A stretch of DNA of 64,000 nt, taken from contig JAHJUE010000030.1 in NCBI GenBank assembly GCA_018829205.1, positions 62,001-126,000 of the forward strand, written 5' to 3'. Numbering within the stretch: the first letter of the stretch is position 1; every line of letters starts with the position of its first letter. The translations under genes were made by a program, and so were the position numbers. This stretch comes from Bacteroidota bacterium (GTDB lineage: Bacteria > Bacteroidota > Ignavibacteria > Ignavibacteriales > Melioribacteraceae). Below are positions 1 through 64,000 of the stretch, one piece after another. Under the pieces are notes generated by a model. That model was not told the DNA's origin and did no database searches. It saw nothing but the letters and a program-made list of their open reading frames with translations.

Positions 1-669
1 GCAGAAATAAAAATCAAAAATATTAAATATGATTTAAACGGCACTTCATTTGAAATTATTTATGAAAATAAAACTTATGTCATTCAGACTGAATTAATAG
101 GAATCTTTAACGCGTATAACGCTGCCGCCGCTTTTGGGGCTTGTGTAAAACTTGGGATTGATACCGCTTCGATTATAAAAGGCATCAAAAATACATCTCA
201 AGTTCCGGGGCGATTTGAAGTAGTCGGAAACGGTGATAAAAAAGTAATAGTAGATTATGCTCACACAGCAGATAGTCTGGAAAAAGCTTTGCAGGCTGTA
301 AGGCATATAGTAAAAAATGAAAGACCGGTTTACACCGTTTTCGGATGCGGAGGCGATAGGGATAAAACAAAACGCCCGATAATGGGAAAAATCGCGAATG
401 AATTAAGTGATAAAATTATTGTTACATCGGATAACCCAAGAACAGAAGACCCTGAAATTATTATTCAAGATATATTGAAAGGTGTTAAAGGAGTGAAACA
501 TATTGTTGAACCCGACAGGGAAACGGCAATAAAAAGGGCTGTAATGAATTCGGAAGAAAACGCTGTGATATTAATTGCTGGCAAAGGGCACGAAGATTAT
601 CAGGAAATTAATGGCGTCCGTAATCATTTTTCCGATAAAGAAATTGCGGTGAAATATTTAAATCAATGA
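1..669 (+). CDS. murE: UDP-MurNAc-tripeptide synthetase (MurE), 3' part
   Basis: The reading frame is open from base 1, so this is the C-terminal part (222 residues) of MurE, the cytoplasmic Mur ligase that adds the third stem-peptide residue to UDP-MurNAc-L-Ala-D-Glu. Visible signatures are YNAAAA and VPGRFE in the central/linker region, VDYAHT, FGCGGDRDKTKR and GKGHEDY. The DNPRTE motif is the one associated with meso-diaminopimelate specificity, so a DAP-type peptidoglycan is expected (family knowledge). The stop overlaps the murF start as ATGA. The 5' end, with the ATP-binding P-loop, lies outside the window. Confidence 0.95.
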   Translation, partial: AEIKIKNIKYDLNGTSFEIIYENKTYVIQTELIGIFNAYNAAAAFGACVKLGIDTASIIKGIKNTSQVPGRFEVVGNGDKKVIVDYAHTADSLEKALQAVRHIVKNERPVYTVFGCGGDRDKTKRPIMGKIANELSDKIIVTSDNPRTEDPEIIIQDILKGVKGVKHIVEPDRETAIKRAVMNSEENAVILIAGKGHEDYQEINGVRNHFSDKEIAVKYLNQ

Positions 670-2066
670 ATAAACTTGGAATTACATTAGAGGACTTATT
701 CAACTTGTCAACGTCAGTAATATATAATCCCGATGTTTACAACACATCAAACAACATTTCAATTGATTCCCGTACAATCAAAAAGAATTCAATTTATGTT
801 GCGTTAAAAGGGGAAATATTCGACGGGCACTCATTTGTAAAGGAAGCCGTAAAAAAACACGCAAACGCTGTTATTATAAATGAAAATAAACTTAATGAAT
901 TTGATTCCGTAAATTCTACAATTGTTACGGTAAACAATACTTTAAAAGCATACGGTGAATTAGCGACAATAAGAAAAAACAAACTGGATGCAAAAGTAAT
1001 ATCAATTACAGGAAGCGCTGGCAAAACTTCAACAAAGGAAATACTCTCGGTATTATTAAGCGAGAAATATAAAGTCCATAAAACATCGGCTAATAACAAC
1101 AATCATGTCGGAGTTCCGCTTACAATATTATCGGCTCCTAAAAGTACCGAAGTATTGGTGCTTGAACACGGAACCAATCATTTTAATGAAACCGAATTTA
1201 CCGCCGGAATAGCCGAACCCGATATCGCGTTAATTACAAATATCGGAGATTCGCACCTTGAATTTTTTGTAAACAGAGAAGGTGTTTATAATGAAAAATC
1301 AGCTTTACTTCTTGCCGCTCAGAAAAATAAAGGAACAGTTTTAATAAATTATGACGATCCAATTTTAAAAAAGAATTCGGGAAAATTTTTAAATAAAGTT
1401 ACGTACGGATTTAAAGGAAAAGTTGATATAAAAGGAAAGATTTTAGGTTTGTCGGCTGAAGGAAAATCGGAAATAAGAATTGAATATAAAAACATAAAAA
1501 TTACCGTAGTTATTCCGCTTTTAGGCGAAGCAAACGCTAAAAACTATTTAGCCGCATGTTCAATTGCTTTAGCTCTTGGTTTGACAAAAAAACAAATATT
1601 AAACGCATCCCCAAAAATAAAATCAATAAAGGGAAGACTCGAAATTTATAATCAAAAAGACAAAATGATTATTGACGATACTTATAATTCCAGCCCGGAT
1701 TCAATGAAGAATGCCGTTTCGGTTTTAAATAATATATCAAAATATAAACGTAAAATATTAATTGCCGGCGATATGTTTGAACTCGGCAAACAATCAAAAT
1801 TGCTGCATGAAAGTTTAAGCGCCGAATTAATGAAAAGTAAAATTACCGATTTTTATACAATCGGTAAAATGATGAAACACTTATCGGTAAAAGTTTCATC
1901 AAAACGTATTAATAAAAAACATTTTTTCACAAGAGAATCATTAGCAGGATTTTTAACTAAACAGGATTTCAGTAAATCCGTAATTCTTGTTAAAGGTTCG
2001 CGCGGAATGAAAATGGAAGATTTTTTAAAAACTATTATAAACCAAAAGCCTGTCCGGCTGCAGTAG
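666..2066 (+). CDS. murF: UDP-MurNAc-tripeptide--D-Ala-D-Ala ligase (MurF)
   Basis: MurF (466 aa) ligates D-Ala-D-Ala to the UDP-MurNAc-tripeptide, the last cytoplasmic step before MraY. The Mur ligase P-loop ITGSAGKTSTKE is at about residues 114-125, followed by NNNNHVGVPLT, EHGTNHF and the C-terminal DDTYNSSPDSM motif typical of MurF. Length is normal for the family. The ATG overlaps the murE stop (ATGA), indicating translational coupling inside the dcw operon. mraY begins 9 bases downstream. Confidence 0.96.
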   Translation: MNKLGITLEDLFNLSTSVIYNPDVYNTSNNISIDSRTIKKNSIYVALKGEIFDGHSFVKEAVKKHANAVIINENKLNEFDSVNSTIVTVNNTLKAYGELATIRKNKLDAKVISITGSAGKTSTKEILSVLLSEKYKVHKTSANNNNHVGVPLTILSAPKSTEVLVLEHGTNHFNETEFTAGIAEPDIALITNIGDSHLEFFVNREGVYNEKSALLLAAQKNKGTVLINYDDPILKKNSGKFLNKVTYGFKGKVDIKGKILGLSAEGKSEIRIEYKNIKITVVIPLLGEANAKNYLAACSIALALGLTKKQILNASPKIKSIKGRLEIYNQKDKMIIDDTYNSSPDSMKNAVSVLNNISKYKRKILIAGDMFELGKQSKLLHESLSAELMKSKITDFYTIGKMMKHLSVKVSSKRINKKHFFTRESLAGFLTKQDFSKSVILVKGSRGMKMEDFLKTIINQKPVRLQ

Positions 2067-2075
2067 GGGTAAGTA

Positions 2076-3185
2076 ATGTTTTATTATTTATTTGATTACA
2101 TAAATAAGAATTTCAATCCCCCGGGATTTGATGTATTCAGATTTCTTTCATTCCGCTCCATGCTTGCGGCTATTACAGCTTTGATCCTTTCTTTCTATAT
2201 AGGGCCAAAGATTATTAATTACTTAAAGAAAAAACAAATAGGCGAAACTATTAAAGAGGTTGGGCCTAAAAATCACGCAAGCAAAGCAGGCACACCAACA
2301 ATGGGAGGTATTATAATTATTCTTTCTGTTGTAATTCCTGTTCTTCTTTGGAGCGATATTAAAAGCACATACATTTTACTTGTATTAGCCGGAACCATTT
2401 GGTTAAGCATTGTTGGTTTTATTGACGACTATTTAAAGGTTGTAAAAAAATATTCAACTGGACTAATTGCGCGTTATAAAATACTTGGCCAAGTTTTAAT
2501 TGGATTGATTGTTGGCTGCGCTATTTATTTCCTTCCGGAATTCGGTCCTCACGCGTCCGAAACAACATTGCCTTTTTTCAAAAATCTGAACTTCGATTTT
2601 TCATATTTATATATACCTGTTGTTGTGTTTCTTATTACTGCGACATCAAACGCCGTTAATTTAACAGACGGACTTGACGGACTGGCGATGGGCACAATGA
2701 TTATAGTAATGCTGGCATTAGCTGTCATGAGCTACGTTTCGGGAAACGTAATATATGCTGATTACCTTAACATTATTTATTTGCCTGGTTCGGGCGAGTT
2801 AACAGTTTTTGCGGCCGCTCTAATCGGCGCAGGATTAGGATTTCTCTGGTTTAATTTTTATCCGGCTCAGGTTTTTATGGGTGATACTGGTTCACTCGCT
2901 TTGGGAGGCGCACTTGGTATAATGGCAATCCTAATAAAAAAGGAATTGCTCATTCCGATTCTTGGTGGAATCTATTTTATGGAAACTCTTTCGGTTATTA
3001 TTCAGAGACTTTATTTCAAATACACAAAGGCAAAAACCGGTGAGGGTAAACGCGTTTTTAAAATGGCGCCCATTCATCACCATTTTGAAATGCTGGGATG
3101 GACCGAACCGAAAATTGTAATACGTTTCTATATAATTACAATAATATTAACAATAATTAGCCTTGTTTCATTTAAGATAAGATAA
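2076..3185 (+). CDS. mraY: Phospho-MurNAc-pentapeptide transferase (MraY)
   Basis: Integral membrane enzyme (369 aa) that moves phospho-MurNAc-pentapeptide from UDP to undecaprenyl phosphate, giving lipid I. About ten hydrophobic segments are visible. Diagnostic motifs are present: DDYLK at about 117-121, NLTDGLDGLA at about 196-205 (catalytic Asp region), MGDTGSLALG, and the IHHHFE histidine motif near 334. An AGGGG-like ribosome binding site precedes the ATG. The stop shares one base with the murD start (TAATG), so the genes are coupled. Confidence 0.97.
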   Translation: MFYYLFDYINKNFNPPGFDVFRFLSFRSMLAAITALILSFYIGPKIINYLKKKQIGETIKEVGPKNHASKAGTPTMGGIIIILSVVIPVLLWSDIKSTYILLVLAGTIWLSIVGFIDDYLKVVKKYSTGLIARYKILGQVLIGLIVGCAIYFLPEFGPHASETTLPFFKNLNFDFSYLYIPVVVFLITATSNAVNLTDGLDGLAMGTMIIVMLALAVMSYVSGNVIYADYLNIIYLPGSGELTVFAAALIGAGLGFLWFNFYPAQVFMGDTGSLALGGALGIMAILIKKELLIPILGGIYFMETLSVIIQRLYFKYTKAKTGEGKRVFKMAPIHHHFEMLGWTEPKIVIRFYIITIILTIISLVSFKIR

Positions 3186-4522
3186 TGAACATAAACGGAA
3201 AACATATAACAATTATTGGCGCGGTCAGAAGCGGAATTGCGGCCGCCAAGCTTGCAAAACAACTAGGCGCAATTCCATTTGTTAGCGATATAAGTAAAAT
3301 TGAAAAGTTAGAAGTTTTGGATAATGAAAACATTAAATACGAAACAGGTCAGCACAGCGCTAAAGTTTTTGATTGTGATTTAATAATTACAAGTCCTGGC
3401 GTTCCTTCTAATTCTGATGTACTTGTTAAAGCAAAAGAAAAAAATATAAAAATTATAAGCGAAGTTGAATTTGCGTCATTGTTCTGTAAAGGAAAAATTA
3501 TTTCAATTACTGGTACTAACGGTAAAACAACCGTTACCGCTTTAATGTCGCATGTTCTGAATAACAGCGGATTAAAATGTTACACCGCAGGAAATATAGG
3601 AATTGCATTTTCGGAAATTGTACTTCAAATGAATGAATCGGATTTTGTCGCGTTAGAGACTTCAAGTTTTCAGCTGGATTATATTGATACTTTTAAGCCG
3701 GCGTATTCAATTATATTAAATATAACACCGGATCACCTTGACAGATACAACCATTCAGTTCAGGAATACGCGGCTTCAAAATTTAGAATATTTGAAAATC
3801 AGACCGAAAATGATTTCTATATATTTAATGCCGATGACAAATATTTGAATACTGGTTGTTCTAATAAACTTGTTAATAAATTTCCATTTTCAATGAGTCA
3901 AAAATTATCAAGCGGTTCATTCTATCTTGAAAACAACATGAACTTTTCTATTGGCGGAAATTCAGAAATAGTATGCGGAGCGGATTCTTTAAAGATTAAA
4001 GGCGAGCACAATATTTCCAACGCCCTGGCGGTTTTAACTGTAGCGAAATTGATTAAGGTTGATAATCTCAAAATTGAAAAAGCGTTTAATTCATTTGAAG
4101 CTGTGGAACATAGAATTGAGTTTGTTAAAGAAATAAACGGAGTTCAGTATTTTAATGATTCTAAAGCAACTAATGTTGACGCGGTATGGTACGCGCTAAA
4201 AAGTTTTAATGAGCCGTTGCTGCTGATACTAGGCGGTAAAGATAAAGGGAACGATTACAATCAAATAAAAGATCTTGTTAAGGAAAAAGTAAAAAAAATA
4301 TACGCAATTGGAAGTTCTGCCGATAAAGTTTATGAATTTTTCAAATCTTTTGTTGATGTTGAAAAAAAAGAATCTCTGGAAATTTCCGTTGAATCGGCAA
4401 AGATAGATGCGGTAGAAGGCGATGTAGTTTTACTTTCTCCTGCATGCGCAAGTTTTGACATGTTTGATAATTACGAACATAGAGGGAAAGTATTTAAAGA
4501 AGCGGTAAAAAATTTAATATGA
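3185..4522 (+). CDS. murD: UDP-MurNAc-L-alanine--D-glutamate ligase (MurD)
   Basis: MurD (445 aa) adds D-glutamate to UDP-MurNAc-L-Ala in the cytoplasm. The N-terminal Rossmann-like segment reads IIGAVRSGIAAAKLA, slightly unlike the usual GxGxSG pattern. The P-loop SITGTNGKTTVTAL is at 107-120, then GNIGIAF, ETSSFQLD, NITPDHLDRY, HRIEFV, NDSKATN and LSPACASFDMF, all in the expected order. Translationally coupled to mraY (TAATG) and to ftsW (ATGA). Confidence 0.96.
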   Translation: MNINGKHITIIGAVRSGIAAAKLAKQLGAIPFVSDISKIEKLEVLDNENIKYETGQHSAKVFDCDLIITSPGVPSNSDVLVKAKEKNIKIISEVEFASLFCKGKIISITGTNGKTTVTALMSHVLNNSGLKCYTAGNIGIAFSEIVLQMNESDFVALETSSFQLDYIDTFKPAYSIILNITPDHLDRYNHSVQEYAASKFRIFENQTENDFYIFNADDKYLNTGCSNKLVNKFPFSMSQKLSSGSFYLENNMNFSIGGNSEIVCGADSLKIKGEHNISNALAVLTVAKLIKVDNLKIEKAFNSFEAVEHRIEFVKEINGVQYFNDSKATNVDAVWYALKSFNEPLLLILGGKDKGNDYNQIKDLVKEKVKKIYAIGSSADKVYEFFKSFVDVEKKESLEISVESAKIDAVEGDVVLLSPACASFDMFDNYEHRGKVFKEAVKNLI

Positions 4523-5631
4523 GAAAACTTGTAAAAATATTGTTCGCGCTTGTGGTTATTCTGATGTTCTTCGGAATTATACTTGTATTCAGCGCAAGCG
4601 GAACTTACAGCGCGATGAAATTTGACAGTATTTACGTATTGTTCAAATCTCATTTGTGGAAAGTTATAATTGCTTTTGTAGCTCTTGTTGTTTTTGCATC
4701 TATTCCATATGAAAATTATAAAAAGCATAGTAAAATTCTGATACTTGGTATAATATTTTTACTTCTTTTAACATTAATAATTGCACCTAAAGTTAAAGGT
4801 GCATCCAGATGGATTGATTTGGGTTTTGTCCAATTCCAGCCTTCCGAACTTGCAAAAATTATTATTGTAATGCATCTCGCATCAATGATTGAAAGAAAAG
4901 ATGAATTGATAAAGGATTTTCAAAAAGGTTTTCTTTTAACTATGGTTTGGATTGTTATAGTAGCGGGATTAGTTTTAATTCAGCCCAACGTAAGTACAAG
5001 CGCGATTATTGTTCTGCTTTCTTTTACAATTTTGTTTGTCGGCGGTGCAAGATTAAAACATGTTCTTGGTACACTGGGAGGTGCGGCAGCTTTCGGCGGA
5101 ATTGTTATGATGATATTTTCGCATTCGAGAGAAAGAGTTCTTGGTTATGTAAACAGTATTGTTAACGGAGGCGACTTAAATATACAGGTTAAGCAGGCTA
5201 AAATTGCCTTGGGCAGCGGGGGAATATTGGGAGTTGGACTAGGACACAGCCGTCAGAGCGATTTGTTCCTTCCGGAATCCTACGGAGATTTTATTTTCTC
5301 AATTCTTGGAGAAGAACTTGGACTGGTCGGAACTATTACAATTCTTATTATATATCTGTCAATATTTTTAATCGGATTAATAATTGCTAAAAGATCTGAT
5401 GATAGATTCGGTCAGCTGCTTGGATTTGGAATTTCATTTAATATTGTTTTCTCAGCGTTTATTAATGCGGGTGTAGTAGCCGGTATATTACCAACTACTG
5501 GAATTACGCTACCTTTTATTAGTTTCGGCGGAACTTCGATTATCATTTTCGCGATGTCTGTGGGAATACTAATTAACATTGCCAACCAATCGGCAAAAAA
5601 ACAAGAACTTAGAGCGGCGCAGGTAGGATGA
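4519..5631 (+). CDS. ftsW: Lipid II polymerase FtsW (SEDS family)
   Basis: SEDS-family septal peptidoglycan glycosyltransferase (370 aa) with about ten transmembrane segments. Recognisable SEDS features are ASRWIDLGFVQFQPSELAK, the loop GVGLGHSRQSDLFLPES, and the C-terminal PTTGITLPFISFGGTS motif. Position between murD and murG in the dcw cluster argues for FtsW rather than RodA. The start overlaps the murD stop (ATGA) and its own stop overlaps murG (ATGA). The cognate class B PBP is not in this window. Confidence 0.95.
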   Translation: MRKLVKILFALVVILMFFGIILVFSASGTYSAMKFDSIYVLFKSHLWKVIIAFVALVVFASIPYENYKKHSKILILGIIFLLLLTLIIAPKVKGASRWIDLGFVQFQPSELAKIIIVMHLASMIERKDELIKDFQKGFLLTMVWIVIVAGLVLIQPNVSTSAIIVLLSFTILFVGGARLKHVLGTLGGAAAFGGIVMMIFSHSRERVLGYVNSIVNGGDLNIQVKQAKIALGSGGILGVGLGHSRQSDLFLPESYGDFIFSILGEELGLVGTITILIIYLSIFLIGLIIAKRSDDRFGQLLGFGISFNIVFSAFINAGVVAGILPTTGITLPFISFGGTSIIIFAMSVGILINIANQSAKKQELRAAQVG

Positions 5632-6728
5632 GCAATAATTCAATATATCGTTTCATATTTGCCGGCGGGGGTACAGGCGGACATTTATACCCTGCAATTG
5701 CCGTTGCCGAACAAATTAAATTAATGAAACCGGAAGCGGATATATTGTTTGTCGGAACTAAAAATAAAATTGAATCGGTTGTCGTTCCTAAATCTGGATT
5801 TAATTTCAAATCAATTTGGATTAGCGGGTATGCAAGAAAGTTAACATTTAAAAACATTCTGTTCCCCTTTAAAGTAATTGTCGCAATGATTCAATCACTT
5901 ATTATTGTTATGAAATTAAAACCGAAAGTAACAATAGGAACTGGGGCTTATGTTGCCGGACCTGTAGTTTGGGCGGCCTCGGTTATCGGATCAAAAATTG
6001 TGCTTCTTGAACAGAATAGTTTCCCAGGTATTACAAACAGACTGCTTGAGAAAAAATCACATGAAATACATATAAGTTTTGAAGATTCTAAAAAATATTT
6101 CAGACAGCCCGAAAAATTAATTCTAACAGGCAATCCGGTTAGAACAGAAATAAAATTAGTTGATAAAACTTCGGCCTTAAATAAATTTGAATTGCGGAGT
6201 GACAGAAAAACATTGTTGATACTTGGCGGAAGCCTTGGCGCTAAAAGTATAAATGAAGCCGTAAAAAATAATATAGATTTGTTTATTGAAAAAGGTATTC
6301 AAATTATTTGGCAGACCGGCGGTTTATATTTTGAACAATATAAATTATATAATAACGGACGCATTAAAGTAATGGCGTTTATTGATGATATGGCTTCCGC
6401 TTATTCTGCATGCGATTTGCTGGCAGCAAGAGCAGGTGCCACCACAATTGCGGAAGTTTCGCAGCTGGGACTTCCTGTAATATTTATTCCTTCAAAAAAT
6501 GTAGCCGCAAATCATCAATATAAAAACGCGAAATCTTTAGCTGATAATAATGCCGCGGAAATAATCATTGACGAAAATTTAAGCGAAGGTATTTTTAAAC
6601 CAGTTTATGAATTAATTCATAACGAAAACAGATTAGCCGAACTGAGAAATAACATTAAAAATTTTTCTAAACCTGACGCCGCAAAAGTAATTGCCGAAAG
6701 AGCAATTAAATTGGCGGAAACAGTATAA
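5628..6728 (+). CDS. murG: Lipid II synthase MurG (GlcNAc transferase)
   Basis: Membrane-associated GT28 enzyme (366 aa) that transfers GlcNAc from UDP-GlcNAc to lipid I on the inner face of the inner membrane. The N-terminal glycine loop FAGGGTGGHLYPA is at 11-23. Further motifs are GTGAYVAGPV, LLEQNSFPGITN, GGSLGAKSINE and, in the donor-binding domain, RAGATTIAE. Length is typical. ATGA overlap with ftsW; 15 bases separate it from murC. Confidence 0.96.
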   Translation: MSNNSIYRFIFAGGGTGGHLYPAIAVAEQIKLMKPEADILFVGTKNKIESVVVPKSGFNFKSIWISGYARKLTFKNILFPFKVIVAMIQSLIIVMKLKPKVTIGTGAYVAGPVVWAASVIGSKIVLLEQNSFPGITNRLLEKKSHEIHISFEDSKKYFRQPEKLILTGNPVRTEIKLVDKTSALNKFELRSDRKTLLILGGSLGAKSINEAVKNNIDLFIEKGIQIIWQTGGLYFEQYKLYNNGRIKVMAFIDDMASAYSACDLLAARAGATTIAEVSQLGLPVIFIPSKNVAANHQYKNAKSLADNNAAEIIIDENLSEGIFKPVYELIHNENRLAELRNNIKNFSKPDAAKVIAERAIKLAETV

Positions 6729-6743
6729 AGGTAAATTAATACT

Positions 6744-8120
6744 ATGATCGAAACATTCATTAAAAAAATTCATTTTGTAGGTATTGGCGGAATTGGAATG
6801 AGCGGGATTGCCGAGATACTTTTAAATCGAGGATTCAAAATTTCCGGTTCTGATTTAAATAAAACAGAAGTTACCGATCATTTGGAAAGCTTAGGCGTTA
6901 CTGTTTATCAGGGCCATGTTGCCGATAATGTAAAAGATATTGATGTGCTTGTTTATTCTTCGGCCGTTAAATTAGATAACCCCGAAGTACGGGAAGCGGT
7001 TGAAAGAAAAATACCAGTTATAAAAAGATCCGAAATGCTTGCCGAAACAATGCGTATGAAATTCGGTATCGGCATTGCCGGTACTCACGGCAAAACTACT
7101 ACTACTTCCATGGTCGGACTTGTGTTAACCGAAGGGGGAATTGATCCTACTATTATTGTCGGCGGTAAATTAAGCGGACTTGGCGGCACTAACGCCAGGC
7201 TCGGACACAGTGATTATATTGTAGTTGAAGCAGATGAATTCGACAGAACTTTTTTGCAGCTTACGCCGAGTATTGCCGCGTTAACTACTTTGGAAAAAGA
7301 GCATCTGGATACTTATAAAGATCTTGACGATATAAAAACCGCCTTTATTGAATTCTCAAATAAGGTGCCTTTTTACGGATTTGTTGTTTTATGTCTCGAT
7401 GAACCCGCATTACAGGAAATTATACCTGAAATTAAAAAGAAAGTTTTAACATACGGAACAACAGCGCATGCTGATGTAAGGGCAACGGAAATTACACATA
7501 AAGAAAATTCAAGCACGTATTCCGTTCTGTATCACGGGAAAAAATTAGGAAAAATTACAATTCATATTCCCGGTGTTCATAATATAAAAAATTCGTTAGT
7601 GGCCGTTGCTATTGCAACTGAATTGGGAATCGGATTTGATGTAATTCAAAAATCGCTTGAAGCTTTTAAAGGCGTTTACAGAAGGTTCGAAACAAAATAT
7701 AACAATGAAATTATGGTTGTTGATGATTATGCTCATCACCCAACTGAAGTTAACGCAACATTAAATGGAGTTAGAAACGGTTGGAACAGAAGGCTTGTCG
7801 CCGTATTTCAGCCTCATCTTTATTCTAGGACAAAAGATTTTTATGTGGAATTCGCAAGAGCGTTTTTGAATTCTGATATTTTTATCTGCACTGATGTTTA
7901 TCCAGCAAGAGAACTGCCTATTGAAGGCGTATCAGGCGCGATGATTTCAGAGACTGCGAAAAAATACGGACATAAAAATGTTTATTACGAACCCGATAAA
8001 AACAAACTGCCCGAACTGCTTAAGAAAATTGTAAAAGATAATGATATTGTTATAACCCTCGGCGCAGGTGATATATGGAAGTTCGGAGAAAAATTTATTG
8101 AGATGATAAAAAATAAATAA
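6744..8120 (+). CDS. murC: UDP-MurNAc--L-alanine ligase (MurC)
   Basis: MurC (458 aa) attaches L-alanine to UDP-MurNAc, the first peptide step. It has the N-terminal HFVGIGGIGMSGIAEIL nucleotide loop, the P-loop IAGTHGKTTTTSM from about residue 111, EADEFDRTFLQL, VYRRFETK, DDYAHHPTEV and FQPHLYSRT. An AAGG ribosome binding site precedes the ATG. The stop overlaps the next start (TAATG). No murB or ddl follows, unlike many dcw clusters. Confidence 0.96.
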   Translation: MIETFIKKIHFVGIGGIGMSGIAEILLNRGFKISGSDLNKTEVTDHLESLGVTVYQGHVADNVKDIDVLVYSSAVKLDNPEVREAVERKIPVIKRSEMLAETMRMKFGIGIAGTHGKTTTTSMVGLVLTEGGIDPTIIVGGKLSGLGGTNARLGHSDYIVVEADEFDRTFLQLTPSIAALTTLEKEHLDTYKDLDDIKTAFIEFSNKVPFYGFVVLCLDEPALQEIIPEIKKKVLTYGTTAHADVRATEITHKENSSTYSVLYHGKKLGKITIHIPGVHNIKNSLVAVAIATELGIGFDVIQKSLEAFKGVYRRFETKYNNEIMVVDDYAHHPTEVNATLNGVRNGWNRRLVAVFQPHLYSRTKDFYVEFARAFLNSDIFICTDVYPARELPIEGVSGAMISETAKKYGHKNVYYEPDKNKLPELLKKIVKDNDIVITLGAGDIWKFGEKFIEMIKNK

Positions 8121-8917
8121 TGAAAAATGTTGGGAAAATATCGGGAATAATTTTTATGTCGCTTTCAATTTTATTGATCGTGTATCTGTCATTTACACTG
8201 GATAGAAAGGACGACATAAAAATAAGCGTTATTGAATTAAACGGTGATAATCATTTAAAGAAAGATCAGTATTTCAAATTCGCGGGTCTGGATAAAACAA
8301 ACGAATACGGAAAACTTACACTTTCTCTAATTAAAGACAGAATTGAAAAACACCCTTATGTTAACTATGCCGAAGTTAAATATGAAGGACAAAATAAGGT
8401 AACCGTTAATATTTTCGAAAAAAACATTGATGCAATATTAATTGCAGAAAGCAGACAATTTTTTATTACGGATGAACTGGAAGTAATTCCGTTTCTTCCT
8501 TTTACAAATAAAGTTAATTACCCGGTTGTAAGTAACCCTTTTATCGAAACAGATTTGAAAAATATAAAATGGGTTAATAAAGAAAGCGATATTGTAACCG
8601 GTTTGAAGATATTGACAACATTGAAGCTTGTTAATCCTGGATTGTATGAAGAATTGTCGGAAATTGATTTAAGAATTGGGAAAGATATTGTGTTGTTTTT
8701 TTCAAATTTGGATTACCCGGTTGTTGTGGGAAGAAATAATGAAATAAGAAAAACACTTTACCTGAATTCACTTTGGGGTTATTTGAACGGAAAAGATGTG
8801 AACCATTATATGAATTATATTGACTTGAGATATAATGAACATGTTTATATAGGATTAAATTCATTCCCGGATAATAAAGAGAACAGGGCTTCAGAAGATA
8901 AGGAAAGCGAATCATGA
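8120..8917 (+). CDS. ftsQ: FtsQ/DivIB-like cell division protein
   Basis: Small bitopic membrane protein (265 aa): a short cytoplasmic N-terminus, one hydrophobic segment at about 9-27, then a periplasmic region starting with a POTRA-like stretch (ISVIELNGDNHLKKDQYF) and a beta domain. Sequence conservation of FtsQ is low; the call rests on topology, the POTRA-like start and position between murC and ftsA. FtsQ links early and late divisome proteins. The C-terminus is acidic and low complexity. Coupled to murC (TAATG) and to ftsA (ATGA). Confidence 0.85.
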   Translation: MKNVGKISGIIFMSLSILLIVYLSFTLDRKDDIKISVIELNGDNHLKKDQYFKFAGLDKTNEYGKLTLSLIKDRIEKHPYVNYAEVKYEGQNKVTVNIFEKNIDAILIAESRQFFITDELEVIPFLPFTNKVNYPVVSNPFIETDLKNIKWVNKESDIVTGLKILTTLKLVNPGLYEELSEIDLRIGKDIVLFFSNLDYPVVVGRNNEIRKTLYLNSLWGYLNGKDVNHYMNYIDLRYNEHVYIGLNSFPDNKENRASEDKESES

Positions 8918-10158
8918 AAAAGAATATTGTTGCCGGATTGGATTTGGGAACCACGAAAGTTTGCGCTGTAATTGCTGAACGTGACGGAGATAAAGCTAAT
9001 ATTCTAGGTTTCGGTGTTGCTCCTTCCGAAGGATTAAATAGAGGCCTGGTAGCTAACATCGCTAAAACCGCCGAAGCTGTTAAAGAAGCTATGAATATTG
9101 CGTGCAACCGTGCGGGAATTGATCTGAAAGAAGTTAATGTCGGTGTAGCAGGCGAACATATTTCAAGTTTACGTCATAGAAATTATGTTACTATTAGCAG
9201 TCCCGATAAAGAAATTTCAAAGGATGATTTGGAAAGATTAAAAAACGACGTGCATACAATTCGTATTCCTTCGGACAGACAAATACTTCACATAATTCCC
9301 GAAGAATTCTTTGTCGATTATCAGGGTGGCATTGAAAACCCAATTGGAATGTGCGGATCTAGACTTGAGGCTGTTAATCACGTTGTGCTTGCGTCAATCC
9401 CGGCCATTCAAAACATAAACAAATCCGTTGAAAGAGCCGGATACAAAGTCAACGATTATGTGCTTCAGCCTATTGCTTCAAGTTTATCGGTGCTCGAAGA
9501 AAATGAAATGGATTTGGGTGTAGTTCTAATCGACATCGGAGGAGGAACTACAGATGTGGCAATCTATCATGATAAAAGTATTAAACATACGAAGGTAATT
9601 GGCGTCGCCGGAAATCAGGTAACAAACGACATTCGTGAATCGTTAGGAATAGTTACTAACGAAGCTGAAAAGCTTAAAAAAGAATACGGATACGCAATGG
9701 AAGAAGCTATCATTAAAGATGAAGACATTTATATAAAAGGTGTAGGAGCCAGAGGCAATATTAAAATACCGGTCACGCTGTTAACTCAAATAATTAGCGT
9801 GAGAATGAGAGAACTGTTTACACTAATTGATAACGAATTAAGACACACAGGATTTAAAAATAAAATTAAAGCCGGAATAGTATTAACAGGCGGCGGGGCA
9901 TTGCTGAAAGGATGTACCGAATTAGCAGAAGAAGTTTTCGGACTTCCTACAAGAATTGGTGTTCCTCTTGAACTGGGAACCGGTTTATCTACTGAAATTG
10001 AAAGTCCCGAGTTTGCGACTGTTGCCGGACTAATTAAAGGTATACCGGGTACAACTTCACATGAGGCAATATTAACAAGCAAAGAAAAAAAGAAAGCCGG
10101 TAAAGCATCGGTTTCTAAATTTTTTAAAAGAATACAAGAATTTTTTGACGAATTATAA
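8914..10158 (+). CDS. ftsA: Cell division protein FtsA (actin-like membrane tether for FtsZ)
   Basis: Actin-family ATPase (414 aa) that anchors FtsZ to the membrane. Phosphate-1 motif AGLDLGTTKVCAV at the N-terminus, phosphate-2 motif VLIDIGGGTTDVAIY in the middle, adenosine motif GIVLTGGGALLKG near residue 327, so motif order is canonical. The FtsA-specific subdomain 1C lies between phosphate 1 and 2. The C-terminal FKRIQEFFDEL is an amphipathic helix that fits the membrane-targeting sequence. Overlaps ftsQ by ATGA and is followed by ftsZ. Confidence 0.96.
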   Translation: MKKNIVAGLDLGTTKVCAVIAERDGDKANILGFGVAPSEGLNRGLVANIAKTAEAVKEAMNIACNRAGIDLKEVNVGVAGEHISSLRHRNYVTISSPDKEISKDDLERLKNDVHTIRIPSDRQILHIIPEEFFVDYQGGIENPIGMCGSRLEAVNHVVLASIPAIQNINKSVERAGYKVNDYVLQPIASSLSVLEENEMDLGVVLIDIGGGTTDVAIYHDKSIKHTKVIGVAGNQVTNDIRESLGIVTNEAEKLKKEYGYAMEEAIIKDEDIYIKGVGARGNIKIPVTLLTQIISVRMRELFTLIDNELRHTGFKNKIKAGIVLTGGGALLKGCTELAEEVFGLPTRIGVPLELGTGLSTEIESPEFATVAGLIKGIPGTTSHEAILTSKEKKKAGKASVSKFFKRIQEFFDEL

Positions 10159-10206
10159 ATTAATTTATCCCGCTTAAAACGGGGAAAACCAAAACGAGGA
10201 GGAAAT

Positions 10207-11478
10207 ATGCCGACATTTGCTACACTCGATCGCCAGGATTCGCTTTCCGCTAAACTTAAAGTTATAGGTATTGGCGGCGGCGGATGCAATGCAATAGAAA
10301 GTATGATCAAAAAAGGTCTTACCGGAGTTGAGTATGTTGCTGTTAACACTGACGCACAAGTGCTTAATAAAAGTACCGCTACTCATAAAATTCAGGTGGG
10401 CAACAATCTTACACGCGGACTTGGAGCAGGAGCGGACCCTAACATTGGGAAAAAAGCTACTGAAGAGGACCGTGAAAAATTAACAAAAATTTTAGAACAT
10501 AGCGATATGGTCTTTGTTACCGCCGGGATGGGCGGCGGTACCGGAACTGGAGGAGCTCCTATTGTTGCTTCTATTGCTAAGAGTCTGGGCGCCCTTGTAA
10601 TCGGTATTGTTACTAAACCTTTCAGATGGGAAGGCAAAAAAAGAATGATGAATGCCGAACAGGGAATTAAAGAATTAAGCCAGTATGTCGACAGTTTAAT
10701 AGTAATTCCGAATGAAAGACTTCTGAATATACTTGATAAAACGGTTTCCGCTGCTGCGGCATTCGATAAACCTAACGAAGTTCTTTATGAAGCAACCCGC
10801 GGTATTGCCGATATTATTACTATCCCGGGAATTATTAATGTTGACTTTGCCGATGTTCGTTCAGTAATGAACGAAAGCGGTGAAGCATTAATGGGATGCG
10901 GAATTGCCAGCGGTGAAAACAGAGCTGTTGAAGCGGCACAGAAAGCCATTTCTTCCCCGCTGCTTGAAGGAGTTAGCATTAAAGGAGCTAAAAATATTCT
11001 GCTTAATGTTTCGGGGTCAACTAATCTTACAATGCAGGAAATTGACGAAGGCAACCAGGTTATTTACGCGGCCGCCGGAGAAGAGGCAAATGTAATATTC
11101 GGTTGGGTTAATAAAGAAGAAATGAATGAATATGTTTCTTATACAGTTATTGCTACCGGTTTCAGTTCCTCTTCCAAATCGGAAATAAAAAGTAATTTTA
11201 AACCACAGGAAAAAGAAAGAAAAGAAGAACCCAAAATTCCAATGGGTGGTTTTTCACCAAGAAAATTTGAAGTTGATGAAAATGATGATTTAAATGTTCC
11301 TACAATTTTCAGGGTTAAAGGAGCAAATAAAAAAATGATGGATGATGAACCGGTTGAACAAACAGGTTTTAGGTTTGATCAGTTCGATGCGTTTGATAAA
11401 GAAGAAGTTGAAGAAGTTAAAAGCGGCAGACGGGATGAAGATGATAGTTCTTCGTTTTTAAGAATGATGATGGATTAA
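10207..11478 (+). CDS. ftsZ: Cell division protein FtsZ
   Basis: Tubulin-like GTPase (423 aa) forming the division ring. N-terminal GIGGGGCNAI, tubulin signature GGGTGTG at 109-115, GIVTKPFRWEG, and the T7-loop NVDFADVRSVM. The conserved C-terminal peptide that binds FtsA is NVPTIFRVKG at about 363-372, but about 50 residues follow it, rich in acidic residues and ending FLRMMMD. Start chosen from the strong GAGGAGG ribosome binding site 5-6 bases upstream. Small CCCG/CGGG hairpin in the ftsA-ftsZ spacer. Last gene of the dcw cluster. Confidence 0.97.
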   Translation: MPTFATLDRQDSLSAKLKVIGIGGGGCNAIESMIKKGLTGVEYVAVNTDAQVLNKSTATHKIQVGNNLTRGLGAGADPNIGKKATEEDREKLTKILEHSDMVFVTAGMGGGTGTGGAPIVASIAKSLGALVIGIVTKPFRWEGKKRMMNAEQGIKELSQYVDSLIVIPNERLLNILDKTVSAAAAFDKPNEVLYEATRGIADIITIPGIINVDFADVRSVMNESGEALMGCGIASGENRAVEAAQKAISSPLLEGVSIKGAKNILLNVSGSTNLTMQEIDEGNQVIYAAAGEEANVIFGWVNKEEMNEYVSYTVIATGFSSSSKSEIKSNFKPQEKERKEEPKIPMGGFSPRKFEVDENDDLNVPTIFRVKGANKKMMDDEPVEQTGFRFDQFDAFDKEEVEEVKSGRRDEDDSSSFLRMMMD

Positions 11479-11488
11479 TACGGAAAAT

Positions 11489-11513
11489 CCGGATTCCGGC
11501 TGCCGGACTCCGG
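11489..11513. repeat. GC-rich CCGGA palindromic cluster
   Basis: Just after the ftsZ stop, a 25-base stretch has CCGGA at one end and TCCGG at the other, with the internal overlapping palindrome TCCGGCTGCCGGA. Its words (ATTCCGGC, GCCGGA) resemble the palindromic element at 11726-11802, so it may be a degenerate relative. It may alternatively be part of the terminator region. Confidence 0.4.
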
Positions 11514-11525
11514 GTAACATTTGTT

Positions 11526-11617
11526 AAAAGGCTGCATTTGATTTCTCCTCGTTTTGGTATTAAGGACGGCATCCTTAATGGAAATCAAAGCAGCCGCTTT
11601 TATTTTCCTCTTTTTTA
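11526..11617 (+). terminator. Large nested hairpin and T-rich tract after ftsZ
   Basis: The outer stem pairs GGCTGC plus TTTGATTTC (11530-11545, one bulged A) with GAAATCAAA plus GCAGCC (11581-11595). Inside it sits a second perfect 8-bp hairpin, ATTAAGGA/TCCTTAAT (11559-11566 with 11572-11579). A T-rich tract (11598-11617) follows. This fits a factor-independent terminator for the dcw operon, though the nested shape is larger than usual and could be another structured element. Confidence 0.7.
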
Positions 11618-11701
11618 ACCGATTAATGATAATATTTAGGTTTTTTCTTTATTTATTATTCGTTAATTTCACATCTTAATAATTAATAATAGCCGGTAGT
11701 T

Positions 11702-12523
11702 TTGAAAAGAATAATTTTATGTAACGTCATTCCCGCTTTATTTTTACGGGAATATTTAAACTTTCAGTTGCGGATTCCGGCAATAAAGCGTGCCGGAATG
11801 ACATTAATGCTATCCATTTTTATCCTAATTCCCAGCAATTTCATAAAAGCCCAAAATGCTTCGCAAGTTGCTTGGGTTTCTAAATTTGCAGTAGCAGGCG
11901 GAGTAAATTCACTTTACCTATTTCCGGATATGTCTGAAATTAATAAACAGATTTCCAATTTCGGAGTAGGAGAATTTTCTGAAAATGGAAATTTTACATT
12001 CGGCGGTTCCGGTTTTGTATATATTAAAATATTGGATGATGTAAGAATAGGCGGTATCGGTTTCGGCGGCTCAACTAAAAATGAAGCGGTTGTAAACGGA
12101 TTTAACAGAGAAGCAAAATATAGCCTCGGCGGCGGAGCTTTTACAATTGAATATTCGATTCCTATGGTTCGTAAGATTGCTTTATCTGTTGGAGCGATGA
12201 TCGGGGCTGGTTCAATTGATTTGGAACTTTATCAGAATAAGGGAACCTTTACCTGGGACGGAGTATTTAACGACCTGGGAAATTCAACGGATAATTACAG
12301 CAGAAAAATAAAAAATAAATTTATATTGATTTCTCCTACAATAAACCTGGACGTACCTTTTAATAGATTCCTTGCCGTTAGAGTAGGGGCCGGGTATTTA
12401 TTAACATTGGGAAACGAGTGGCAAATTGAAAATGAATTGGAATTAAAAAATGTTCCCAAAAGTATTAATGCCGATTCATTTTATATTCAGGCAGGTCTGT
12501 ATTTCGGTTTGTTCCTGTTCTAA
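11702..12523 (+). CDS. Predicted outer-membrane beta-barrel protein of unknown function
   Basis: No family recognised. The mature part alternates hydrophobic and polar residues with many Gly/aromatic strands and ends in YFGLFLF, a terminal aromatic as in outer-membrane barrels. The frame is open from TTG 11702, but a palindromic repeat (11726-11802) lies in its first 35 codons. Possible starts are TTG 11702 (MKRIIL...), ATG 11798 or ATG 11807. From 11798 or 11807 the protein has a hydrophobic run (LMLSIFILIPSNF) ending IKAQ, a plausible signal peptide. The TTG start would join a basic MKR start to it through repeat-encoded residues. A free-standing gene between the ftsZ terminator and rfbB. 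Confidence 0.6.
   Translation: MKRIILCNVIPALFLREYLNFQLRIPAIKRAGMTLMLSIFILIPSNFIKAQNASQVAWVSKFAVAGGVNSLYLFPDMSEINKQISNFGVGEFSENGNFTFGGSGFVYIKILDDVRIGGIGFGGSTKNEAVVNGFNREAKYSLGGGAFTIEYSIPMVRKIALSVGAMIGAGSIDLELYQNKGTFTWDGVFNDLGNSTDNYSRKIKNKFILISPTINLDVPFNRFLAVRVGAGYLLTLGNEWQIENELELKNVPKSINADSFYIQAGLYFGLFLF
11726..11802. repeat. 77-bp palindromic (REP/MITE-like) element
   Basis: Outer terminal inverted repeats GTCATTCC (11726-11733) and GGAATGAC (11795-11802) enclose two hairpins: ATTCCCG/CGGGAAT (11729-11735 with 11747-11753) and ATTCCGGC/GCCGGAAT (11774-11781 with 11792-11799). The words GTCATTCC and ATTCCCG...CGGGAAT resemble small dispersed palindromic repeats known in many bacteria, such as dRS3-like units. 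No transposase is present. It lies inside the 5' end of an open reading frame. Confidence 0.65.
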
Positions 12524-12562
12524 AAGTATTTGAATATTATAGTTAATAAATTGATTGATTAA

Positions 12563-12586
12563 TGATTGACTGATTGACTGATTGAC
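12563..12586. repeat. Three tandem copies of TGATTGAC
   Basis: Three perfect contiguous copies of the 8-mer TGATTGAC, flanked by degenerate GATT/GATG words from about 12551 to 12620, in the gap before rfbB. This looks like a simple-sequence repeat. No gene is seen in 12524-12706. Confidence 0.75.
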
Positions 12587-12706
12587 TGAATGGATGGTTG
12601 AATTAATGGACGGATGATTGATTTTAATTCTCCTTATCTTCAATCACACAATTTTTTTTGTGAATGAACAAAAGTAAATAAAACTAAACATAGCATAAAA
12701 AATTAA

Positions 12707-13720
12707 ATGAAAAACATTCTAGTTACAGGCGGCGCGGGATTTATCGGAAGTAATTTTATTAATTACATACTTAAAAACAGAGATGATGTTTTTGTTGTAA
12801 ATCTTGATAAACTTACCTATGCCGGAAATCTTGAAAATCTAAAAGAATCGGAAAATAAAAGTAATTACAGATTCATTAAAGGCGATATAACTAATCGTGA
12901 ACTTGTTGATTATATTTTCCAAAAATATTCAATAAAACATGTTATAAATTTTGCGGCTGAGTCGCATGTGGATAGAAGTATATTGGGCTCGGAGGTATTC
13001 TTTTCCACAAATGTAATCGGCACCAACGTTTTATTGGAAGCCTCAAGAAGAAATAATATTGAAAAATTTGTTCAGATTTCTACAGATGAAGTTTATGGTA
13101 GTCTCGGCGCAGAAGGATTATTTACCGAACAGACGCCAATTTCACCCAACAGTCCTTATTCATCAAGCAAAGCAGCGGCAGATATGATGGTTTTATCTTT
13201 TCATCATACATACGGACTGCCGGTTGTTGTTACTAGATGTTCAAATAATTACGGACCTTATCAATTCCCTGAAAAATTAATTCCGCTTATGATTTTAAAT
13301 ACTCTTAACGGAAAAAAACTTCCTGTATACGGAGATGGACTCAACGTAAGGGATTGGATTTATGTAATTGATCATAATAAAGCTGCCGAGCTTGTATGGG
13401 AAAAAGGAAAAGTTGGGGAAGTTTATAACATAGGCGCCAGCCGTGAAATGGCCAATATCGATATTGTTAAACTGCTTCTCAAGAACTTAAACAAGTCGGA
13501 TGATTTAATTGAATTTGTTAAAGACAGACCGGGTCACGACAGACGGTATGCCATTGACTCATCAAAAATACAAAACGAACTTGGCTGGAAACCAGAATAT
13601 GTATTTGAAGACGCAATGAGTAAAACTATTGAATGGTATCTTCAAAATAAACCATGGTGGGAAAGAATTATTTCAGGCCAGTACCAGGAATATTATAAAA
13701 CATTATATACTAATAGATAA
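12707..13720 (+). CDS. rfbB: dTDP-glucose 4,6-dehydratase
   Basis: Extended short-chain dehydrogenase (337 aa) that converts dTDP-glucose to dTDP-4-keto-6-deoxyglucose, feeding rhamnose and other deoxysugars. NAD-binding GGAGFIGSNF at the N-terminus, TYAGNLENL, AAESHVDRSI, the STDEVYGSLG motif with the catalytic Asp-Glu pair, and the YxxxK pair Tyr151/Lys155. CSNNYGPYQFPEKLIP and WIYVIDH are typical of RfbB. The other rhamnose genes (rfbA, C, D) are not adjacent. It opens the polysaccharide cluster. Confidence 0.92.
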   Translation: MKNILVTGGAGFIGSNFINYILKNRDDVFVVNLDKLTYAGNLENLKESENKSNYRFIKGDITNRELVDYIFQKYSIKHVINFAAESHVDRSILGSEVFFSTNVIGTNVLLEASRRNNIEKFVQISTDEVYGSLGAEGLFTEQTPISPNSPYSSSKAAADMMVLSFHHTYGLPVVVTRCSNNYGPYQFPEKLIPLMILNTLNGKKLPVYGDGLNVRDWIYVIDHNKAAELVWEKGKVGEVYNIGASREMANIDIVKLLLKNLNKSDDLIEFVKDRPGHDRRYAIDSSKIQNELGWKPEYVFEDAMSKTIEWYLQNKPWWERIISGQYQEYYKTLYTNR

Positions 13721-13733
13721 TTTAGGTTGTTAA

Positions 13734-15482
13734 ATGATTAAAAGAATTTTAACTATTGTATTATTGTGCGTAAGCTTAAGTATTGCGCAGGATAATTCTT
13801 CAAATAAAAATAATAATTCCTCGATTAGTATAAGTTCTCTTCCAATATCCGTTACAATTGGCGGAGATTTTGTTGTGAATGGTTCGTTCGTAGCTTATGC
13901 AAGTCAAAGATTGGATAATTTTATTACACAGATTTTCAACAAAACAAAAATGGAAGCGTTAAGTGTTTCCGGTGAACCGGAATACGCAGCCCAGCTGTTA
14001 AAAGAACTTAACAAATATTCTTTAGAAAATATTACATTAAAAAGAGCTGACGGCACCGAACTGAAAATTAATCTTGAGCAATTTAGAAAAGACGGTGATT
14101 TTAAAAATAATCCCTATTTAAAGAACGACGACGTTATTATTTTTCCTACTTCCGGAAATATTAGTAATGGTATTTTAATATCAGTTACTATTGGAGGGGA
14201 ATTTATTGTAAACGGGACTTTCGATGCTTTGCCTGCTCAAAGAGTTGATCATTTTATTACCAAGGTTTTTAATGAGGCAAAAGAAAAAACATTAAGCGTT
14301 ACAAATGAATATGAATATTCTTTACGATTGCTTGACGAATTAAACGAATATTCTCAGCGGAATATTCTTATTAAAAGATCAGATGGTTCGGAATTAAAAG
14401 TTGATTTGGAAAAGTTCAGATTAACCGGGGATTTTAGTTGTAACCCGTATCTGAACGACGAAGATATTATAATTTTTCCTAAAAAAAATATTGAAAAGGA
14501 TTTTATATCAATAGCCGGCGCCGTTAAAAGACCTATTACTTTTCAATTCTCCGAAGGAGATAAATTATCTGACGCTTTAATGTTTGCATTAGGTTTAAGT
14601 GAATCTTACGAAAATGTAAACAAAGCTGAAATTTCAAGATTGAGTTACGACGGTCAGACAGAAGAAAGAATATTGGTCAATTTGGATGCTTCGTTTGATT
14701 TACAAAGAGGGGATAGAATCAGAATAATTGGTAAAGAAATATTTAAAGAGTCTTATAAAGTTCTAGTCAGTGGAGAAGTTAACAATCCTGGATACATTTA
14801 TATAACTAAAAATAGTTCAACTGTTAATGAAGTAATTTCAAAGTCAGGAGGATTCACAGAATCAGCATGGTTAAAAAAAGTTCAGCTTATTTCAGGTAAA
14901 AACGCTGAGTTGTTATTTAATAAAAAAGATCTTTTAGAAAAAGGACTTACTGAATTTGAACGGACACTTGAACTAGAAAATAATATGATGGGCCGATTAT
15001 CAAATATCGGAGAAGAAGATACATTATATTTCAATATTGAGAATGAACTAAGAATTTATAATGGCGGTACAATTTTAGATTTTTCTGATTCAATGGATAT
15101 TAAAAGGAAGAATTTAATTGTAAATAATGGTGATGTAATCGTTGTGCCAAAATTTGAAAATGTTGTAAACATATTTGGACAAGTACCTAAAACTGGGAAA
15201 TATGAATATGCTGAAGGTAAGGACTATATGTATTATATAAATCTTGCTGGAGGTTTTGGTGATTTAGCAGAAGATGGTGAAGTGATGTTGATAAAAGGTA
15301 ATAATAGAAATTGGATTCAGGCTGATGATTCAGATACGATAATTGAACCTGGTGATTATTTATGGATTCCGAAAGAACCAATTAGAAATTTCGACTTCTA
15401 TTTAGCAAGGGTTAGTAATATTGCAGGAATATTTGGTACAATTGCAACACTTATTCTGCTTTTTTCTCAATTAGGTAAATAA
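13734..15482 (+). CDS. Wza-like polysaccharide export protein with duplicated N-terminal unit (SLBB)
   Basis: Secreted protein (582 aa) of the polysaccharide export/SLBB class. Signal peptide at about 1-18 (ending SIAQ). Two homologous units follow: residues 38 to about 138 and 149 to about 249, each starting ISVTIGG and ending in an IIFP strand, offset exactly 333 bp. Downstream are SLBB-like strands (VLVSGEVNNPGYI, VVNIFGQVPKTGKY) and one C-terminal hydrophobic segment (AGIFGTIATLILLFSQL). Likely forms an export conduit with the Wzz-like protein encoded next. The second half looks more AT-rich than the first, possibly a recombination seam. Confidence 0.8.
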   Translation: MIKRILTIVLLCVSLSIAQDNSSNKNNNSSISISSLPISVTIGGDFVVNGSFVAYASQRLDNFITQIFNKTKMEALSVSGEPEYAAQLLKELNKYSLENITLKRADGTELKINLEQFRKDGDFKNNPYLKNDDVIIFPTSGNISNGILISVTIGGEFIVNGTFDALPAQRVDHFITKVFNEAKEKTLSVTNEYEYSLRLLDELNEYSQRNILIKRSDGSELKVDLEKFRLTGDFSCNPYLNDEDIIIFPKKNIEKDFISIAGAVKRPITFQFSEGDKLSDALMFALGLSESYENVNKAEISRLSYDGQTEERILVNLDASFDLQRGDRIRIIGKEIFKESYKVLVSGEVNNPGYIYITKNSSTVNEVISKSGGFTESAWLKKVQLISGKNAELLFNKKDLLEKGLTEFERTLELENNMMGRLSNIGEEDTLYFNIENELRIYNGGTILDFSDSMDIKRKNLIVNNGDVIVVPKFENVVNIFGQVPKTGKYEYAEGKDYMYYINLAGGFGDLAEDGEVMLIKGNNRNWIQADDSDTIIEPGDYLWIPKEPIRNFDFYLARVSNIAGIFGTIATLILLFSQLGK

Positions 15483-15504
15483 GGCAAAAAGTTTTCAGGG
15501 GTTA

Positions 15505-16764
15505 TTGATGAATATGCAAAATGAAATTAAAGAGAATGATAATAATCAATATGTTGGTAGTTCTTTTATTGAATTTCTTATAATTACTGTAAAATATAGA
15601 AAATTTCTTTTTTGGTTCGTGTTTTCTATTACTGTTTTTACAACTTCCTATTCTTTGCTGATTGCCGATAAATGGTTTTTATCAACTGCTTCTGTTTTAC
15701 CGGCTGAAAAAACGGATCTGTTATCAACATTGTCTGGACTTTCTAGTTTAGCAAAGGGTTTTTCCGCAAGCAAAGGACTTGCTGCATTAACTGGCGGGAA
15801 TGCTGAGACCGATCGATATATGGCTATATTATTAAGCGCATCTGTAACTGATGACGTTATAAAAAAATTCAATTTGAAAGAAGAATATGATCTTGAAGAT
15901 ACTTATTATGAAAAAGTTGTTAAAGCTTGGCAGTCAAATTTTGAACTCGAAGTACAGGACGAAGGAAATTTAACATTATCTGTTTACGATAAAGATCCTA
16001 AAAAAGCAGCTGATATTGCCAATTATTTGGTTGGAAAATTAAATGAGCTTAACACAAAGCTTAGTGTGACAAATGCAAAAGCAAATAAAGAATTTGTGGA
16101 AAAAAGATATTTTCAGAACATTGAAGACATAAATAACCTTGAACAAAAAATGCAGGACTTTCAGGAAAAGTATGGTTTAATCGCTGTGCCTGAGCAGCTA
16201 GAAGCTACTGTTAAATCAATGTCTGAAATTTACGCGACTTTATACAAGAAAGAAGTTGAATATAATGTTATTAAAGAAAGGTACGGTGCAGATCATCCGC
16301 TTGCTACTGTTTCTGAAATTGAAATGAAAGAACTTCAGAAAAAAATTAACTTATTAAATTCGGGGAAAGATGCGTCACAGCAAGATGTAAATTTATTGAT
16401 CCCATTTAAACAAGCGCCTGAATTAGGAAATCAATACCTAAAGATTTATAGAAATCTAGAAATTCAGTACAAAATTTTGGAATTTGTTCAGCCACTATAC
16501 GAGCAGGCAAAAGTGGAAGAAGCTAGAAATACTCCTAGCGTTATTGTTCTAGATACAGCAGTACCTGCTGATCGAAAAGCGAAACCAAAAGGAAGTTTAT
16601 ATGCTTTGTTATCTTTTGTGGTTTCCACACTACTTGGATTATTTATCGTATTTATTAGAGAATTCCTTGTTAAGTTAAAAAAAATTGATTCTGATAAATA
16701 TGAATATATTACTGGATGGATATCCTTTAAAAATGTTAATTGGCCTTTAATCAAGAAAAAATAA
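15505..16764 (+). CDS. Wzz-like chain length determinant protein
   Basis: Polysaccharide co-polymerase (419 aa). Two transmembrane segments, at about 33-52 and about 362-382, frame a periplasmic domain with long helical stretches (SVTNAKANKEFVEKRYFQNIEDINNLEQK is part of the coiled region). The pre-TM2 Pro-rich segment (TAVPADRKAKPKGS) matches Wzz. No C-terminal tyrosine kinase domain is present, so it is a PCP-1/PCP-3-like form. Expected to control chain length together with the Wzy-like and Wza-like proteins of the cluster. Confidence 0.85.
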   Translation: MMNMQNEIKENDNNQYVGSSFIEFLIITVKYRKFLFWFVFSITVFTTSYSLLIADKWFLSTASVLPAEKTDLLSTLSGLSSLAKGFSASKGLAALTGGNAETDRYMAILLSASVTDDVIKKFNLKEEYDLEDTYYEKVVKAWQSNFELEVQDEGNLTLSVYDKDPKKAADIANYLVGKLNELNTKLSVTNAKANKEFVEKRYFQNIEDINNLEQKMQDFQEKYGLIAVPEQLEATVKSMSEIYATLYKKEVEYNVIKERYGADHPLATVSEIEMKELQKKINLLNSGKDASQQDVNLLIPFKQAPELGNQYLKIYRNLEIQYKILEFVQPLYEQAKVEEARNTPSVIVLDTAVPADRKAKPKGSLYALLSFVVSTLLGLFIVFIREFLVKLKKIDSDKYEYITGWISFKNVNWPLIKKK

Positions 16765-16784
16765 TTTTATTATTAAGATGTTTG

Positions 16785-17963
16785 ATGAAAATATTACAGA
16801 TAAACAATAATCATTACAAATTGGGAGGGGCTGAAGTTGTTTATCTTAATACCATTCAATTATTAGAAAAATATAATAATCTTGTTATATCATTAAGTCG
16901 AGATAGTAAAAATAATTTAAATATAGCTTCAAAAGAATATTTCATCCCCGATTCAAATAATTTAGTTAACAAATTCTATTCAAGAAAGGCCGCAAAATTA
17001 ATTGATATAATTGTACAAAATGAAAAACCTCATATCGCTCATATCCATAATATTATTGGCGGAATTACTTTTTCAGTCCTTTCAAGTTTAAAAAAACATA
17101 ATATCCCAATTATAGCAACAATACATGACTTCAGATTAATGTGTCCGGTCTATGTGTTTATGAACGGGAAAAAGGAAATTTGTGAACAGTGTAAAGGGGG
17201 TAAATATTTCAATTGTATTATTAATAATTGTGCTCCAGAAGGAATTTCTAAAAGTATTCTTGTAAGCATTGAAAGTTATATTAGAGATTATGTTTTACCA
17301 TTTCAAAACCTAATAGATCGCTTTATATTTGTTAGCAGTTTTACTAAAAAAAAATTCCTTGAGGTTTATCCTGAAATAGAATCAAAATCAGATGTAATAT
17401 ATAATTTTAGTGACAAACCAACAGACCGTAGAATTATCAGAGGAAATTATTTTTTATTCTTCGGTAGATTATCATATGAAAAAGGGATAACAACACTATT
17501 GAAGACTTTTAATGATAATCCAATGTTAAAACTAAAAATTATTGGTGACGGTCCTTTGAAATATATTGTCGAGAATAATAAAAATACTAATGTTGAATAC
17601 TTGGGGTATAAGTCAGGCAAAGACCTTGAAGATTTAATTTCAAATTCTTCTTTTGTAATTGTACCATCAGAATGTTATGAAAATAATCCCCTAACAATTG
17701 TTGAATCTTACTCAATGTCAAAACCGGTTATTAGCAGTCTGCTTGGAGGTATTAAAGAAATTGTTGTTAATGAAGTAACTGGATTTACATTTAAACATAG
17801 AGAATCAGGAAATCTGGGTGAGGTATTATTAAAAGCTGAAAGAATTTCTGATTCCAAATATAACTTAATCTCACAAAATGCCTTTGAATTCTATAATAAT
17901 AATTTTACTAAAGAATTATATATTCAAAAACTATTGGAAGTTTATAAAAAATCAGTTTTATAA
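16785..17963 (+). CDS. Glycosyltransferase family 4 protein with N-terminal cysteine cluster
   Basis: GT4-type retaining glycosyltransferase (392 aa). Start chosen at ATG 16785, giving the normal MKILQIN opening followed by KLGGAEVVYLN; an upstream in-frame ATG at 16740 would overlap wzz. The N-terminal domain carries a cysteine cluster (CPVYVF, CEQCKGG, CIINNC), seen in a GT4 subfamily and possibly metal-binding. The C-terminal domain has YLGYKSGKDLEDLI and VPSECYENNPLTIVES with the conserved Glu pair. Donor and acceptor cannot be assigned. Confidence 0.85.
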   Translation: MKILQINNNHYKLGGAEVVYLNTIQLLEKYNNLVISLSRDSKNNLNIASKEYFIPDSNNLVNKFYSRKAAKLIDIIVQNEKPHIAHIHNIIGGITFSVLSSLKKHNIPIIATIHDFRLMCPVYVFMNGKKEICEQCKGGKYFNCIINNCAPEGISKSILVSIESYIRDYVLPFQNLIDRFIFVSSFTKKKFLEVYPEIESKSDVIYNFSDKPTDRRIIRGNYFLFFGRLSYEKGITTLLKTFNDNPMLKLKIIGDGPLKYIVENNKNTNVEYLGYKSGKDLEDLISNSSFVIVPSECYENNPLTIVESYSMSKPVISSLLGGIKEIVVNEVTGFTFKHRESGNLGEVLLKAERISDSKYNLISQNAFEFYNNNFTKELYIQKLLEVYKKSVL

Positions 17964-17997
17964 ATTCAATTCCATATATTAACATATCAATAGAAAT

Positions 17998-19434
17998 ATG
18001 TCAGAATCGGATAAAATTAAAAAAAATTCATTGTTTTCATTAATTTCAATTACTTCAAGGTTGTTTGCCAATTTTGTAGTTTTTATGATTCTGGCGCGCT
18101 ATTACGGTCCAGAGACATTTGGACAATTTACATTTGCACATACATTAGCAATGACATTTCTACTTTTTGCTGATTTTGGTTTTGATATACTATTAACGAC
18201 TGAAATTGCCAAATCTAAAAAAAATGCTGCTTTAATATTTCAGCAGATATTTTCATTGAAACTTATATTTACAATTATATCATTAGTCGGGATGTTTCTT
18301 TTTACTCTTGTATTTGATATAAGTAATGAAGCACGTGAATTAGCAATAGTCTTTAGTTTTTTTATGGTTTTTACTACTCTCACTAATTTTCTTTTTGCAT
18401 TATTTAAAGGTTTTGAAAAATTAAATTTAGAATCAATTATTTCATTTACGATTAATATTGGTCTTATTATATTCACTGTTGCTGCAATCTATTTCAGAAT
18501 AAATGTAATTTTCGTTGCTGTAGGATTCACTATATCTAGAATGATTGGTTTTATATTAGGTATTAAATTTTCAATGAATCTAGTACCAAATATAAAGTTT
18601 AGTCTATTATTTAATGATCTTAAAAATATTAGAGGAAAGGTATTGGTTTTCGGTTTTCACTTTCTTTTCAGCTTTTTATTTTTCCAGTTAGATACCCTTC
18701 TTCTTGCATTACTAAAAGGGGATTATTATGTAGGTATATATCAGTCTGTATTTAAATTAATAATGTTGCCGCTAGTACTTCCAGAAATATTTATAAATGT
18801 GCTTTTACCTTTACTTTCAAGACTAAATATAGAAAACCATAAGCAATGGAAAAAAACAGGAAGTATAATGAGTAAAATCCTGTTTATAATAATAATTCCT
18901 GTTTCTTTAATATTATTTATTTATGCTGAAGAAATAATTGATATAATCTACGGGCTACAAAATTATCATGAGGCTGTTAATATATTAAAGATATTTTCAC
19001 TAATTGTATTTGTTAGATTTTGTCTTGAACCTTTTGCATTAATGTTAACTACTTCAAATAGACAGATTGTTCGTATGTATGTAGTAATTACCGCAGCCAT
19101 TGTTAATTTAGTCTTAAACATTATATTTATCCCTTATTATGGCTTGCTAGGTGCTGCTTTTGTTTCACTCGCGTGTAATCTATTTGTCGGAATTTTATAT
19201 ATAATTGTAAATATAAAATTGTTCAAAGAATGGTTTGTAAATTCTAAATCAGTGATTATTTTAATAAGTTCATTAATACTTTATTATTTTATTGAGGATT
19301 TACTTCATATAAATTTATGGAATGGCTTATTTATTATTGTCGCAATATATTCATGTTTAGCTTACTTTTATTTCTTTTCAAAAGAAGAAAAATCATTACT
19401 GTTGTCATACAATTTTACTTCAAGAAAAACTTAA
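17998..19434 (+). CDS. Wzx-like polysaccharide flippase
   Basis: Polytopic membrane protein (478 aa, about 12-14 hydrophobic segments) of the MOP exporter superfamily. The start KIKKNSLFSLISITSRLFANFVVF and the following ARYYGPETFGQFTFAHTLA are typical of O-antigen flippases. It would translocate lipid-linked repeat units across the inner membrane for polymerisation by the adjacent Wzy-like protein. Strongly AT-rich with many ATA/TTA codons, like its neighbours. Confidence 0.88.
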   Translation: MSESDKIKKNSLFSLISITSRLFANFVVFMILARYYGPETFGQFTFAHTLAMTFLLFADFGFDILLTTEIAKSKKNAALIFQQIFSLKLIFTIISLVGMFLFTLVFDISNEARELAIVFSFFMVFTTLTNFLFALFKGFEKLNLESIISFTINIGLIIFTVAAIYFRINVIFVAVGFTISRMIGFILGIKFSMNLVPNIKFSLLFNDLKNIRGKVLVFGFHFLFSFLFFQLDTLLLALLKGDYYVGIYQSVFKLIMLPLVLPEIFINVLLPLLSRLNIENHKQWKKTGSIMSKILFIIIIPVSLILFIYAEEIIDIIYGLQNYHEAVNILKIFSLIVFVRFCLEPFALMLTTSNRQIVRMYVVITAAIVNLVLNIIFIPYYGLLGAAFVSLACNLFVGILYIIVNIKLFKEWFVNSKSVIILISSLILYYFIEDLLHINLWNGLFIIVAIYSCLAYFYFFSKEEKSLLLSYNFTSRKT

Positions 19435-19453
19435 AATTTTACGAAATGAAGAA

Positions 19454-20692
19454 ATGACTTATATCTCGATAATATCTTTTACCATATTTTTTGTGCTAAT
19501 TATTACTTTTGCTAAAAAGGGGACAGATATATTTGCACCAGCCAGGATCTTTACTATTGTCTGGTCACTTGCTATTGGATTAGCAGAATTAAAATTAAGT
19601 TGGCATCAAGTCCAGTGGAATATTTTTAGTTGGCTTGTGATTATTATAAGTATTGCTTCTGTACTATTGGGAATGTTTATAATTTATGTCATAAATTTTG
19701 GAAAGTTGAACTATTCTATTAATAAAACAAGATATCTAATTAGAAGTTCTGAACTGAATCCTAATGTTCTCTATAAAATAATAATATTTGTTTTTCTTTT
19801 ATATATGATTTCCTATATAACTATATATTTGATTGTCGGGTTTATTCCTTTATTCACAGCTCTACCCAATATTACAAGAACCAAGTGGAGTGTTTTCGGT
19901 TTTGGACTAATTATTCATCTCGCTCCAGCAATAATTTATTTTGTATTTCTCTACTATCTTACAATCAGAAAAAATATATCTAAAAAAATATTACTTGGAC
20001 TATTAGTAATTCTGACCTTGGTTTCTTTCTTATTATTATTGCAACGATTTGATCTTGTAATAGCAATCGTACTTTCTACGGTATTTCTATATTACGGCTC
20101 TAACAAATTTAAACCTAGAAATGTAATAATTGTATTCATATTATTTATAGCATTTATGTATAGTATTTCTACAATTAGAGTAAGTAGCTTATTTATAGAA
20201 TATTTATACTATACATCAAAAATGAAGATTGGTATGCAATATGCTTTTCTTACAGAACCATACATGTATATTGTGATGAATCTTGAAAATTTTGCGCATG
20301 CCGTAAATGATTTTACTTCTTTCAGTTTTGGTTATTACACATTTGATTTTATACTTGCTTTGTCAGGACTAAAACACTGGATTGCTGAATATGCTTCGTT
20401 GAACGATTTCCCAGGTTTAATTACAGAGGAATTTAATACATATAGCATGTTCTTTTCATATTACAGGGATTTTGGTGTCTTAGGTTTGTTTTTATTATCA
20501 ATGGGATTCGGAATGCTTGTTTCTTCTTTTTACTATAAAATGAGACGAAACCCAAATGTTCACACAATTTCTATTTATGGTATATTTTTTATTGTAATTG
20601 TATTTTCATTTTTTATCCCGATGTTAAGCTGGTTATATTTTATTCTTAATTTAGCAACTATATATTACCTTACAAAAGTGCTGGTAAAATAA
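19454..20692 (+). CDS. Wzy-like O-antigen/oligosaccharide repeat-unit polymerase
   Basis: Polytopic membrane protein (412 aa) with about ten hydrophobic segments and a larger loop between residues about 240 and 330, the shape of Wzy polymerases. Primary sequence of this family is poorly conserved, so the call rests on topology and position between the flippase and glycosyltransferases. It would polymerise undecaprenyl-linked repeat units at the periplasmic face. Confidence 0.7.
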   Translation: MTYISIISFTIFFVLIITFAKKGTDIFAPARIFTIVWSLAIGLAELKLSWHQVQWNIFSWLVIIISIASVLLGMFIIYVINFGKLNYSINKTRYLIRSSELNPNVLYKIIIFVFLLYMISYITIYLIVGFIPLFTALPNITRTKWSVFGFGLIIHLAPAIIYFVFLYYLTIRKNISKKILLGLLVILTLVSFLLLLQRFDLVIAIVLSTVFLYYGSNKFKPRNVIIVFILFIAFMYSISTIRVSSLFIEYLYYTSKMKIGMQYAFLTEPYMYIVMNLENFAHAVNDFTSFSFGYYTFDFILALSGLKHWIAEYASLNDFPGLITEEFNTYSMFFSYYRDFGVLGLFLLSMGFGMLVSSFYYKMRRNPNVHTISIYGIFFIVIVFSFFIPMLSWLYFILNLATIYYLTKVLVK

Positions 20693-20729
20693 AACATAAA
20701 ATTTATTTTTAAAATGGTTTTTATATATA

Positions 20730-21845
20730 ATGAATATAGGTATTGATGCTACAGTTCTAGATAGAGGTATGACAGGTACAGGTAGATACCTTTTGAATTT
20801 ATTAAAAGAAATTCCTAATCATGATAATCATAATAAGTATTTAATATTTACTGGCTCAATACTTCCCGTAAATAATGATTTTTACAAATATGATTTCTTT
20901 AAACAATCGCTAATACCAGCCAAAATTTTCTCAATTATTTGGCTTAATTTAATTCTGCCTTCAAAATTAAAAAAACATAAAATTGATTTATTATTTTCTC
21001 CAAATATTCTTACTCCAATTGTTGATTTAGGAAGTATTAAAAAGATTTCTGTTGTCCATGATGTAATTCCAAAAGTATATCCTGAGTATTATCCTTATTT
21101 CTATAAAAAATATCTTGAATTGTTTCTTCCATTATCTTTAAAAAATTCTGATAAAATTATTACAGTGTCTGAATTTTCAAAAAAAGATATTGTTAATTAT
21201 TATAATGTTCCTAAAGAGAAAATTGACGTTATATACAATACAGCTTCAGATAAATTTAATTCTAGTCCAACAAAATCCGAATTATCTTCATTACAAATTA
21301 AAAATTTAGATCTGCCAGAAAAATATATTTTATACGTTGGTGTGATTGAAAAAAGGAAAAATATTATTTGTATGTTAAAAACTATTGATGAAATTAGAAA
21401 ACATGGCAGTAAATTAAAACTAATTTTAGTCGGCAGACCAGGCTATGATTTCGAAAATATTAAACCTGAAATTGATAGAAGGAAAGCTAATGTTTTGCAT
21501 TACAATTTTCTTCAAGACAATGAATTAACTTATATTTACAAAAATGCATTTGCTTTTATTTTCCCAAGCTTTTACGAAGGTTTCGGAATACCTCCTCTTG
21601 AAGCAATGCAGTCGGGAATTCCAGTTTTAACATCTGATTCTTCATCACTGCCTGAAGTAGTTGGCGATGGAGGGATACTGAGGAGTTCATTTGATTTTGA
21701 AGGTTTTGCAGCGGATATTTTGGAGTTGGAAAATAATGAAACTTTTTATGAAAAAATGAAATTAAAGGCAATTCTACAATCAAAAAAATTTAATATCAAA
21801 ATAATTACACAAAAACTTATTGATATATTTAATTCATACGTTTAA
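20730..21845 (+). CDS. Glycosyltransferase family 4 protein
   Basis: GT4-type glycosyltransferase (371 aa). Opening MNIGIDATVLDRGMTGTGRYLLNLL, then VHDVIPKVYPEYY, KIITVSEFSKKDIV, YVGVIEKRKNI, and in the donor domain PSFYEGFGIPPLEAM with the conserved EX7E glutamates, then SDSSSLPEVVGDGG. Resembles mannosyl/rhamnosyl transferases of O-antigen clusters. Specific sugar not assignable. Last of the strongly AT-rich genes. Confidence 0.88.
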   Translation: MNIGIDATVLDRGMTGTGRYLLNLLKEIPNHDNHNKYLIFTGSILPVNNDFYKYDFFKQSLIPAKIFSIIWLNLILPSKLKKHKIDLLFSPNILTPIVDLGSIKKISVVHDVIPKVYPEYYPYFYKKYLELFLPLSLKNSDKIITVSEFSKKDIVNYYNVPKEKIDVIYNTASDKFNSSPTKSELSSLQIKNLDLPEKYILYVGVIEKRKNIICMLKTIDEIRKHGSKLKLILVGRPGYDFENIKPEIDRRKANVLHYNFLQDNELTYIYKNAFAFIFPSFYEGFGIPPLEAMQSGIPVLTSDSSSLPEVVGDGGILRSSFDFEGFAADILELENNETFYEKMKLKAILQSKKFNIKIITQKLIDIFNSYV

Positions 21846-21866
21846 AAATAATACGGATAAATATTC

Positions 21867-23006
21867 TTGACAAACTTGAAATTGCTTTTAGTTATTACTA
21901 AATCCGAAATAGGCGGGGCGCAGGTATTTGTACTTAATCTTGCCGCCTCTTTAAAGAAAATGGGATTTGATGTTGAAGTTGCCGCAGGCGCCGGGAATTA
22001 TTTGTTTGAAGAACTGAAAAAAAACAATATAAAATATCATTACCTTAATTCCTTAAAAAGAGATTTTAACGTTTTTAGATCATTCTATTTTATTTTTGAT
22101 ATCTTCAGATTACTCAAAGAAAATAAATACAATATAGTTCATTTAAATAGCTCAAATACTCTTATCGGAGCTTTGTCTGCTTTCTGGATTAAGCCTCGTC
22201 CTAAAATTGTTTTTACATTTCACGGCCTCTCTTTTTTGGATAAAAATTATGAGATGAATTCCTTATTCAGATTTCTTTCCAAACTTTACTTTAAATTATT
22301 TGTAAATATTGTTGACGAGTCTGTTTTTGTAAGTAAAATAAATTATAAAGAATCTTTGCAATCATCCATCGTAAAAAAAGGAAGAGTAATATACAACGGA
22401 CTTGATGAAAATAATCTTCAATTTTTGGAACAAGATAATGCAGTAGATTATTTTTCTAATTTGTGTCACTGTGATTTAAAAAATTCTTTTTTAATAGGTT
22501 CTACGGGTAGATTAGCTTATCAAAAGAATTATGATTTTTTAATTCGGAATTTCAAACTGATTAAAGAAAAAATTCCTTCATCTAAAATTATTATAATCGG
22601 CGACGGTCCTAATTACGATAGATATATAAAAGAAATTAATGATTTAGGAATCCAAAATGAATTTTATCTTGTCGGGGCTATAAAAGAATCTTATAAATAT
22701 ATAAAAGCTTTTGATGTCTTTACTTTGCCTTCAAATTACGAAGGACTTTCTATAAGTCTAATTGAAGCTGTGTTTGCCGAAATTCCAATTCTCGCCTCAA
22801 ATGTGGGGGGTAACATCGAAAATGTCGGTGGTGCGGAAGATCAAGTATTTGAACTCAATAATGCGTATGACTATATAAATAAATTGTCTGAAATTCAAAA
22901 AAACAAATCGCATTATATCGAATTTAATAAAAATCTAAAAAAAGAATTTAGCCTAGATCAAATGGTTAAAGAATATATAAATCTTTATAGGTCATTATTT
23001 AAATGA
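21867..23006 (+). CDS. Glycosyltransferase family 4 protein
   Basis: GT4-type glycosyltransferase (379 aa) starting at TTG 21867 or TTG 21876 (no clear ribosome binding site decides). Motifs: ITKSEIGGAQVFVLNLA, FTFHGLSFLD, VFVSKINYKESL, GSTGRLAYQKNYDFLI, IIIGDGPNYDRY and LPSNYEGLSISLIEA with the conserved glutamates. Base composition returns here to that of the housekeeping genes. Its stop overlaps the next start (ATGA), so the two are coupled. Confidence 0.85.
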   Translation: MTNLKLLLVITKSEIGGAQVFVLNLAASLKKMGFDVEVAAGAGNYLFEELKKNNIKYHYLNSLKRDFNVFRSFYFIFDIFRLLKENKYNIVHLNSSNTLIGALSAFWIKPRPKIVFTFHGLSFLDKNYEMNSLFRFLSKLYFKLFVNIVDESVFVSKINYKESLQSSIVKKGRVIYNGLDENNLQFLEQDNAVDYFSNLCHCDLKNSFLIGSTGRLAYQKNYDFLIRNFKLIKEKIPSSKIIIIGDGPNYDRYIKEINDLGIQNEFYLVGAIKESYKYIKAFDVFTLPSNYEGLSISLIEAVFAEIPILASNVGGNIENVGGAEDQVFELNNAYDYINKLSEIQKNKSHYIEFNKNLKKEFSLDQMVKEYINLYRSLFK

Positions 23007-24205
23007 AATACGACGTAATAATTATAGGCGCCGGTATTGTTGGTCTTGCTTCCGCATTAAAATTACAGGAAGCAAAACCCGGACTGAAACTATTAATTAT
23101 TGAAAAAGAAAATGATATATGCAAACATCAAACCGGTAATAACAGCGGCGTAATTCATTCAGGTATATATTACAAACCCGGTAGTTTAAAAGCTCTGAAT
23201 TGCAGCCGGGGATATAAATTGTTGCTCGACTTCTGCGATAAAAACAACGTTAAATATGAAATATGCGGTAAAGTAATTGTCGCGACAAATAGTAATGAAT
23301 TGCTGTATTTGCATAACATTTATAAAAGAGGTTTGGAAAACGGGCTTAAAGATTTAAAATTGTTGGAAAAAGAAGAAGTCGCGGAAATAGAACCGCATGT
23401 AAATGGAATTAAAGGTATACGTGTTCCGCAGACCGGAATTATAAATTATTTAGAAGTTGCAAAAGCAATTGAAAAAATAGTAATGAAATTTAATGCCGAA
23501 ATTGTTTTTAATGAAGAAGTTTTAAGTATAAATTTAAATTCCGGATCAAGCGATGTTGTTACCAATAAAAATTCATATTCTGCAAAACAAATTGTATCAT
23601 GTGCGGGTTTGCATTCGGATAGGATCGCCAAAATGACGGATAAAAACTTACCTCTTAGAATTATTCCTTTTCGCGGAGAGTATTATAAACTTAAAGATAA
23701 AAAACGGCATCTGGTAAACTCATTAATTTATCCCGTGCCTGATCCTTCATTTCCTTTCCTGGGTGTTCATTTTACTAGAATGATAAACGGTGAGGTTGAA
23801 GCGGGACCTAACGCTGTTCTTGCATTTAAACGTGAAGGATATAATAAATACTCCTTTAACGCAAAAGACAGTTTTGAAACTTTATCATGGCCGGGTTTTG
23901 TAAACGTTGCGAAAAAATACTGGAAAACCGGATTGGGAGAATATCATAGATCATTCAGTAAAAAAGCTTTTGTAAAAGCTTTGCAGAAATTAATCCCTGA
24001 AATTTCCGAAGATGATCTTGTTCCGGGTGGCGCGGGAGTAAGAGCGCAAGCATGTGATATTAAGGGCGGACTTTTAGATGATTTTTATTTTGTTGAAAAT
24101 AAAAATGTTGTGCATGTTTGCAATGCTCCTTCACCGGCGGCTACATCATCACTCGCAATTGGGGAAACAGTTGCAAATAAATTATTGTCTAGGTTAATAG
24201 TGTGA
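23003..24205 (+). CDS. lhgO: FAD-dependent L-2-hydroxyglutarate oxidase-like protein
   Basis: DAO-family flavoprotein (400 aa) resembling LhgO, which oxidises L-2-hydroxyglutarate to 2-oxoglutarate. N-terminal FAD loop DVIIIGAGIVGLASALKL, HQTGNNSGVIHSGIYYKPGSLKA (characteristic of this family), RIIPFRGEYYKLK, PFLGVHFTRM and GGAGVRAQACD. It overlaps the upstream glycosyltransferase by ATGA although it has no obvious role in polysaccharide synthesis. It could act on another 2-hydroxy acid. Confidence 0.85.
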   Translation: MKYDVIIIGAGIVGLASALKLQEAKPGLKLLIIEKENDICKHQTGNNSGVIHSGIYYKPGSLKALNCSRGYKLLLDFCDKNNVKYEICGKVIVATNSNELLYLHNIYKRGLENGLKDLKLLEKEEVAEIEPHVNGIKGIRVPQTGIINYLEVAKAIEKIVMKFNAEIVFNEEVLSINLNSGSSDVVTNKNSYSAKQIVSCAGLHSDRIAKMTDKNLPLRIIPFRGEYYKLKDKKRHLVNSLIYPVPDPSFPFLGVHFTRMINGEVEAGPNAVLAFKREGYNKYSFNAKDSFETLSWPGFVNVAKKYWKTGLGEYHRSFSKKAFVKALQKLIPEISEDDLVPGGAGVRAQACDIKGGLLDDFYFVENKNVVHVCNAPSPAATSSLAIGETVANKLLSRLIV

Positions 24206-24229
24206 TTTTTTGATGTTCCTTTGTGTCTT

Positions 24230-24312
24230 AGTGCCTTTGTGGCAGGATGAAAAATTCAATAATTACTATTACCACCAAGGCCTGCCTACCGGCAGGTAGG
24301 CACAAAGGCACT
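24230..24312. repeat. Palindromic intergenic element with nested hairpin
   Basis: AGTGCCTTTGTG (24230-24241) is a perfect inverted repeat of CACAAAGGCACT (24301-24312). Near the right arm is a 7-bp hairpin GCCTACC/GGTAGGC (24284-24290 with 24295-24301, loop GGCA), with an alternative CTGCC/GGCAG stem. The sequence resembles short dispersed palindromic repeats of Bacteroidota-type genomes. It lies between lhgO and the initiating transferase gene and may also act as a terminator. Confidence 0.6.
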
Positions 24313-24375
24313 AGGATTGAATTAAAAAATAATTGAAGTACTGTAAATTGATAAATAGATTGTAATGAGTTAATC

Positions 24376-25779
24376 TTGAATAAAAAAACTGAAAAAATAT
24401 TTATTCTTACCGCCGATTTCTTAACTGTTAATTTAGCCTGGGTAATATTTTTCTATTTTAGAATAGAAACAGGCTGGTTCGAGACAATCACTCAACCTGT
24501 TTTTTTAATACCTATGTTCGCGGTTTATTTTTATTGGTTAATTGTTTTCACTTTCGTAGGAATGTATAGAACTTGGTTTGCCGCTTCCCGTTTCGATGAG
24601 CTTTCAACATTGTTTAAAGCAACCTTTGTCGGCATATTCATTCTTTTCTTTGTTATTATGTACGACGATTTTGTTCATAATGTGTCATCGGCAAACCGTT
24701 TTTTAATATTTATTTATTGGGGAATACTCCTCTTCTTAGTTAGTACAGGAAGATTATTCATACGATTTTTCCAAAGAAAATTATTGATAAACGGTATCGG
24801 AAGAAAGAATGCGGTAATTGTTGGATTCAACTCCAAAGCGCATAATATTCATAATACAATTAATCAACACAGAGCTTTAGGAATTGACGTTAAGGCATAT
24901 GCCGCGGTAAAAAAAGAAAACGTGGGGAAAATATTTAACGGAGTTGAAGTAACCGGCACCTATGATGAGATTGCAAAAATCATAGATTCAACATGCGCGA
25001 AAGAAATTATTCTGGCTTTGGAAAAACATGAAGAGGATATTTTATTAAATGTAATTTCAATTTGCGATGATAAAAATGTAAACTTAAAGATTGTGCCTGA
25101 TTTATACGAAATTATTAGCGGTCAAGCCCGCACAACGCAAATATACGGTTTCCCATTAATAGATATTATGCCTCAGCTTATGCGCGAATGGGAAAAGAAA
25201 TTGAAACGATTAATTGATATTGTGATTTCTGTTTTATTTATAATCCTTTCTTCGCCATTTACTATTTTTACGATCATCGCAATTAAATTTGAATCAAAAG
25301 GACCTGTAATTTATAAACAGGAGAGGAGCGGCTTAAACGGCAAACCTTTTCAAATATATAAATTCCGGTCAATGTTTCAGGATGCCGAAAAAAAATCAGG
25401 ACCTATTTGGTCTACTAAAGACGATCCTAGAATAACGAAGGTCGGTAAATTCATCCGCAAGGTTAGGATAGATGAAATACCGCAGATGATAAATATTCTG
25501 AAAGGTGAAATGAGTTTTGTAGGGCCGCGTCCCGAAAGACCTGTCTTTGTTGAACAGCTAGCTAAAGAAATTCCATTGTATAAAAGAAGATTAAAAGTAA
25601 GACCTGGATTAACAGGCTGGGCGCAGGTAAAACATAAGTACGATGAATCTGTGGAGGACGTAAAAACAAAATTAAGATACGACCTTTTTTACATTGAAAA
25701 TATTTCAATAAGAATGGATTTTATAATTATCTTCAGAACTATATTTGTAGTGCTGTTTGGAAAAGGGCATTATAATTAA
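24376..25779 (+). CDS. Undecaprenyl-phosphate sugar-1-phosphate transferase (WbaP/WcaJ type)
   Basis: Polyisoprenyl-phosphate hexose-1-phosphate transferase (467 aa) that starts lipid-linked repeat-unit synthesis. N-terminal membrane region of about four or five segments, a central Rossmann-like (CoA-binding-3) part (NAVIVGFNSKAHNI), and a complete C-terminal catalytic domain: KRLIDIV, KFRSMFQDAE, catalytic Asp366-Glu367 in IDEIPQ, GEMSFVGPRPERP and RPGLTGWAQV. Start is TTG 24376. The sugar (glucose, galactose or other) cannot be read off. Confidence 0.9.
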   Translation: MNKKTEKIFILTADFLTVNLAWVIFFYFRIETGWFETITQPVFLIPMFAVYFYWLIVFTFVGMYRTWFAASRFDELSTLFKATFVGIFILFFVIMYDDFVHNVSSANRFLIFIYWGILLFLVSTGRLFIRFFQRKLLINGIGRKNAVIVGFNSKAHNIHNTINQHRALGIDVKAYAAVKKENVGKIFNGVEVTGTYDEIAKIIDSTCAKEIILALEKHEEDILLNVISICDDKNVNLKIVPDLYEIISGQARTTQIYGFPLIDIMPQLMREWEKKLKRLIDIVISVLFIILSSPFTIFTIIAIKFESKGPVIYKQERSGLNGKPFQIYKFRSMFQDAEKKSGPIWSTKDDPRITKVGKFIRKVRIDEIPQMINILKGEMSFVGPRPERPVFVEQLAKEIPLYKRRLKVRPGLTGWAQVKHKYDESVEDVKTKLRYDLFYIENISIRMDFIIIFRTIFVVLFGKGHYN

Positions 25780-25825
25780 TTCTTAAGAGCAAAATGTTAA
25801 ATTATTAATTCTAAACTTACACATT

Positions 25826-26542
25826 ATGAAAAACTCGATTGTTGTTATCCCTACTTATAACGAATTAGCAAATATAAAAAAGCTAATTCCTATACTTAAC
25901 GATTTATATCCAGAACTGCATATTCTTGTTGTTGACGATAATTCGCCCGACGGAACGGGCAATTATGTTAAAGAACTTTCGGAAAAAGATGAGCGGGTTC
26001 ATGTGCTTCAAAGAAACGGGAAAATGGGACTGGGTACGGCTTACGCTGACGGATTTAAATATATGCTTCAGAAAGGTTATGAGTTTGCTTTTCAGATGGA
26101 CGCTGATTTTTCTCATGACCCGAAAGATTTAATTAGAATGCATAATGCGATCGCGGATTACGATTTAATAATCGGAAGCAGATACGTTGACGGCGTAAAT
26201 GTTGTTAACTGGCCTATGAGAAGATTACTTTTAAGTTACTTCGCGAATAAATATTCTCGCATTGTTACAGGCATGAAGGTATGCGACGGTACAGGAGGAT
26301 TTAAATGTTTCAGAAGAAGGGTGCTTGAGTCAATTGATCTTTCAAAAATAAAATCAAACGGATACGCATTCCAGATTGAAATGAATTTTAAAGCCTGGAA
26401 AAACGGATGGAAATTAAAAGAAATTCCGATAATATTTATTGACAGAGTTGAAGGTACGTCAAAGATGTCTAAAAAAATTGTGTATGAAGCGGTTTGGATG
26501 GTTTGGAAACTCCGTTTGAGAAGTATAATTGGTAAATTATAA
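25826..26542 (+). CDS. Polyprenol monophosphomannose synthase-like GT2 (DPM1 type)
   Basis: Soluble GT2 enzyme (238 aa) matching bacterial DPM1-like synthases, which transfer mannose or glucose from a nucleotide sugar to polyprenyl phosphate. Motifs: VVIPTYNELANI, LVVDDNSPDGTG, GLGTAYADGF, the metal-binding QMDADFSHDP, IGSRYVDG and the C-terminal FIDRVEGTSKMS. No C-terminal membrane anchor. It sits 9 bases upstream of the next glycosyltransferase gene. Confidence 0.88.
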   Translation: MKNSIVVIPTYNELANIKKLIPILNDLYPELHILVVDDNSPDGTGNYVKELSEKDERVHVLQRNGKMGLGTAYADGFKYMLQKGYEFAFQMDADFSHDPKDLIRMHNAIADYDLIIGSRYVDGVNVVNWPMRRLLLSYFANKYSRIVTGMKVCDGTGGFKCFRRRVLESIDLSKIKSNGYAFQIEMNFKAWKNGWKLKEIPIIFIDRVEGTSKMSKKIVYEAVWMVWKLRLRSIIGKL

Positions 26543-26551
26543 AATCATATT

Positions 26552-28540
26552 ATGATAGATCTTTCAATTATAATAGTTAATTATAACGTAAAAGAATTTC
26601 TGCAGAATCTTCTTCAGTCAATTGAAAAAGCTGCCTCCGGACTTTCAACTGAAATAATTATAGTTGATAATGACTCAGACGACGGCAGCAAAGAAATGCT
26701 TCATAAAAATTACCCTCTTTTAAACCTAATTGAGAATAAAAAAAATGTTGGTTTCGGTGCCGCAAATAACCAGGCGCTGAAAATCGCTAAAGGGAAATTT
26801 ATACTTCTTCTTAACCCCGATACAATTGTTAAAGAAGATACTTTTACCGAAATGATAAGTTTTTTTGAAAATACTCCCGAAGCCGGAATGGCTGGATGCA
26901 AGGTATTAAACTCCGACGGCACTTTGCAGCTGGCCTGCAGAAGAGGTTTTCCCGGTCCATGGACATCATTTACAAAGGTAACGGGACTCAGCAAATTATT
27001 TCCAAAAAGTAAATTGTTTGCTCGCTATAATTTGACATTTCTTGATGAAAATAAAACATACGAAGTTGACGCTATTTCTGGTTCTTTTATGATGTTCCGT
27101 AGAGATGTATATGAAAAGATAGGCGGGTTCGATCCCGATTTTTTTATGTACGGTGAAGATTTGGATTTGTGTTATAGAACCCAGAAAGAAGGATTTAAAG
27201 TTTTTTATGTGCATTCAACCGAAATTTTCCATTACAAAGGCGAAAGCACTAAAAGAAGCAAAATTGATGAAACAAAAATATTTTATGACGCTATGCATTT
27301 GTTTGTTAAAAAACACTTTTCAGCTTCTTTTGTTGTTGAGTTTATACTTCAGTTCGCAATAATCTTAAGGAAATTTCTAGCGTTCATAAATGTTTATAAG
27401 TATGTAATTATATCTTCGGCATTTGATTTTATTCTTTTCTCACTTTCCATTTTACTTGCCGAAAATTTTTATGAATCTGAAAATTGGAACGGTTTTCACA
27501 GCGATGTTAAACCGTTAATTTATTTTATTCCAGCGTTCATTCAATTTTTAATTTCATTAATGGCCGGTTCTTATAAAAAGAATACTGTTTCTATTATGTG
27601 GTCTTTAGTCTCATTGTTTTTCGGATTTATTTTTATTTCTTCTCTTACGTTTTTCTTTAAACAGTTTGCCTTCAGCAGAGCGGTTGTTTTAATAACTTAT
27701 TTTATTGCCGCCGCTTTTTACATTATATGGCGGCTTGTATTTAAAATTCTGTTTAGGATAGGATTAACTCACGAGAAAAATCACCACAGAACCTTGATTG
27801 TTGGAACCAGTGATTACGCGGTTAATCTATCGCAAAAAATTAAATCCGGAGTAAATGAAATAAATCAGATTATCGGACTCGTAGCAAAAAGCAGAAAAGA
27901 AATAGGTGAGGTTAAAAATAATTTTAAAGTTATTGGCAACATCGACAGCATTAAAAAAATAATTGAAAATGAAAAAATTCATAAAATTATTTTTTCATCC
28001 GAAGATATTTCTTTTAATGAAATGTTCGGCGTAGTATCCGAATGCCAAGGAACTAATGTTGAATTTAAAGTCGCCGGTAAAGGAATGGATTTTCTTGTCG
28101 GTAAATCATCGGTAACAATGCTCGAAGATATTCCTCTTGTAAACGTTGAATATAATATATCAATGCGCGAACATAAAATTGTAAAATCGTTGGCGGATTT
28201 ATCAATTTCTCTTTTAACTTTATTAATTGTTTATTTTCCGGTTTTATTTGTAAATAAGATTTTTAAGGTAAATAACGATTTTACTTCTTTCATCCTGTCT
28301 ATTCCCAAAGTATTAATAGGCAAAAAAAGTCTTGTCGGTCCACGTACTAATTCCTATTTTTCAAATCTCTATTTAGGGAAACCGGGATTAACTGGATTTT
28401 GGTTTATTGAGAAAATTGATTTTTACGATAACAAAGAAAATAATAAGCTGGATATTTATTACGCAAAGAATCAAAATGTTTGGCTCGATTTGGAAATATT
28501 AGGCAAATCATTGTCAAAAATGTTTTTTAATAAGGAGTAA
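26552..28540 (+). CDS. GT2 glycosyltransferase fused to degenerate WbaP-like membrane module
   Basis: 662-residue fusion. Residues 1-255 are a GT2 domain of the WbbL rhamnosyltransferase type ([23 protein letters not shown] at 88-90, [11 protein letters not shown]). Residues 260-405 hold about five membrane segments. Residues 411-540 resemble the Rossmann-like middle part of WbaP proteins ([12 protein letters not shown]). The C-terminus keeps only the tail of a phosphoglycosyltransferase domain: GKKSLVGPR at 590-598, PGLTG at 611-615. The catalytic Asp-Glu and the KFRSM region are missing, so the second half is probably inactive or regulatory. Confidence 0.8.
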
Positions 28541-28542
28541 GG

Positions 28543-29493
28543 ATGGCTAAGAATATACTTGAATTTGAAAAACCAATTATAGAACTTGAAAAGAAAATTG
28601 AAGAGATGCGCAGCTACGACGGAAGTCTTGATATTAAAGACGAAGTGAAGAAACTTGAACAGAAGGTAAATCAACTGAAGATGAATATTTATGATAATTT
28701 GACCCGCTGGCAGAAAGTTCAATTGGCGCGTCATCCCGAAAGACCATATACACTCGATTATATTTATAATATGACTACAGATTTTATTGAACTTCACGGC
28801 GATAGACAATTTAAAGACGATAAAGCGATTGTTGCCGGACTTGCGGCTATTGATGAATATAAAGTTATGATAATTGGTCAACAGAAGGGAAGAGATACAA
28901 AATCAAACCTTTACAGAAACTTCGGAATGGCAAATCCCGAAGGTTATAGAAAAGCTCTTCGATTAATGAAACTGGCCGAAAAATTTAATATTCCTGTTAT
29001 CACAATGATCGATACTCCCGGCGCGTATCCCGGACTTGAAGCCGAGCAAAGAGGGCAGGCCGAAGCTATAGCAAGAAATCTATTTGAAATGAGTAAACTC
29101 AAAGTTCCTATAATTGTTGTTATTATCGGCGAAGGCGCAAGCGGAGGCGCTTTGGGTATTGGAATTGGCGATAGAATATTAATGCTTCAGAATACTTGGT
29201 ATTCGGTTATAAGTCCTGAATCCTGCTCAAGTATATTATGGAGAAGCTGGGAATATAAAGAACAGGCGGCAGAAGCATTAAAACTTACGGCTGAAGATTT
29301 GCTTGAACAAAAATTAATCGACAGAATAGTGCCTGAACCATTGGGAGGAGCGCATAAAGATCCTGTTGCTATGGCGGCCACTCTTAAAAATGTTTTAAAA
29401 GAAGAACTTGCTCAATTAATAAAAATCAAACCCGATAAATTATTCCAAAATCGAATTGATAAATTCGGTAAAATGGGCGTGTACGTAGAATAA
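28543..29493 (+). CDS. accA: Acetyl-CoA carboxylase carboxyltransferase subunit alpha
   Basis: AccA (316 aa), the alpha half of the carboxyltransferase that makes malonyl-CoA for fatty acid synthesis. N-terminal helical segment ending at [12 protein letters not shown], then [53 protein letters not shown], and [15 protein letters not shown] with the oxyanion-hole glycines. An AAGGAG ribosome binding site is embedded in the end of the upstream gene, so it may be co-transcribed with the polysaccharide genes. Confidence 0.96.
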
Positions 29494-29620
29494 ATAATTT
29501 CAGCAGCGGTTGATTGTTTTTTAAGACTTTTGATCTGCTGTATTAATTTTTTAATAATTCCAGTTATTTATTGCAGCCGCCCTATATATAAATATTACAC
29601 TTCTTTATTTCAGGCTGAAT

Positions 29621-30031
29621 ATGATTTCTCATAAAACTATAATTAGAGTCCGTTACGCCGACACGGATATGATGCAGTTTGTTTATAACGGCAAATATCT
29701 TGAATATTTTGAAGTCGGCAGAACAGAACTATTGCGTCACTTTGGATTAGCATACAATGAGCTTGAGAAACAGGGTTACCAGCTTCCATTAATTGAAGCT
29801 AATTTAAAATATAAACTGCCGGCCGTTTACGACGACGAATTGGAAATTGAAGCCATTGTTGAAAAAATTAATACTCCCAAACTTTTTATAAAGTATAATG
29901 TTTATAAAAAAGAAAGCGGTGAATTATTAGTTGAAGGATTTACGGAACATGTATTTATTAAAACAGAAACTAAAAAAGCTGTGCGCCCTCCTAAATTTTA
30001 TATTGATGCATTAGCCGGGTACTTTGAGTAA
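29621..30031 (+). CDS. Acyl-CoA thioesterase, 4HBT/YbgC-like hotdog fold
   Basis: 136-residue single hotdog domain. RVRYADTDMMQFVYNGKYLEYFEVGRTEL carries the Asp of the 4-hydroxybenzoyl-CoA thioesterase active site and the helix that packs behind it. The remaining strands (YELEIEAIVEK-like, VYKKESGELLVEGFTEHVF) fit YbgC/FadM-type thioesterases. Substrate unknown; a role in acyl-CoA turnover fits its place after accA. Confidence 0.85.
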   Translation: MISHKTIIRVRYADTDMMQFVYNGKYLEYFEVGRTELLRHFGLAYNELEKQGYQLPLIEANLKYKLPAVYDDELEIEAIVEKINTPKLFIKYNVYKKESGELLVEGFTEHVFIKTETKKAVRPPKFYIDALAGYFE

Positions 30032-30106
30032 AAGAAAAATCAATGATTTATTGTAACGATAATTATTTGTAAAATTTTAAAAGAATGGTTGATAAGATGA
30101 ATAACT

Positions 30107-30155
30107 GAATGATTGAAATTTATAATTATACAATCATCCAATCAACCAATCATTC
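30107..30155. repeat. Inverted GATTGA/TCAATC simple repeat
   Basis: GAATGATTG (30107-30115) is repeated inverted as CAATCATTC (30147-30155), with further AATC-rich words between. The vocabulary is the same as in the TGATTGAC array at 12563-12586. Located in the gap between the thioesterase and flippase genes, which otherwise holds nothing I can support. Confidence 0.5.
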
Positions 30156-30228
30156 AATCTCTCAAGTTGATAAAAATGAATTTAATGTTCGTTTATTTTG
30201 TAGTGTTATTTAAGGTGAAATTTACTCA

Positions 30229-31689
30229 ATGATCAAGAAGTTAAAAGAACTTTCTAAAGACACGGCTATTTACGGCATCAGTACAATTGTCGGTCGGTTT
30301 CTCGGATTTTTACTTGTTCCGTTTTATACAAATGTTTTAAGTACTGCCGAGTTTGGAATTTATTCCTACATTTATGCTTTCCTAGGTTTTTTTAACGTTA
30401 TTTATATATACGGTATGGACGCCGCGTTTATGAAATATCATTCGCTTGCGGAAGAACCGGAAAAAAAAGAAACATTTTCTACCCCATTTTTATTCGTTTT
30501 ATTTACATCATTAATTTTATCTGCTGTGTTTTATTTATTTACTCCTCAAATCGGATCTATGTTATCCGTACAGGATGAATATAAACATCTTATATATTAC
30601 TTTTCGTTGATTTTATTATTTGATGCCATAGTTTTAATTCCTTTCGCGAATTTAAGGCTGCAAAGAAAAGCGAGAAAATTTGCGGCTATCAAAATCGTAA
30701 ATATTATTTTGAATCTCGGACTTAATTTTATTCTTATCATTTATTATCGTTTAGGCGTTGAAGCTATATTTATTAGTAACCTAGCGGCTTCGGCGGTTAC
30801 TTTTATAATATTAATACCTGATATTATAACAAATCTGAATTTTAACATTGTCGCAAAAAAACTGAAAATAATGCTGAAATTCGCTTTGCCTTATCTTCCT
30901 GCCAGTTTCGCCGCAATGATGGTTCAGGTTATAGACGTACCGATCGTAAGATATTTAACCGATGACAGTACGCTTGGAATATACCGCGCTAATTATAAAT
31001 TAGGCATATTTATGATGCTTATTGTTTCAATGTTTCAATACGCGTGGCAGCCGTTTTTTTTAACAAACGCAAAAGAAAAAGACGCAAAAGAATTGTTTTC
31101 TAAGGTACTTACTCTTTTTGTCGTAGCCGCAAGTCTGCTTTGGGTAGTATTATCTTTATTTATAGATGATATTGCTTCATTCGAATTTATGCCGGGAAGA
31201 TCATTAATCGGGAAAGAATTTTTGTCAGGGGTTCATATAGTTCCGATTATATTATTAGGATACCTGTTTTTCGGGATGTATATTAATTTTCAAGCTGGAT
31301 TATATATTGAAGAAAAAACAAAATATTTTCCGTTAATAACCGGACTTGGCGCAGCATCGAACGTTATTGTTAATTTTTTACTGATTCCTGTTCTTGGAAT
31401 TTACGGCGCGGCAATTGCGACTTTAATTAGTTATTTGGTAATGGCAGCCGGTTTGTTCATTGTTGCGCAAAGGTTTTATAAAATAGAATATGAGTATCCA
31501 AAAATTATTAAAACTTTAGTTCTTATTGTTATTACAGGTTATACATATTATTATTTATATCTTTTGGGGAATCTACTATTTTTATATAAAATCCTCCTAT
31601 TAATATTTTTTATTCTTTCACTGTTCGGATTAAATATTATTCAGAAAGGTGAAATCAGAAAAACATTAAACATCATTCTAAAAAAATGA
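30229..31689 (+). CDS. Polysaccharide flippase (MOP/Wzx-like), second copy type
   Basis: Polytopic membrane protein (486 aa, about 14 segments) of the polysaccharide transport/MOP superfamily. N-terminal KDTAIYGISTIVGRFLGFLLVPFYTNVLSTAEFGIYSY is a classical signature. It differs clearly from the Wzx-like protein encoded at 17998 and has more typical host base composition, so it likely serves another polysaccharide. AAGGTG ribosome binding site precedes the ATG. Confidence 0.88.
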   Translation: MIKKLKELSKDTAIYGISTIVGRFLGFLLVPFYTNVLSTAEFGIYSYIYAFLGFFNVIYIYGMDAAFMKYHSLAEEPEKKETFSTPFLFVLFTSLILSAVFYLFTPQIGSMLSVQDEYKHLIYYFSLILLFDAIVLIPFANLRLQRKARKFAAIKIVNIILNLGLNFILIIYYRLGVEAIFISNLAASAVTFIILIPDIITNLNFNIVAKKLKIMLKFALPYLPASFAAMMVQVIDVPIVRYLTDDSTLGIYRANYKLGIFMMLIVSMFQYAWQPFFLTNAKEKDAKELFSKVLTLFVVAASLLWVVLSLFIDDIASFEFMPGRSLIGKEFLSGVHIVPIILLGYLFFGMYINFQAGLYIEEKTKYFPLITGLGAASNVIVNFLLIPVLGIYGAAIATLISYLVMAAGLFIVAQRFYKIEYEYPKIIKTLVLIVITGYTYYYLYLLGNLLFLYKILLLIFFILSLFGLNIIQKGEIRKTLNIILKK

Positions 31690-31824
31690 TGTAATTCCGG
31701 AAATATTTCCACTCCTATTGAATAAGTTTAAAGTCAAGTTGATAAAAAATTAAATTTATTCTTATTTTCGTTTTATAATATTTCTAATCGCAATTGTATA
31801 ATATTCCCGTCCTTAAGGAAAGTA

Positions 31825-32280
31825 ATGGATAAATTAAAAATAAAAATCAAAAGAATTTCGGATCAGTTTTCTGATATTCCTCTTCCCGAATATGCAACAT
31901 CGGGAAGCTCCGGAATGGATTTACGCGCGGCGGTGACCGATAAATTAATTTTACGCGCGGGTAAAGTTGCCATGGTTCCTACTAATTTAAGTGTTGAAAT
32001 TCCTTTGGGATATGAAATTCAAGTGAGACCCAGAAGCGGACTTGCAGCTAAACACGGAATTGGCGTTTTAAATTCTCCCGGTACTATTGACAGCGATTAC
32101 CGCGGTGAAATTAAAACAATCTTATTTAATTTTGGCGATACGGATTTTGAAATTAACCGCGGGGACAGAATTTCACAAATGGTGATTTCAAAAGTTTATA
32201 TAGCTGATTTAATTGAAGAAAACGATTTATCAGATAGCGTTAGAGGCGCCGGAGGATTTGGTCATACGGGCAAGGCTTAA
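31825..32280 (+). CDS. dut: Deoxyuridine 5'-triphosphate nucleotidohydrolase
   Basis: Trimeric dUTPase (151 aa) that hydrolyses dUTP to dUMP. All five family motifs are present in order: SGMDLRAA, VRPRSGLA, GTIDSDYRGEI, RGDRISQMV and the C-terminal P-loop-like GAGGFGHTG that closes over the active site. AAGGA ribosome binding site just before the ATG. Stands as a single gene. Confidence 0.96.
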   Translation: MDKLKIKIKRISDQFSDIPLPEYATSGSSGMDLRAAVTDKLILRAGKVAMVPTNLSVEIPLGYEIQVRPRSGLAAKHGIGVLNSPGTIDSDYRGEIKTILFNFGDTDFEINRGDRISQMVISKVYIADLIEENDLSDSVRGAGGFGHTGKA

Positions 32281-32602
32281 CCGGGTGAAAAGGGAATAGC
32301 AGATAGGGAGAAGAGCAAAGTGTAAATGCATTGATGATAATAAATATCAAAAATTTTATAAATCTTATGACAACATAAAAAAGAAAAATTAGTAGTAATG
32401 ATAAATCAATATGAGAAATGGAGTGTCTGATAAAAGTTGAAGCGGAGAAAAGGTAAGATGGAGTTATGAAAAAATTATCCCCCTTGCCTTTTCTCCTCTT
32501 TTCCCTTTCTACTGGTTTCTTTATAACCATTTCATCTTTAAACTTAGGTGATTAGAATTTCTAAATAGTTTTAATAAAAGCAAGAAAGTAGGTTTTAAAA
32601 AG
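32281..32602. other. Gene-free gap between dut and dnaE with purine/pyrimidine inverted repeat
   Basis: 322 bases without a supported gene. It contains an imperfect 13-bp inverted repeat: GAGAAAAGGTAAG (32445-32457) against CTTGCCTTTTCTC (32483-32495), with more G/A-rich words near 32288-32317 that could also pair with the C/T-rich arm. No convincing terminator T-tract or promoter was seen. Confidence 0.5.
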
Positions 32603-35600
32603 ATGTGTGATTTTGTTCATCTTCACAATCATTCCCATTACAGTTTACAAGACGCGGCTTGCACCATAGATTCATTAATTAACGCGACGGTCCAGAATAA
32701 AATGGACGCGATTGCGTTAACCGATCACGGTGTTATGTATGGAGCTTCCGAGTTTTCCAAGAAAGCTAAAAAGGCCGGGGTTAAGCCTATACTTGGAATG
32801 GAGGCTTATATTGTAATGGAGGGAAGCCATACCGGCCGTGGAGAAGAATCTAAAGGCAACGGACGAAGCAGAAAAAAACATTATAATCATCTAGTGCTTC
32901 TGGCTAAAAATAAAATAGGTTATAAAAATTTAATAAAACTTTCTACTATTGGTCATACCGAAGGATTTTATTACAAACCAAGAATTGACCTTGATACATT
33001 GAAGCTCCACAGCGAAGGATTGATAAGCACCTCGGCATGTTTAGCGGGGCCTGTATCCGTGCATCTGTTAAACGGCGATTATGCAAAAGCAAGGCAGGCG
33101 GCCGTTACGCTTCAGGAAATTTTCGGCGATGATTTTTATCTAGAAATTCAGGATCATAATCTTGAAGGTGATACCGCTATTCTAAATGGTATGCCTAAAC
33201 TTTCTCAGGAACTTGGTATAAAATTAGTCGCAACAAATGATATTCATTATGTCGAAAAAGAACATTCCGTTGCTCATAATATTCTGCTTCTTCTTGGAGA
33301 TAAAACCGGAGATGTGGATTACAAAGATTTAAGGTACAAAACTGATCAGGTTTATTTCAAATCAACAGAAGAAATGAAAAATCTGTTTAAGAATTATAAA
33401 GGCTCAATTGAAAACACTCTTGAAATAAACCAGAAAATAAATTTTAAACTTGAGTTCGAGGAATTTCATTATCCCAAATTCCCGGTTCCCGAAGGATTAA
33501 CTCTTGATAACTATTTTGAACAGCTTGCGCTTGAGGGCCTTCATAAAAAAGTTAAAAAAATTAATACCGATGTTGAAGATAGATTTAAATATGAAGTCGG
33601 CATAATTCAGCAAATGGGTTATTCGGGATATTTTCTTATTACGCAGGATTTTATAAATGCAGCTAAAAGTAAGGGCATTCCTGTTGGGCCAGGCAGAGGA
33701 AGCGCGGCGGGCAGCCTTGTCGCTTACGCGCTTGGAATTACTAATGTAAATCCCTTGGACTATGATCTTCTGTTTGAAAGGTTTTTAAATCCTGCCAGAA
33801 AATCAATGCCTGATATTGACGTTGACTTTGCCGATGATCAGCGCGGCGAAGTTATTGAATACGTTAAAGAAAAGTATGGCGAAGAGTCCGTTTGCCAGAT
33901 TATTACTTTCAACAGGCTTTCATCAAAAGCCGTTTTAAGAGATGTAGCAAGAGTATTAAAAATTGCTATACCGCAGGTAAATAATGTAACTAAATGGATA
34001 CCTTCAAAATTCGGAAGAGTTTATACAATTCAGCAGGCGCTTGATGAAGTGCCCGAACTTAAATGGGTGAAAACTTCGGACGATCCTGTAATTCAGGAAT
34101 GGATTAAATATTCAAAGATTCTTGAGGGCATGAACCGTAACGCTTCAAAACATGCGGCCGGAGTGGTTATTACACCCGGACAGGTAAGTGATTTTGTGCC
34201 GTTGGCTAAAGCAGGCGGCGACGGTGATCTTGTTACTCAATATAACATGAAGGAACTTGAGGACGCGGGTCTGTTAAAAATGGATTTTCTCGGACTCCGC
34301 ACCTTAACAATAATTAGAGATACGGTTGATCTTGTTAAAAAAACAAGAGGCGTGGAAATTGATATAGAAAATATCCCTCTTGATGATAAAAAAACTTATG
34401 AACTTTTCTCAAAGGGCAGAACTACTGCTGTATTTCAGTTTGAATCGGCCCCGATGCGCGAATACCTTTTAAAATTAAAACCTACTTCTATTGATGATCT
34501 GGCCGCAATGAACGCGCTGTACCGTCCGGGTCCTATGGATTTTATTGATGATTTTATCGCCTGCAAAAACGGGAAAAAAGAAATTAAATATTCGCACCCT
34601 GTTCTTGAACCAATTCTGAATGTTACCTACGGTACCATAGTTTACCAGGAACAGGTAATTCAAATTGCAAACAAAGTCGCGGGTATGAGTCTTGCCGAAG
34701 CCGATTTGCTCAGAAGAGCTATGGGTAAAAAAGATACCGCGGGCATGGCGGAACAAAAAAAGAAATTTACAGAAGGTGCCGTAAAAAATAATATCCCTGA
34801 AAAAATTGCGGAAGAAATTTTTGCCGTAATTGATAAATTTGCAAACTACGGTTTTAATAAAAGTCATGCCGTTGCTTACAGTATTGTAGCGTATCAAACG
34901 GCATATCTTAAAGCAAATTTTCTTGCTGAATTTTTAGCCGCCAACTTAACTAACGAATTCGGCAATACGGATAAAGTTACGCTGCTTCTTGAGGATTGCA
35001 GAAAATTAAAAGTAAAAGTTTTGCCTCCCGATATTAATAAACCTTCTGTGTTTTTTACGGTTGAAAACAAAAAAATTATTTTTGGAATGTCCGCAATAAA
35101 AAACGTGGGAATAAATGCCGTAAAAGATATTATTAGAGCAAGGGAAGAATTAGGGAAAAACTTTACAAGCATTTTTGATTTATGCGCGCATGTTGATACA
35201 AGGATTGTAAATAAAAGAGTATTGGAAGGTTTAGTTAAAGCGGGTGCTTTTGATAAAATAAAAGGATCCAGAGCTCAAAACTTTTCCGCAATTGAAATCG
35301 CGCTTGAATTCGGAAGTAAAATTAAATCCGCACTCGAATCGCATACAGGGAGTTTATTCGGCGGACAGGATGAAGCGTTTGATATTGATGAACCGGAATT
35401 TGAAGATATTCAGCCATGGAGTTCAAAAGTTAAACTTGCAAAAGAAAGAGAAGTACTTGGTTTTTATTTATCAGGTCATCCGCTCGCAAAATATGAAACA
35501 GATTACAGGTCGTTTGCTACAGTTAGATTCGGTGAACCTGAAACTTTTGCGATGGACAGACTTGTAATAGGAATTGGAGTTATAACCGAAGTTAGAACCA

Positions 35601-36052
35601 AGATTGACAAGTCCGGTAAAACAATGGCCTTCTTTAAACTGGATGATTTTTCAGGTTCATGCGAATGTTTGATGTTCTCAAAGATTTATAAAGAATTCGG
35701 CGAATGTATTGAAGAAGAAGCTACAATACTTGTAAAAGGCAAAATTGAAAGCAGCGGCGACGCGGTTAAACTTCACGTGGATGAAGCAATGCCGCTTGAG
35801 AACGCGAAAAATACAATGGCAAAAAAACTTGTCGTTTGCGCCGATATTGAAACGGAAACCGAAGATACAGTTATTAAACTCAAACAAGTATTTTTGCAAA
35901 ACGAGGGGAATACACCTGTTGTTTTTTCAGTAAAAGAGAATGATTTAACTAGAAATTTTATTACCGATTACAAAATTTCGATCAATGACGAACTTTTGAA
36001 CAATATAAAAGAATTAATTGGCGACAACTCAATTTTATATTCAACAATTTAA
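32603..36052 (+). CDS. dnaE: DNA polymerase III subunit alpha
   Basis: Replicative polymerase catalytic subunit (1149 aa), DnaE type. N-terminal PHP domain with FVHLHNHSHYSLQDAA and LTDHGVMYG, palm motif GPGRGSAAGSLVAY, catalytic PDIDVDFADDQRGEV, KHAAGVVITPG, MDFLGLRTL, FQFESAPMREY, NALYRPGPMDFID, YQEQVIQIA and NYGFNKSHAVAYS. A C-terminal OB fold follows (SGSCECLMFSKIY). The PHP metal-binding His residues look largely kept. Start fixed by homology at MCDFVHLH; no strong ribosome binding site. Confidence 0.97.
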   Translation: MCDFVHLHNHSHYSLQDAACTIDSLINATVQNKMDAIALTDHGVMYGASEFSKKAKKAGVKPILGMEAYIVMEGSHTGRGEESKGNGRSRKKHYNHLVLLAKNKIGYKNLIKLSTIGHTEGFYYKPRIDLDTLKLHSEGLISTSACLAGPVSVHLLNGDYAKARQAAVTLQEIFGDDFYLEIQDHNLEGDTAILNGMPKLSQELGIKLVATNDIHYVEKEHSVAHNILLLLGDKTGDVDYKDLRYKTDQVYFKSTEEMKNLFKNYKGSIENTLEINQKINFKLEFEEFHYPKFPVPEGLTLDNYFEQLALEGLHKKVKKINTDVEDRFKYEVGIIQQMGYSGYFLITQDFINAAKSKGIPVGPGRGSAAGSLVAYALGITNVNPLDYDLLFERFLNPARKSMPDIDVDFADDQRGEVIEYVKEKYGEESVCQIITFNRLSSKAVLRDVARVLKIAIPQVNNVTKWIPSKFGRVYTIQQALDEVPELKWVKTSDDPVIQEWIKYSKILEGMNRNASKHAAGVVITPGQVSDFVPLAKAGGDGDLVTQYNMKELEDAGLLKMDFLGLRTLTIIRDTVDLVKKTRGVEIDIENIPLDDKKTYELFSKGRTTAVFQFESAPMREYLLKLKPTSIDDLAAMNALYRPGPMDFIDDFIACKNGKKEIKYSHPVLEPILNVTYGTIVYQEQVIQIANKVAGMSLAEADLLRRAMGKKDTAGMAEQKKKFTEGAVKNNIPEKIAEEIFAVIDKFANYGFNKSHAVAYSIVAYQTAYLKANFLAEFLAANLTNEFGNTDKVTLLLEDCRKLKVKVLPPDINKPSVFFTVENKKIIFGMSAIKNVGINAVKDIIRAREELGKNFTSIFDLCAHVDTRIVNKRVLEGLVKAGAFDKIKGSRAQNFSAIEIALEFGSKIKSALESHTGSLFGGQDEAFDIDEPEFEDIQPWSSKVKLAKEREVLGFYLSGHPLAKYETDYRSFATVRFGEPETFAMDRLVIGIGVITEVRTKIDKSGKTMAFFKLDDFSGSCECLMFSKIYKEFGECIEEEATILVKGKIESSGDAVKLHVDEAMPLENAKNTMAKKLVVCADIETETEDTVIKLKQVFLQNEGNTPVVFSVKENDLTRNFITDYKISINDELLNNIKELIGDNSILYSTI

Positions 36053-36118
36053 GAGTTTGATTTAGGGAATCTTATTTCTTAATTTCGTCAACCATTTAAA
36101 TAAATAACAAGAGGAATA

Positions 36119-36943
36119 ATGGAAAAGAAGTGGGCTTTGATTTTAGGCGCCTCAAGCGGATTTGGCGGAGCTACTGCCGTTGAACTTGCAAACGCAGGAT
36201 ATAATATTATTGGAATACATCTTGACCGTCAATCAGGAATGGACGCAGTTAAAAAAATTATTAAGAATATTGAAAAAACCGGTCAGCAGTCTGTTTTCTT
36301 TAACGTCAACGCTGCAGACCCGATGAGAAGAAGCGACATACTTGATGAAATAAAAGATAGATTGACTACCAAGGAAGGCAACAGTGTTTATGTACTTGTG
36401 CACTCGCTGGCTTTCGGAACTTTAAAACCTTACATATCAAAAGATCCGAACGAATGCATTTCGCAGCAGCAGATGCAGATGACGCTTGATGTAATGGCGC
36501 ATTCGATTGTTTATTGGACACAAGGTTTAATTCAAAGAAATCTGCTTGCGAATGGCGGAAGAATTTTCGGATTAACAAGCGCAGGCTCGCAGACAGTTAT
36601 ACCTAATTACGGAGCTGTATCTGCAGCAAAAGCCGCGCTCGAAGCTCATTTAAGACAACTGTCTGTTGAACTTGGCGGAATGGGTATTACCGCTAATTCT
36701 ATAATGGCCGGAGTTACCGATACGCCCGCATTAAGAAAAATTCCCGGAAACGATAAAATGCTTAACGCCGCAAAAATGAAAAATCCTACCGGAAGATTAA
36801 CAACACCTGAAGACGTGGCAAGAGCAATTAGATTGTTGTGCAGCCCCGAAGCCGATTTTATTTCGGGCAATGTACTCGGTGTTGATGGCGGTGAATATAT
36901 TGTAAATTATATAGGCGACAAAGTTAGCAAAGCCATCAAATAA
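36119..36943 (+). CDS. Enoyl-[acyl-carrier-protein] reductase-like SDR (FabL type)
   Basis: Short-chain dehydrogenase fold (274 aa). NAD(P) loop LGASSGFGGATA and VHSLAFG. The active-site pair is Tyr164 and Lys171, a Y-x6-K spacing used by enoyl-ACP reductases, not the Y-x3-K of classical SDRs. The C-terminal half (NYGAVSAAKAALEA, MAGVTDTPALRKIPG, NPTGRL, VLGVDGGEYI) looks closest to FabL of Bacillus. Probably reduces enoyl-ACP in fatty acid elongation; the acyl-CoA dehydrogenase gene follows 19 bases later. Confidence 0.8.
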   Translation: MEKKWALILGASSGFGGATAVELANAGYNIIGIHLDRQSGMDAVKKIIKNIEKTGQQSVFFNVNAADPMRRSDILDEIKDRLTTKEGNSVYVLVHSLAFGTLKPYISKDPNECISQQQMQMTLDVMAHSIVYWTQGLIQRNLLANGGRIFGLTSAGSQTVIPNYGAVSAAKAALEAHLRQLSVELGGMGITANSIMAGVTDTPALRKIPGNDKMLNAAKMKNPTGRLTTPEDVARAIRLLCSPEADFISGNVLGVDGGEYIVNYIGDKVSKAIK

Positions 36944-36962
36944 TATATTAGGAATATAGATA

Positions 36963-38105
36963 ATGTTCGAATTCAAATTTACTGAAGAACAAAATATGCT
37001 TCGCGAAATGGTTCGCGATTTTACAAACAATGAAATTAAACCAATTGCTTCTAAGATTGATGAGAATGAAAAAATCCCTGAGGATTTAATTAAAAAAATC
37101 GGTGAACTTGGATTAATGGGTGTCTCTTTTCCCGAAGAATACGGCGGCGGTGGATTTGGCGAAATAGGTTACTGTATTGTTCAGGAAGAAATTGCGCGCG
37201 GCTGCATGTCAACCGCTACAATGAACGGTGCTCACCAGTCAATAGGTTCTAATGTAATTTATCTAGGCGGAACCGAAGAACAAAAACAGAAATATTTAGT
37301 GCCTTTGGCAAGCGGTCAAAAAATAGGAGCTTTCTGTTTAACCGAGGCTCAAGCGGGATCAGATTCATTTCACCTTAAAACCAGGGCTGAATTAGACGGC
37401 GATGAATGGGTGCTTAACGGTGAAAAACTTTGGATTACAAACGGATCAATTGCTCATATAGTTTCCGTATTTGCAAGAACGCCAAAAGGAATTAGCGCCT
37501 TTATCGTGGAAACCGATACGCCGGGATTTACGGCTGGTCCGCCTGAAAAGAAAATGGGTATTAAAGGCAGCGTTACTAATCCTATTAGTTTTGATAATGT
37601 TAGAATCCCAAAAGAAAATTTAATTGGAACCGACGGAAGAGGTTTTTTAATAGCGATGAAAACTCTTGATGCTGGCCGATTAGGTTTGGGGGCAGCCTGT
37701 TTGGGAGCTGCAAAAGAACTTTTGGAATTATCTACTGTATACGCAAAACAGCGTAAACAATTTGATACGGCGATCAGTAATTTTCAGGCAGTGCAATTTA
37801 TGCTCGCCGAAATGGCTATGATGATTTATAATATGGAATCCATTGTTTACAGAACCGCGGTTGATTATGATTTGAAGAAACCGATTTCTCAGCAGTCGGC
37901 ATTTGTGAAATTATATTGTTCGGAAGCATTGGATAATATTGCCGATTTAGCGGTACAGGTTCACGGCGGAATGGGTTATTCTAAAGAATTGCCTGTTGAA
38001 AGATTTTACCGCGACGCAAGAATAAATAAAATTTTTGAAGGTACAAATGAAATTCAAAAAGGAATAATTGCGCGCGATGTAATAAAGAAAAACGGAAAAA
38101 TGTAA
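36963..38105 (+). CDS. Acyl-CoA dehydrogenase
   Basis: FAD-dependent acyl-CoA dehydrogenase (380 aa), the first step of fatty acid or amino acid-derived acyl-CoA oxidation. N-terminal helical domain, then FCLTEAQAGSDSFHLKT and LNGEKLWITNG of the beta domain, and C-terminal RKQFDTAISNFQAVQFMLAEM, QVHGGMGYSKELPVER. The probable catalytic base is Glu359 in FEGTNEIQ. Chain-length specificity cannot be decided. Confidence 0.93.
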   Translation: MFEFKFTEEQNMLREMVRDFTNNEIKPIASKIDENEKIPEDLIKKIGELGLMGVSFPEEYGGGGFGEIGYCIVQEEIARGCMSTATMNGAHQSIGSNVIYLGGTEEQKQKYLVPLASGQKIGAFCLTEAQAGSDSFHLKTRAELDGDEWVLNGEKLWITNGSIAHIVSVFARTPKGISAFIVETDTPGFTAGPPEKKMGIKGSVTNPISFDNVRIPKENLIGTDGRGFLIAMKTLDAGRLGLGAACLGAAKELLELSTVYAKQRKQFDTAISNFQAVQFMLAEMAMMIYNMESIVYRTAVDYDLKKPISQQSAFVKLYCSEALDNIADLAVQVHGGMGYSKELPVERFYRDARINKIFEGTNEIQKGIIARDVIKKNGKM

Positions 38106-38137
38106 TTATTAATAAAATGTATAAGGAGTTGTAAAAT

Positions 38138-38467
38138 ATGCATCCTATCACTATAACTGATGATAACTTTGAACAAGAAGTGCTGAAATCCGACAAGCCT
38201 GTTATTATTGATTTTTGGGCTGCCTGGTGCGGACCATGCAGAATGATTGCGCCGATTATAGAAGATCTGGCAAAAGAATACGATGGTAAAATTAAAATTG
38301 GTAAACTCGATGTTGATGATAATCAAAACACATCAATTAAATTCGGCGTTAGAAGTATTCCTACAGTTTTATTTTTTAATAACGGCGAAGTAAAAGACAC
38401 AATTATCGGCGCGGTTCCTAAATCGCAGTTTGTTGAAAAAGCTAATTCCATTTTAGCTACTGCTTAA
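38138..38467 (+). CDS. trxA: Thioredoxin
   Basis: Cytoplasmic thioredoxin (109 aa). Redox-active WCGPC with Cys31 and Cys34, preceded by VIIDFWAA; cis-proline region SIPTVLFF and the C-terminal GAVPKSQF helix are as expected. AAGGAG ribosome binding site 10 bases before the ATG. Followed by a terminator. Confidence 0.96.
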   Translation: MHPITITDDNFEQEVLKSDKPVIIDFWAAWCGPCRMIAPIIEDLAKEYDGKIKIGKLDVDDNQNTSIKFGVRSIPTVLFFNNGEVKDTIIGAVPKSQFVEKANSILATA

Positions 38468-38498
38468 TCTATTGCAAGTAAAATAGAATAACATTTCT

Positions 38499-38530
38499 TA
38501 TGCCGTCTTTTTAGGCGGCATATTTTTTTA
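38499..38530 (+). terminator. Rho-independent terminator after trxA
   Basis: Hairpin TATGCCGTC (38499-38507) with GGCGGCATA (38514-38522), one T-G wobble, followed by a run of T. It separates trxA from serA. Confidence 0.85.
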
Positions 38531-38548
38531 TAACTATTAAATGAAAAA

Positions 38549-40129
38549 ATGAAAAAAGTAATTATTACAGATAAATTAAATGAACAAGTAACAGAACTGT
38601 TTATAAAAAATTCAATCGAAGTAGATTATAAACCAGGGATTTCCTCAGATGAATTATTAAAAATAATCGGAAATTATAATGCCCTTATTGTAAGAAGTCA
38701 AACCAAGGTTACCGAAGAAATAATTTCTAAAGCTAAAAACCTCGAAATTATTGGAAGAGCGGGAACCGGTGTCGATAATATTGATTTAACTGCGGCAACA
38801 AGAAAAGGCATTGTTGTTATGAATACACCGGGCGGCAATACAATTTCCGCCGCCGAACATACCATTGCAATGCTGCTTTCTTTATGCAGAAGCATTCCCC
38901 AAGCGAACGCTACAATGCGAGAAGGAAAATGGGATAGAAAAAGTTTTTACGGCGCTGAACTTTTCGGTAAAACTTTAGGCGTGCTTGGATTGGGTAAAAT
39001 CGGAAGGGAAGTTGCAAAAAGACTTAAAGCTTTTGAAATGACTATTATTGGTTTTGATCCTGTATTATCTGAAAAAGCCGCCGAAGAACTTGGAATTAAA
39101 TTAGTTTCAGTTGAAGAATTGTTAAAAGAATCTGATTTTATTACGGTACATGTTCCGTTAAATGATGAAACAAAAGATTTAATTTCCGATTCCCAGCTTT
39201 CAATTTTAAAGAGCGGCGTAAGAATTGTTAATTGCGCAAGAGGCGGAATAATAAATGAAGACGCTGTAATTAAAGGAATTGAAAAAGGTATAATTGCTGG
39301 GGCAGCGTTCGACGTTTTTGAAACCGAACCTCCTGAAAATAAAAAATTGATTAATCACCCGAAAGTTATAACAACCCCTCATCTCGGGGCTTCTACAGAA
39401 GAAGCGCAGGAAAAAGTTTCTTTCCAGATATGCAACCAGATAATAGATTATTTTACAAATAACGGCGTAGTCGGCGCCGTAAATGCATTGTCTATCCAGT
39501 ATTTAAATGACAATCTTGTAAAACCGTATATTTCATTGGTAGAAAAAATTGGGTTGTTTATTTCGCAGTCTGCCGAATACCCGGTAACTGAATTTAAAAT
39601 AAAATATAACGGCGTTAACCTTGACACATATTCCGAACTGCTTACATCGGCACTGTTAAAAGGATATCTTGAAAAAAGAATTGATGAACCGGTAAATTAT
39701 ATTAATGCAAAGTTTTTTGCCGAAGACAGCGGACTTAATATTGTAGAATCAATTTCAAGTAAGGATAAAATTTATCAGACTCTTATTGAAGTTGAGGCAG
39801 TTTATAAAACGAATAAAATTTCAATTTCGGGAACACTTGGATTAAACGGCGAAATTAGAATAGTTTCGCTTGATAATTATAACATTGACCTTGTTCCCGA
39901 AGGCAGAATGATTATATATTATAATATTGATAAACCCGGTGTATTGGCAAAAGTAAGTCATTTTCTTGCGGCCGAAAATATTAATATTGCGGGCGTATTT
40001 TTAGGCAGAAAAGATAAAGGATCTCAGGCTTTAACTGTAATGAAGGTCGACGATGAAATTACCGAAAATTCTTTAAGTAAAATAAAAACAATAGATGAAA
40101 TTAAAAGGGTAATTTGCGTAAATATATAG
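38549..40129 (+). CDS. serA: D-3-phosphoglycerate dehydrogenase
   Basis: Long (type I) phosphoglycerate dehydrogenase (526 aa), first enzyme of serine synthesis. NAD loop GVLGLGKIGREVAKRL, catalytic Arg231 in NCARGG, Glu in FDVFETEPP, His in TPHLGASTEEA. An intervening domain and a C-terminal ACT domain (YYNIDKPGVLAKVSHFLAAE) suggest serine feedback control (family knowledge). The ATG overlaps a four-codon ATG-AAA-AAA-TGA reading frame at 38541-38552. Confidence 0.95.
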   Translation: MKKVIITDKLNEQVTELFIKNSIEVDYKPGISSDELLKIIGNYNALIVRSQTKVTEEIISKAKNLEIIGRAGTGVDNIDLTAATRKGIVVMNTPGGNTISAAEHTIAMLLSLCRSIPQANATMREGKWDRKSFYGAELFGKTLGVLGLGKIGREVAKRLKAFEMTIIGFDPVLSEKAAEELGIKLVSVEELLKESDFITVHVPLNDETKDLISDSQLSILKSGVRIVNCARGGIINEDAVIKGIEKGIIAGAAFDVFETEPPENKKLINHPKVITTPHLGASTEEAQEKVSFQICNQIIDYFTNNGVVGAVNALSIQYLNDNLVKPYISLVEKIGLFISQSAEYPVTEFKIKYNGVNLDTYSELLTSALLKGYLEKRIDEPVNYINAKFFAEDSGLNIVESISSKDKIYQTLIEVEAVYKTNKISISGTLGLNGEIRIVSLDNYNIDLVPEGRMIIYYNIDKPGVLAKVSHFLAAENINIAGVFLGRKDKGSQALTVMKVDDEITENSLSKIKTIDEIKRVICVNI

Positions 40130-40533
40130 GTATGCATTAAATTATTATGTATTTATTAAAATCTTGACAAATATGTATGCTTATGTTAAATTCATTAACG
40201 AAAACAATGAAATTAATCTGAAGGGTAATTTTTATTACAGTACTTCTTTTAGTGCTTGATTAAAAGTGTGTATTATTTTATTTTAACGTCGTTTTAGGAT
40301 ATAATTATTTAATGACAGGAAAATTTTTTCAGATTAGACAAATAACTATGCTAAAAAGTTCCCCCAATAACTTCTATATAAAGAAATCTGAAATTCATAA
40401 GAATTTTCTAAATTCAAGAACAATAAATAATAACAAAAACAACTTCTATCAAGGAGGTGAAAGTGATATAAATTTTTTTTACAATTTATTTTTTCTTTAG
40501 CCCTTTCTTTAATTAACAAATAAGGAGAAAAAT
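40130..40533. other. 404-bp leader upstream of the TonB receptor gene
   Basis: Holds a promoter candidate (40164-40192), a long AT-rich stretch, and a strong but orphan ribosome binding site AAGGAGGTGA at 40453-40462. That site is followed only by very short reading frames (GTG ATA TAA). A 62-codon frame at 40312-40500 has no supporting features. The receptor's own AAGGAG lies at 40521-40526. Confidence 0.5.
40164..40192 (+). promoter_or_regulatory. Sigma-70-type promoter candidate
   Basis: A perfect -35 TTGACA (40164-40169), 17-base spacer and a weaker -10 TAAATT (40187-40192, four of six consensus bases). It is 340 bases upstream of the TonB-dependent receptor start, so the mRNA would carry a long 5' leader. 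Some Bacteroidota use a different -7 element, so activity is unproven. Confidence 0.5.
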
Positions 40534-43527
40534 ATGCATCGAAAAATTTTATACTTTTTGCTATTTCTAGCTTTGGTGCCTGCTTTAACAATGGCCGGTA
40601 CAAAGGGTAGAATTAAGGGTACCGTTGTTGATCTTCAGACAGGCGAACCCTTAATAGGTGCCAACGTGATCGTTGTTGGATCTAGTATTGGTGCTGCTAC
40701 CGATGCAAATGGTGAATTTGTACTTTTAAACTTAGAAGCTGGCGTATTCGATTTAAAATCTTCATACTTGGGATATCAGACAATTACTTTAACTGGTGTG
40801 AGAGTAAACGCTGATTTAACTACGTATGTTACTTTCGAATTGCCTGACGAAGAAGTACAAGTTGGTACAGTTGAAATTATTGCTTCAAGACCTCTTATCC
40901 AAAAAGATGCTACTAATGCTACCCGTATTACAACAAGTGAAGATATTGACGCTCTCCCAGTAAGAGGCGTTAACAATATCGTGGCTTTAACAGCCGGTGT
41001 TGTTCTTAAAGATAACGTAGTATTTGTTAGAGGCGGTAGAATTGATGAAGTTGGATTCTATCTAGAAGGCGTTTCAATTAAAGATCCATTGTTCGGCGGC
41101 CGTGCGATTACATTGTCGCAGGATGCTTTGGAAGAAATTCAGGTTCAAGCCGGTGGTTATACCGCTGAATTCGGCGGCGCTAATGCCGGTATCATCAGAC
41201 AGCAATTAAAGTCTGGCGGACCTCAATTTAGAGCAAGTATTTTTTATGAAACTGACAACATCGGTTTCAAGAGTAAAGATGACGCTTTTGACGGCGAAAA
41301 AACATTAGGCGCTTATACATACGGCTATAATGAAATGAGCGGTGTTATTAGCGGTCCTCTTTTTGACCAAAGAGTTAAATTCTTTGGTAACGTACATTAT
41401 AATTATAGAAGAGACAGACAGCCTCAGCCTTGGCCGGGTCTTGATTTAGGTCCTATCGGCGATCCTTTTACTCATGACACTGTAGATTTTACTTATGCTG
41501 CGGGTCCTGTTAAAGGTTACAGCCTTGAATCTATGACTTATGCCGGTACAATTAACTTGGATTTTAAACCAATATTGATAAGATTATCAGGAACTTATAC
41601 AGCCGACAGCAGACAAACAGGCGGTAGAGGTATTAACCCTGGATTCGTTATATCAAATATTGAAAATACAAGATATGGTTATACAGATACTGAAAGCGGT
41701 TCTTTCTCTTTGAAATTAACTCACGTATTAAGCCCTACTATGTTTTATGAATTATCGGCTGGATACTTTACTAATTATGATGAAAGAGGCGACCCCTATT
41801 TGAAAGAAAATTTCTGGGCCTACGGCGATTCTGTAGCTAATGCCGACGCAGGCTGGGTTTGGGAAAGATCTGAAAATGATATTGCCAACAACAGAACAGG
41901 CCGTTATATCAGACCTTCACAAAAATCTGTTTACGGTTTCCAATTTACAAGAAACGGAGATAATCCAAGAAACTTCCTGAAAAGAGATCAGAATAGTATA
42001 AGTCTTTCCGGCGCATTGTCTTTCTTTGTCGGAAAAATACACTCATTCAAATTGGGCGGTGAATACCAGCAATATACAATGAGACAGTGGACAACTTCTT
42101 CTTCTCAAGTTGGTATGGCTCAGTTGTTAAACAACGAACCAGTTCAGGATGACGCAACAAAAATTAAATTATTAAGACAAGCCGGCGTTAACAATTACGG
42201 TTACGATGAATTAGGAAACGTTCTTGACGATGACGAATTCTTCGGACCAAAAAAACCTGTTTTCGCGAGCGCTTATATTCAGGATAGAATCGAATTCGAA
42301 GACATCATATTAAACCTTGGTTTACGTTATGATTATATTGATGTTGATCATAAAGAATTTTTAGATCCTACAAAACCTGACGCTGCTATTCCGAATGCGA
42401 CTACTATTGTTAAAGAACAATTTGTTGATATCGCGTCTTTCAGTTCATTAAGTCCTAGACTTGGTTTCTCTTTCCCTGTTACTGACAATACAGTATTTCA
42501 CGCTCAGTACGGAAAATTCGTTCAGCAGTCAAGATTAACAGATATATATTCCGGTTGGTACCGCTGGTCTTATGAATTAACAAATTCATTTTTCTTCGGT
42601 TCACCTTTCGGTCAAAACCTAAGACCTACAAGAACTACACAGTATGAATTAGGTTTTACTCAGCAAGTTGGCGACAACATATCTGTTGATATTACAGGTT
42701 ACTACAGAGATATTAAAGATCAAGTTGTATTTAACAGCTTAGCTGTTGATAGAAATTCTGTTTATCAGGATTATTTAACATTAAGAAACGGCGACTTTGC
42801 AACAACTAAAGGTTTGGAAATTACATTTAACATGAGAAGAACAAACAGATTAGCGTTAAATGCAACTCTATCTTTCCAAGATGCTCAAGGTACCGGTTCA
42901 TTCCCGAACTCAAACAGAGGTATTGTTGGTGCGCCGCTTGATGGCGTTACAGTATTTACACCGCAATATATTTCTCCTTTAGAGTTTAACCAGGCGTTAA
43001 GCGGAAACGTTAATTTAGATTACAGATTCGGCGCAAATGACGGACCTGCTGCATTGCATGAGCTCGGTCTTTCAGTGCTTGCAAAATTCGGCAGCGGTCA
43101 CCCATTTACAAGAGGTATCGGTGCGGCTGATTTGGAAGGCGATGCCAGAAACAGAAGACCTATTGAGCCTTTAAATGCTTCAACTACTCCTTCAACTTTA
43201 CAAGTTGATTTAAGAATTGATAAGTCTTTCCAAATTATGGATGAACTTTCATTGAATGTTTATTTTAGGGTTGAAAACTTATTGGATGCAGCTAATTACC
43301 AAAATGTGTTCTTAAGAACAGGTTCGGCAGTTGATGACGGATACATTTCTAATCCTGAATATTCTGCTACTTTGTTAGAAACATATGGACAAACATATGC
43401 AGACATTTATAAAGCTGTTAACTTAGATTATTATGAACAATATCTGCAGGCAGGTAACTTAAACACAGTGCCGTTTATGTACGGACCTCCTCGTTCATAT
43501 AGATTAGGAATCAGATTGGAATATTAA
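40534..43527 (+). CDS. TonB-dependent outer-membrane receptor with N-terminal carboxypeptidase-regulatory-like domain
   Basis: 997-residue SusC/CirA-type receptor. Signal peptide about 1-22 (ending TMAGT), a carboxypeptidase-regulatory-like beta domain at about 27-112 (KGTVVDLQTGEPLIGANV), a plug domain (DIDALPVRGVNNIVALTAGV, FVRGGRIDEVGFYLEGV) and a large 22-strand-type barrel ending in RLGIRLEY with terminal Tyr. Substrate is unknown; no SusD-like lipoprotein is next to it. It heads an apparent three-gene unit with a secreted sorting-domain protein and a PorV/PorQ-like barrel. Confidence 0.9.
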   Translation: MHRKILYFLLFLALVPALTMAGTKGRIKGTVVDLQTGEPLIGANVIVVGSSIGAATDANGEFVLLNLEAGVFDLKSSYLGYQTITLTGVRVNADLTTYVTFELPDEEVQVGTVEIIASRPLIQKDATNATRITTSEDIDALPVRGVNNIVALTAGVVLKDNVVFVRGGRIDEVGFYLEGVSIKDPLFGGRAITLSQDALEEIQVQAGGYTAEFGGANAGIIRQQLKSGGPQFRASIFYETDNIGFKSKDDAFDGEKTLGAYTYGYNEMSGVISGPLFDQRVKFFGNVHYNYRRDRQPQPWPGLDLGPIGDPFTHDTVDFTYAAGPVKGYSLESMTYAGTINLDFKPILIRLSGTYTADSRQTGGRGINPGFVISNIENTRYGYTDTESGSFSLKLTHVLSPTMFYELSAGYFTNYDERGDPYLKENFWAYGDSVANADAGWVWERSENDIANNRTGRYIRPSQKSVYGFQFTRNGDNPRNFLKRDQNSISLSGALSFFVGKIHSFKLGGEYQQYTMRQWTTSSSQVGMAQLLNNEPVQDDATKIKLLRQAGVNNYGYDELGNVLDDDEFFGPKKPVFASAYIQDRIEFEDIILNLGLRYDYIDVDHKEFLDPTKPDAAIPNATTIVKEQFVDIASFSSLSPRLGFSFPVTDNTVFHAQYGKFVQQSRLTDIYSGWYRWSYELTNSFFFGSPFGQNLRPTRTTQYELGFTQQVGDNISVDITGYYRDIKDQVVFNSLAVDRNSVYQDYLTLRNGDFATTKGLEITFNMRRTNRLALNATLSFQDAQGTGSFPNSNRGIVGAPLDGVTVFTPQYISPLEFNQALSGNVNLDYRFGANDGPAALHELGLSVLAKFGSGHPFTRGIGAADLEGDARNRRPIEPLNASTTPSTLQVDLRIDKSFQIMDELSLNVYFRVENLLDAANYQNVFLRTGSAVDDGYISNPEYSATLLETYGQTYADIYKAVNLDYYEQYLQAGNLNTVPFMYGPPRSYRLGIRLEY

Positions 43528-43567
43528 TAATTAATTTTGATTTTCAATCCAACAATAGGAGTTTAAT

Positions 43568-46500
43568 ATGAAAATAAAATCATTAAATGTTATTACACTA
43601 ATTCTTACGCTTCTCTTAATCTCAAGCCAATATAGTTTTGCTGAGAGAGATGTAAGTAAGAATAACAAAGATAAATTATCTTTGAGCAAAACAGACGGTT
43701 CTCCATCTTATACCAGGTTTAATATTAATAGAACTTCAACCTGGATTAAGAATGACGGTGAAACCGATATTCAGCAAAGCGGTAACTCCGGCTTTATATA
43801 TCCTAAAGGAAGCAACAAAGCTGTTTTCTTCCAGTCAGGATTTGTATGGGGCGGAAAAGTTAACGGTGAAATAAGAGTCGGCGGTTCTACTTATAACCAA
43901 GGTCTTTTACCCGGCGCAGTTGTTAACGGCGTTAGAGAAGACGAAACTGCCGAACACGTAAGAATATATAGAGTTAGAAGAGACTATAAAACAGGCGATT
44001 TAAGTCAAGAAGCAGCGGATGAAGGACTTACAAACGCAGAAGTTTATGCTCAATATGAAAAAGACTGGAATGAATGGCCTGCAGCTTACGGCGCTCCTTA
44101 CGAAGATATTAATGGTAACGGTTCTTATGAAGCCGCTACTGATATTCCGGGCGAACCTGGCGCAGATCAAACAGTTTGGTTTGTAGCTAACGATTTCGAT
44201 CCTGTTACAGCGCAAGTACTTTACGGTTCTTTGCCGTTAGGTCTTGAAATGCAGGCGACAGTTTTCGGTTACAACCAAACAGGTGCATTAGGTTCTATGT
44301 TATTCAGAAAATTTTTACTGATTAACAAAAGCGCCGATGATATTGAAGAATTTTACGTATGTATGTGGAGTGATCCTGATCTTGGTGATGCTGGTGATGA
44401 CTACGCAGGCTGCGATACTACGCTTAGCTTAGGTTACATTTATAACGGCGACGCTGATGACGCAACTTACGGACGTAACCCTGCAGCAGGCGGATTCGAC
44501 TTTTTCCAAGGTCCGATTGTTGACGGTGACGCCGGTGACGTTGCTATCTTTAAAGGAAGAGAAGTTCATGGAAAGAGAAATCTTGGAATGAGCGCTTTCT
44601 TCTTCTTTATTAATAGCGATCCTATTTATACAGATCCTAGATTAGGCGAATATGCCGACGGTACTCTTCAAATGTACAATTTATTTGAAGGTAAAATCGG
44701 AACAACAGGCGCTCCGTTTATTGATCCTAATACAGGCCAGGCGACTAAATTTACTTTAGCCGGTGATCCTATTTCGGGTACAGGCTGGTTAGACGGTCAG
44801 TTGCATCCTCCTGGAGATAGAAGAATTGGTCAGGTAGCCGGACCTTTTGTTATGGCTGCCGGAGATACACAGGAAGTTGTGGTAGCTCAGATTGCTGCCG
44901 GTGCTGAACCTGGTATCGATAGAATTGGCGCTGTTGGTTTATTGAAATTCTACGATAAAACAGCTCAATTAATTTATGATAACTTTTTCCAGGTTGTTTC
45001 TGCTCCTTTAGCTCCTGTTGTTAACGTTGCTGAATTAGATCAGTCAATTGTACTTTCCTGGGGCGGTGATATTAATACAGTTAATCAAACTGAATCAGCC
45101 GACGCAGGCGGATTTACCTTCCAGGGTTACAATGTTTATCAATTACCAAACAGAACTGCAAGTATAAATGAAGCGGTTAGAGTGGCTAATTTTGATGTTG
45201 CTGACGGTGTTGGTAAAATTACAGATGAATATTTTGACGTTAATTCAGGCGTTGTCGGAAGAAGAGTTGTTCAATTCGGAACCGACAGCGGAATAAAAAG
45301 ATTCGTTGAAGTTAAATATGATGCTTTTAGCGGTGGTTTACCTTTAGTTAACGGAACAAGATATTATTTCGCGGTTACGGCTTACAGCTATAACCCTGAT
45401 CCTCAAGCTGTTCCTAACAACTTAGAAAATCCTTTAAACATCTTAACTATTGTTCCTCACAGTGAAAATCCTGGTGAAAGATACTCGGAAAATTACGGTG
45501 ATGTAACAAGAGCCGCTCATAGCGGATCAAGCGACGGTTTCGTTGAATATGTAGTTGTTGATCCTAACCTAGCTACAGGTCATGAATATAAAGTTGAATT
45601 CTACTTAAATGATGACGGCGACAAGGTATGGAAACTTACAGATGTTACAACTGGCGTTGTAAAATTATCAAATTATCCTGAAAACGTTGGTGACGACGCT
45701 CCTATAGTTGACGGTTTACAGATTAAAGTTAGCGGCGCACCTGCCGACTTTAAAGATTTCTTAACTGTTGCTAACGCAGCTGGTCCGCTTGATCCATTTA
45801 CAGGCGCAGCAGCGGAATTCCAGGGTTTCCCAACACCTGAAAGACCGGGCGCAAGACAGCAAGTTGGAGCCGGCGCGTGGTTGTTCCATACTGGTGATAA
45901 CGGCGGTACTAATGACGGCGGTACATATGGTTCTTATACAGCCTTTAAAGGCCGTTCAATGAGAAATGATAACTTTGACAGATTGGTTCCGTTTGATTGG
46001 GAAATGAGATTTACAGCTGGCGGATCATGGGCTGTTAGAGCTTTCCAGGACGGACTTATTGTTCAAGTTCCTTTTGAATTGTGGTGTACCGGAATCAACA
46101 CTCCGAACGATCCTAGCGATGACTACAGAATGATTCCTTGGATTCTTGATAATGCCGACAATATGATGTATGATCTTGAAAGTTGGGGATCATCAGGTAA
46201 CGGCGGCGGACCTGGCGGTTTTGAACATTCAGTTTCCGGCGGCGACAATGATCCTTTCACAGATTGGATTTATTGGATTCAGCCTGATGATCATTCTGCT
46301 GGAACAGCAGGTTATGACGCTTTTGTTGCTTCTCTTGATATTGGCGCTGGCACAGAAGGTACATATGATTACGGCGGTCATGAAGTTATTGCAAGATCAG
46401 TTCTTGTTAACTTTAACGGCGGAAGTGCTCCACCTTTTAACATGGATTTACCTGAAGAAGGTACAATATTCAGACTCGTTTCAACCAAGCCTAACCAGGT

Positions 46501-46885
46501 TGGATCAGACGTATTTACATTTACAGCTCCTTCAAAATCTGTAGATGTTGATTTGGCTAAAGACGATGTTAAAAATATTAACGTTTTCCCGAATCCTTAT
46601 TATGGTGTAAACTCTGAAGAAATAAATAAATATCAAAGATTCGTTACATTCAATCATTTACCGAATAAAGCGACTCTTAGAATATTTAACTTGGCAGGTC
46701 AACTTATAAGAACCATTGAGAAAAATTCATCTACTCAGTTTGAACAATGGGATTTATTAAACAAATCTGGTTTACCCGTAGCCAGTGGTCTTTATATCGT
46801 ATACATTGATATGCCTGATTTAGGGACTACAAAAATACTAAAAGCAGCTATAATTCAAGAACAACAGATTCTTGATAGATTCTAG
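43568..46885 (+). CDS. Large secreted protein with type IX-style C-terminal sorting domain
   Basis: 1105 aa. Signal peptide about 1-26 (ending YSFAE). The body is Gly/Asp/aromatic-rich with a fibronectin-III-like region near residue 480-640 (VVNVAELDQSIVLSWGG, FQGYNVYQLPN, YYFAVTAYSY). The last 95 residues look like a type A sorting domain: NVFPNPYYGVN, LRIFNLAGQLIRTI, SGLPVASGLYIVYI, KILKAAII. It should be exported by Sec, then by T9SS to the surface (inference). No catalytic motif recognised. Placement next to the TonB receptor suggests a partner surface protein. Confidence 0.8.
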   Translation: MKIKSLNVITLILTLLLISSQYSFAERDVSKNNKDKLSLSKTDGSPSYTRFNINRTSTWIKNDGETDIQQSGNSGFIYPKGSNKAVFFQSGFVWGGKVNGEIRVGGSTYNQGLLPGAVVNGVREDETAEHVRIYRVRRDYKTGDLSQEAADEGLTNAEVYAQYEKDWNEWPAAYGAPYEDINGNGSYEAATDIPGEPGADQTVWFVANDFDPVTAQVLYGSLPLGLEMQATVFGYNQTGALGSMLFRKFLLINKSADDIEEFYVCMWSDPDLGDAGDDYAGCDTTLSLGYIYNGDADDATYGRNPAAGGFDFFQGPIVDGDAGDVAIFKGREVHGKRNLGMSAFFFFINSDPIYTDPRLGEYADGTLQMYNLFEGKIGTTGAPFIDPNTGQATKFTLAGDPISGTGWLDGQLHPPGDRRIGQVAGPFVMAAGDTQEVVVAQIAAGAEPGIDRIGAVGLLKFYDKTAQLIYDNFFQVVSAPLAPVVNVAELDQSIVLSWGGDINTVNQTESADAGGFTFQGYNVYQLPNRTASINEAVRVANFDVADGVGKITDEYFDVNSGVVGRRVVQFGTDSGIKRFVEVKYDAFSGGLPLVNGTRYYFAVTAYSYNPDPQAVPNNLENPLNILTIVPHSENPGERYSENYGDVTRAAHSGSSDGFVEYVVVDPNLATGHEYKVEFYLNDDGDKVWKLTDVTTGVVKLSNYPENVGDDAPIVDGLQIKVSGAPADFKDFLTVANAAGPLDPFTGAAAEFQGFPTPERPGARQQVGAGAWLFHTGDNGGTNDGGTYGSYTAFKGRSMRNDNFDRLVPFDWEMRFTAGGSWAVRAFQDGLIVQVPFELWCTGINTPNDPSDDYRMIPWILDNADNMMYDLESWGSSGNGGGPGGFEHSVSGGDNDPFTDWIYWIQPDDHSAGTAGYDAFVASLDIGAGTEGTYDYGGHEVIARSVLVNFNGGSAPPFNMDLPEEGTIFRLVSTKPNQVGSDVFTFTAPSKSVDVDLAKDDVKNINVFPNPYYGVNSEEINKYQRFVTFNHLPNKATLRIFNLAGQLIRTIEKNSSTQFEQWDLLNKSGLPVASGLYIVYIDMPDLGTTKILKAAIIQEQQILDRF

Positions 46886-46911
46886 TAATTAACCAGTTAA
46901 GGAGATTGAAA

Positions 46912-47943
46912 ATGAAAAAAATAAAATCATTTATATACTTACTACTAATTGGTCTGCTTACTACGGGTAATTTGTTTGCAAGCGGTGGCAACAGAAATGG
47001 TACCGCCGGTGCAAGTCAGTTGCTAATTCCCGTAGGTGCTAGAGGTATAGCACTTGGCGGATCGGCTATAGTTAACGCTTCCGGATTGGAGGCACTTTAT
47101 TACAACCCTGCTAACGTATCAAGATCATCATATGCAACAAACGCATTGTTTTCGCATATGAATTATATCGCAGATATCGGCGTTGAATACGGCGCGATCT
47201 CGGCTAGTCTTGAAGGTCTCGGTACAATAGCTGTAAGTATCAAATCATTGTCGGTTGGTGATATTGATATTACTACAGAAGCTAACCCTGATGGTACAGG
47301 CGCTACATTCAAACCTGGTTTTACAACCATCGGTTTAACATATTCAAAAATGTTGAGCGATAGAATCGCGGTTGGTTTTACTGCTAATTTAATTCAAGAA
47401 GAATTAGATCTCGTTAGCGCATCAGGTTTCTCTTTTGACATAGGCGTTAGTTATGCTAACCTAGCCAATGTTCAAGGATTAAGCATGGCTATCGTTATGA
47501 AAAACTTGGGTCCTCAAATGAAATATGACGGCTCAGGATTATTCTTAAGAGCTAATTCCGATAACTTAAACAGACCGGAACAATATTATAAAATTGACGC
47601 GGCAACTTTTGAATTGCCTTCAACTTTAGAATTAGGTCTTGGATACCAGTATGATATTAACGAACAAAACGCTCTATCATTCAACGGTTTATTCCAAAAC
47701 GCTAACTTCTACGGTGATGAATACAGATTAGGCGCGGAATACGGTTATGATAACTTGTTGTTCCTTAGAGCAGGTTATACAGTTATGCCTGAATTAGAAT
47801 CAGACGAAAATACATTTGGTTTCTCAGCCGGTGTTGGTCTTAATTATACATTAGGCGACGCGGCTCTTCAAATCAACTATGCATATCGTCAAGTAGAATT
47901 ATTTGAAGATAACCATGTTTTCTCAGTTGGATTAGGCTTCTAA
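46912..47943 (+). CDS. PorV/PorQ-family outer-membrane protein
   Basis: 343 aa beta-barrel. Signal peptide about 1-23 (ending NLFA). The start of the mature chain, GASQLLIPVGARGIALGGSAIVNASGLEALYYNPA, is the PorV/PorQ (UPF0164) signature, and the chain ends FSVGLGF. PorV-type proteins shuttle T9SS cargo in the outer membrane. ATG 46912 is preferred over in-frame TTG 46906 because GGAG at 46901-46904 gives a 7-base spacing. Directly downstream of the sorting-domain protein and ended by a terminator. Confidence 0.85.
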   Translation: MKKIKSFIYLLLIGLLTTGNLFASGGNRNGTAGASQLLIPVGARGIALGGSAIVNASGLEALYYNPANVSRSSYATNALFSHMNYIADIGVEYGAISASLEGLGTIAVSIKSLSVGDIDITTEANPDGTGATFKPGFTTIGLTYSKMLSDRIAVGFTANLIQEELDLVSASGFSFDIGVSYANLANVQGLSMAIVMKNLGPQMKYDGSGLFLRANSDNLNRPEQYYKIDAATFELPSTLELGLGYQYDINEQNALSFNGLFQNANFYGDEYRLGAEYGYDNLLFLRAGYTVMPELESDENTFGFSAGVGLNYTLGDAALQINYAYRQVELFEDNHVFSVGLGF

Positions 47944-47970
47944 TATTCTGCGTGTTTATTTATAATAATA

Positions 47971-48012
47971 AAACCCTGGCTCTTCTTTTTAGAGCCGGGG
48001 TTTTTTATTTTT
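47971..48012 (+). terminator. Rho-independent terminator after the PorV/PorQ-like gene
   Basis: Thirteen-base arms AAACCCTGGCTCT (47971-47983) and AGAGCCGGGGTTT (47991-48003) pair with one T-G wobble around a T-rich loop, then a T tract. It marks the end of the receptor/secreted protein/PorV unit. Confidence 0.92.
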
Positions 48013-48150
48013 TAGGAAACGATTTATTATATTATTGATTAAATTACTATACTAATTTTTGCATTGAAAAAAGATTTGCATAATTATAATATTGCTGCAG
48101 TGAAAGTCATTGATTCAAAAATTAGTATTATTAATAAAATAGGATTTTAT

Positions 48151-49524
48151 ATGAAAAGGTTACTCTATTATTTTTTAGTATTTACCGCATTTACGAAAAT
48201 TTCAGCTCAAAATGAACTTGAGTTTAATTTTGATTACGCCAGGTTTAATTATGATTCAACCTCTGTCTTATTGGAAATTTATTATTCATTTAATCAGGCT
48301 GATCTCACAGTTGTGGAAAATGAAGGCGTTTCGGCCGTTGAGGCAATAATTCATATAGAACTAATTGATTCGGCAAGCGGCGAATATTATTTGAAAAAAG
48401 AATGGAAAGTAAGAAATGTATTAAACAATATTCCGGGCGATAATAATGCGAAAAGTTTAATAGGACTAGTCAGTATCGCGGTTCCTACGGGCGTTTATAA
48501 TATTGTAGTTGAAGGACGCGATTTTAATAACGAGACAATTAAAAAAACTCTAAGCGATAAAATAAAAATATTTCCCTATCCTTCCGAACCAAGTATCAGT
48601 GATATTGAACTAGCGGGCAATATATTAAAAGATCCTTCCGATATGAGTTCAATATTTTATAAAAACACTTTAGAGGTTACCCCTAATCCATCAATGGTTT
48701 ACAGTCATTCCAAACCGGTGATGTTTTATTATCTTGAACTATATAATCTTACTGATACTGCGGGAAATTCAAATTTTAAAATGGAAAAACTGCTTTTTAA
48801 CAGCAGCGGGAATATGATTTATAATAAATCAAAAAAAATTGTAAACGCTCAAAGCTCTTTTGTGGAATATGGCGTGTTAAATCTTGCTAAATATCCCACC
48901 GATTCATATAACTTTATAGTTACGCTTGTTGATACCGTATTAAATAAAGCAATCGTTTCAAATAAAAAATTCTATTTATATAATCCCGACGTTGTGGATA
49001 CATTCACAACGTCATTTCAGAATACAAACTTTTTAAGCAGCGAATTCGGGGTTTATACTGAAGAAGAATGCGATTATATGTTTAATGTTGCTAAATATGT
49101 TTCAATGGATGACGAAAGAAAACAATACGGCTCCTTGGATTCTCTTAACGCAAAAAGAGAATTTTTATATAACTTCTGGAAGCTGAGAGACAGCGACCCA
49201 AAAACTGCAAGAAATGAGTATAAAGACGAATATATGGAAAGAGCGGCTTATGCCGATAAAAATTTCGGGAATAAATACAGGGAAGGCTACAAATCCGATA
49301 GAGGAAGAGTTTATTTATTATACGGCGAGCCCGATCAAAGAGACAGATTTCCGAATGAAAGATACTTAAAACCATATGAGGTTTGGGTTTATAACAGCAT
49401 TGAAGGCGGAGTGGAATTTATATTTGCCGATATGACCGGATTTTCAAATTATGAGCTTGTTCATTCGACTAAAAGAGGCGAGCTTAGAGACGATAACTGG
49501 TCCAGAAGAATTGCAACTAACTAA
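48151..49524 (+). CDS. Divergent GWxTD-domain secreted protein
   Basis: 457 aa from ATG 48151, which gives a good signal peptide (MKRLLYYFLVFTAF...ISA-QNE); the frame stays open upstream to TTG 48064 but the extra residues look non-secretory. The C-terminal 120 residues match the GWxTD domain found in Bacteroidota/Acidobacteriota: SDRGRVYLLYGEPDQRDRFP, YEVWVYNSIEGGVEFIFADM, YELVHST. The eponymous Trp and Thr are changed (GYKSD). Function of the family is unknown. Confidence 0.75.
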   Translation: MKRLLYYFLVFTAFTKISAQNELEFNFDYARFNYDSTSVLLEIYYSFNQADLTVVENEGVSAVEAIIHIELIDSASGEYYLKKEWKVRNVLNNIPGDNNAKSLIGLVSIAVPTGVYNIVVEGRDFNNETIKKTLSDKIKIFPYPSEPSISDIELAGNILKDPSDMSSIFYKNTLEVTPNPSMVYSHSKPVMFYYLELYNLTDTAGNSNFKMEKLLFNSSGNMIYNKSKKIVNAQSSFVEYGVLNLAKYPTDSYNFIVTLVDTVLNKAIVSNKKFYLYNPDVVDTFTTSFQNTNFLSSEFGVYTEEECDYMFNVAKYVSMDDERKQYGSLDSLNAKREFLYNFWKLRDSDPKTARNEYKDEYMERAAYADKNFGNKYREGYKSDRGRVYLLYGEPDQRDRFPNERYLKPYEVWVYNSIEGGVEFIFADMTGFSNYELVHSTKRGELRDDNWSRRIATN

Positions 49525-49531
49525 ATAAATT

Positions 49532-50401
49532 GTGAAAAATAAATTAGAATATTTTCTATTTATATGTTTAGGCAGGTTTTTTTCTTTTTTTGGAATTAAG
49601 AGTGCGGGATTTTTCGCTAAATATCTCGCATTCTTTTTTTATTTTATATTAAAAATTAGAAAAACTACAGTAATAGAAAATTTAAAAATAGCTTTCCCAA
49701 ATTATTCTCCCGATGTAATAAAAAAAATCGCTTATCAAAATTATATTAGTTTTTCAATTATGCTTATTGAATTATTTTCTATCCATAAATTAAACGAAAA
49801 TCAAATTACTAAACTTGTCGATTGCGGCAATCTAATAAAATTAAAACAGCAGGGCTGTTTTAAAAACGGGGGATTTTTTCTAACCGCTCATTACGGGAAT
49901 TGGGAGCTGGGAGCAATTGCAGCCGGAATACAGTTAAATATTGAAATGAACGTTCTAGCCAAACAGCAAAGAAATGAACTTGTCTCTAAATGGCTGAATT
50001 CAATGCGGGAATCTTTCGGTAATAAGGTTATTCCTTTGGGACCTTCGGTTAGGGAAGTTTATAAAGCAATTAATGAAAAGAAAACAATCGGCGTTGTCGG
50101 TGATCAAAGAGGACCTATTGAAGGAAAAAGAGTTAAATATTTCGGCAGGGATACGGCAGTGTTTCAGGGTACAGCTTCAATTGCGTTTAAGAAAAAAGTG
50201 CCTATAATTGTAATTTTTATTGAAAGACAGGATAATAATTCGTATAAGACCTTTGCCGAAGAAATTAACTATAAAAATTTTACCGGTACCGAAGACGAAA
50301 TAATTCATAACATTAACCAGCATTATATGAATTTGCTTGAGAATCAGGTTAGAAAAAAACCCGAGCAGTGGTTCTGGATGCATAAGATTTGGAAGTATTA
50401 A
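49532..50401 (+). CDS. Lipid A biosynthesis acyltransferase-like protein (LpxL/HtrB family)
   Basis: 289 aa, GTG start. One N-terminal membrane segment, then the acyltransferase HX4E motif TAHYGNWELG, GVVGDQRGPIEGKRVKYFGRD and FQGTASIAFKKKVPII, all as in LpxL/LpxM-type late acyltransferases. Probably adds a secondary acyl chain to lipid A or a related glycolipid at the inner membrane. Followed after 3 bases by a GT9 gene, consistent with LPS core assembly. Confidence 0.88.
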   Translation: MKNKLEYFLFICLGRFFSFFGIKSAGFFAKYLAFFFYFILKIRKTTVIENLKIAFPNYSPDVIKKIAYQNYISFSIMLIELFSIHKLNENQITKLVDCGNLIKLKQQGCFKNGGFFLTAHYGNWELGAIAAGIQLNIEMNVLAKQQRNELVSKWLNSMRESFGNKVIPLGPSVREVYKAINEKKTIGVVGDQRGPIEGKRVKYFGRDTAVFQGTASIAFKKKVPIIVIFIERQDNNSYKTFAEEINYKNFTGTEDEIIHNINQHYMNLLENQVRKKPEQWFWMHKIWKY

Positions 50402-50404
50402 TTA

Positions 50405-51427
50405 ATGAGCCGTAGAATTTTAGTTATACAAACCGCTTTCCCTGGGGACGCTATTTTAACGCTTCCTTTCATTCAAAAGCTCTGCGAATTTTACAATGAT
50501 GCATTAATTGATGTTGTATGTATTCCTTCAACCGCTGAAATATTTTTATCATCATCTTACGTTAATAATGTTATTGTTTTAGATAAAAGGAAAAAACACA
50601 AAAATATATTTTCGCTTTTAAAGTTCGCCATGCGACTTAAAAAAAATAATTACCAAAAAGTCTATTCTCCTCACAGATCTTTCCGTTCTTCCTTGCTTGT
50701 GCTATTGTCCGGAATAAAGGATTCAACAGGGTTTGATATTTCTGCAATGAGTTTTATTTATAAAAATAAAATTAGATATGAGAATAAACTGCACGAAGTT
50801 CAGCGGAATTTATCGCTGCTGGGAAATAACAATTATATTAAAAACTGGCAAATACTTCCCGAGATAAAAATTGAAGTTGATTCTGTCCGAAAGGTAGATA
50901 GTTATTTAAAGAATATCGGCAATCAGAAACTGGCAGCTATTGCTCCCGGATCGGTTTGGCAGACGAAAAAATATCCCGAAGAACATTATTCGGAAATTAT
51001 AAAATATTTGATCAATAATGACTTTTATGTTATTCTAATCGGAGGTACCTCTGACGCTGAAACATGCGAAAGAATAATGTCGGGTTTTGATAAAGGTGTA
51101 TCAACCACAGCAAATTTGTTTTCTATTGTTGAGTCAATTGAACTATTGAAGAATTGTGAAATTTTAATATGCAACGACAGCGCGCCGACACATATGGCCA
51201 TGTGCGCTGATATTCCGGTTGTTACGATATATTGTTCTACTATACCTTCCTTTGGGTTTTACCCGTATAATAAAAAAAGTGTTTTTGTAAGTTACGACGA
51301 GCTTAAATGTAAACCGTGCGGAATTCACGGGCATCATAAATGCCCGGTTTCTACATTCGAATGCGGGTTAAATCTTAGTCCTGCAGCTGTGATTAAAAAA
51401 ATAGAAGAACTTATCTTACAAAAGTAA
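50405..51427 (+). CDS. Glycosyltransferase family 9 (heptosyltransferase-like)
   Basis: 340 aa GT9/GT-B enzyme similar to WaaF/WaaC. N-terminal ILVIQTAFPGDAILTLPFIQKL, SPHRSFRSSLLVLLSG, AIAPGSVWQTKKYPEEHYSEII and donor-site ICNDSAPTHMAMCADIPVVTIY with PSFGFYPY. Three Cys near the C-terminus (CKPCGIHGHHKCPVSTFEC) form a cluster seen in GT9 proteins. Expected to add a heptose or similar sugar to LPS core. Confidence 0.88.
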   Translation: MSRRILVIQTAFPGDAILTLPFIQKLCEFYNDALIDVVCIPSTAEIFLSSSYVNNVIVLDKRKKHKNIFSLLKFAMRLKKNNYQKVYSPHRSFRSSLLVLLSGIKDSTGFDISAMSFIYKNKIRYENKLHEVQRNLSLLGNNNYIKNWQILPEIKIEVDSVRKVDSYLKNIGNQKLAAIAPGSVWQTKKYPEEHYSEIIKYLINNDFYVILIGGTSDAETCERIMSGFDKGVSTTANLFSIVESIELLKNCEILICNDSAPTHMAMCADIPVVTIYCSTIPSFGFYPYNKKSVFVSYDELKCKPCGIHGHHKCPVSTFECGLNLSPAAVIKKIEELILQK

Positions 51428-51475
51428 GTTTTAAAATAAATTGCTATATTTGTTTTAAATTATAAATTATTTTCA

Positions 51476-52333
51476 ATGGCCAATTTCAAGTTTAGCGATT
51501 TAAAAAAATCCTCGGTTTATATAACTCCGAATTTTCCGGTAATCGAGACGAAAAGATATAAGTTTAAGATACAGACAGTTATTTCGCTGATTGTTTTATA
51601 TTCATTGTTCGTTTCAGTTCTGGTTATTACCATTCTTGCGTTAACGCCGGCAAAACAATTTATATTCGTATTTGAAAACGAAAAACTTATAGAGCAGGCC
51701 GAGCATATAAAAATGCTTGAAGAACGATTGGTTTTTCTTTCGAATGAATTAAATCATCTTGCTTCTAAAAATAAGAAACTGCAGTATGCAATGATGCTGG
51801 CAACCGGCGACTCCATTGATACTACCTCCGCTATTTATGATTCGCTGAAACACGAAACAAGGCAAAATCTTCCTTACGGCGGAAATATTCTTCATGTATT
51901 TACAATGTTTTGGGAAAAATTCTTTTCTGATGATTCTTCGCAAATGAAAATTTATTTCATTAAACCGTTAAGCGGATTTATTACAAGAGAATTTGAACCA
52001 GAAAACGGACATATGGGAATTGACTTCTCGGTTAAAACTGGAACACCCGTTGTTGCTTCTGCCGGAGGTATAATAATATTTGCCGGTACAACCGTTGATT
52101 ATGGTAATTCGGTAATTATTGAACATAATAACGGTTATATTACAAAGTATTTGCATTGCTCATCCTTATTAAAAAAAGAACGAGAAGTAGTTGAGCAGGG
52201 TGAAATTCTTGCTCTTAGCGGTAATACAGGCATTAAAACAACAGGTCCTCATCTGCACTTTGAAATTTGGAAAAACGGTAAACCGATTGAACCTAAAAAA
52301 ATATTAATAAATTTAAATTCTGAGGAAAAATGA
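51476..52333 (+). CDS. M23 (LytM) family membrane-anchored peptidase
   Basis: 285 aa. One transmembrane segment at about 37-60, a coiled coil at about 70-105 (EQAEHIKMLEERLVFLSNELN), then a periplasmic LytM domain. The zinc ligands are present: His179 and Asp183 in HMGID, and His259 and His261 in HLHF, so it should be an active peptidoglycan endopeptidase. In the same direction follow an actin-like gene, a TPR gene and a bactofilin gene; M23 peptidases and bactofilins are linked in cell-shape control in several bacteria (family knowledge). Confidence 0.9.
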   Translation: MANFKFSDLKKSSVYITPNFPVIETKRYKFKIQTVISLIVLYSLFVSVLVITILALTPAKQFIFVFENEKLIEQAEHIKMLEERLVFLSNELNHLASKNKKLQYAMMLATGDSIDTTSAIYDSLKHETRQNLPYGGNILHVFTMFWEKFFSDDSSQMKIYFIKPLSGFITREFEPENGHMGIDFSVKTGTPVVASAGGIIIFAGTTVDYGNSVIIEHNNGYITKYLHCSSLLKKEREVVEQGEILALSGNTGIKTTGPHLHFEIWKNGKPIEPKKILINLNSEEK

Positions 52334-52458
52334 GAATAAATAAAATCACGTTTACATTTATTTTTAATAAAATATAAATTGGATTTTATTTCTATTTATC
52401 AGTTTTTTTCATAGTTTCATAATAAAAATTGAAATAAACAAGTATAGGAGAAGTGCAG

Positions 52459-53490
52459 ATGGAAAGTTATCTATTCCCCAGTATTATTGAAAGTAATAAT
52501 TACGAAATTAGAAATGTTGCTTCAGATTTGCTTCACGGATTAAAATTTTATGAGGACGATCTGGGGTATATTATAGGTTATTTGGCTCTTTCGGAAGGAA
52601 TTGCGCCCGGTAAAGCAATTAATAGTTTTCCGGATGATTTAGATTATAAACTGCTTGCAAAAGCCGCCCTTCTGTTAAGTTATGCGAAAAATGATTCTCC
52701 TAAAAATTTAGTAACAGGCTTTCCTTATTCCATTTATCATGTGAATAAAAGCAAAGCGGAAGATTTATTAAACGGTACGCACCAAATTACTTTTGATCCG
52801 GCTCCTTTCGAAAAAGCGGGTCTTACCCAAATGATTACAACAAAAGTATCTAGCGTTGAAGTAATTCCTGAAATAGAAGCATGCGCGATTGCAGCGAGAA
52901 AAGGGGATTTAAAAAAAGAAGGTAACTTTTTCATGGTAAGCATCGGTTACGGTACCTTGGAAGCATGTTTAATTACCGATAAAGGTTTGGTGTATAGAAC
53001 AATTACAAGTCTTGTCGGATTAAATTACGCTATCAATATTGCCATAAAAGAAATTTCAAAATCATTTTATTTAGGGTTAAGAACCGAACATCAGTTTGAC
53101 GTAGCGTTTAAAGAAGGAAAAATAATACTTAACAGACAGGAACTTGACATAACTCAAATCAGAAAACGCTGCCTGCAGAGATACTTTACGGATGTAATCT
53201 CTCCTTATCTTAAAAATGCATGGAAAGATGATGACTTTAAAAACACCAAATCATTACTTCTAACCGGCGGCGGATCCTTATATGGCGATCTTGTTGATTG
53301 CTTCAAAAAAGATTTCGATTTCTTAAATGTTCAGGTTGTTCCAAATCCTTTAACTTTTGCCAGCGAAGGTTATTGTATCAGATCGCTTGATAATTCTAAC
53401 GGTGATAAAGATGCTGCTCTTGGAATGGATATAGGAAACTCAACTACAGTTGTTACTTTATTTCCTAAAAAAACGGATGCAGTGAATTAA
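52459..53490 (+). CDS. Actin-like (ASKHA) protein with circularly permuted motif order
   Basis: 343 aa from ATG 52459 (AGGAG at 52446-52450, 8-base spacing; GTG 52453 is too close). Its motifs fit the ParM/MreB fold but in rotated order. It starts MESYLFPSIIES, which in MreB/ParM follows the phosphate-1 hairpin. Next come GYIIGYLAL at about 36-44, GFPYSIYHVNK at 87-97 and VIPEIEACAIAA. A phosphate-2-like segment is MVSIGYGTLEACLI at 159-172, with Ser161 where the acidic residue is expected. The adenosine motif LLLTGGGSLYG is at 266-276. The phosphate-1-like LGMDIGNSTTVVTLF lies at 321-335, eight residues from the end. Function unknown; permutation is inferred from motifs alone. Confidence 0.72.
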   Translation: MESYLFPSIIESNNYEIRNVASDLLHGLKFYEDDLGYIIGYLALSEGIAPGKAINSFPDDLDYKLLAKAALLLSYAKNDSPKNLVTGFPYSIYHVNKSKAEDLLNGTHQITFDPAPFEKAGLTQMITTKVSSVEVIPEIEACAIAARKGDLKKEGNFFMVSIGYGTLEACLITDKGLVYRTITSLVGLNYAINIAIKEISKSFYLGLRTEHQFDVAFKEGKIILNRQELDITQIRKRCLQRYFTDVISPYLKNAWKDDDFKNTKSLLLTGGGSLYGDLVDCFKKDFDFLNVQVVPNPLTFASEGYCIRSLDNSNGDKDAALGMDIGNSTTVVTLFPKKTDAVN

Positions 53491-53511
53491 TCACCAATGA
53501 AGAAATAGAAA

Positions 53512-54645
53512 ATGCAAATCCTAAATAAGTTAAGAAATTATTTCGGTCTTAAAATTATCGGCAAATCAATTAATGATAATGTTGATGTTTTAATAGCGCT
53601 CGGGCAAAAATATTTTAATCAAGGTAATTTTGTTCAATCTCAATTTTTTTTTGGTAAAGCGCTTAAACTTAATCCCGAAAATGTTGACTACCTGAATCTA
53701 TACGGACAGGCGCTGCATAAAAACAATCAGATTGAGTTAGCCGTTACTATTTTCAGAAAAGCTATTAACAACAGCCCAAGTGATGTTCGGGCATATAAAA
53801 ACTTGGGCAGTATTTATTTAGCTCAATCGGAACCCAGACTTGCGATAGAATTATATTCAGAGCTGCTAAAGGTTAACCCCTTATTTGGCGAGGGATATTA
53901 TTTACTCGGAATCATATATTATACCCTGCTTAATGATCAGGAAAGCGCAATTAACTATTTCAAAAAAGCGATTAACTTTGATCCTTTGAATTACCAGGCT
54001 TATGTATATTTAGGTGATATTGAGTACAACAATAAACATTATGACCAGGCATTAATATATTATCAGAAAGCGGTAAAGGTTAATAATAAAGCGGAAGAAC
54101 CGTTTTTTAAACTCGGACTGCTGTATGAAGAAAAGAAAAATGAGAATACCGCTTTTAATTATTTTATGAGAGTTCTTCAATTAAATGAAAAACATGAAAA
54201 AGCTCTTTATAAAATTGGATTGTATTATGATAATAAAGGGAATAAAGATCTTGCGATTGATTACTATAAAAAAGTAGAAAAAGTAAACCATGACAATCCG
54301 GAAGTTCTTTTTAATATCGGCGCGGCTTATTTAAAAATCGATAAACTTGATTTGGCAAGATCATACCTGCAAAGATCCGTGAAAAACCCAAAGTTAGCTC
54401 GCGAATCAAAAATTCAGCTTGCCGGTATATTAGGTCACGAAGAGAAATTTAATGAACAAATTGAACTTCTTAATTCTATTCATGATAAAAGTCAAAACAA
54501 TAAGGTTATATTATCAATGCTTGCTAATGCATACGGCGAAACCCATCAGTCTGAAAAAGAAATGGAATGTTATATCGAACTTTCCAAACAAGGGGATAGC
54601 GACGCAATTAAGTGGTTAAAAAACAAGAATGTTTCTATTGAGTAA
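53512..54645 (+). CDS. Tetratricopeptide repeat protein
   Basis: 377 aa, made mostly of about nine TPR units from residue 27 on (for example ALGQKYFNQGNFVQSQFFFGKALKLNPEN, AYVYLGDIEYNNKHYDQALIYYQKAVKVN, ALYKIGLYYDNKGNKDLAIDYYKKVEKVN in shortened form). No signal peptide, so cytoplasmic. It starts 21 bases after the actin-like gene and ends 26 bases before the bactofilin gene. A scaffold role linking these is an inference. Confidence 0.88.
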   Translation: MQILNKLRNYFGLKIIGKSINDNVDVLIALGQKYFNQGNFVQSQFFFGKALKLNPENVDYLNLYGQALHKNNQIELAVTIFRKAINNSPSDVRAYKNLGSIYLAQSEPRLAIELYSELLKVNPLFGEGYYLLGIIYYTLLNDQESAINYFKKAINFDPLNYQAYVYLGDIEYNNKHYDQALIYYQKAVKVNNKAEEPFFKLGLLYEEKKNENTAFNYFMRVLQLNEKHEKALYKIGLYYDNKGNKDLAIDYYKKVEKVNHDNPEVLFNIGAAYLKIDKLDLARSYLQRSVKNPKLARESKIQLAGILGHEEKFNEQIELLNSIHDKSQNNKVILSMLANAYGETHQSEKEMECYIELSKQGDSDAIKWLKNKNVSIE

Positions 54646-54671
54646 ATGGCAATTTTAGCGGAGACTTTAGA

Positions 54672-55046
54672 ATGGCAAAAAACAATAAAGAATATTCCTC
54701 TCCCGAAGATGTAAGCATTTTGAGCAGGGGAATAAAAATTGAAGGAAATATTTTTAGCGAAGGCAATATTAGAATTGACGGTAAAGTCACTGGAAACGTG
54801 GAAACAAGCAGTAATCTTACCCTTGGTGAGCATTCTGATTTAAACGGGGAAATTAAAGCTAAAAATATTACAATAAGCGGTAAAGTTGAAGGAACATTGT
54901 TTACCTCGGAAAAATTGGTTCTTGAATCAAAATCATTAGTTATTGGCGATATTTCATGCAAAATTTTAGTCGTTGAATCCGGCGCGAAATTTAACGGCAA
55001 CAGCAGAATGGGAGATCAACAAACCGCTTCAATTCAAAGCCCTTAA
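54672..55046 (+). CDS. Bactofilin
   Basis: 124 aa polymerising beta-helix protein. Regular hydrophobic/Gly periodicity of the DUF583 domain: IKIEGNIFSEGNIRIDGKVTG, LTLGEHSDLNGEIKAKNI, ISGKVEGTLF, LVIGDISCKILVVESGAKFNG, flanked by short polar tails. Bactofilins form membrane-associated filaments guiding cell-wall enzymes. Its stop shares a base with the next start (TAATG), tying it to the ATP synthase genes. Confidence 0.92.
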   Translation: MAKNNKEYSSPEDVSILSRGIKIEGNIFSEGNIRIDGKVTGNVETSSNLTLGEHSDLNGEIKAKNITISGKVEGTLFTSEKLVLESKSLVIGDISCKILVVESGAKFNGNSRMGDQQTASIQSP

Positions 55047-55303
55047 TGAAACTGGAAAAAAAAACAGCTCAGAAAATCGCAGATTCATACAAAGAAGCTG
55101 GTCCTTATCTGGGACTCGGCACTCAACTTGCCGCAACAATTGTTTTAATGTTTTTTTTGGGGAAATGGCTGGATGGAAAATTTGATATTTTCCCGACTTT
55201 AACAATTATATTTTCTTTTTTAGGTGGATTTGCCGGCATTTATAATTTTATAAAATCTGTACTTCAAAAGAACGAAAAGAATAAAATTGAAAAAAACAAT
55301 TAG
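55046..55303 (+). CDS. AtpZ/AtpI-like ATP synthase accessory membrane protein
   Basis: 85 aa with two transmembrane helices (GLGTQLAATIVLMFFLGKWLD and TLTIIFSFLGGFAGIYNFI), the two-helix AtpZ type that precedes atpB in many operons; thought to aid c-ring assembly or ion transport (family knowledge). Overlaps bactofilin by one base and the next small gene by 17 bases. Confidence 0.82.
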   Translation: MKLEKKTAQKIADSYKEAGPYLGLGTQLAATIVLMFFLGKWLDGKFDIFPTLTIIFSFLGGFAGIYNFIKSVLQKNEKNKIEKNN

Positions 55304-55670
55304 TTATTTGATAATTCCTTACATATTAGTTTATTCGTTTCTGGGAATTCTTCATTATTTTGGTAAAATTGACTCTCTTTTTATTACAAGTGCGCTTTAT
55401 GCCGCAATTTTAAATATTTTCAATATATCCCTCGCATTAGTTTTTTATTATATATCTGCTTCCAAAAGCAATAAAACCTTCCTAATTTACAATTTGGGAG
55501 GAATGGGACTCCGGCTCTTTTTTTTGCTGATCTCAGTTTTTATTTTCTTAAAATTCTTGAAAGTTGATGAATATGCGTTTATATTTATATTCTTTATTTT
55601 TTATTTTTTGCAATTAATATTTGAAATAGGCTATTTTAACAAGAGAGCCAATAATCCCGGTAATAAATAA
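55287..55670 (+). CDS. Small hydrophobic protein in the atpI position
   Basis: 127 aa, TTG start at 55287, four hydrophobic segments (ISYLIIPYILVYSFLGIL, LYAAILNIFNISLALVFYYI, GMGLRLFFLLISVFIFLKFL, FIFFIFYFLQLIFEI). No family recognised with certainty, but its size, topology and location between atpZ-like and atpB match AtpI-like proteins. Overlaps the upstream gene by 17 bases; atpB begins 4 bases after its stop. Confidence 0.65.
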   Translation: MKKTISYLIIPYILVYSFLGILHYFGKIDSLFITSALYAAILNIFNISLALVFYYISASKSNKTFLIYNLGGMGLRLFFLLISVFIFLKFLKVDEYAFIFIFFIFYFLQLIFEIGYFNKRANNPGNK

Positions 55671-55673
55671 GAT

Positions 55674-56504
55674 ATGGTTTTAGATACTATTCAAGAAGTG
55701 CACGATTCATTAAATGTTGCTGCTGAAAAGGGTGAAGATACCAGCTGGATATTACACCATATTTTAGACAGTAAAGAAATATTCGGATTATTTACTTTAC
55801 CCGAAATACATTTGTTTGGAATTGATTTAACTATTACCAACCATGTTGTTTTTATGTGGCTGGCTATGATTATTTTGGGAATTATTTTTTCAAAAGTTTC
55901 CAGGTCATATAAAAAATCTTTGGTGCCTAAAGGATTAACCAATCTTATGGAAATATTTATCATCTTTGTTAGGGATGATATAGTAAAACCTACAATTGGA
56001 AAAGGTTATGAGAAATTCCTGCCGTATTTGCTTACGGTTTTCTTTTTTATTTTAACTTGCAATTTCCTGGGTTTAATTCCCGGTGGCGCAACGGCAACAA
56101 GCAACATATCTGTTACGGCCACCCTGGCTACTATTTCTTTTGTTGTTATTCAAGCCGGCGGAATTATGAAAAACGGTTTCTTCGGATACTTTAAAGGTTT
56201 AATGCCTCATGGTCTTCCTACATGGCTGCTGCCTATTATGTTTGTTGTGGAAGTATTAGGTTTGTTCACAAAACCGTTCGCGTTGGCTATAAGGCTGTTT
56301 GCAAATATGTCCGCGGGGCATATTGTTATTTTGGCTCTGCTTGGTTTAATTTTTATTTTGAAAACTTATTTTGTAATTCCGGTTTCAATCGGATTCGCTT
56401 TGTTTATATATTTATTGGAAATACTTGTAGCGTTAATTCAAGCATATATTTTTACAATGTTGTCATCCTTATTTATAGGAATGGCTGTTCATCAGGATCA
56501 TTAA
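55674..56504 (+). CDS. atpB: ATP synthase F0 subunit a
   Basis: 276 aa integral membrane proton channel subunit. An N-terminal extension carries HDSLNVAAEKGEDTSWILHHILD; then five or six membrane helices. The helix with the essential arginine reads KPFALAIRLFANMSAGH, and LIPGGATATSNISVTATLA is typical of subunit a in this superphylum. Works with the c ring encoded next. Confidence 0.95.
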   Translation: MVLDTIQEVHDSLNVAAEKGEDTSWILHHILDSKEIFGLFTLPEIHLFGIDLTITNHVVFMWLAMIILGIIFSKVSRSYKKSLVPKGLTNLMEIFIIFVRDDIVKPTIGKGYEKFLPYLLTVFFFILTCNFLGLIPGGATATSNISVTATLATISFVVIQAGGIMKNGFFGYFKGLMPHGLPTWLLPIMFVVEVLGLFTKPFALAIRLFANMSAGHIVILALLGLIFILKTYFVIPVSIGFALFIYLLEILVALIQAYIFTMLSSLFIGMAVHQDH

Positions 56505-56534
56505 TAAAATAAAATCTATACAGGAGGAAGTTAA

Positions 56535-56753
56535 ATGGAATTTGCATATTTAGCGGCTGGTTTTGGCGCTGCGTTAACAATTATCGGCGGTGCATTTGGT
56601 ATTGGTAAATTAGCTAGTTCTGCAATGGAAGCAAGCGGTCGTCAGCCTGAAGCTGCAGGCGATATCAGAACTTCAATGATTATTGCCGCTGCTCTTATTG
56701 AAGGCATCTCATTGTTTGCATTGGTTATTTGTATTTTATTAGCGTTAAAGTAA
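56535..56753 (+). CDS. atpE: ATP synthase F0 subunit c
   Basis: 72 aa hairpin of two helices: FAYLAAGFGAALTIIGGAFGIG, a polar loop SGRQPEAAGDIR, and AALIEGISLFALVICILLAL carrying the ion-binding Glu in IEG. The residue after Glu is Gly, not the Ser/Thr of sodium-binding rings, so proton coupling is expected (inference). A very strong CAGGAGGAAG ribosome binding site suits the high copy number of subunit c. Confidence 0.96.
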   Translation: MEFAYLAAGFGAALTIIGGAFGIGKLASSAMEASGRQPEAAGDIRTSMIIAAALIEGISLFALVICILLALK

Positions 56754-56761
56754 TTTATTAT

Positions 56762-56785
56762 GGAGTGTATCTTATTTTGCACTCC
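56762..56785 (+). promoter_or_regulatory. Hairpin between atpE and atpF
   Basis: GGAGTG (56762-56767) pairs with CACTCC (56780-56785), loop 12 bases, directly after the atpE stop. No strong T tract follows, so it may serve as an mRNA processing or stabilising hairpin or partial terminator that raises c-subunit output. Confidence 0.45.
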
Positions 56786-56816
56786 CTTACTTTAATAAAA
56801 TTTTAAGGATAATTTT

Positions 56817-57362
56817 ATGCCTGCATTTTTAAATATTGCTTTTTTTGCTTTGCTAAGCGGCGGCGAAAAAGGCGGACTTCTTGATGTTAATCCGGGACTA
56901 ATAATTTGGACCGTGGTTACATTTATTATTCTGTTGTTTATACTGAAAAAGATGGCCTGGAAGCCTATTCTTGGTTCTTTAAATGAAAGAGAAAATTTCA
57001 TTAAGGATTCGTTGGAAAAAGCCGAAAAAGCACAGCAGGAAGCTTTAAAACTTCTTGAAGAAAATAAAACTAATCTTGCCAAAGCTGAGGAAGAGTCGCA
57101 GAAAATAATCGCTCAGGGTAGAGATTACGCTGAGAAGTTGAAAAGCCAGATTATTGAAGAAAGTAAAATACAAGGCAAGAAAATGGTCGAAGCGGCTTCT
57201 TCAGAAATTGAAAGAAAGAACCGCGAAGCTTTTGAAAGATTAAAAGATCAAATAGCAGATATAGCCGTTAATGCAGCCGAAAAAATTATCCGCGAAAGTT
57301 TGGATAAAGAAAAACAGAAATCTATAGTTGATAAATTTATTGATCAGTTACCTAAGAATTAG
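56817..57362 (+). CDS. atpF: ATP synthase F0 subunit b
   Basis: 181 aa. One N-terminal membrane helix (GLIIWTVVTFIILLFILKKMAWKPI), then a long charged helix (residues about 55-150) that forms the peripheral stalk, ending in the delta-binding region. Typical length and composition. Two bases separate it from atpH. Confidence 0.94.
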   Translation: MPAFLNIAFFALLSGGEKGGLLDVNPGLIIWTVVTFIILLFILKKMAWKPILGSLNERENFIKDSLEKAEKAQQEALKLLEENKTNLAKAEEESQKIIAQGRDYAEKLKSQIIEESKIQGKKMVEAASSEIERKNREAFERLKDQIADIAVNAAEKIIRESLDKEKQKSIVDKFIDQLPKN

Positions 57363-57364
57363 TA

Positions 57365-57925
57365 ATGAGTGATTTTAATATTTCCACTAGATATGCATCC
57401 GCTTTATTAAGTCTTTCTGAAGAAAAGAAAATATTTGATAAAGTATCCGAAGACATTGAATTTGTTTTTAATACATTCTTTGCCTCCAAAGAATTCAGAA
57501 TATTTTTAGCTAATCCGGTAATTGACGAAATCAAAAAAAAATCCGTTATCGAAGAAATATTTGTTTCAAAAATTTCTTCCGATACTATGAACTTTTTGCT
57601 TTTTATAATTAATAAAGGAAGAGAGAAATATATCTTCCAGGTGGCTAAAAGATTTATTGAACTAAGGGATAAAAAACTGGGTTTTGTTAACGTTGAAGTA
57701 AAAAGCGCGTTGGATTTAAGCGAAGATCAAAAAAATCAGCTTACTAATAGATTAAAAGATTATACCGGCAAACAAGTCCGGCTAAAATATAAAATTGATT
57801 CGTCAATAATTGGCGGATTTGTTGCAAGAATTGGAGATACAATAATTGATGCATCAATTCTTCAGCAGCTAAAATCTTTGAGACATAAGTTCTCCGAAGA
57901 TTATTCATTAATAAACTTGAATTAG
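57365..57925 (+). CDS. atpH: ATP synthase F1 subunit delta
   Basis: 186 aa. N-terminal helical bundle ([35 protein letters not shown]) and C-terminal [54 protein letters not shown], cited here in part, which is the OSCP/delta signature. Joins the peripheral stalk to the alpha subunits. Lies between atpF and atpA as usual. Confidence 0.94.
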
Positions 57926-57941
57926 ATTTAAGGAATATAAA

Positions 57942-59492
57942 ATGGCAGAAGTAAGACCAGATGAAGTTTCTGCAATATTAAGAAAACAATTGTCAGGATT
58001 TGAAAACGAAGTTGATGTTTATGATGTGGGAACCGTTCTTCAAGTTGGCGACGGTATCGCGCGTGTTTATGGATTATCAGAGGTAATGGCAAGTGAACTT
58101 GTTGAATTCCCAAACGGCGTTATGGGAATGGTTCTTAATCTTGAAGAAGACAGCGTTGGATGCGTTCTTTTCGGCGAGTCGCAGCTTATTAAAGAAGGTG
58201 ATACGGTTAAAAGAACAAAAAGAGTTGCTTCATTTCCTGTAGGCGATAAAATGTTAGGCAGAGTTGTAACTCCGCTTGGTGAACCTGTTGACGGTAAAGG
58301 ATCAATTCAGCACGAAAAATATATGCCTATTGAAAGAAAAGCATTAGGTGTTGTTGACCGTCAGCCCGTTGTTGAACCTCTTCAGACAGGTATTACTGCC
58401 GTTGATGCAATGATTCCCATTGGACGAGGACAAAGAGAATTAATTATTGGCGACAGGCAGACAGGTAAAACTGCGGTTGCTCTCGATGCTATTATAAATC
58501 AGAAATGGACACATTCTGAAGAAGCTAAAAATGTAGGGGTTGATCCTGTTTTTTGCGTTTATGTTGCTATCGGGCAAAAAGCATCAACAGTTGCACAGGT
58601 GCTTGCAAAGCTCGAAGAAAGCGGCGCTATGCCTTATACAACAATTATTTCAGCTCCGGCTTCAACGCCCGCTCCTTTGCAGTACATAGCTCCTTATTCT
58701 GGCGCGACTCTGGGAGAATATTTTAGAGATAAAGGTCAGCATGCGCTTGTAGTTTATGACGATCTTTCAAAACAAGCCGTTGCTTACCGTGAACTTTCTC
58801 TGCTGCTTCGCAGACCTCCGGGACGTGAAGCTTATCCGGGTGATGTGTTTTATCTCCATTCAAGATTGCTGGAAAGAGCGTCAAAGATCAGTAAAAGACT
58901 TGGCGGCGGTAGTTTAACTGCACTGCCTATTATTGAAACACAGCAAGGCGACGTTTCAGCTTATATTCCTACTAACGTAATTTCAATTACAGACGGACAG
59001 ATTTATCTTGAACCGAACTTATTTAATGCAGGCGTTAGGCCAGCTATAAATGTTGGTATATCGGTTTCCCGAGTTGGGGGAAATGCTCAGATTAAAGCTA
59101 TGAAAAAAGTAGCCGGATCGTTAAAACTGGATTTAGCACAATATAGAGAATTGGAAGCATTCGCGAAATTCGGTTCCGATCTTGATAAAGCTACTAAAAG
59201 AACACTTTCAAAAGGCGCTCGTTTGGTTGAGCTTCTTAAACAAGGACAATATGTTCCAATTCCGGTTGAAAAACAGGTCGTTAGTGTGTTTTTAGGGACT
59301 AATAATTTTTTTGAAGAAATTGAAGTCTCGGACGTTAAAAGATTTGAAAGAGAATTTTTGGAATTTATTGATGTAAAAAATCCTGAGGTTTTTCAGGATA
59401 TAAGAACTTCAAAAGTTCTTGGAGACGAAACAAAAGAAAAAATTGAAAACGCTGCTAAAGAATTCTTAGGTAAATTCAAAAAAAGCAGTTAA
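57942..59492 (+). CDS. atpA: ATP synthase F1 subunit alpha
   Basis: 516 aa. Beta-barrel start ([17 protein letters not shown]), nucleotide-binding P-loop [55 protein letters not shown] (alpha signature, shown in part), SVSRVGG and the C-terminal helical domain. Non-catalytic subunit of the F1 head. AAGG ribosome binding site. Confidence 0.97.
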
Positions 59493-59587
59493 TATTAGGG
59501 TGAAATAAAATATTTAAATGCCAATTTCGAAATTTTCAAAAAAAGGAAAATTTTCGGTTGGTATTTTATGCATTATTAGAAAATTAT

Positions 59588-60472
59588 ATGGCAACTTTAA
59601 GAGATATAAAAAGAAGAATTGTTGGTGTAAAAAACACCCAGCAAATTACCAAAGCAATGAAAATGGTTTCCGCGGCCAGATTGAGAAGAGCTCAGGAAAA
59701 CATTATAAATGCGCGCCCTTATTCCAGAAAAATTGCTGAGGTTCTTTCAAACTTATTAAGTATTGAAAAGAATTTAGTTAATCCTCTTTTTGAAAAAAGG
59801 GAAGTCAAAAAGGTAGCGATTGTTATTGTTACTTCCGATAGAGGTCTTTGCGGCGCTTTTAATATGAATGTGATAAGAGAAGCCGAACTTACAATTAAAA
59901 GCAATTTTGCCGAAATGAATGAAGCCGGAAATGTATTGTTATATTGTGCCGGTAAAAAAGGTGTCGACTATTTTTCTAAACGCAATTATAAAATTGAAGG
60001 ATCGTATCCCGGAATTTTTTCTAATCTAGATTTTTCATTCGCCTCAAAATTAGTTGCCGATCTTAAAGAGAAATTTATTAATAAAGAAGTTGACGAAGTT
60101 CTGATCGTATACAATGCTTTTAAATCTGTTGTTCAGCAGGAATTAAAAGTTACTAAATTTTTACCTGTTCAGACTATTGAACAAAAATATGAACCAAATT
60201 CAAAACAAATTGAATACATATATGAACCTGATAAGGCGACGATAATAAATTCGCTGGTTCCAAGACATTTAAATGCGCAGATGTGGACATCGCTGCTTGA
60301 TTCTTACGCTGCCGAACTTGGCGCAAGAATGACTGCAATGGATATGGCTACTGAAAACGCGAAAGATTTAATAAGATCATTGCAGATTAAATACAATAAA
60401 GAAAGACAGGCTGCAATTACAACTGAAATTTTGGAAATTGTGTCGGGAGCCAATGCGTTGAAAAACGCATAA
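59588..60472 (+). CDS. atpG: ATP synthase F1 subunit gamma
   Basis: 294 aa from ATG 59588, giving the standard MATLRDIKRRIVGVKNTQQITKAM start; an in-frame ATG at 59558 would add ten atypical residues. Central stalk subunit: VTSDRGLCGAFN in the Rossmann-like part and C-terminal SLLDSYAAELGARMTAMDMAT. It is the last ATP synthase gene here; the beta and epsilon genes are absent. Confidence 0.95.
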   Translation: MATLRDIKRRIVGVKNTQQITKAMKMVSAARLRRAQENIINARPYSRKIAEVLSNLLSIEKNLVNPLFEKREVKKVAIVIVTSDRGLCGAFNMNVIREAELTIKSNFAEMNEAGNVLLYCAGKKGVDYFSKRNYKIEGSYPGIFSNLDFSFASKLVADLKEKFINKEVDEVLIVYNAFKSVVQQELKVTKFLPVQTIEQKYEPNSKQIEYIYEPDKATIINSLVPRHLNAQMWTSLLDSYAAELGARMTAMDMATENAKDLIRSLQIKYNKERQAAITTEILEIVSGANALKNA

Positions 60473-60527
60473 ATTATATAGATAGAATTAATTTTCTTTT
60501 TTTTTATTTTCTGAAAAATTTTGTATT

Positions 60528-61859
60528 ATGCTTGAAGACTTAACATTAAAGTTAGAAAAGGCTCTTAAAAAAGTAACCGGACAGGGAAGATTAACCGAAA
60601 ATAATATTTCGGATACGCTTCGAGAAATTAGACTTGTTCTTTTAGATGCTGATGTTAATTATAAAATTACCAAGCAGTTTATTGAAGATGTTAAAATTAA
60701 AGCCCTTGGTCAGGAAGTTTTAACTTCCGTTACTCCGGGTCAGCTTATCACAAAAATTATTTATGATGAGCTTACTAAATTAATGGGCGGACAAAGATCT
60801 GAACTGAATTTAAACGCGTCGGGACCTACGGTTATTTTGCATGTTGGTCTTCAAGGTTCAGGTAAAACAACATTTAGCGCTAAACTAGCTAAATATTTAA
60901 AAGATAAAAAAAGAAATGTTCTTTTAACGGCTTGCGATATTTACAGACCGGCGGCTGTTGAACAGTTAAGATTGCTTGGAAAACAAATTGACGTTCCTGT
61001 GTTTTCTATTGACGGTTCAAATGACGCTGTAAAAATTGCCGAAGAATCGCTTAAATATGCGAAGGAAAACGGACTAAACACAGTTATTATTGATACTGCC
61101 GGACGTCTGCATGTTGACGAAGTATTGATGGATGAAGTATCGGCGATTAAAGAAAAAGTAAAACCGACTGAAACTTTATTTGTAGTTGATTCGATGACAG
61201 GTCAGGATGCCGTAAACTCTGCAAAAGCTTTTCACGACAGAGTAAATTTTGACGGTATTGTTCTTACAAAACTTGATGGTGATTCAAGAGGCGGATGCGC
61301 TCTTTCTATTAAAGCTGTTGTCTCCAAACCTATAAAATTTATTAGTCTTGGCGAAAAATTGGATTCAATTGAAATTTTTCATCCTGAAAGATTAGCTTCA
61401 AGAATTTTAGGTAAGGGAGATATTGTTTCTTTAGTTGAAAAAGCTCAGGAACAGTTTGATGAAAAAGAAGCCGACGATCTCGAAAAAAGACTGATGCAGA
61501 ATAAATTTGATTTCGAAGATTTTCTTAAGCAGATTAAAATGCTTAAAAAAATGGGCTCAATGAAATCACTGTTAGCAATGGTGCCGGGATTAAATAAACA
61601 GATTAAGAATACGGATATTGATGATAAACAGTTAGTAAAGGTTGAATCAATTATTCAATCGATGACAGAAACTGAAAGATCAAATCCTAAATTATTAAAT
61701 GGAAGCAGAAGAAAACGAATTGCAAAAGGAAGCGGTAACTCAATTCAAGAAGTGAACCGCTTAATTAAACAATTTGGCGAAATGCAGAAAATGATGAAAA
61801 TGTTCTCGGGAAAATCAGGTAAGAGAATTCCCAATTTAAAAAACTTGAATTTTAATTGA
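60528..61859 (+). CDS. ffh: Signal recognition particle protein Ffh (SRP54)
   Basis: 443 aa SRP GTPase. N domain, G domain with GLQGSGKTTFSAKLA, DTAGRLHVDE and TKLDGDSRGGCALS, then a methionine-rich M domain (KQIKMLKKMGSMKSLL, GSGNSIQEVNRLIKQFGEMQKMMKMF) that binds signal peptides and 4.5S RNA. Starts the conserved ffh-rpsP-khpA-rimM-trmD-rplS string. Confidence 0.97.
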   Translation: MLEDLTLKLEKALKKVTGQGRLTENNISDTLREIRLVLLDADVNYKITKQFIEDVKIKALGQEVLTSVTPGQLITKIIYDELTKLMGGQRSELNLNASGPTVILHVGLQGSGKTTFSAKLAKYLKDKKRNVLLTACDIYRPAAVEQLRLLGKQIDVPVFSIDGSNDAVKIAEESLKYAKENGLNTVIIDTAGRLHVDEVLMDEVSAIKEKVKPTETLFVVDSMTGQDAVNSAKAFHDRVNFDGIVLTKLDGDSRGGCALSIKAVVSKPIKFISLGEKLDSIEIFHPERLASRILGKGDIVSLVEKAQEQFDEKEADDLEKRLMQNKFDFEDFLKQIKMLKKMGSMKSLLAMVPGLNKQIKNTDIDDKQLVKVESIIQSMTETERSNPKLLNGSRRKRIAKGSGNSIQEVNRLIKQFGEMQKMMKMFSGKSGKRIPNLKNLNFN

Positions 61860-61892
61860 TTGTTTATAAATTAACGTGGAGGAAATAATAAC

Positions 61893-62366
61893 TTGGCTGT
61901 TAAGTTAAGATTACGTAGAATGGGCAAAAAAAGACAACCTGTTTATAAGGTTGTAGCTGCTGATGTCCGTTCGCCTAGAGATGGAAAAATTATTGAAGCT
62001 ATTGGTTTGTATAATCCTAAAACCAATCCGGCAATTATGGATATTAAAGAAGATAGAGCTCTTTATTGGTTAGGTGTCGGCGCTCAGCCTACAGATACGG
62101 TAAAAAATATTCTTTCGAAAAAAGGTATTCTCTTAAAAAAGGATTTGCAGGATCAAGGCAAATCTGAAGAAGAAATAAATGCTCAGATCGGCGAATGGAA
62201 TAAATTACAGGAAGCTAAACAAGCTTCAAAAGTAGGTAAGAAAAAAGACGTATCCGCTGCTGCGGGAGATAAAAAACCTGAAGTAAAAGCTGAAGAGAAA
62301 ATTGAATCAGAAACTGAAAGTGCACAGGAAGATAAGGGTGCTGCTTCCGAAAATACTGAAGCTTAA
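61893..62366 (+). CDS. rpsP: 30S ribosomal protein S16 with long C-terminal tail
   Basis: 157 aa, TTG start supported by TGGAGG at 61877-61882. The S16 core is VKLRLRRMGKKRQPVYKVVAADVRSPRDGK..., followed by IEAIGLYNPKTNP and RALYWLGVGAQPTDTVKNIL. After residue about 90 comes a Lys/Glu/Ala-rich tail (KKDVSAAAGDKKPEVKAEEK and onward), roughly doubling the common length. Tails of this kind occur in Bacteroidota-related S16 proteins. Confidence 0.94.
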   Translation: MAVKLRLRRMGKKRQPVYKVVAADVRSPRDGKIIEAIGLYNPKTNPAIMDIKEDRALYWLGVGAQPTDTVKNILSKKGILLKKDLQDQGKSEEEINAQIGEWNKLQEAKQASKVGKKKDVSAAAGDKKPEVKAEEKIESETESAQEDKGAASENTEA

Positions 62367-62374
62367 GAATACTT

Positions 62375-62404
62375 TTTCTTACTATCTGACGTAAGAAAGA
62401 TAGT
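62375..62404 (+). promoter_or_regulatory. Two mutually exclusive hairpins between rpsP and khpA
   Basis: TTTCTTAC (62375-62382) can pair with GTAAGAAA (62391-62398); alternatively ACTATCT (62381-62387) can pair with AGATAGT (62398-62404). The two stems share bases, so only one can form. No T tract follows. A regulatory switch is possible but chance cannot be excluded. Confidence 0.35.
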
Positions 62405-62486
62405 GTAGTGAACGTGTTTTATTTTGAGTAAGGTATGCGCTTTATAATAAAAGCCCCGATTCTCTTAATAATCTATAGGTATTCTC

Positions 62487-62720
62487 ATGAAAGAATTCGT
62501 TGAATTTATTGCAAAACACCTTGTGGATAATCCCGATAGTGTCAGCATCGAGGAAGCTAATCCCAACGAAAAAACTATTGAACTTACTCTTAAAGTTGGA
62601 GCTGATGATGTTGGTAAAGTTATCGGCAAACAAGGTAAAACTGCTCAAGCAATGAGAACCTTACTTACGGCAATTGCTGCAAAAGAAGGTAAAAGAGCAA
62701 TACTGAAAATTCTTGATTAG
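62487..62720 (+). CDS. khpA: KH-domain RNA-binding protein KhpA
   Basis: 77 aa, a single KH domain. The RNA-binding GxxG loop is in VGKVIGKQGKTAQAMRTLLTA. N-terminal MKEFVEFIAKHLVDNPDSV is typical of the YlqC/KhpA family. Usually partners with KhpB; located between rpsP and rimM as in many bacteria. Confidence 0.93.
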   Translation: MKEFVEFIAKHLVDNPDSVSIEEANPNEKTIELTLKVGADDVGKVIGKQGKTAQAMRTLLTAIAAKEGKRAILKILD

Positions 62721-62738
62721 TATTATGCTGCTTTTATT

Positions 62739-63257
62739 GTGAATGATTTCTTTTTAATCGCAGAAATAAGAGCCGTTTATAATTCTCGGGGGCATTTATC
62801 AATAATTTCTTTTACTGATTTTCCTGATAGGTTTTTTAAGTTAAAAGAAGTTTATATTGATGTTTTTGGCGCAAAAAAACTTTTTGAAGTTGAACACGTT
62901 GAAAACATAAAAGGAAACTTTGTTCTCAAACTTAAAAATTTTGACTCGGTTGAAGATGTTGAAGTTTTTATAGGGAAGAAAATTTATGTTAAACCGGAAG
63001 ATAGCGTCAAACTTCCGGAATATACATATTTTATCCATGATTTAATCGGATGCAAAGTTTTTATAAATTCTAAGTTCTTTGGTTCACTGGTTGACGTTCT
63101 TAATTTGCCCGCGAACGATGTTTATGTTATAAAAGGTGCGGAAGGAAATGAAATTATGTTCCCGGCATTAAAAAAGTATATTGTAAGTTTTAACGCCGAA
63201 GAAAAAATATTAAACCTGGAAGTTGAAGAAGATTTTTTTGATGAAGATGAGAATTGA
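62739..63257 (+). CDS. rimM: Ribosome maturation factor RimM
   Basis: 172 aa, GTG start. N-terminal barrel (FLIAEIRAVYNSRGHLSIISFTDFPDRFFKL) replaces the usual GxxGxxGE pattern with a divergent form; the C-terminal PRC barrel includes YTYFIHDLIGCKVF and VYVIKGAEGNEIMFPALKKYIVSF. Assists 30S assembly around S19. Identified from domain order and the neighbouring trmD. Ends inside the trmD start region. Confidence 0.85.
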   Translation: MNDFFLIAEIRAVYNSRGHLSIISFTDFPDRFFKLKEVYIDVFGAKKLFEVEHVENIKGNFVLKLKNFDSVEDVEVFIGKKIYVKPEDSVKLPEYTYFIHDLIGCKVFINSKFFGSLVDVLNLPANDVYVIKGAEGNEIMFPALKKYIVSFNAEEKILNLEVEEDFFDEDEN

Positions 63258-63927
63258 CATAATTTCGGCTGTACCTGATTCCTTAAAGTGCTTTCTTAAT
63301 ACAAGCATTAATAAAAGAGCACAGGATAAAAATCTTGTGGAAATTTATGTTCATAATCTAAGAGATTATGCGCATGATAAACACAAACAGATTGACGACA
63401 AACCTTTTGGAGGCGGACCCGGTATGCTTCTTAAACCGGAACCGTTTTTTGAGTGTATTGAAAAATTAATATGCGAACGCAAATACAAACATATTATTTT
63501 TACTACTCCTAAAGGAAAAATATTTAATCAGAAAATAGCAAACAGATTTTCAATGGCCGATAATATTTTATTTATTGCCGGGCATTATAAAGGAATTGAC
63601 GATAGAGTACGAGAACGTTTTTCAACAGATGAAATTTCAATTGGAAATTTTGTTCTAAGCGGAGGGGAACTCCCCGCTTTAATGATTGCCGATGCAATTA
63701 TAAGATTAATTCCCGGCGTTCTTAACGATAGTGAATCGGCACTTAATGACTCTTTAATGGACGGTGATTTTATTGAAGCGCCTTTTTATACCCGTCCAGC
63801 TGAATTTAAAGGAATGAAAGTTCCCGACGTACTGCTCTCAGGCGATTTCGGGAAAATTGATATGTGGAAAGAAGAGCAGTCAAAAGTTTTAACAGAAAAG
63901 TGGAAAAAAATAAACAGTACGGAGTAA
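63247..63927 (+). CDS. trmD: tRNA (guanine-N1)-methyltransferase TrmD
   Basis: 226 aa from ATG 63247 (MRIDIISAVPDSL), overlapping the rimM stop by 11 bases; ATG 63241 is an alternative. SPOUT-class methyltransferase modifying G37 of tRNAs. GGGPGMLLKPEP, GHYKGIDDRVRE and the trefoil-knot SAM-binding region IGNFVLSGGELPALMI are all present, with DGDFIEAPFYTRP near the end. Confidence 0.96.
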   Translation: MRIDIISAVPDSLKCFLNTSINKRAQDKNLVEIYVHNLRDYAHDKHKQIDDKPFGGGPGMLLKPEPFFECIEKLICERKYKHIIFTTPKGKIFNQKIANRFSMADNILFIAGHYKGIDDRVRERFSTDEISIGNFVLSGGELPALMIADAIIRLIPGVLNDSESALNDSLMDGDFIEAPFYTRPAEFKGMKVPDVLLSGDFGKIDMWKEEQSKVLTEKWKKINSTE

Positions 63928-63930
63928 ACG

Positions 63931-64000
63931 ATGGATAAATTAAATGATTTAGTTGCTGGAACTGCAAACCCCGACTTCGCTCAATTTAATGTTGGAGATA
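63931..64000 (+). CDS. rplS: 50S ribosomal protein L19, 5' end
   Basis: Only the first 23 codons are in the window (MDKLNDLVAGTANPDFAQFNVGD). The FNVGD start of the L19 barrel and the position 3 bases after trmD, in a ffh-rpsP-khpA-rimM-trmD string, support rplS. A GGAG ribosome binding site (63921-63924) overlaps the end of trmD. Confidence 0.8.
   Translation, partial: MDKLNDLVAGTANPDFAQFNVGD

Follow-up and report, generated by a model that had tools for sequence, protein, structure and literature searches.

The gene at positions 52459..53490 of the window (the whole 64,000-nucleotide stretch of DNA that was analysed) encodes an actin-like protein that is circularly permuted, a description supported by the order of its motifs, its fit to family profiles, the points at which structural matches to it begin and the effect of an in-silico deletion. 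To our knowledge, the actin-fold proteins known so far begin with phosphate 1; the protein in question is an actin homologue by fold and by profile and departs from this defining motif order. It is probably a permuted ParM/Alp actin, with its phosphate-1 hairpin docked in cis, of a family whose members would usually be partnered by a tailed bactofilin in a scaffold concerned with cell wall or shape. The features of the locus are as follows.

51476..52333, + strand: M23 peptidase, upstream neighbour; a homologue is also upstream in L043/L006 and L044/L005
52446..52450, + strand: likely ribosome-binding site AGGAG, 8 nt 5' of the ATG
52459..53490, + strand: circularly permuted actin-like protein, 343 aa, ATG at 52459
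52462..52479, + strand: N-terminal strand, residues 2-7 (DSSP E2-7 in the predicted model), interpreted as the counterpart of the strand after the phosphate-1 hairpin of canonical actins
52870..52872, + strand: E138, matching the Glu of the Hsp70 INEP motif (alignment; invariant in 39/39)
52939..52956, + strand: phosphate-2 motif SIGYGT, residues 161-166, with Ser for the acidic residue (GYG in 39/39)
53257..53280, + strand: adenosine motif LLTGGGSL, residues 267-274 (GGG in 40/40)
53383..53418, + strand: linker, residues 309-320, from the old C-terminal helix to the moved hairpin (length constancy)
53416..53460, + strand: phosphate-1 hairpin, strands 320-325 and 329-334, with GMDIGNSTT at 322-330 (model and alignment)
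53512..54645, + strand: TPR protein, downstream neighbour; in L043/L006 and L044/L005 a homologue likewise separates the actin gene from the bactofilin gene
54672..55046, + strand: bactofilin, 124 aa, ordinary short type ending ASIQSP (PF04519, 95.2 bits)

The open reading frame, its coordinates and its motifs were recovered as given in the original prediction, including LGMDIGNSTTVVTLF at residues 321-335 (53419-53463); the GMDIGNSTT motif stops 13 residues short of the C-terminus. The Pfam profile ALP_N (PF17989) recognised the protein at 35.9 bits against a cut-off of 26.3 and covered residues 3-138, corresponding to profile positions 18-145 of 148, so that positions 1-17, where phosphate 1 presumably sits in the actin superfamily, were unmatched. 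The same profile matched all 11 of the family members tested at E<=0.01. Two further Pfam profiles, MreB_Mbl (20.3 bits, cut-off 27) and MreB-like_C, stayed below their cut-offs, NCBIfam gave weak MreB and PRTRC_D matches only, far below cut-off, and a single PHROGs family was matched, the phage partition protein PHROG 691, at 71.2 bits.

The homologue set consisted of 43 distinct ORFs from Ignavibacteria, Rhodothermia and other genomes of the Bacteroidota group, 40 of them, the window's own included, with an intact C-terminus; of 45 candidate rows, three at contig ends (L033, L102 and L108) and two that partly duplicate the window gene and L006 (L113 and L125) were dropped to reach the 40. 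The phosphate-1 hairpin, instead of standing at the start of the fold, is C-terminal in all 40: the pattern G-x-D-x-G-N-x-x-T was found near the C-terminus of each, with a single occurrence, and the remaining three of the 43 break off at contig ends ahead of the motif. The survey of orthologues called for in the original prediction thus found the motif order conserved, and an orthologue with a second, N-terminal phosphate-1 motif, which would have spoken against permutation, was found nowhere among the 40. In the alignment of the 40 genes, G322, D324, G326, N327 and T330 are invariant, as are G270-G272 of the adenosine motif (40/40 rows), and P7 and S8 at the end of the N-terminal strand are invariant in 16/16 rows. 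The linker from residue 305 to G322 varies in sequence and measures 15-17 residues in all 38 near-full-length rows, among which the lowest pairwise identity is 34%. The earlier claim that no start had been missed was extended from one locus to many, since about 400 nt upstream, read in three forward frames, carried no phosphate-1-like motif at any of the 38 loci checked. At one locus (L091) the open frame already begins 85 codons before the likely start, and 58 residues run from the phosphate-1 motif to the end.

It had been proposed that the re-circularised order would be that of a normal ParM/MreB-like protein, and this agrees with the finding that ALP_N and PHROG 691 match from the N-terminus of the profile only after the segment has been moved. 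With residues 317-343 placed at the front, ALP_N matched from position 1 and its score rose from 35.9 to 41.1 bits. Five shuffles of the moved segment scored 36.9-38.3 bits, the match starting at position 16 in four cases and at position 8 in the fifth, and therefore the motif is not needed for about 1-2 of the 5 additional bits. For PHROG 691 (329 positions) three family members were tried; the native proteins start at positions 25, 27 and 52 and the rearranged forms at 5 or 6, and the window protein scored 71.2 bits before and 73.4 bits after rearrangement (70.7 for one shuffle), L056 66.1 and 74.3 bits, and L048 77.9 and 93.1 bits. When a profile was built from 11 rearranged sequences, its first residues aligned with the N-terminal phosphate-1 motif of Hsp70 in three of the four alignments shown, the phosphate-1 piece by itself scoring only -0.2 to 4.5 bits. 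The comparison of native and re-circularised profiles suggested earlier came out divided: the N-terminal match was regained, but rearranging the 11 sequences brought no general score gain against the sequences of solved structures (PDB). From native to rearranged, Dh-cParM1 went from 19.2 to 19.1 bits, MreB (7zpt) from 17.7 to 16.8, BiP (6ha7) from 18.3 to 18.5 and DnaK (8w1m) from 16.6 to 18.2; a match of a rearranged profile to pCBH ParM at 2.7e-6 came from 16 rows and is not comparable with the 11-row profile.

The actin (ASKHA) fold was found for the window protein by an AlphaFold2 model (8 rows; pLDDT 81.4, pTM 0.85), by Foldseek and by a second structural aligner. Foldseek matched the model to pCBH ParM (6ixw) at 2.0e-15 and to Ta0583 (2fsj) at 5.5e-14 (TM 0.68/0.72), the second aligner gave Z 23.9 for Dh-cParM1 (8x1i) and 23.3 for Ta0583, and the best solved relatives of the model are ParM, Ta0583 and MreB. 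In the structure alignments, residue 1 of the model falls on approximately residue 18-30 of ParM, Ta0583, Alp7A, MreB and MamK, and a start near residue 20 of these chains is what would be expected had the first hairpin been removed from the N-terminus. The same alignments start later in CorM (63) and BeeR (60). They end at model residue 310-319, leaving the moved hairpin itself unaligned.

Phosphate-1, phosphate-2 and adenosine motifs are all present in the family, the second of them without its acidic residue. The missing acid, reported before for Ser161 of the window protein, proved to be a family-wide property: position 161, which we take to be acidic in other superfamily members, is Ser in 35, Gly in 3 and Asn in 1 of 39 sequences, and acidic in none. 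The accompanying argument that PE in place of PQ hints at lost hydrolysis had to be given up, since E138 is invariant (39/39) and aligns with the Glu of Hsp70 INEP. The window protein and its family probably bind nucleotide, and the loss of the phosphate-2 acid suggests that hydrolysis is slow or absent; the prediction of weak or no hydrolysis accordingly stands on the Asp-to-Ser change in phosphate 2 as its sole basis.

The gene order in the window is M23 peptidase, permuted actin, TPR protein, bactofilin and then, as judged by eye, ATP synthase genes, the bactofilin at 54672..55046 being the only one matched in the window's genome. Downstream of 31 of the 40 distinct permuted-actin genes, within 1.21 kb and on the same strand, a bactofilin gene was found, in 23 of the 31 cases at most 101 nt away (measured to the stop-to-stop frame); the loci are related, so that these counts are not independent. 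Pfam PF04519 confirmed the bactofilin at all four linked neighbours tested (43-80 bits, cut-off 27.9). The original prediction had not included this link. All nine loci without an adjacent bactofilin belong to two genera (g93 and g126), and the eight of them present on the tree (38 rows) form two separate supported clades. A bactofilin was found in 36 of 38 relatives, and also in nine of the ten g93 and g126 genomes searched, where none ends in Trp or Phe. Being near-universal in the relatives, bactofilin as such is therefore unspecific; what is specific is its tailed form with an aromatic end. In G014 and G037, two relatives that carry the permuted actin, there are two bactofilins each, one of them beside it. 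At L010, a partial permuted actin is adjoined by a bactofilin without an aromatic end, and an M23-peptidase-like frame lies just downstream.

The last residue of the linked bactofilins is Trp in 24 of the 31 and Phe in another 3 (27/31 together; for example L058-L060, L041, L047 and L056), at the tip of tails that are variable and share little sequence; the four without such an end are the window's, those of its two closest relatives, which likewise lie behind a TPR gene, and that of L010. The corresponding figures for unlinked bactofilins are 0/74 for Trp and 2/74 for Phe (Fisher p about 1e-18, kinship ignored), the 74 distinct sequences being the sum of 28, 39 and 7 from three samplings, with L186 and L196 left out as weak Pfam matches unrecognised by the bactofilin profile. 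The variable tail with its Trp or Phe tip is likely to be a C-terminal docking peptide. In genus g117, the permuted actin of L058-L060 lies between a divergent aminotransferase gene and the bactofilin, which is followed by a transporter gene (by eye), and in three genomes of the same genus without a permuted-actin match (G114, G381 and G412) the bactofilin stands alone between the same flanks. These actin-less bactofilins end in ELR, QNGES and KVSSF, as against KLW or RLW beside the permuted actin. The terminal Trp is thus missing in all three syntenic actin-less bactofilins (L183, L184 and L185; L184 ends in Phe), and since the interval is the same and Trp occurs only with the actin, the terminal Trp appears coupled to the actin gene, with the caveat that the bactofilins of L183 and L184 look diverged in other respects too. 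The bactofilin of the window is of the ordinary type and lies behind a TPR gene, so the tail model is not directly applicable to the window. Because the tail is absent from the window's lineage and no bactofilin matched in g93 or g126 ends in Trp or Phe, the actin must also have a role independent of the tail.

Taken together, we favour as the probable reading that a ParM/Alp-type actin homologue has been circularly permuted, its new ends lying between the phosphate-1 hairpin and the strand that follows it. On its short linker of near-constant length, the hairpin would fold back in cis and complete the first sheet beside the new N-terminal strand, thereby supplying the invariant Asp, Asn and Thr of an otherwise ordinary nucleotide site. 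Motif order, profile fit and fold come here from sequence and prediction, and from these we infer docking geometry and nucleotide binding. With the phosphate-2 acid missing, hydrolysis may be slow or absent and the nucleotide-bound state long-lived. In most lineages the Trp or Phe tip of the bactofilin tail would dock on the permuted actin, and the two proteins may form a scaffold for cell-wall enzymes, an M23 peptidase gene being upstream in the window. For the lineage of the window, with its ordinary bactofilin, contact with the actin, if any, would be made by another route. Partner peptides dock on other actin homologues in this manner, namely ParR on ParM, FtsZ on FtsA and PilN on PilM. 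This resemblance, together with the phosphate-2 acid missing in 39/39, speaks also for a non-polymerising nucleotide-binding switch or adaptor, like FtsA or PilM, which would leave bactofilin as the sole filament and is compatible with the permutation; the closest solved relatives of the permuted actin are, however, filament formers, and we regard this alternative as possible but rather unlikely. More tentative, and in our estimation unlikely, is a two-polymer cytoskeleton in which the hairpin would act as a releasable latch, in cis or exchanged, gating nucleotide binding and assembly, with the filament tied to bactofilin by the aromatic tip of the tail.

The placement of the hairpin was addressed by removing residues 317-343 in silico (7 rows), upon which mean pLDDT was 74.9 and pTM fell from 0.85 to 0.72. 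Residues 1-10 dropped from pLDDT 75 to 23 and strand 2-7 was gone; the phosphate-2 block 161-170 fell from 88 to 72 and block 261-270, at the start of the adenosine motif, from 93 to 83. Since confidence falls over most blocks and rises in a few (31-50 and 201-230), the drops at 161-170 and 261-270 are weak evidence, and that the hairpin touches the phosphate-2 and adenosine loops is accordingly put forward as a possibility derived from this deletion. Loss of the N-terminal strand is, in these models, the only specific effect. In canonical actins, the second strand of the phosphate-1 hairpin is paired with the strand that comes next in the chain, and the loss of strand 2-7 on deletion suggests that the hairpin is the partner of strand 2-7 in the full model. 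The C-terminal hairpin thus most likely docks onto its own chain, in cis, to restore a normal actin site, for which sequence and prediction give good support. A hairpin that is terminal and carried on a linker of variable sequence could alternatively dock in trans, so that subunits swap phosphate-1 hairpins to give strand-swapped filaments with the nucleotide site across subunits, and such exchange is compatible with a prediction made on the monomer. Against this, the monomer model places the hairpin with fair confidence (pLDDT 84 and 81 for the blocks of 321-340), its removal costs a strand of the same chain, and a linker length held at 15-17 residues despite varied sequence is expected for a cis route of fixed length; docking in trans is therefore considered improbable.

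The distribution of the permuted actin is patchy, as judged from counts in several samples, each of which includes the window's own genome. Of 38 near relatives, 4 carry a homologue. In a sample of the phylum, the family's own profile matched 28 of 395 genomes, comprising 22 genomes with near-full-length genes (24 in total), one with a contig-end fragment and five with weak matches of other actins. Within the class of G178, 31 of 244 genomes gave permuted-actin matches, of which a few are partial, and within the window's own class 6 of 294 did, one with a fragment. Named records with homologues are from Melioribacteraceae, Ignavibacteriaceae and two Bacteroidetes MAGs. The genome G178 belongs to Salinibacter ruber DSM 13855 (class Rhodothermia according to NCBI), since its second contig, 35,505 bases long, is 100% identical to NC_007678 over the 8,000 bases that were compared; this named cultured strain has two permuted-actin paralogues (L056 and L057), each followed by its own Trp-ended bactofilin. 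A gene that by eye is ATP synthase beta-like stands about 5 kb away from L056, and the window copy likewise lies near ATP synthase genes. A PF17989 search of the 395 phylum genomes gave 12 matches in 11 genomes, all permuted-family genes with matches starting at profile position 15-21; this search missed many members found by the family's own profile and is an insensitive test for canonical actins. Weak matches over 131-276 or 257-309 were dropped from the family as other actin-fold proteins, which we take to be FtsA-like and MamK-like. Two genomes of another family in the phylum carry actin homologues of canonical order (L035 and L036), presumably MamK-like.

The best family profiles, ALP_N and that of a phage partition protein, would fit a DNA-segregating ParM/Alp protein in which the permutation is of no consequence and the neighbours are irrelevant. 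No direct repeats were present in the 191 bases around the gene start (52280-52470), tblastn against 72,556 plasmid and 50,697 phage records matched no relative at E<=0.01, and a bactofilin adjoins in 31/40, all of which argue against this role and make it very improbable. Although one sequence alone could mislead, it is hardly credible that there is no permutation and that the protein is an ordinary actin without phosphate 1, because the missed start or split gene is ruled out by motif-free upstream frames at 38/38 loci, the chance C-terminal motif by conservation in 40/40 intact homologues, never twice and never upstream, and shuffled segments fail to restore the ALP_N match from profile position 1.

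The permuted actin shares with ParM/Alp proteins (PF17989; 6ixw, 8x1i, 2fsj) the fold from residue 1 to about 312-319 (Z 22-24), the phosphate-2-like and adenosine motifs in order and an ALP_N score above cut-off. Unlike them, it has a C-terminal phosphate-1 hairpin, lacks the phosphate-2 acid, is chromosomal and has bactofilin as its usual neighbour. With MreB it has the actin fold in common, and its neighbours in the window (M23 peptidase and bactofilin) are wall-related, but it scores below the MreB_Mbl cut-off (20.3 against 27). Furthermore, a separate gene in the window's genome matches MreB_Mbl at 465 bits, and the permuted actin is therefore no replacement of MreB. Bactofilin and M23 peptidase genes are a known association, and the window, in the order M23, (actin), TPR and bactofilin, is similar to such loci with the permuted actin as an added member; most permuted-actin lineages differ from them in the tailed bactofilin ending in Trp or Phe. 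Few proteins have been studied as intensively as those with the actin fold. A conserved natural permutation shows that a break inside the nucleotide site is tolerated and that this arrangement persists over deep divergence (down to 34% identity). The permuted actin offers a system for asking in what way the hairpin links nucleotide to assembly and which sites of an actin fold accept new termini, and in its link with tailed bactofilins two bacterial cytoskeletons meet at a point that can be tested directly.

No description of a permuted actin homologue was found among the best matches in the open-access literature. According to the portion of PMC2430557 available, cpRAS is a circularly permuted RAS-like GTPase of eukaryotes and, like the permuted actin, a natural permutation of a nucleotide-binding domain with a scattered distribution; the permuted actin differs in being bacterial and of the actin/Hsp70 superfamily, the fold of cpRAS being another. 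In the retrieved text of PMC4471445, circular permutation refers to PilN/PilO. The opening part of PMC7203096 held no permutation passage, its full text having one or two mentions, the searchable portion of PMC12270681 gave no match for permutation, and in that of PMC12667903 the search matched an author name alone.

Two minor features of the window may be added. Another actin-fold protein, encoded at 9421-9957, was matched by the MreB_Mbl profile at 55 bits, and we assume it to be FtsA-like. An inverted repeat at 52338-52391, with 22-nt arms that are 82% complementary, lies between the M23 peptidase gene and the permuted actin gene and may be terminator-like or a chance AT-rich hairpin.
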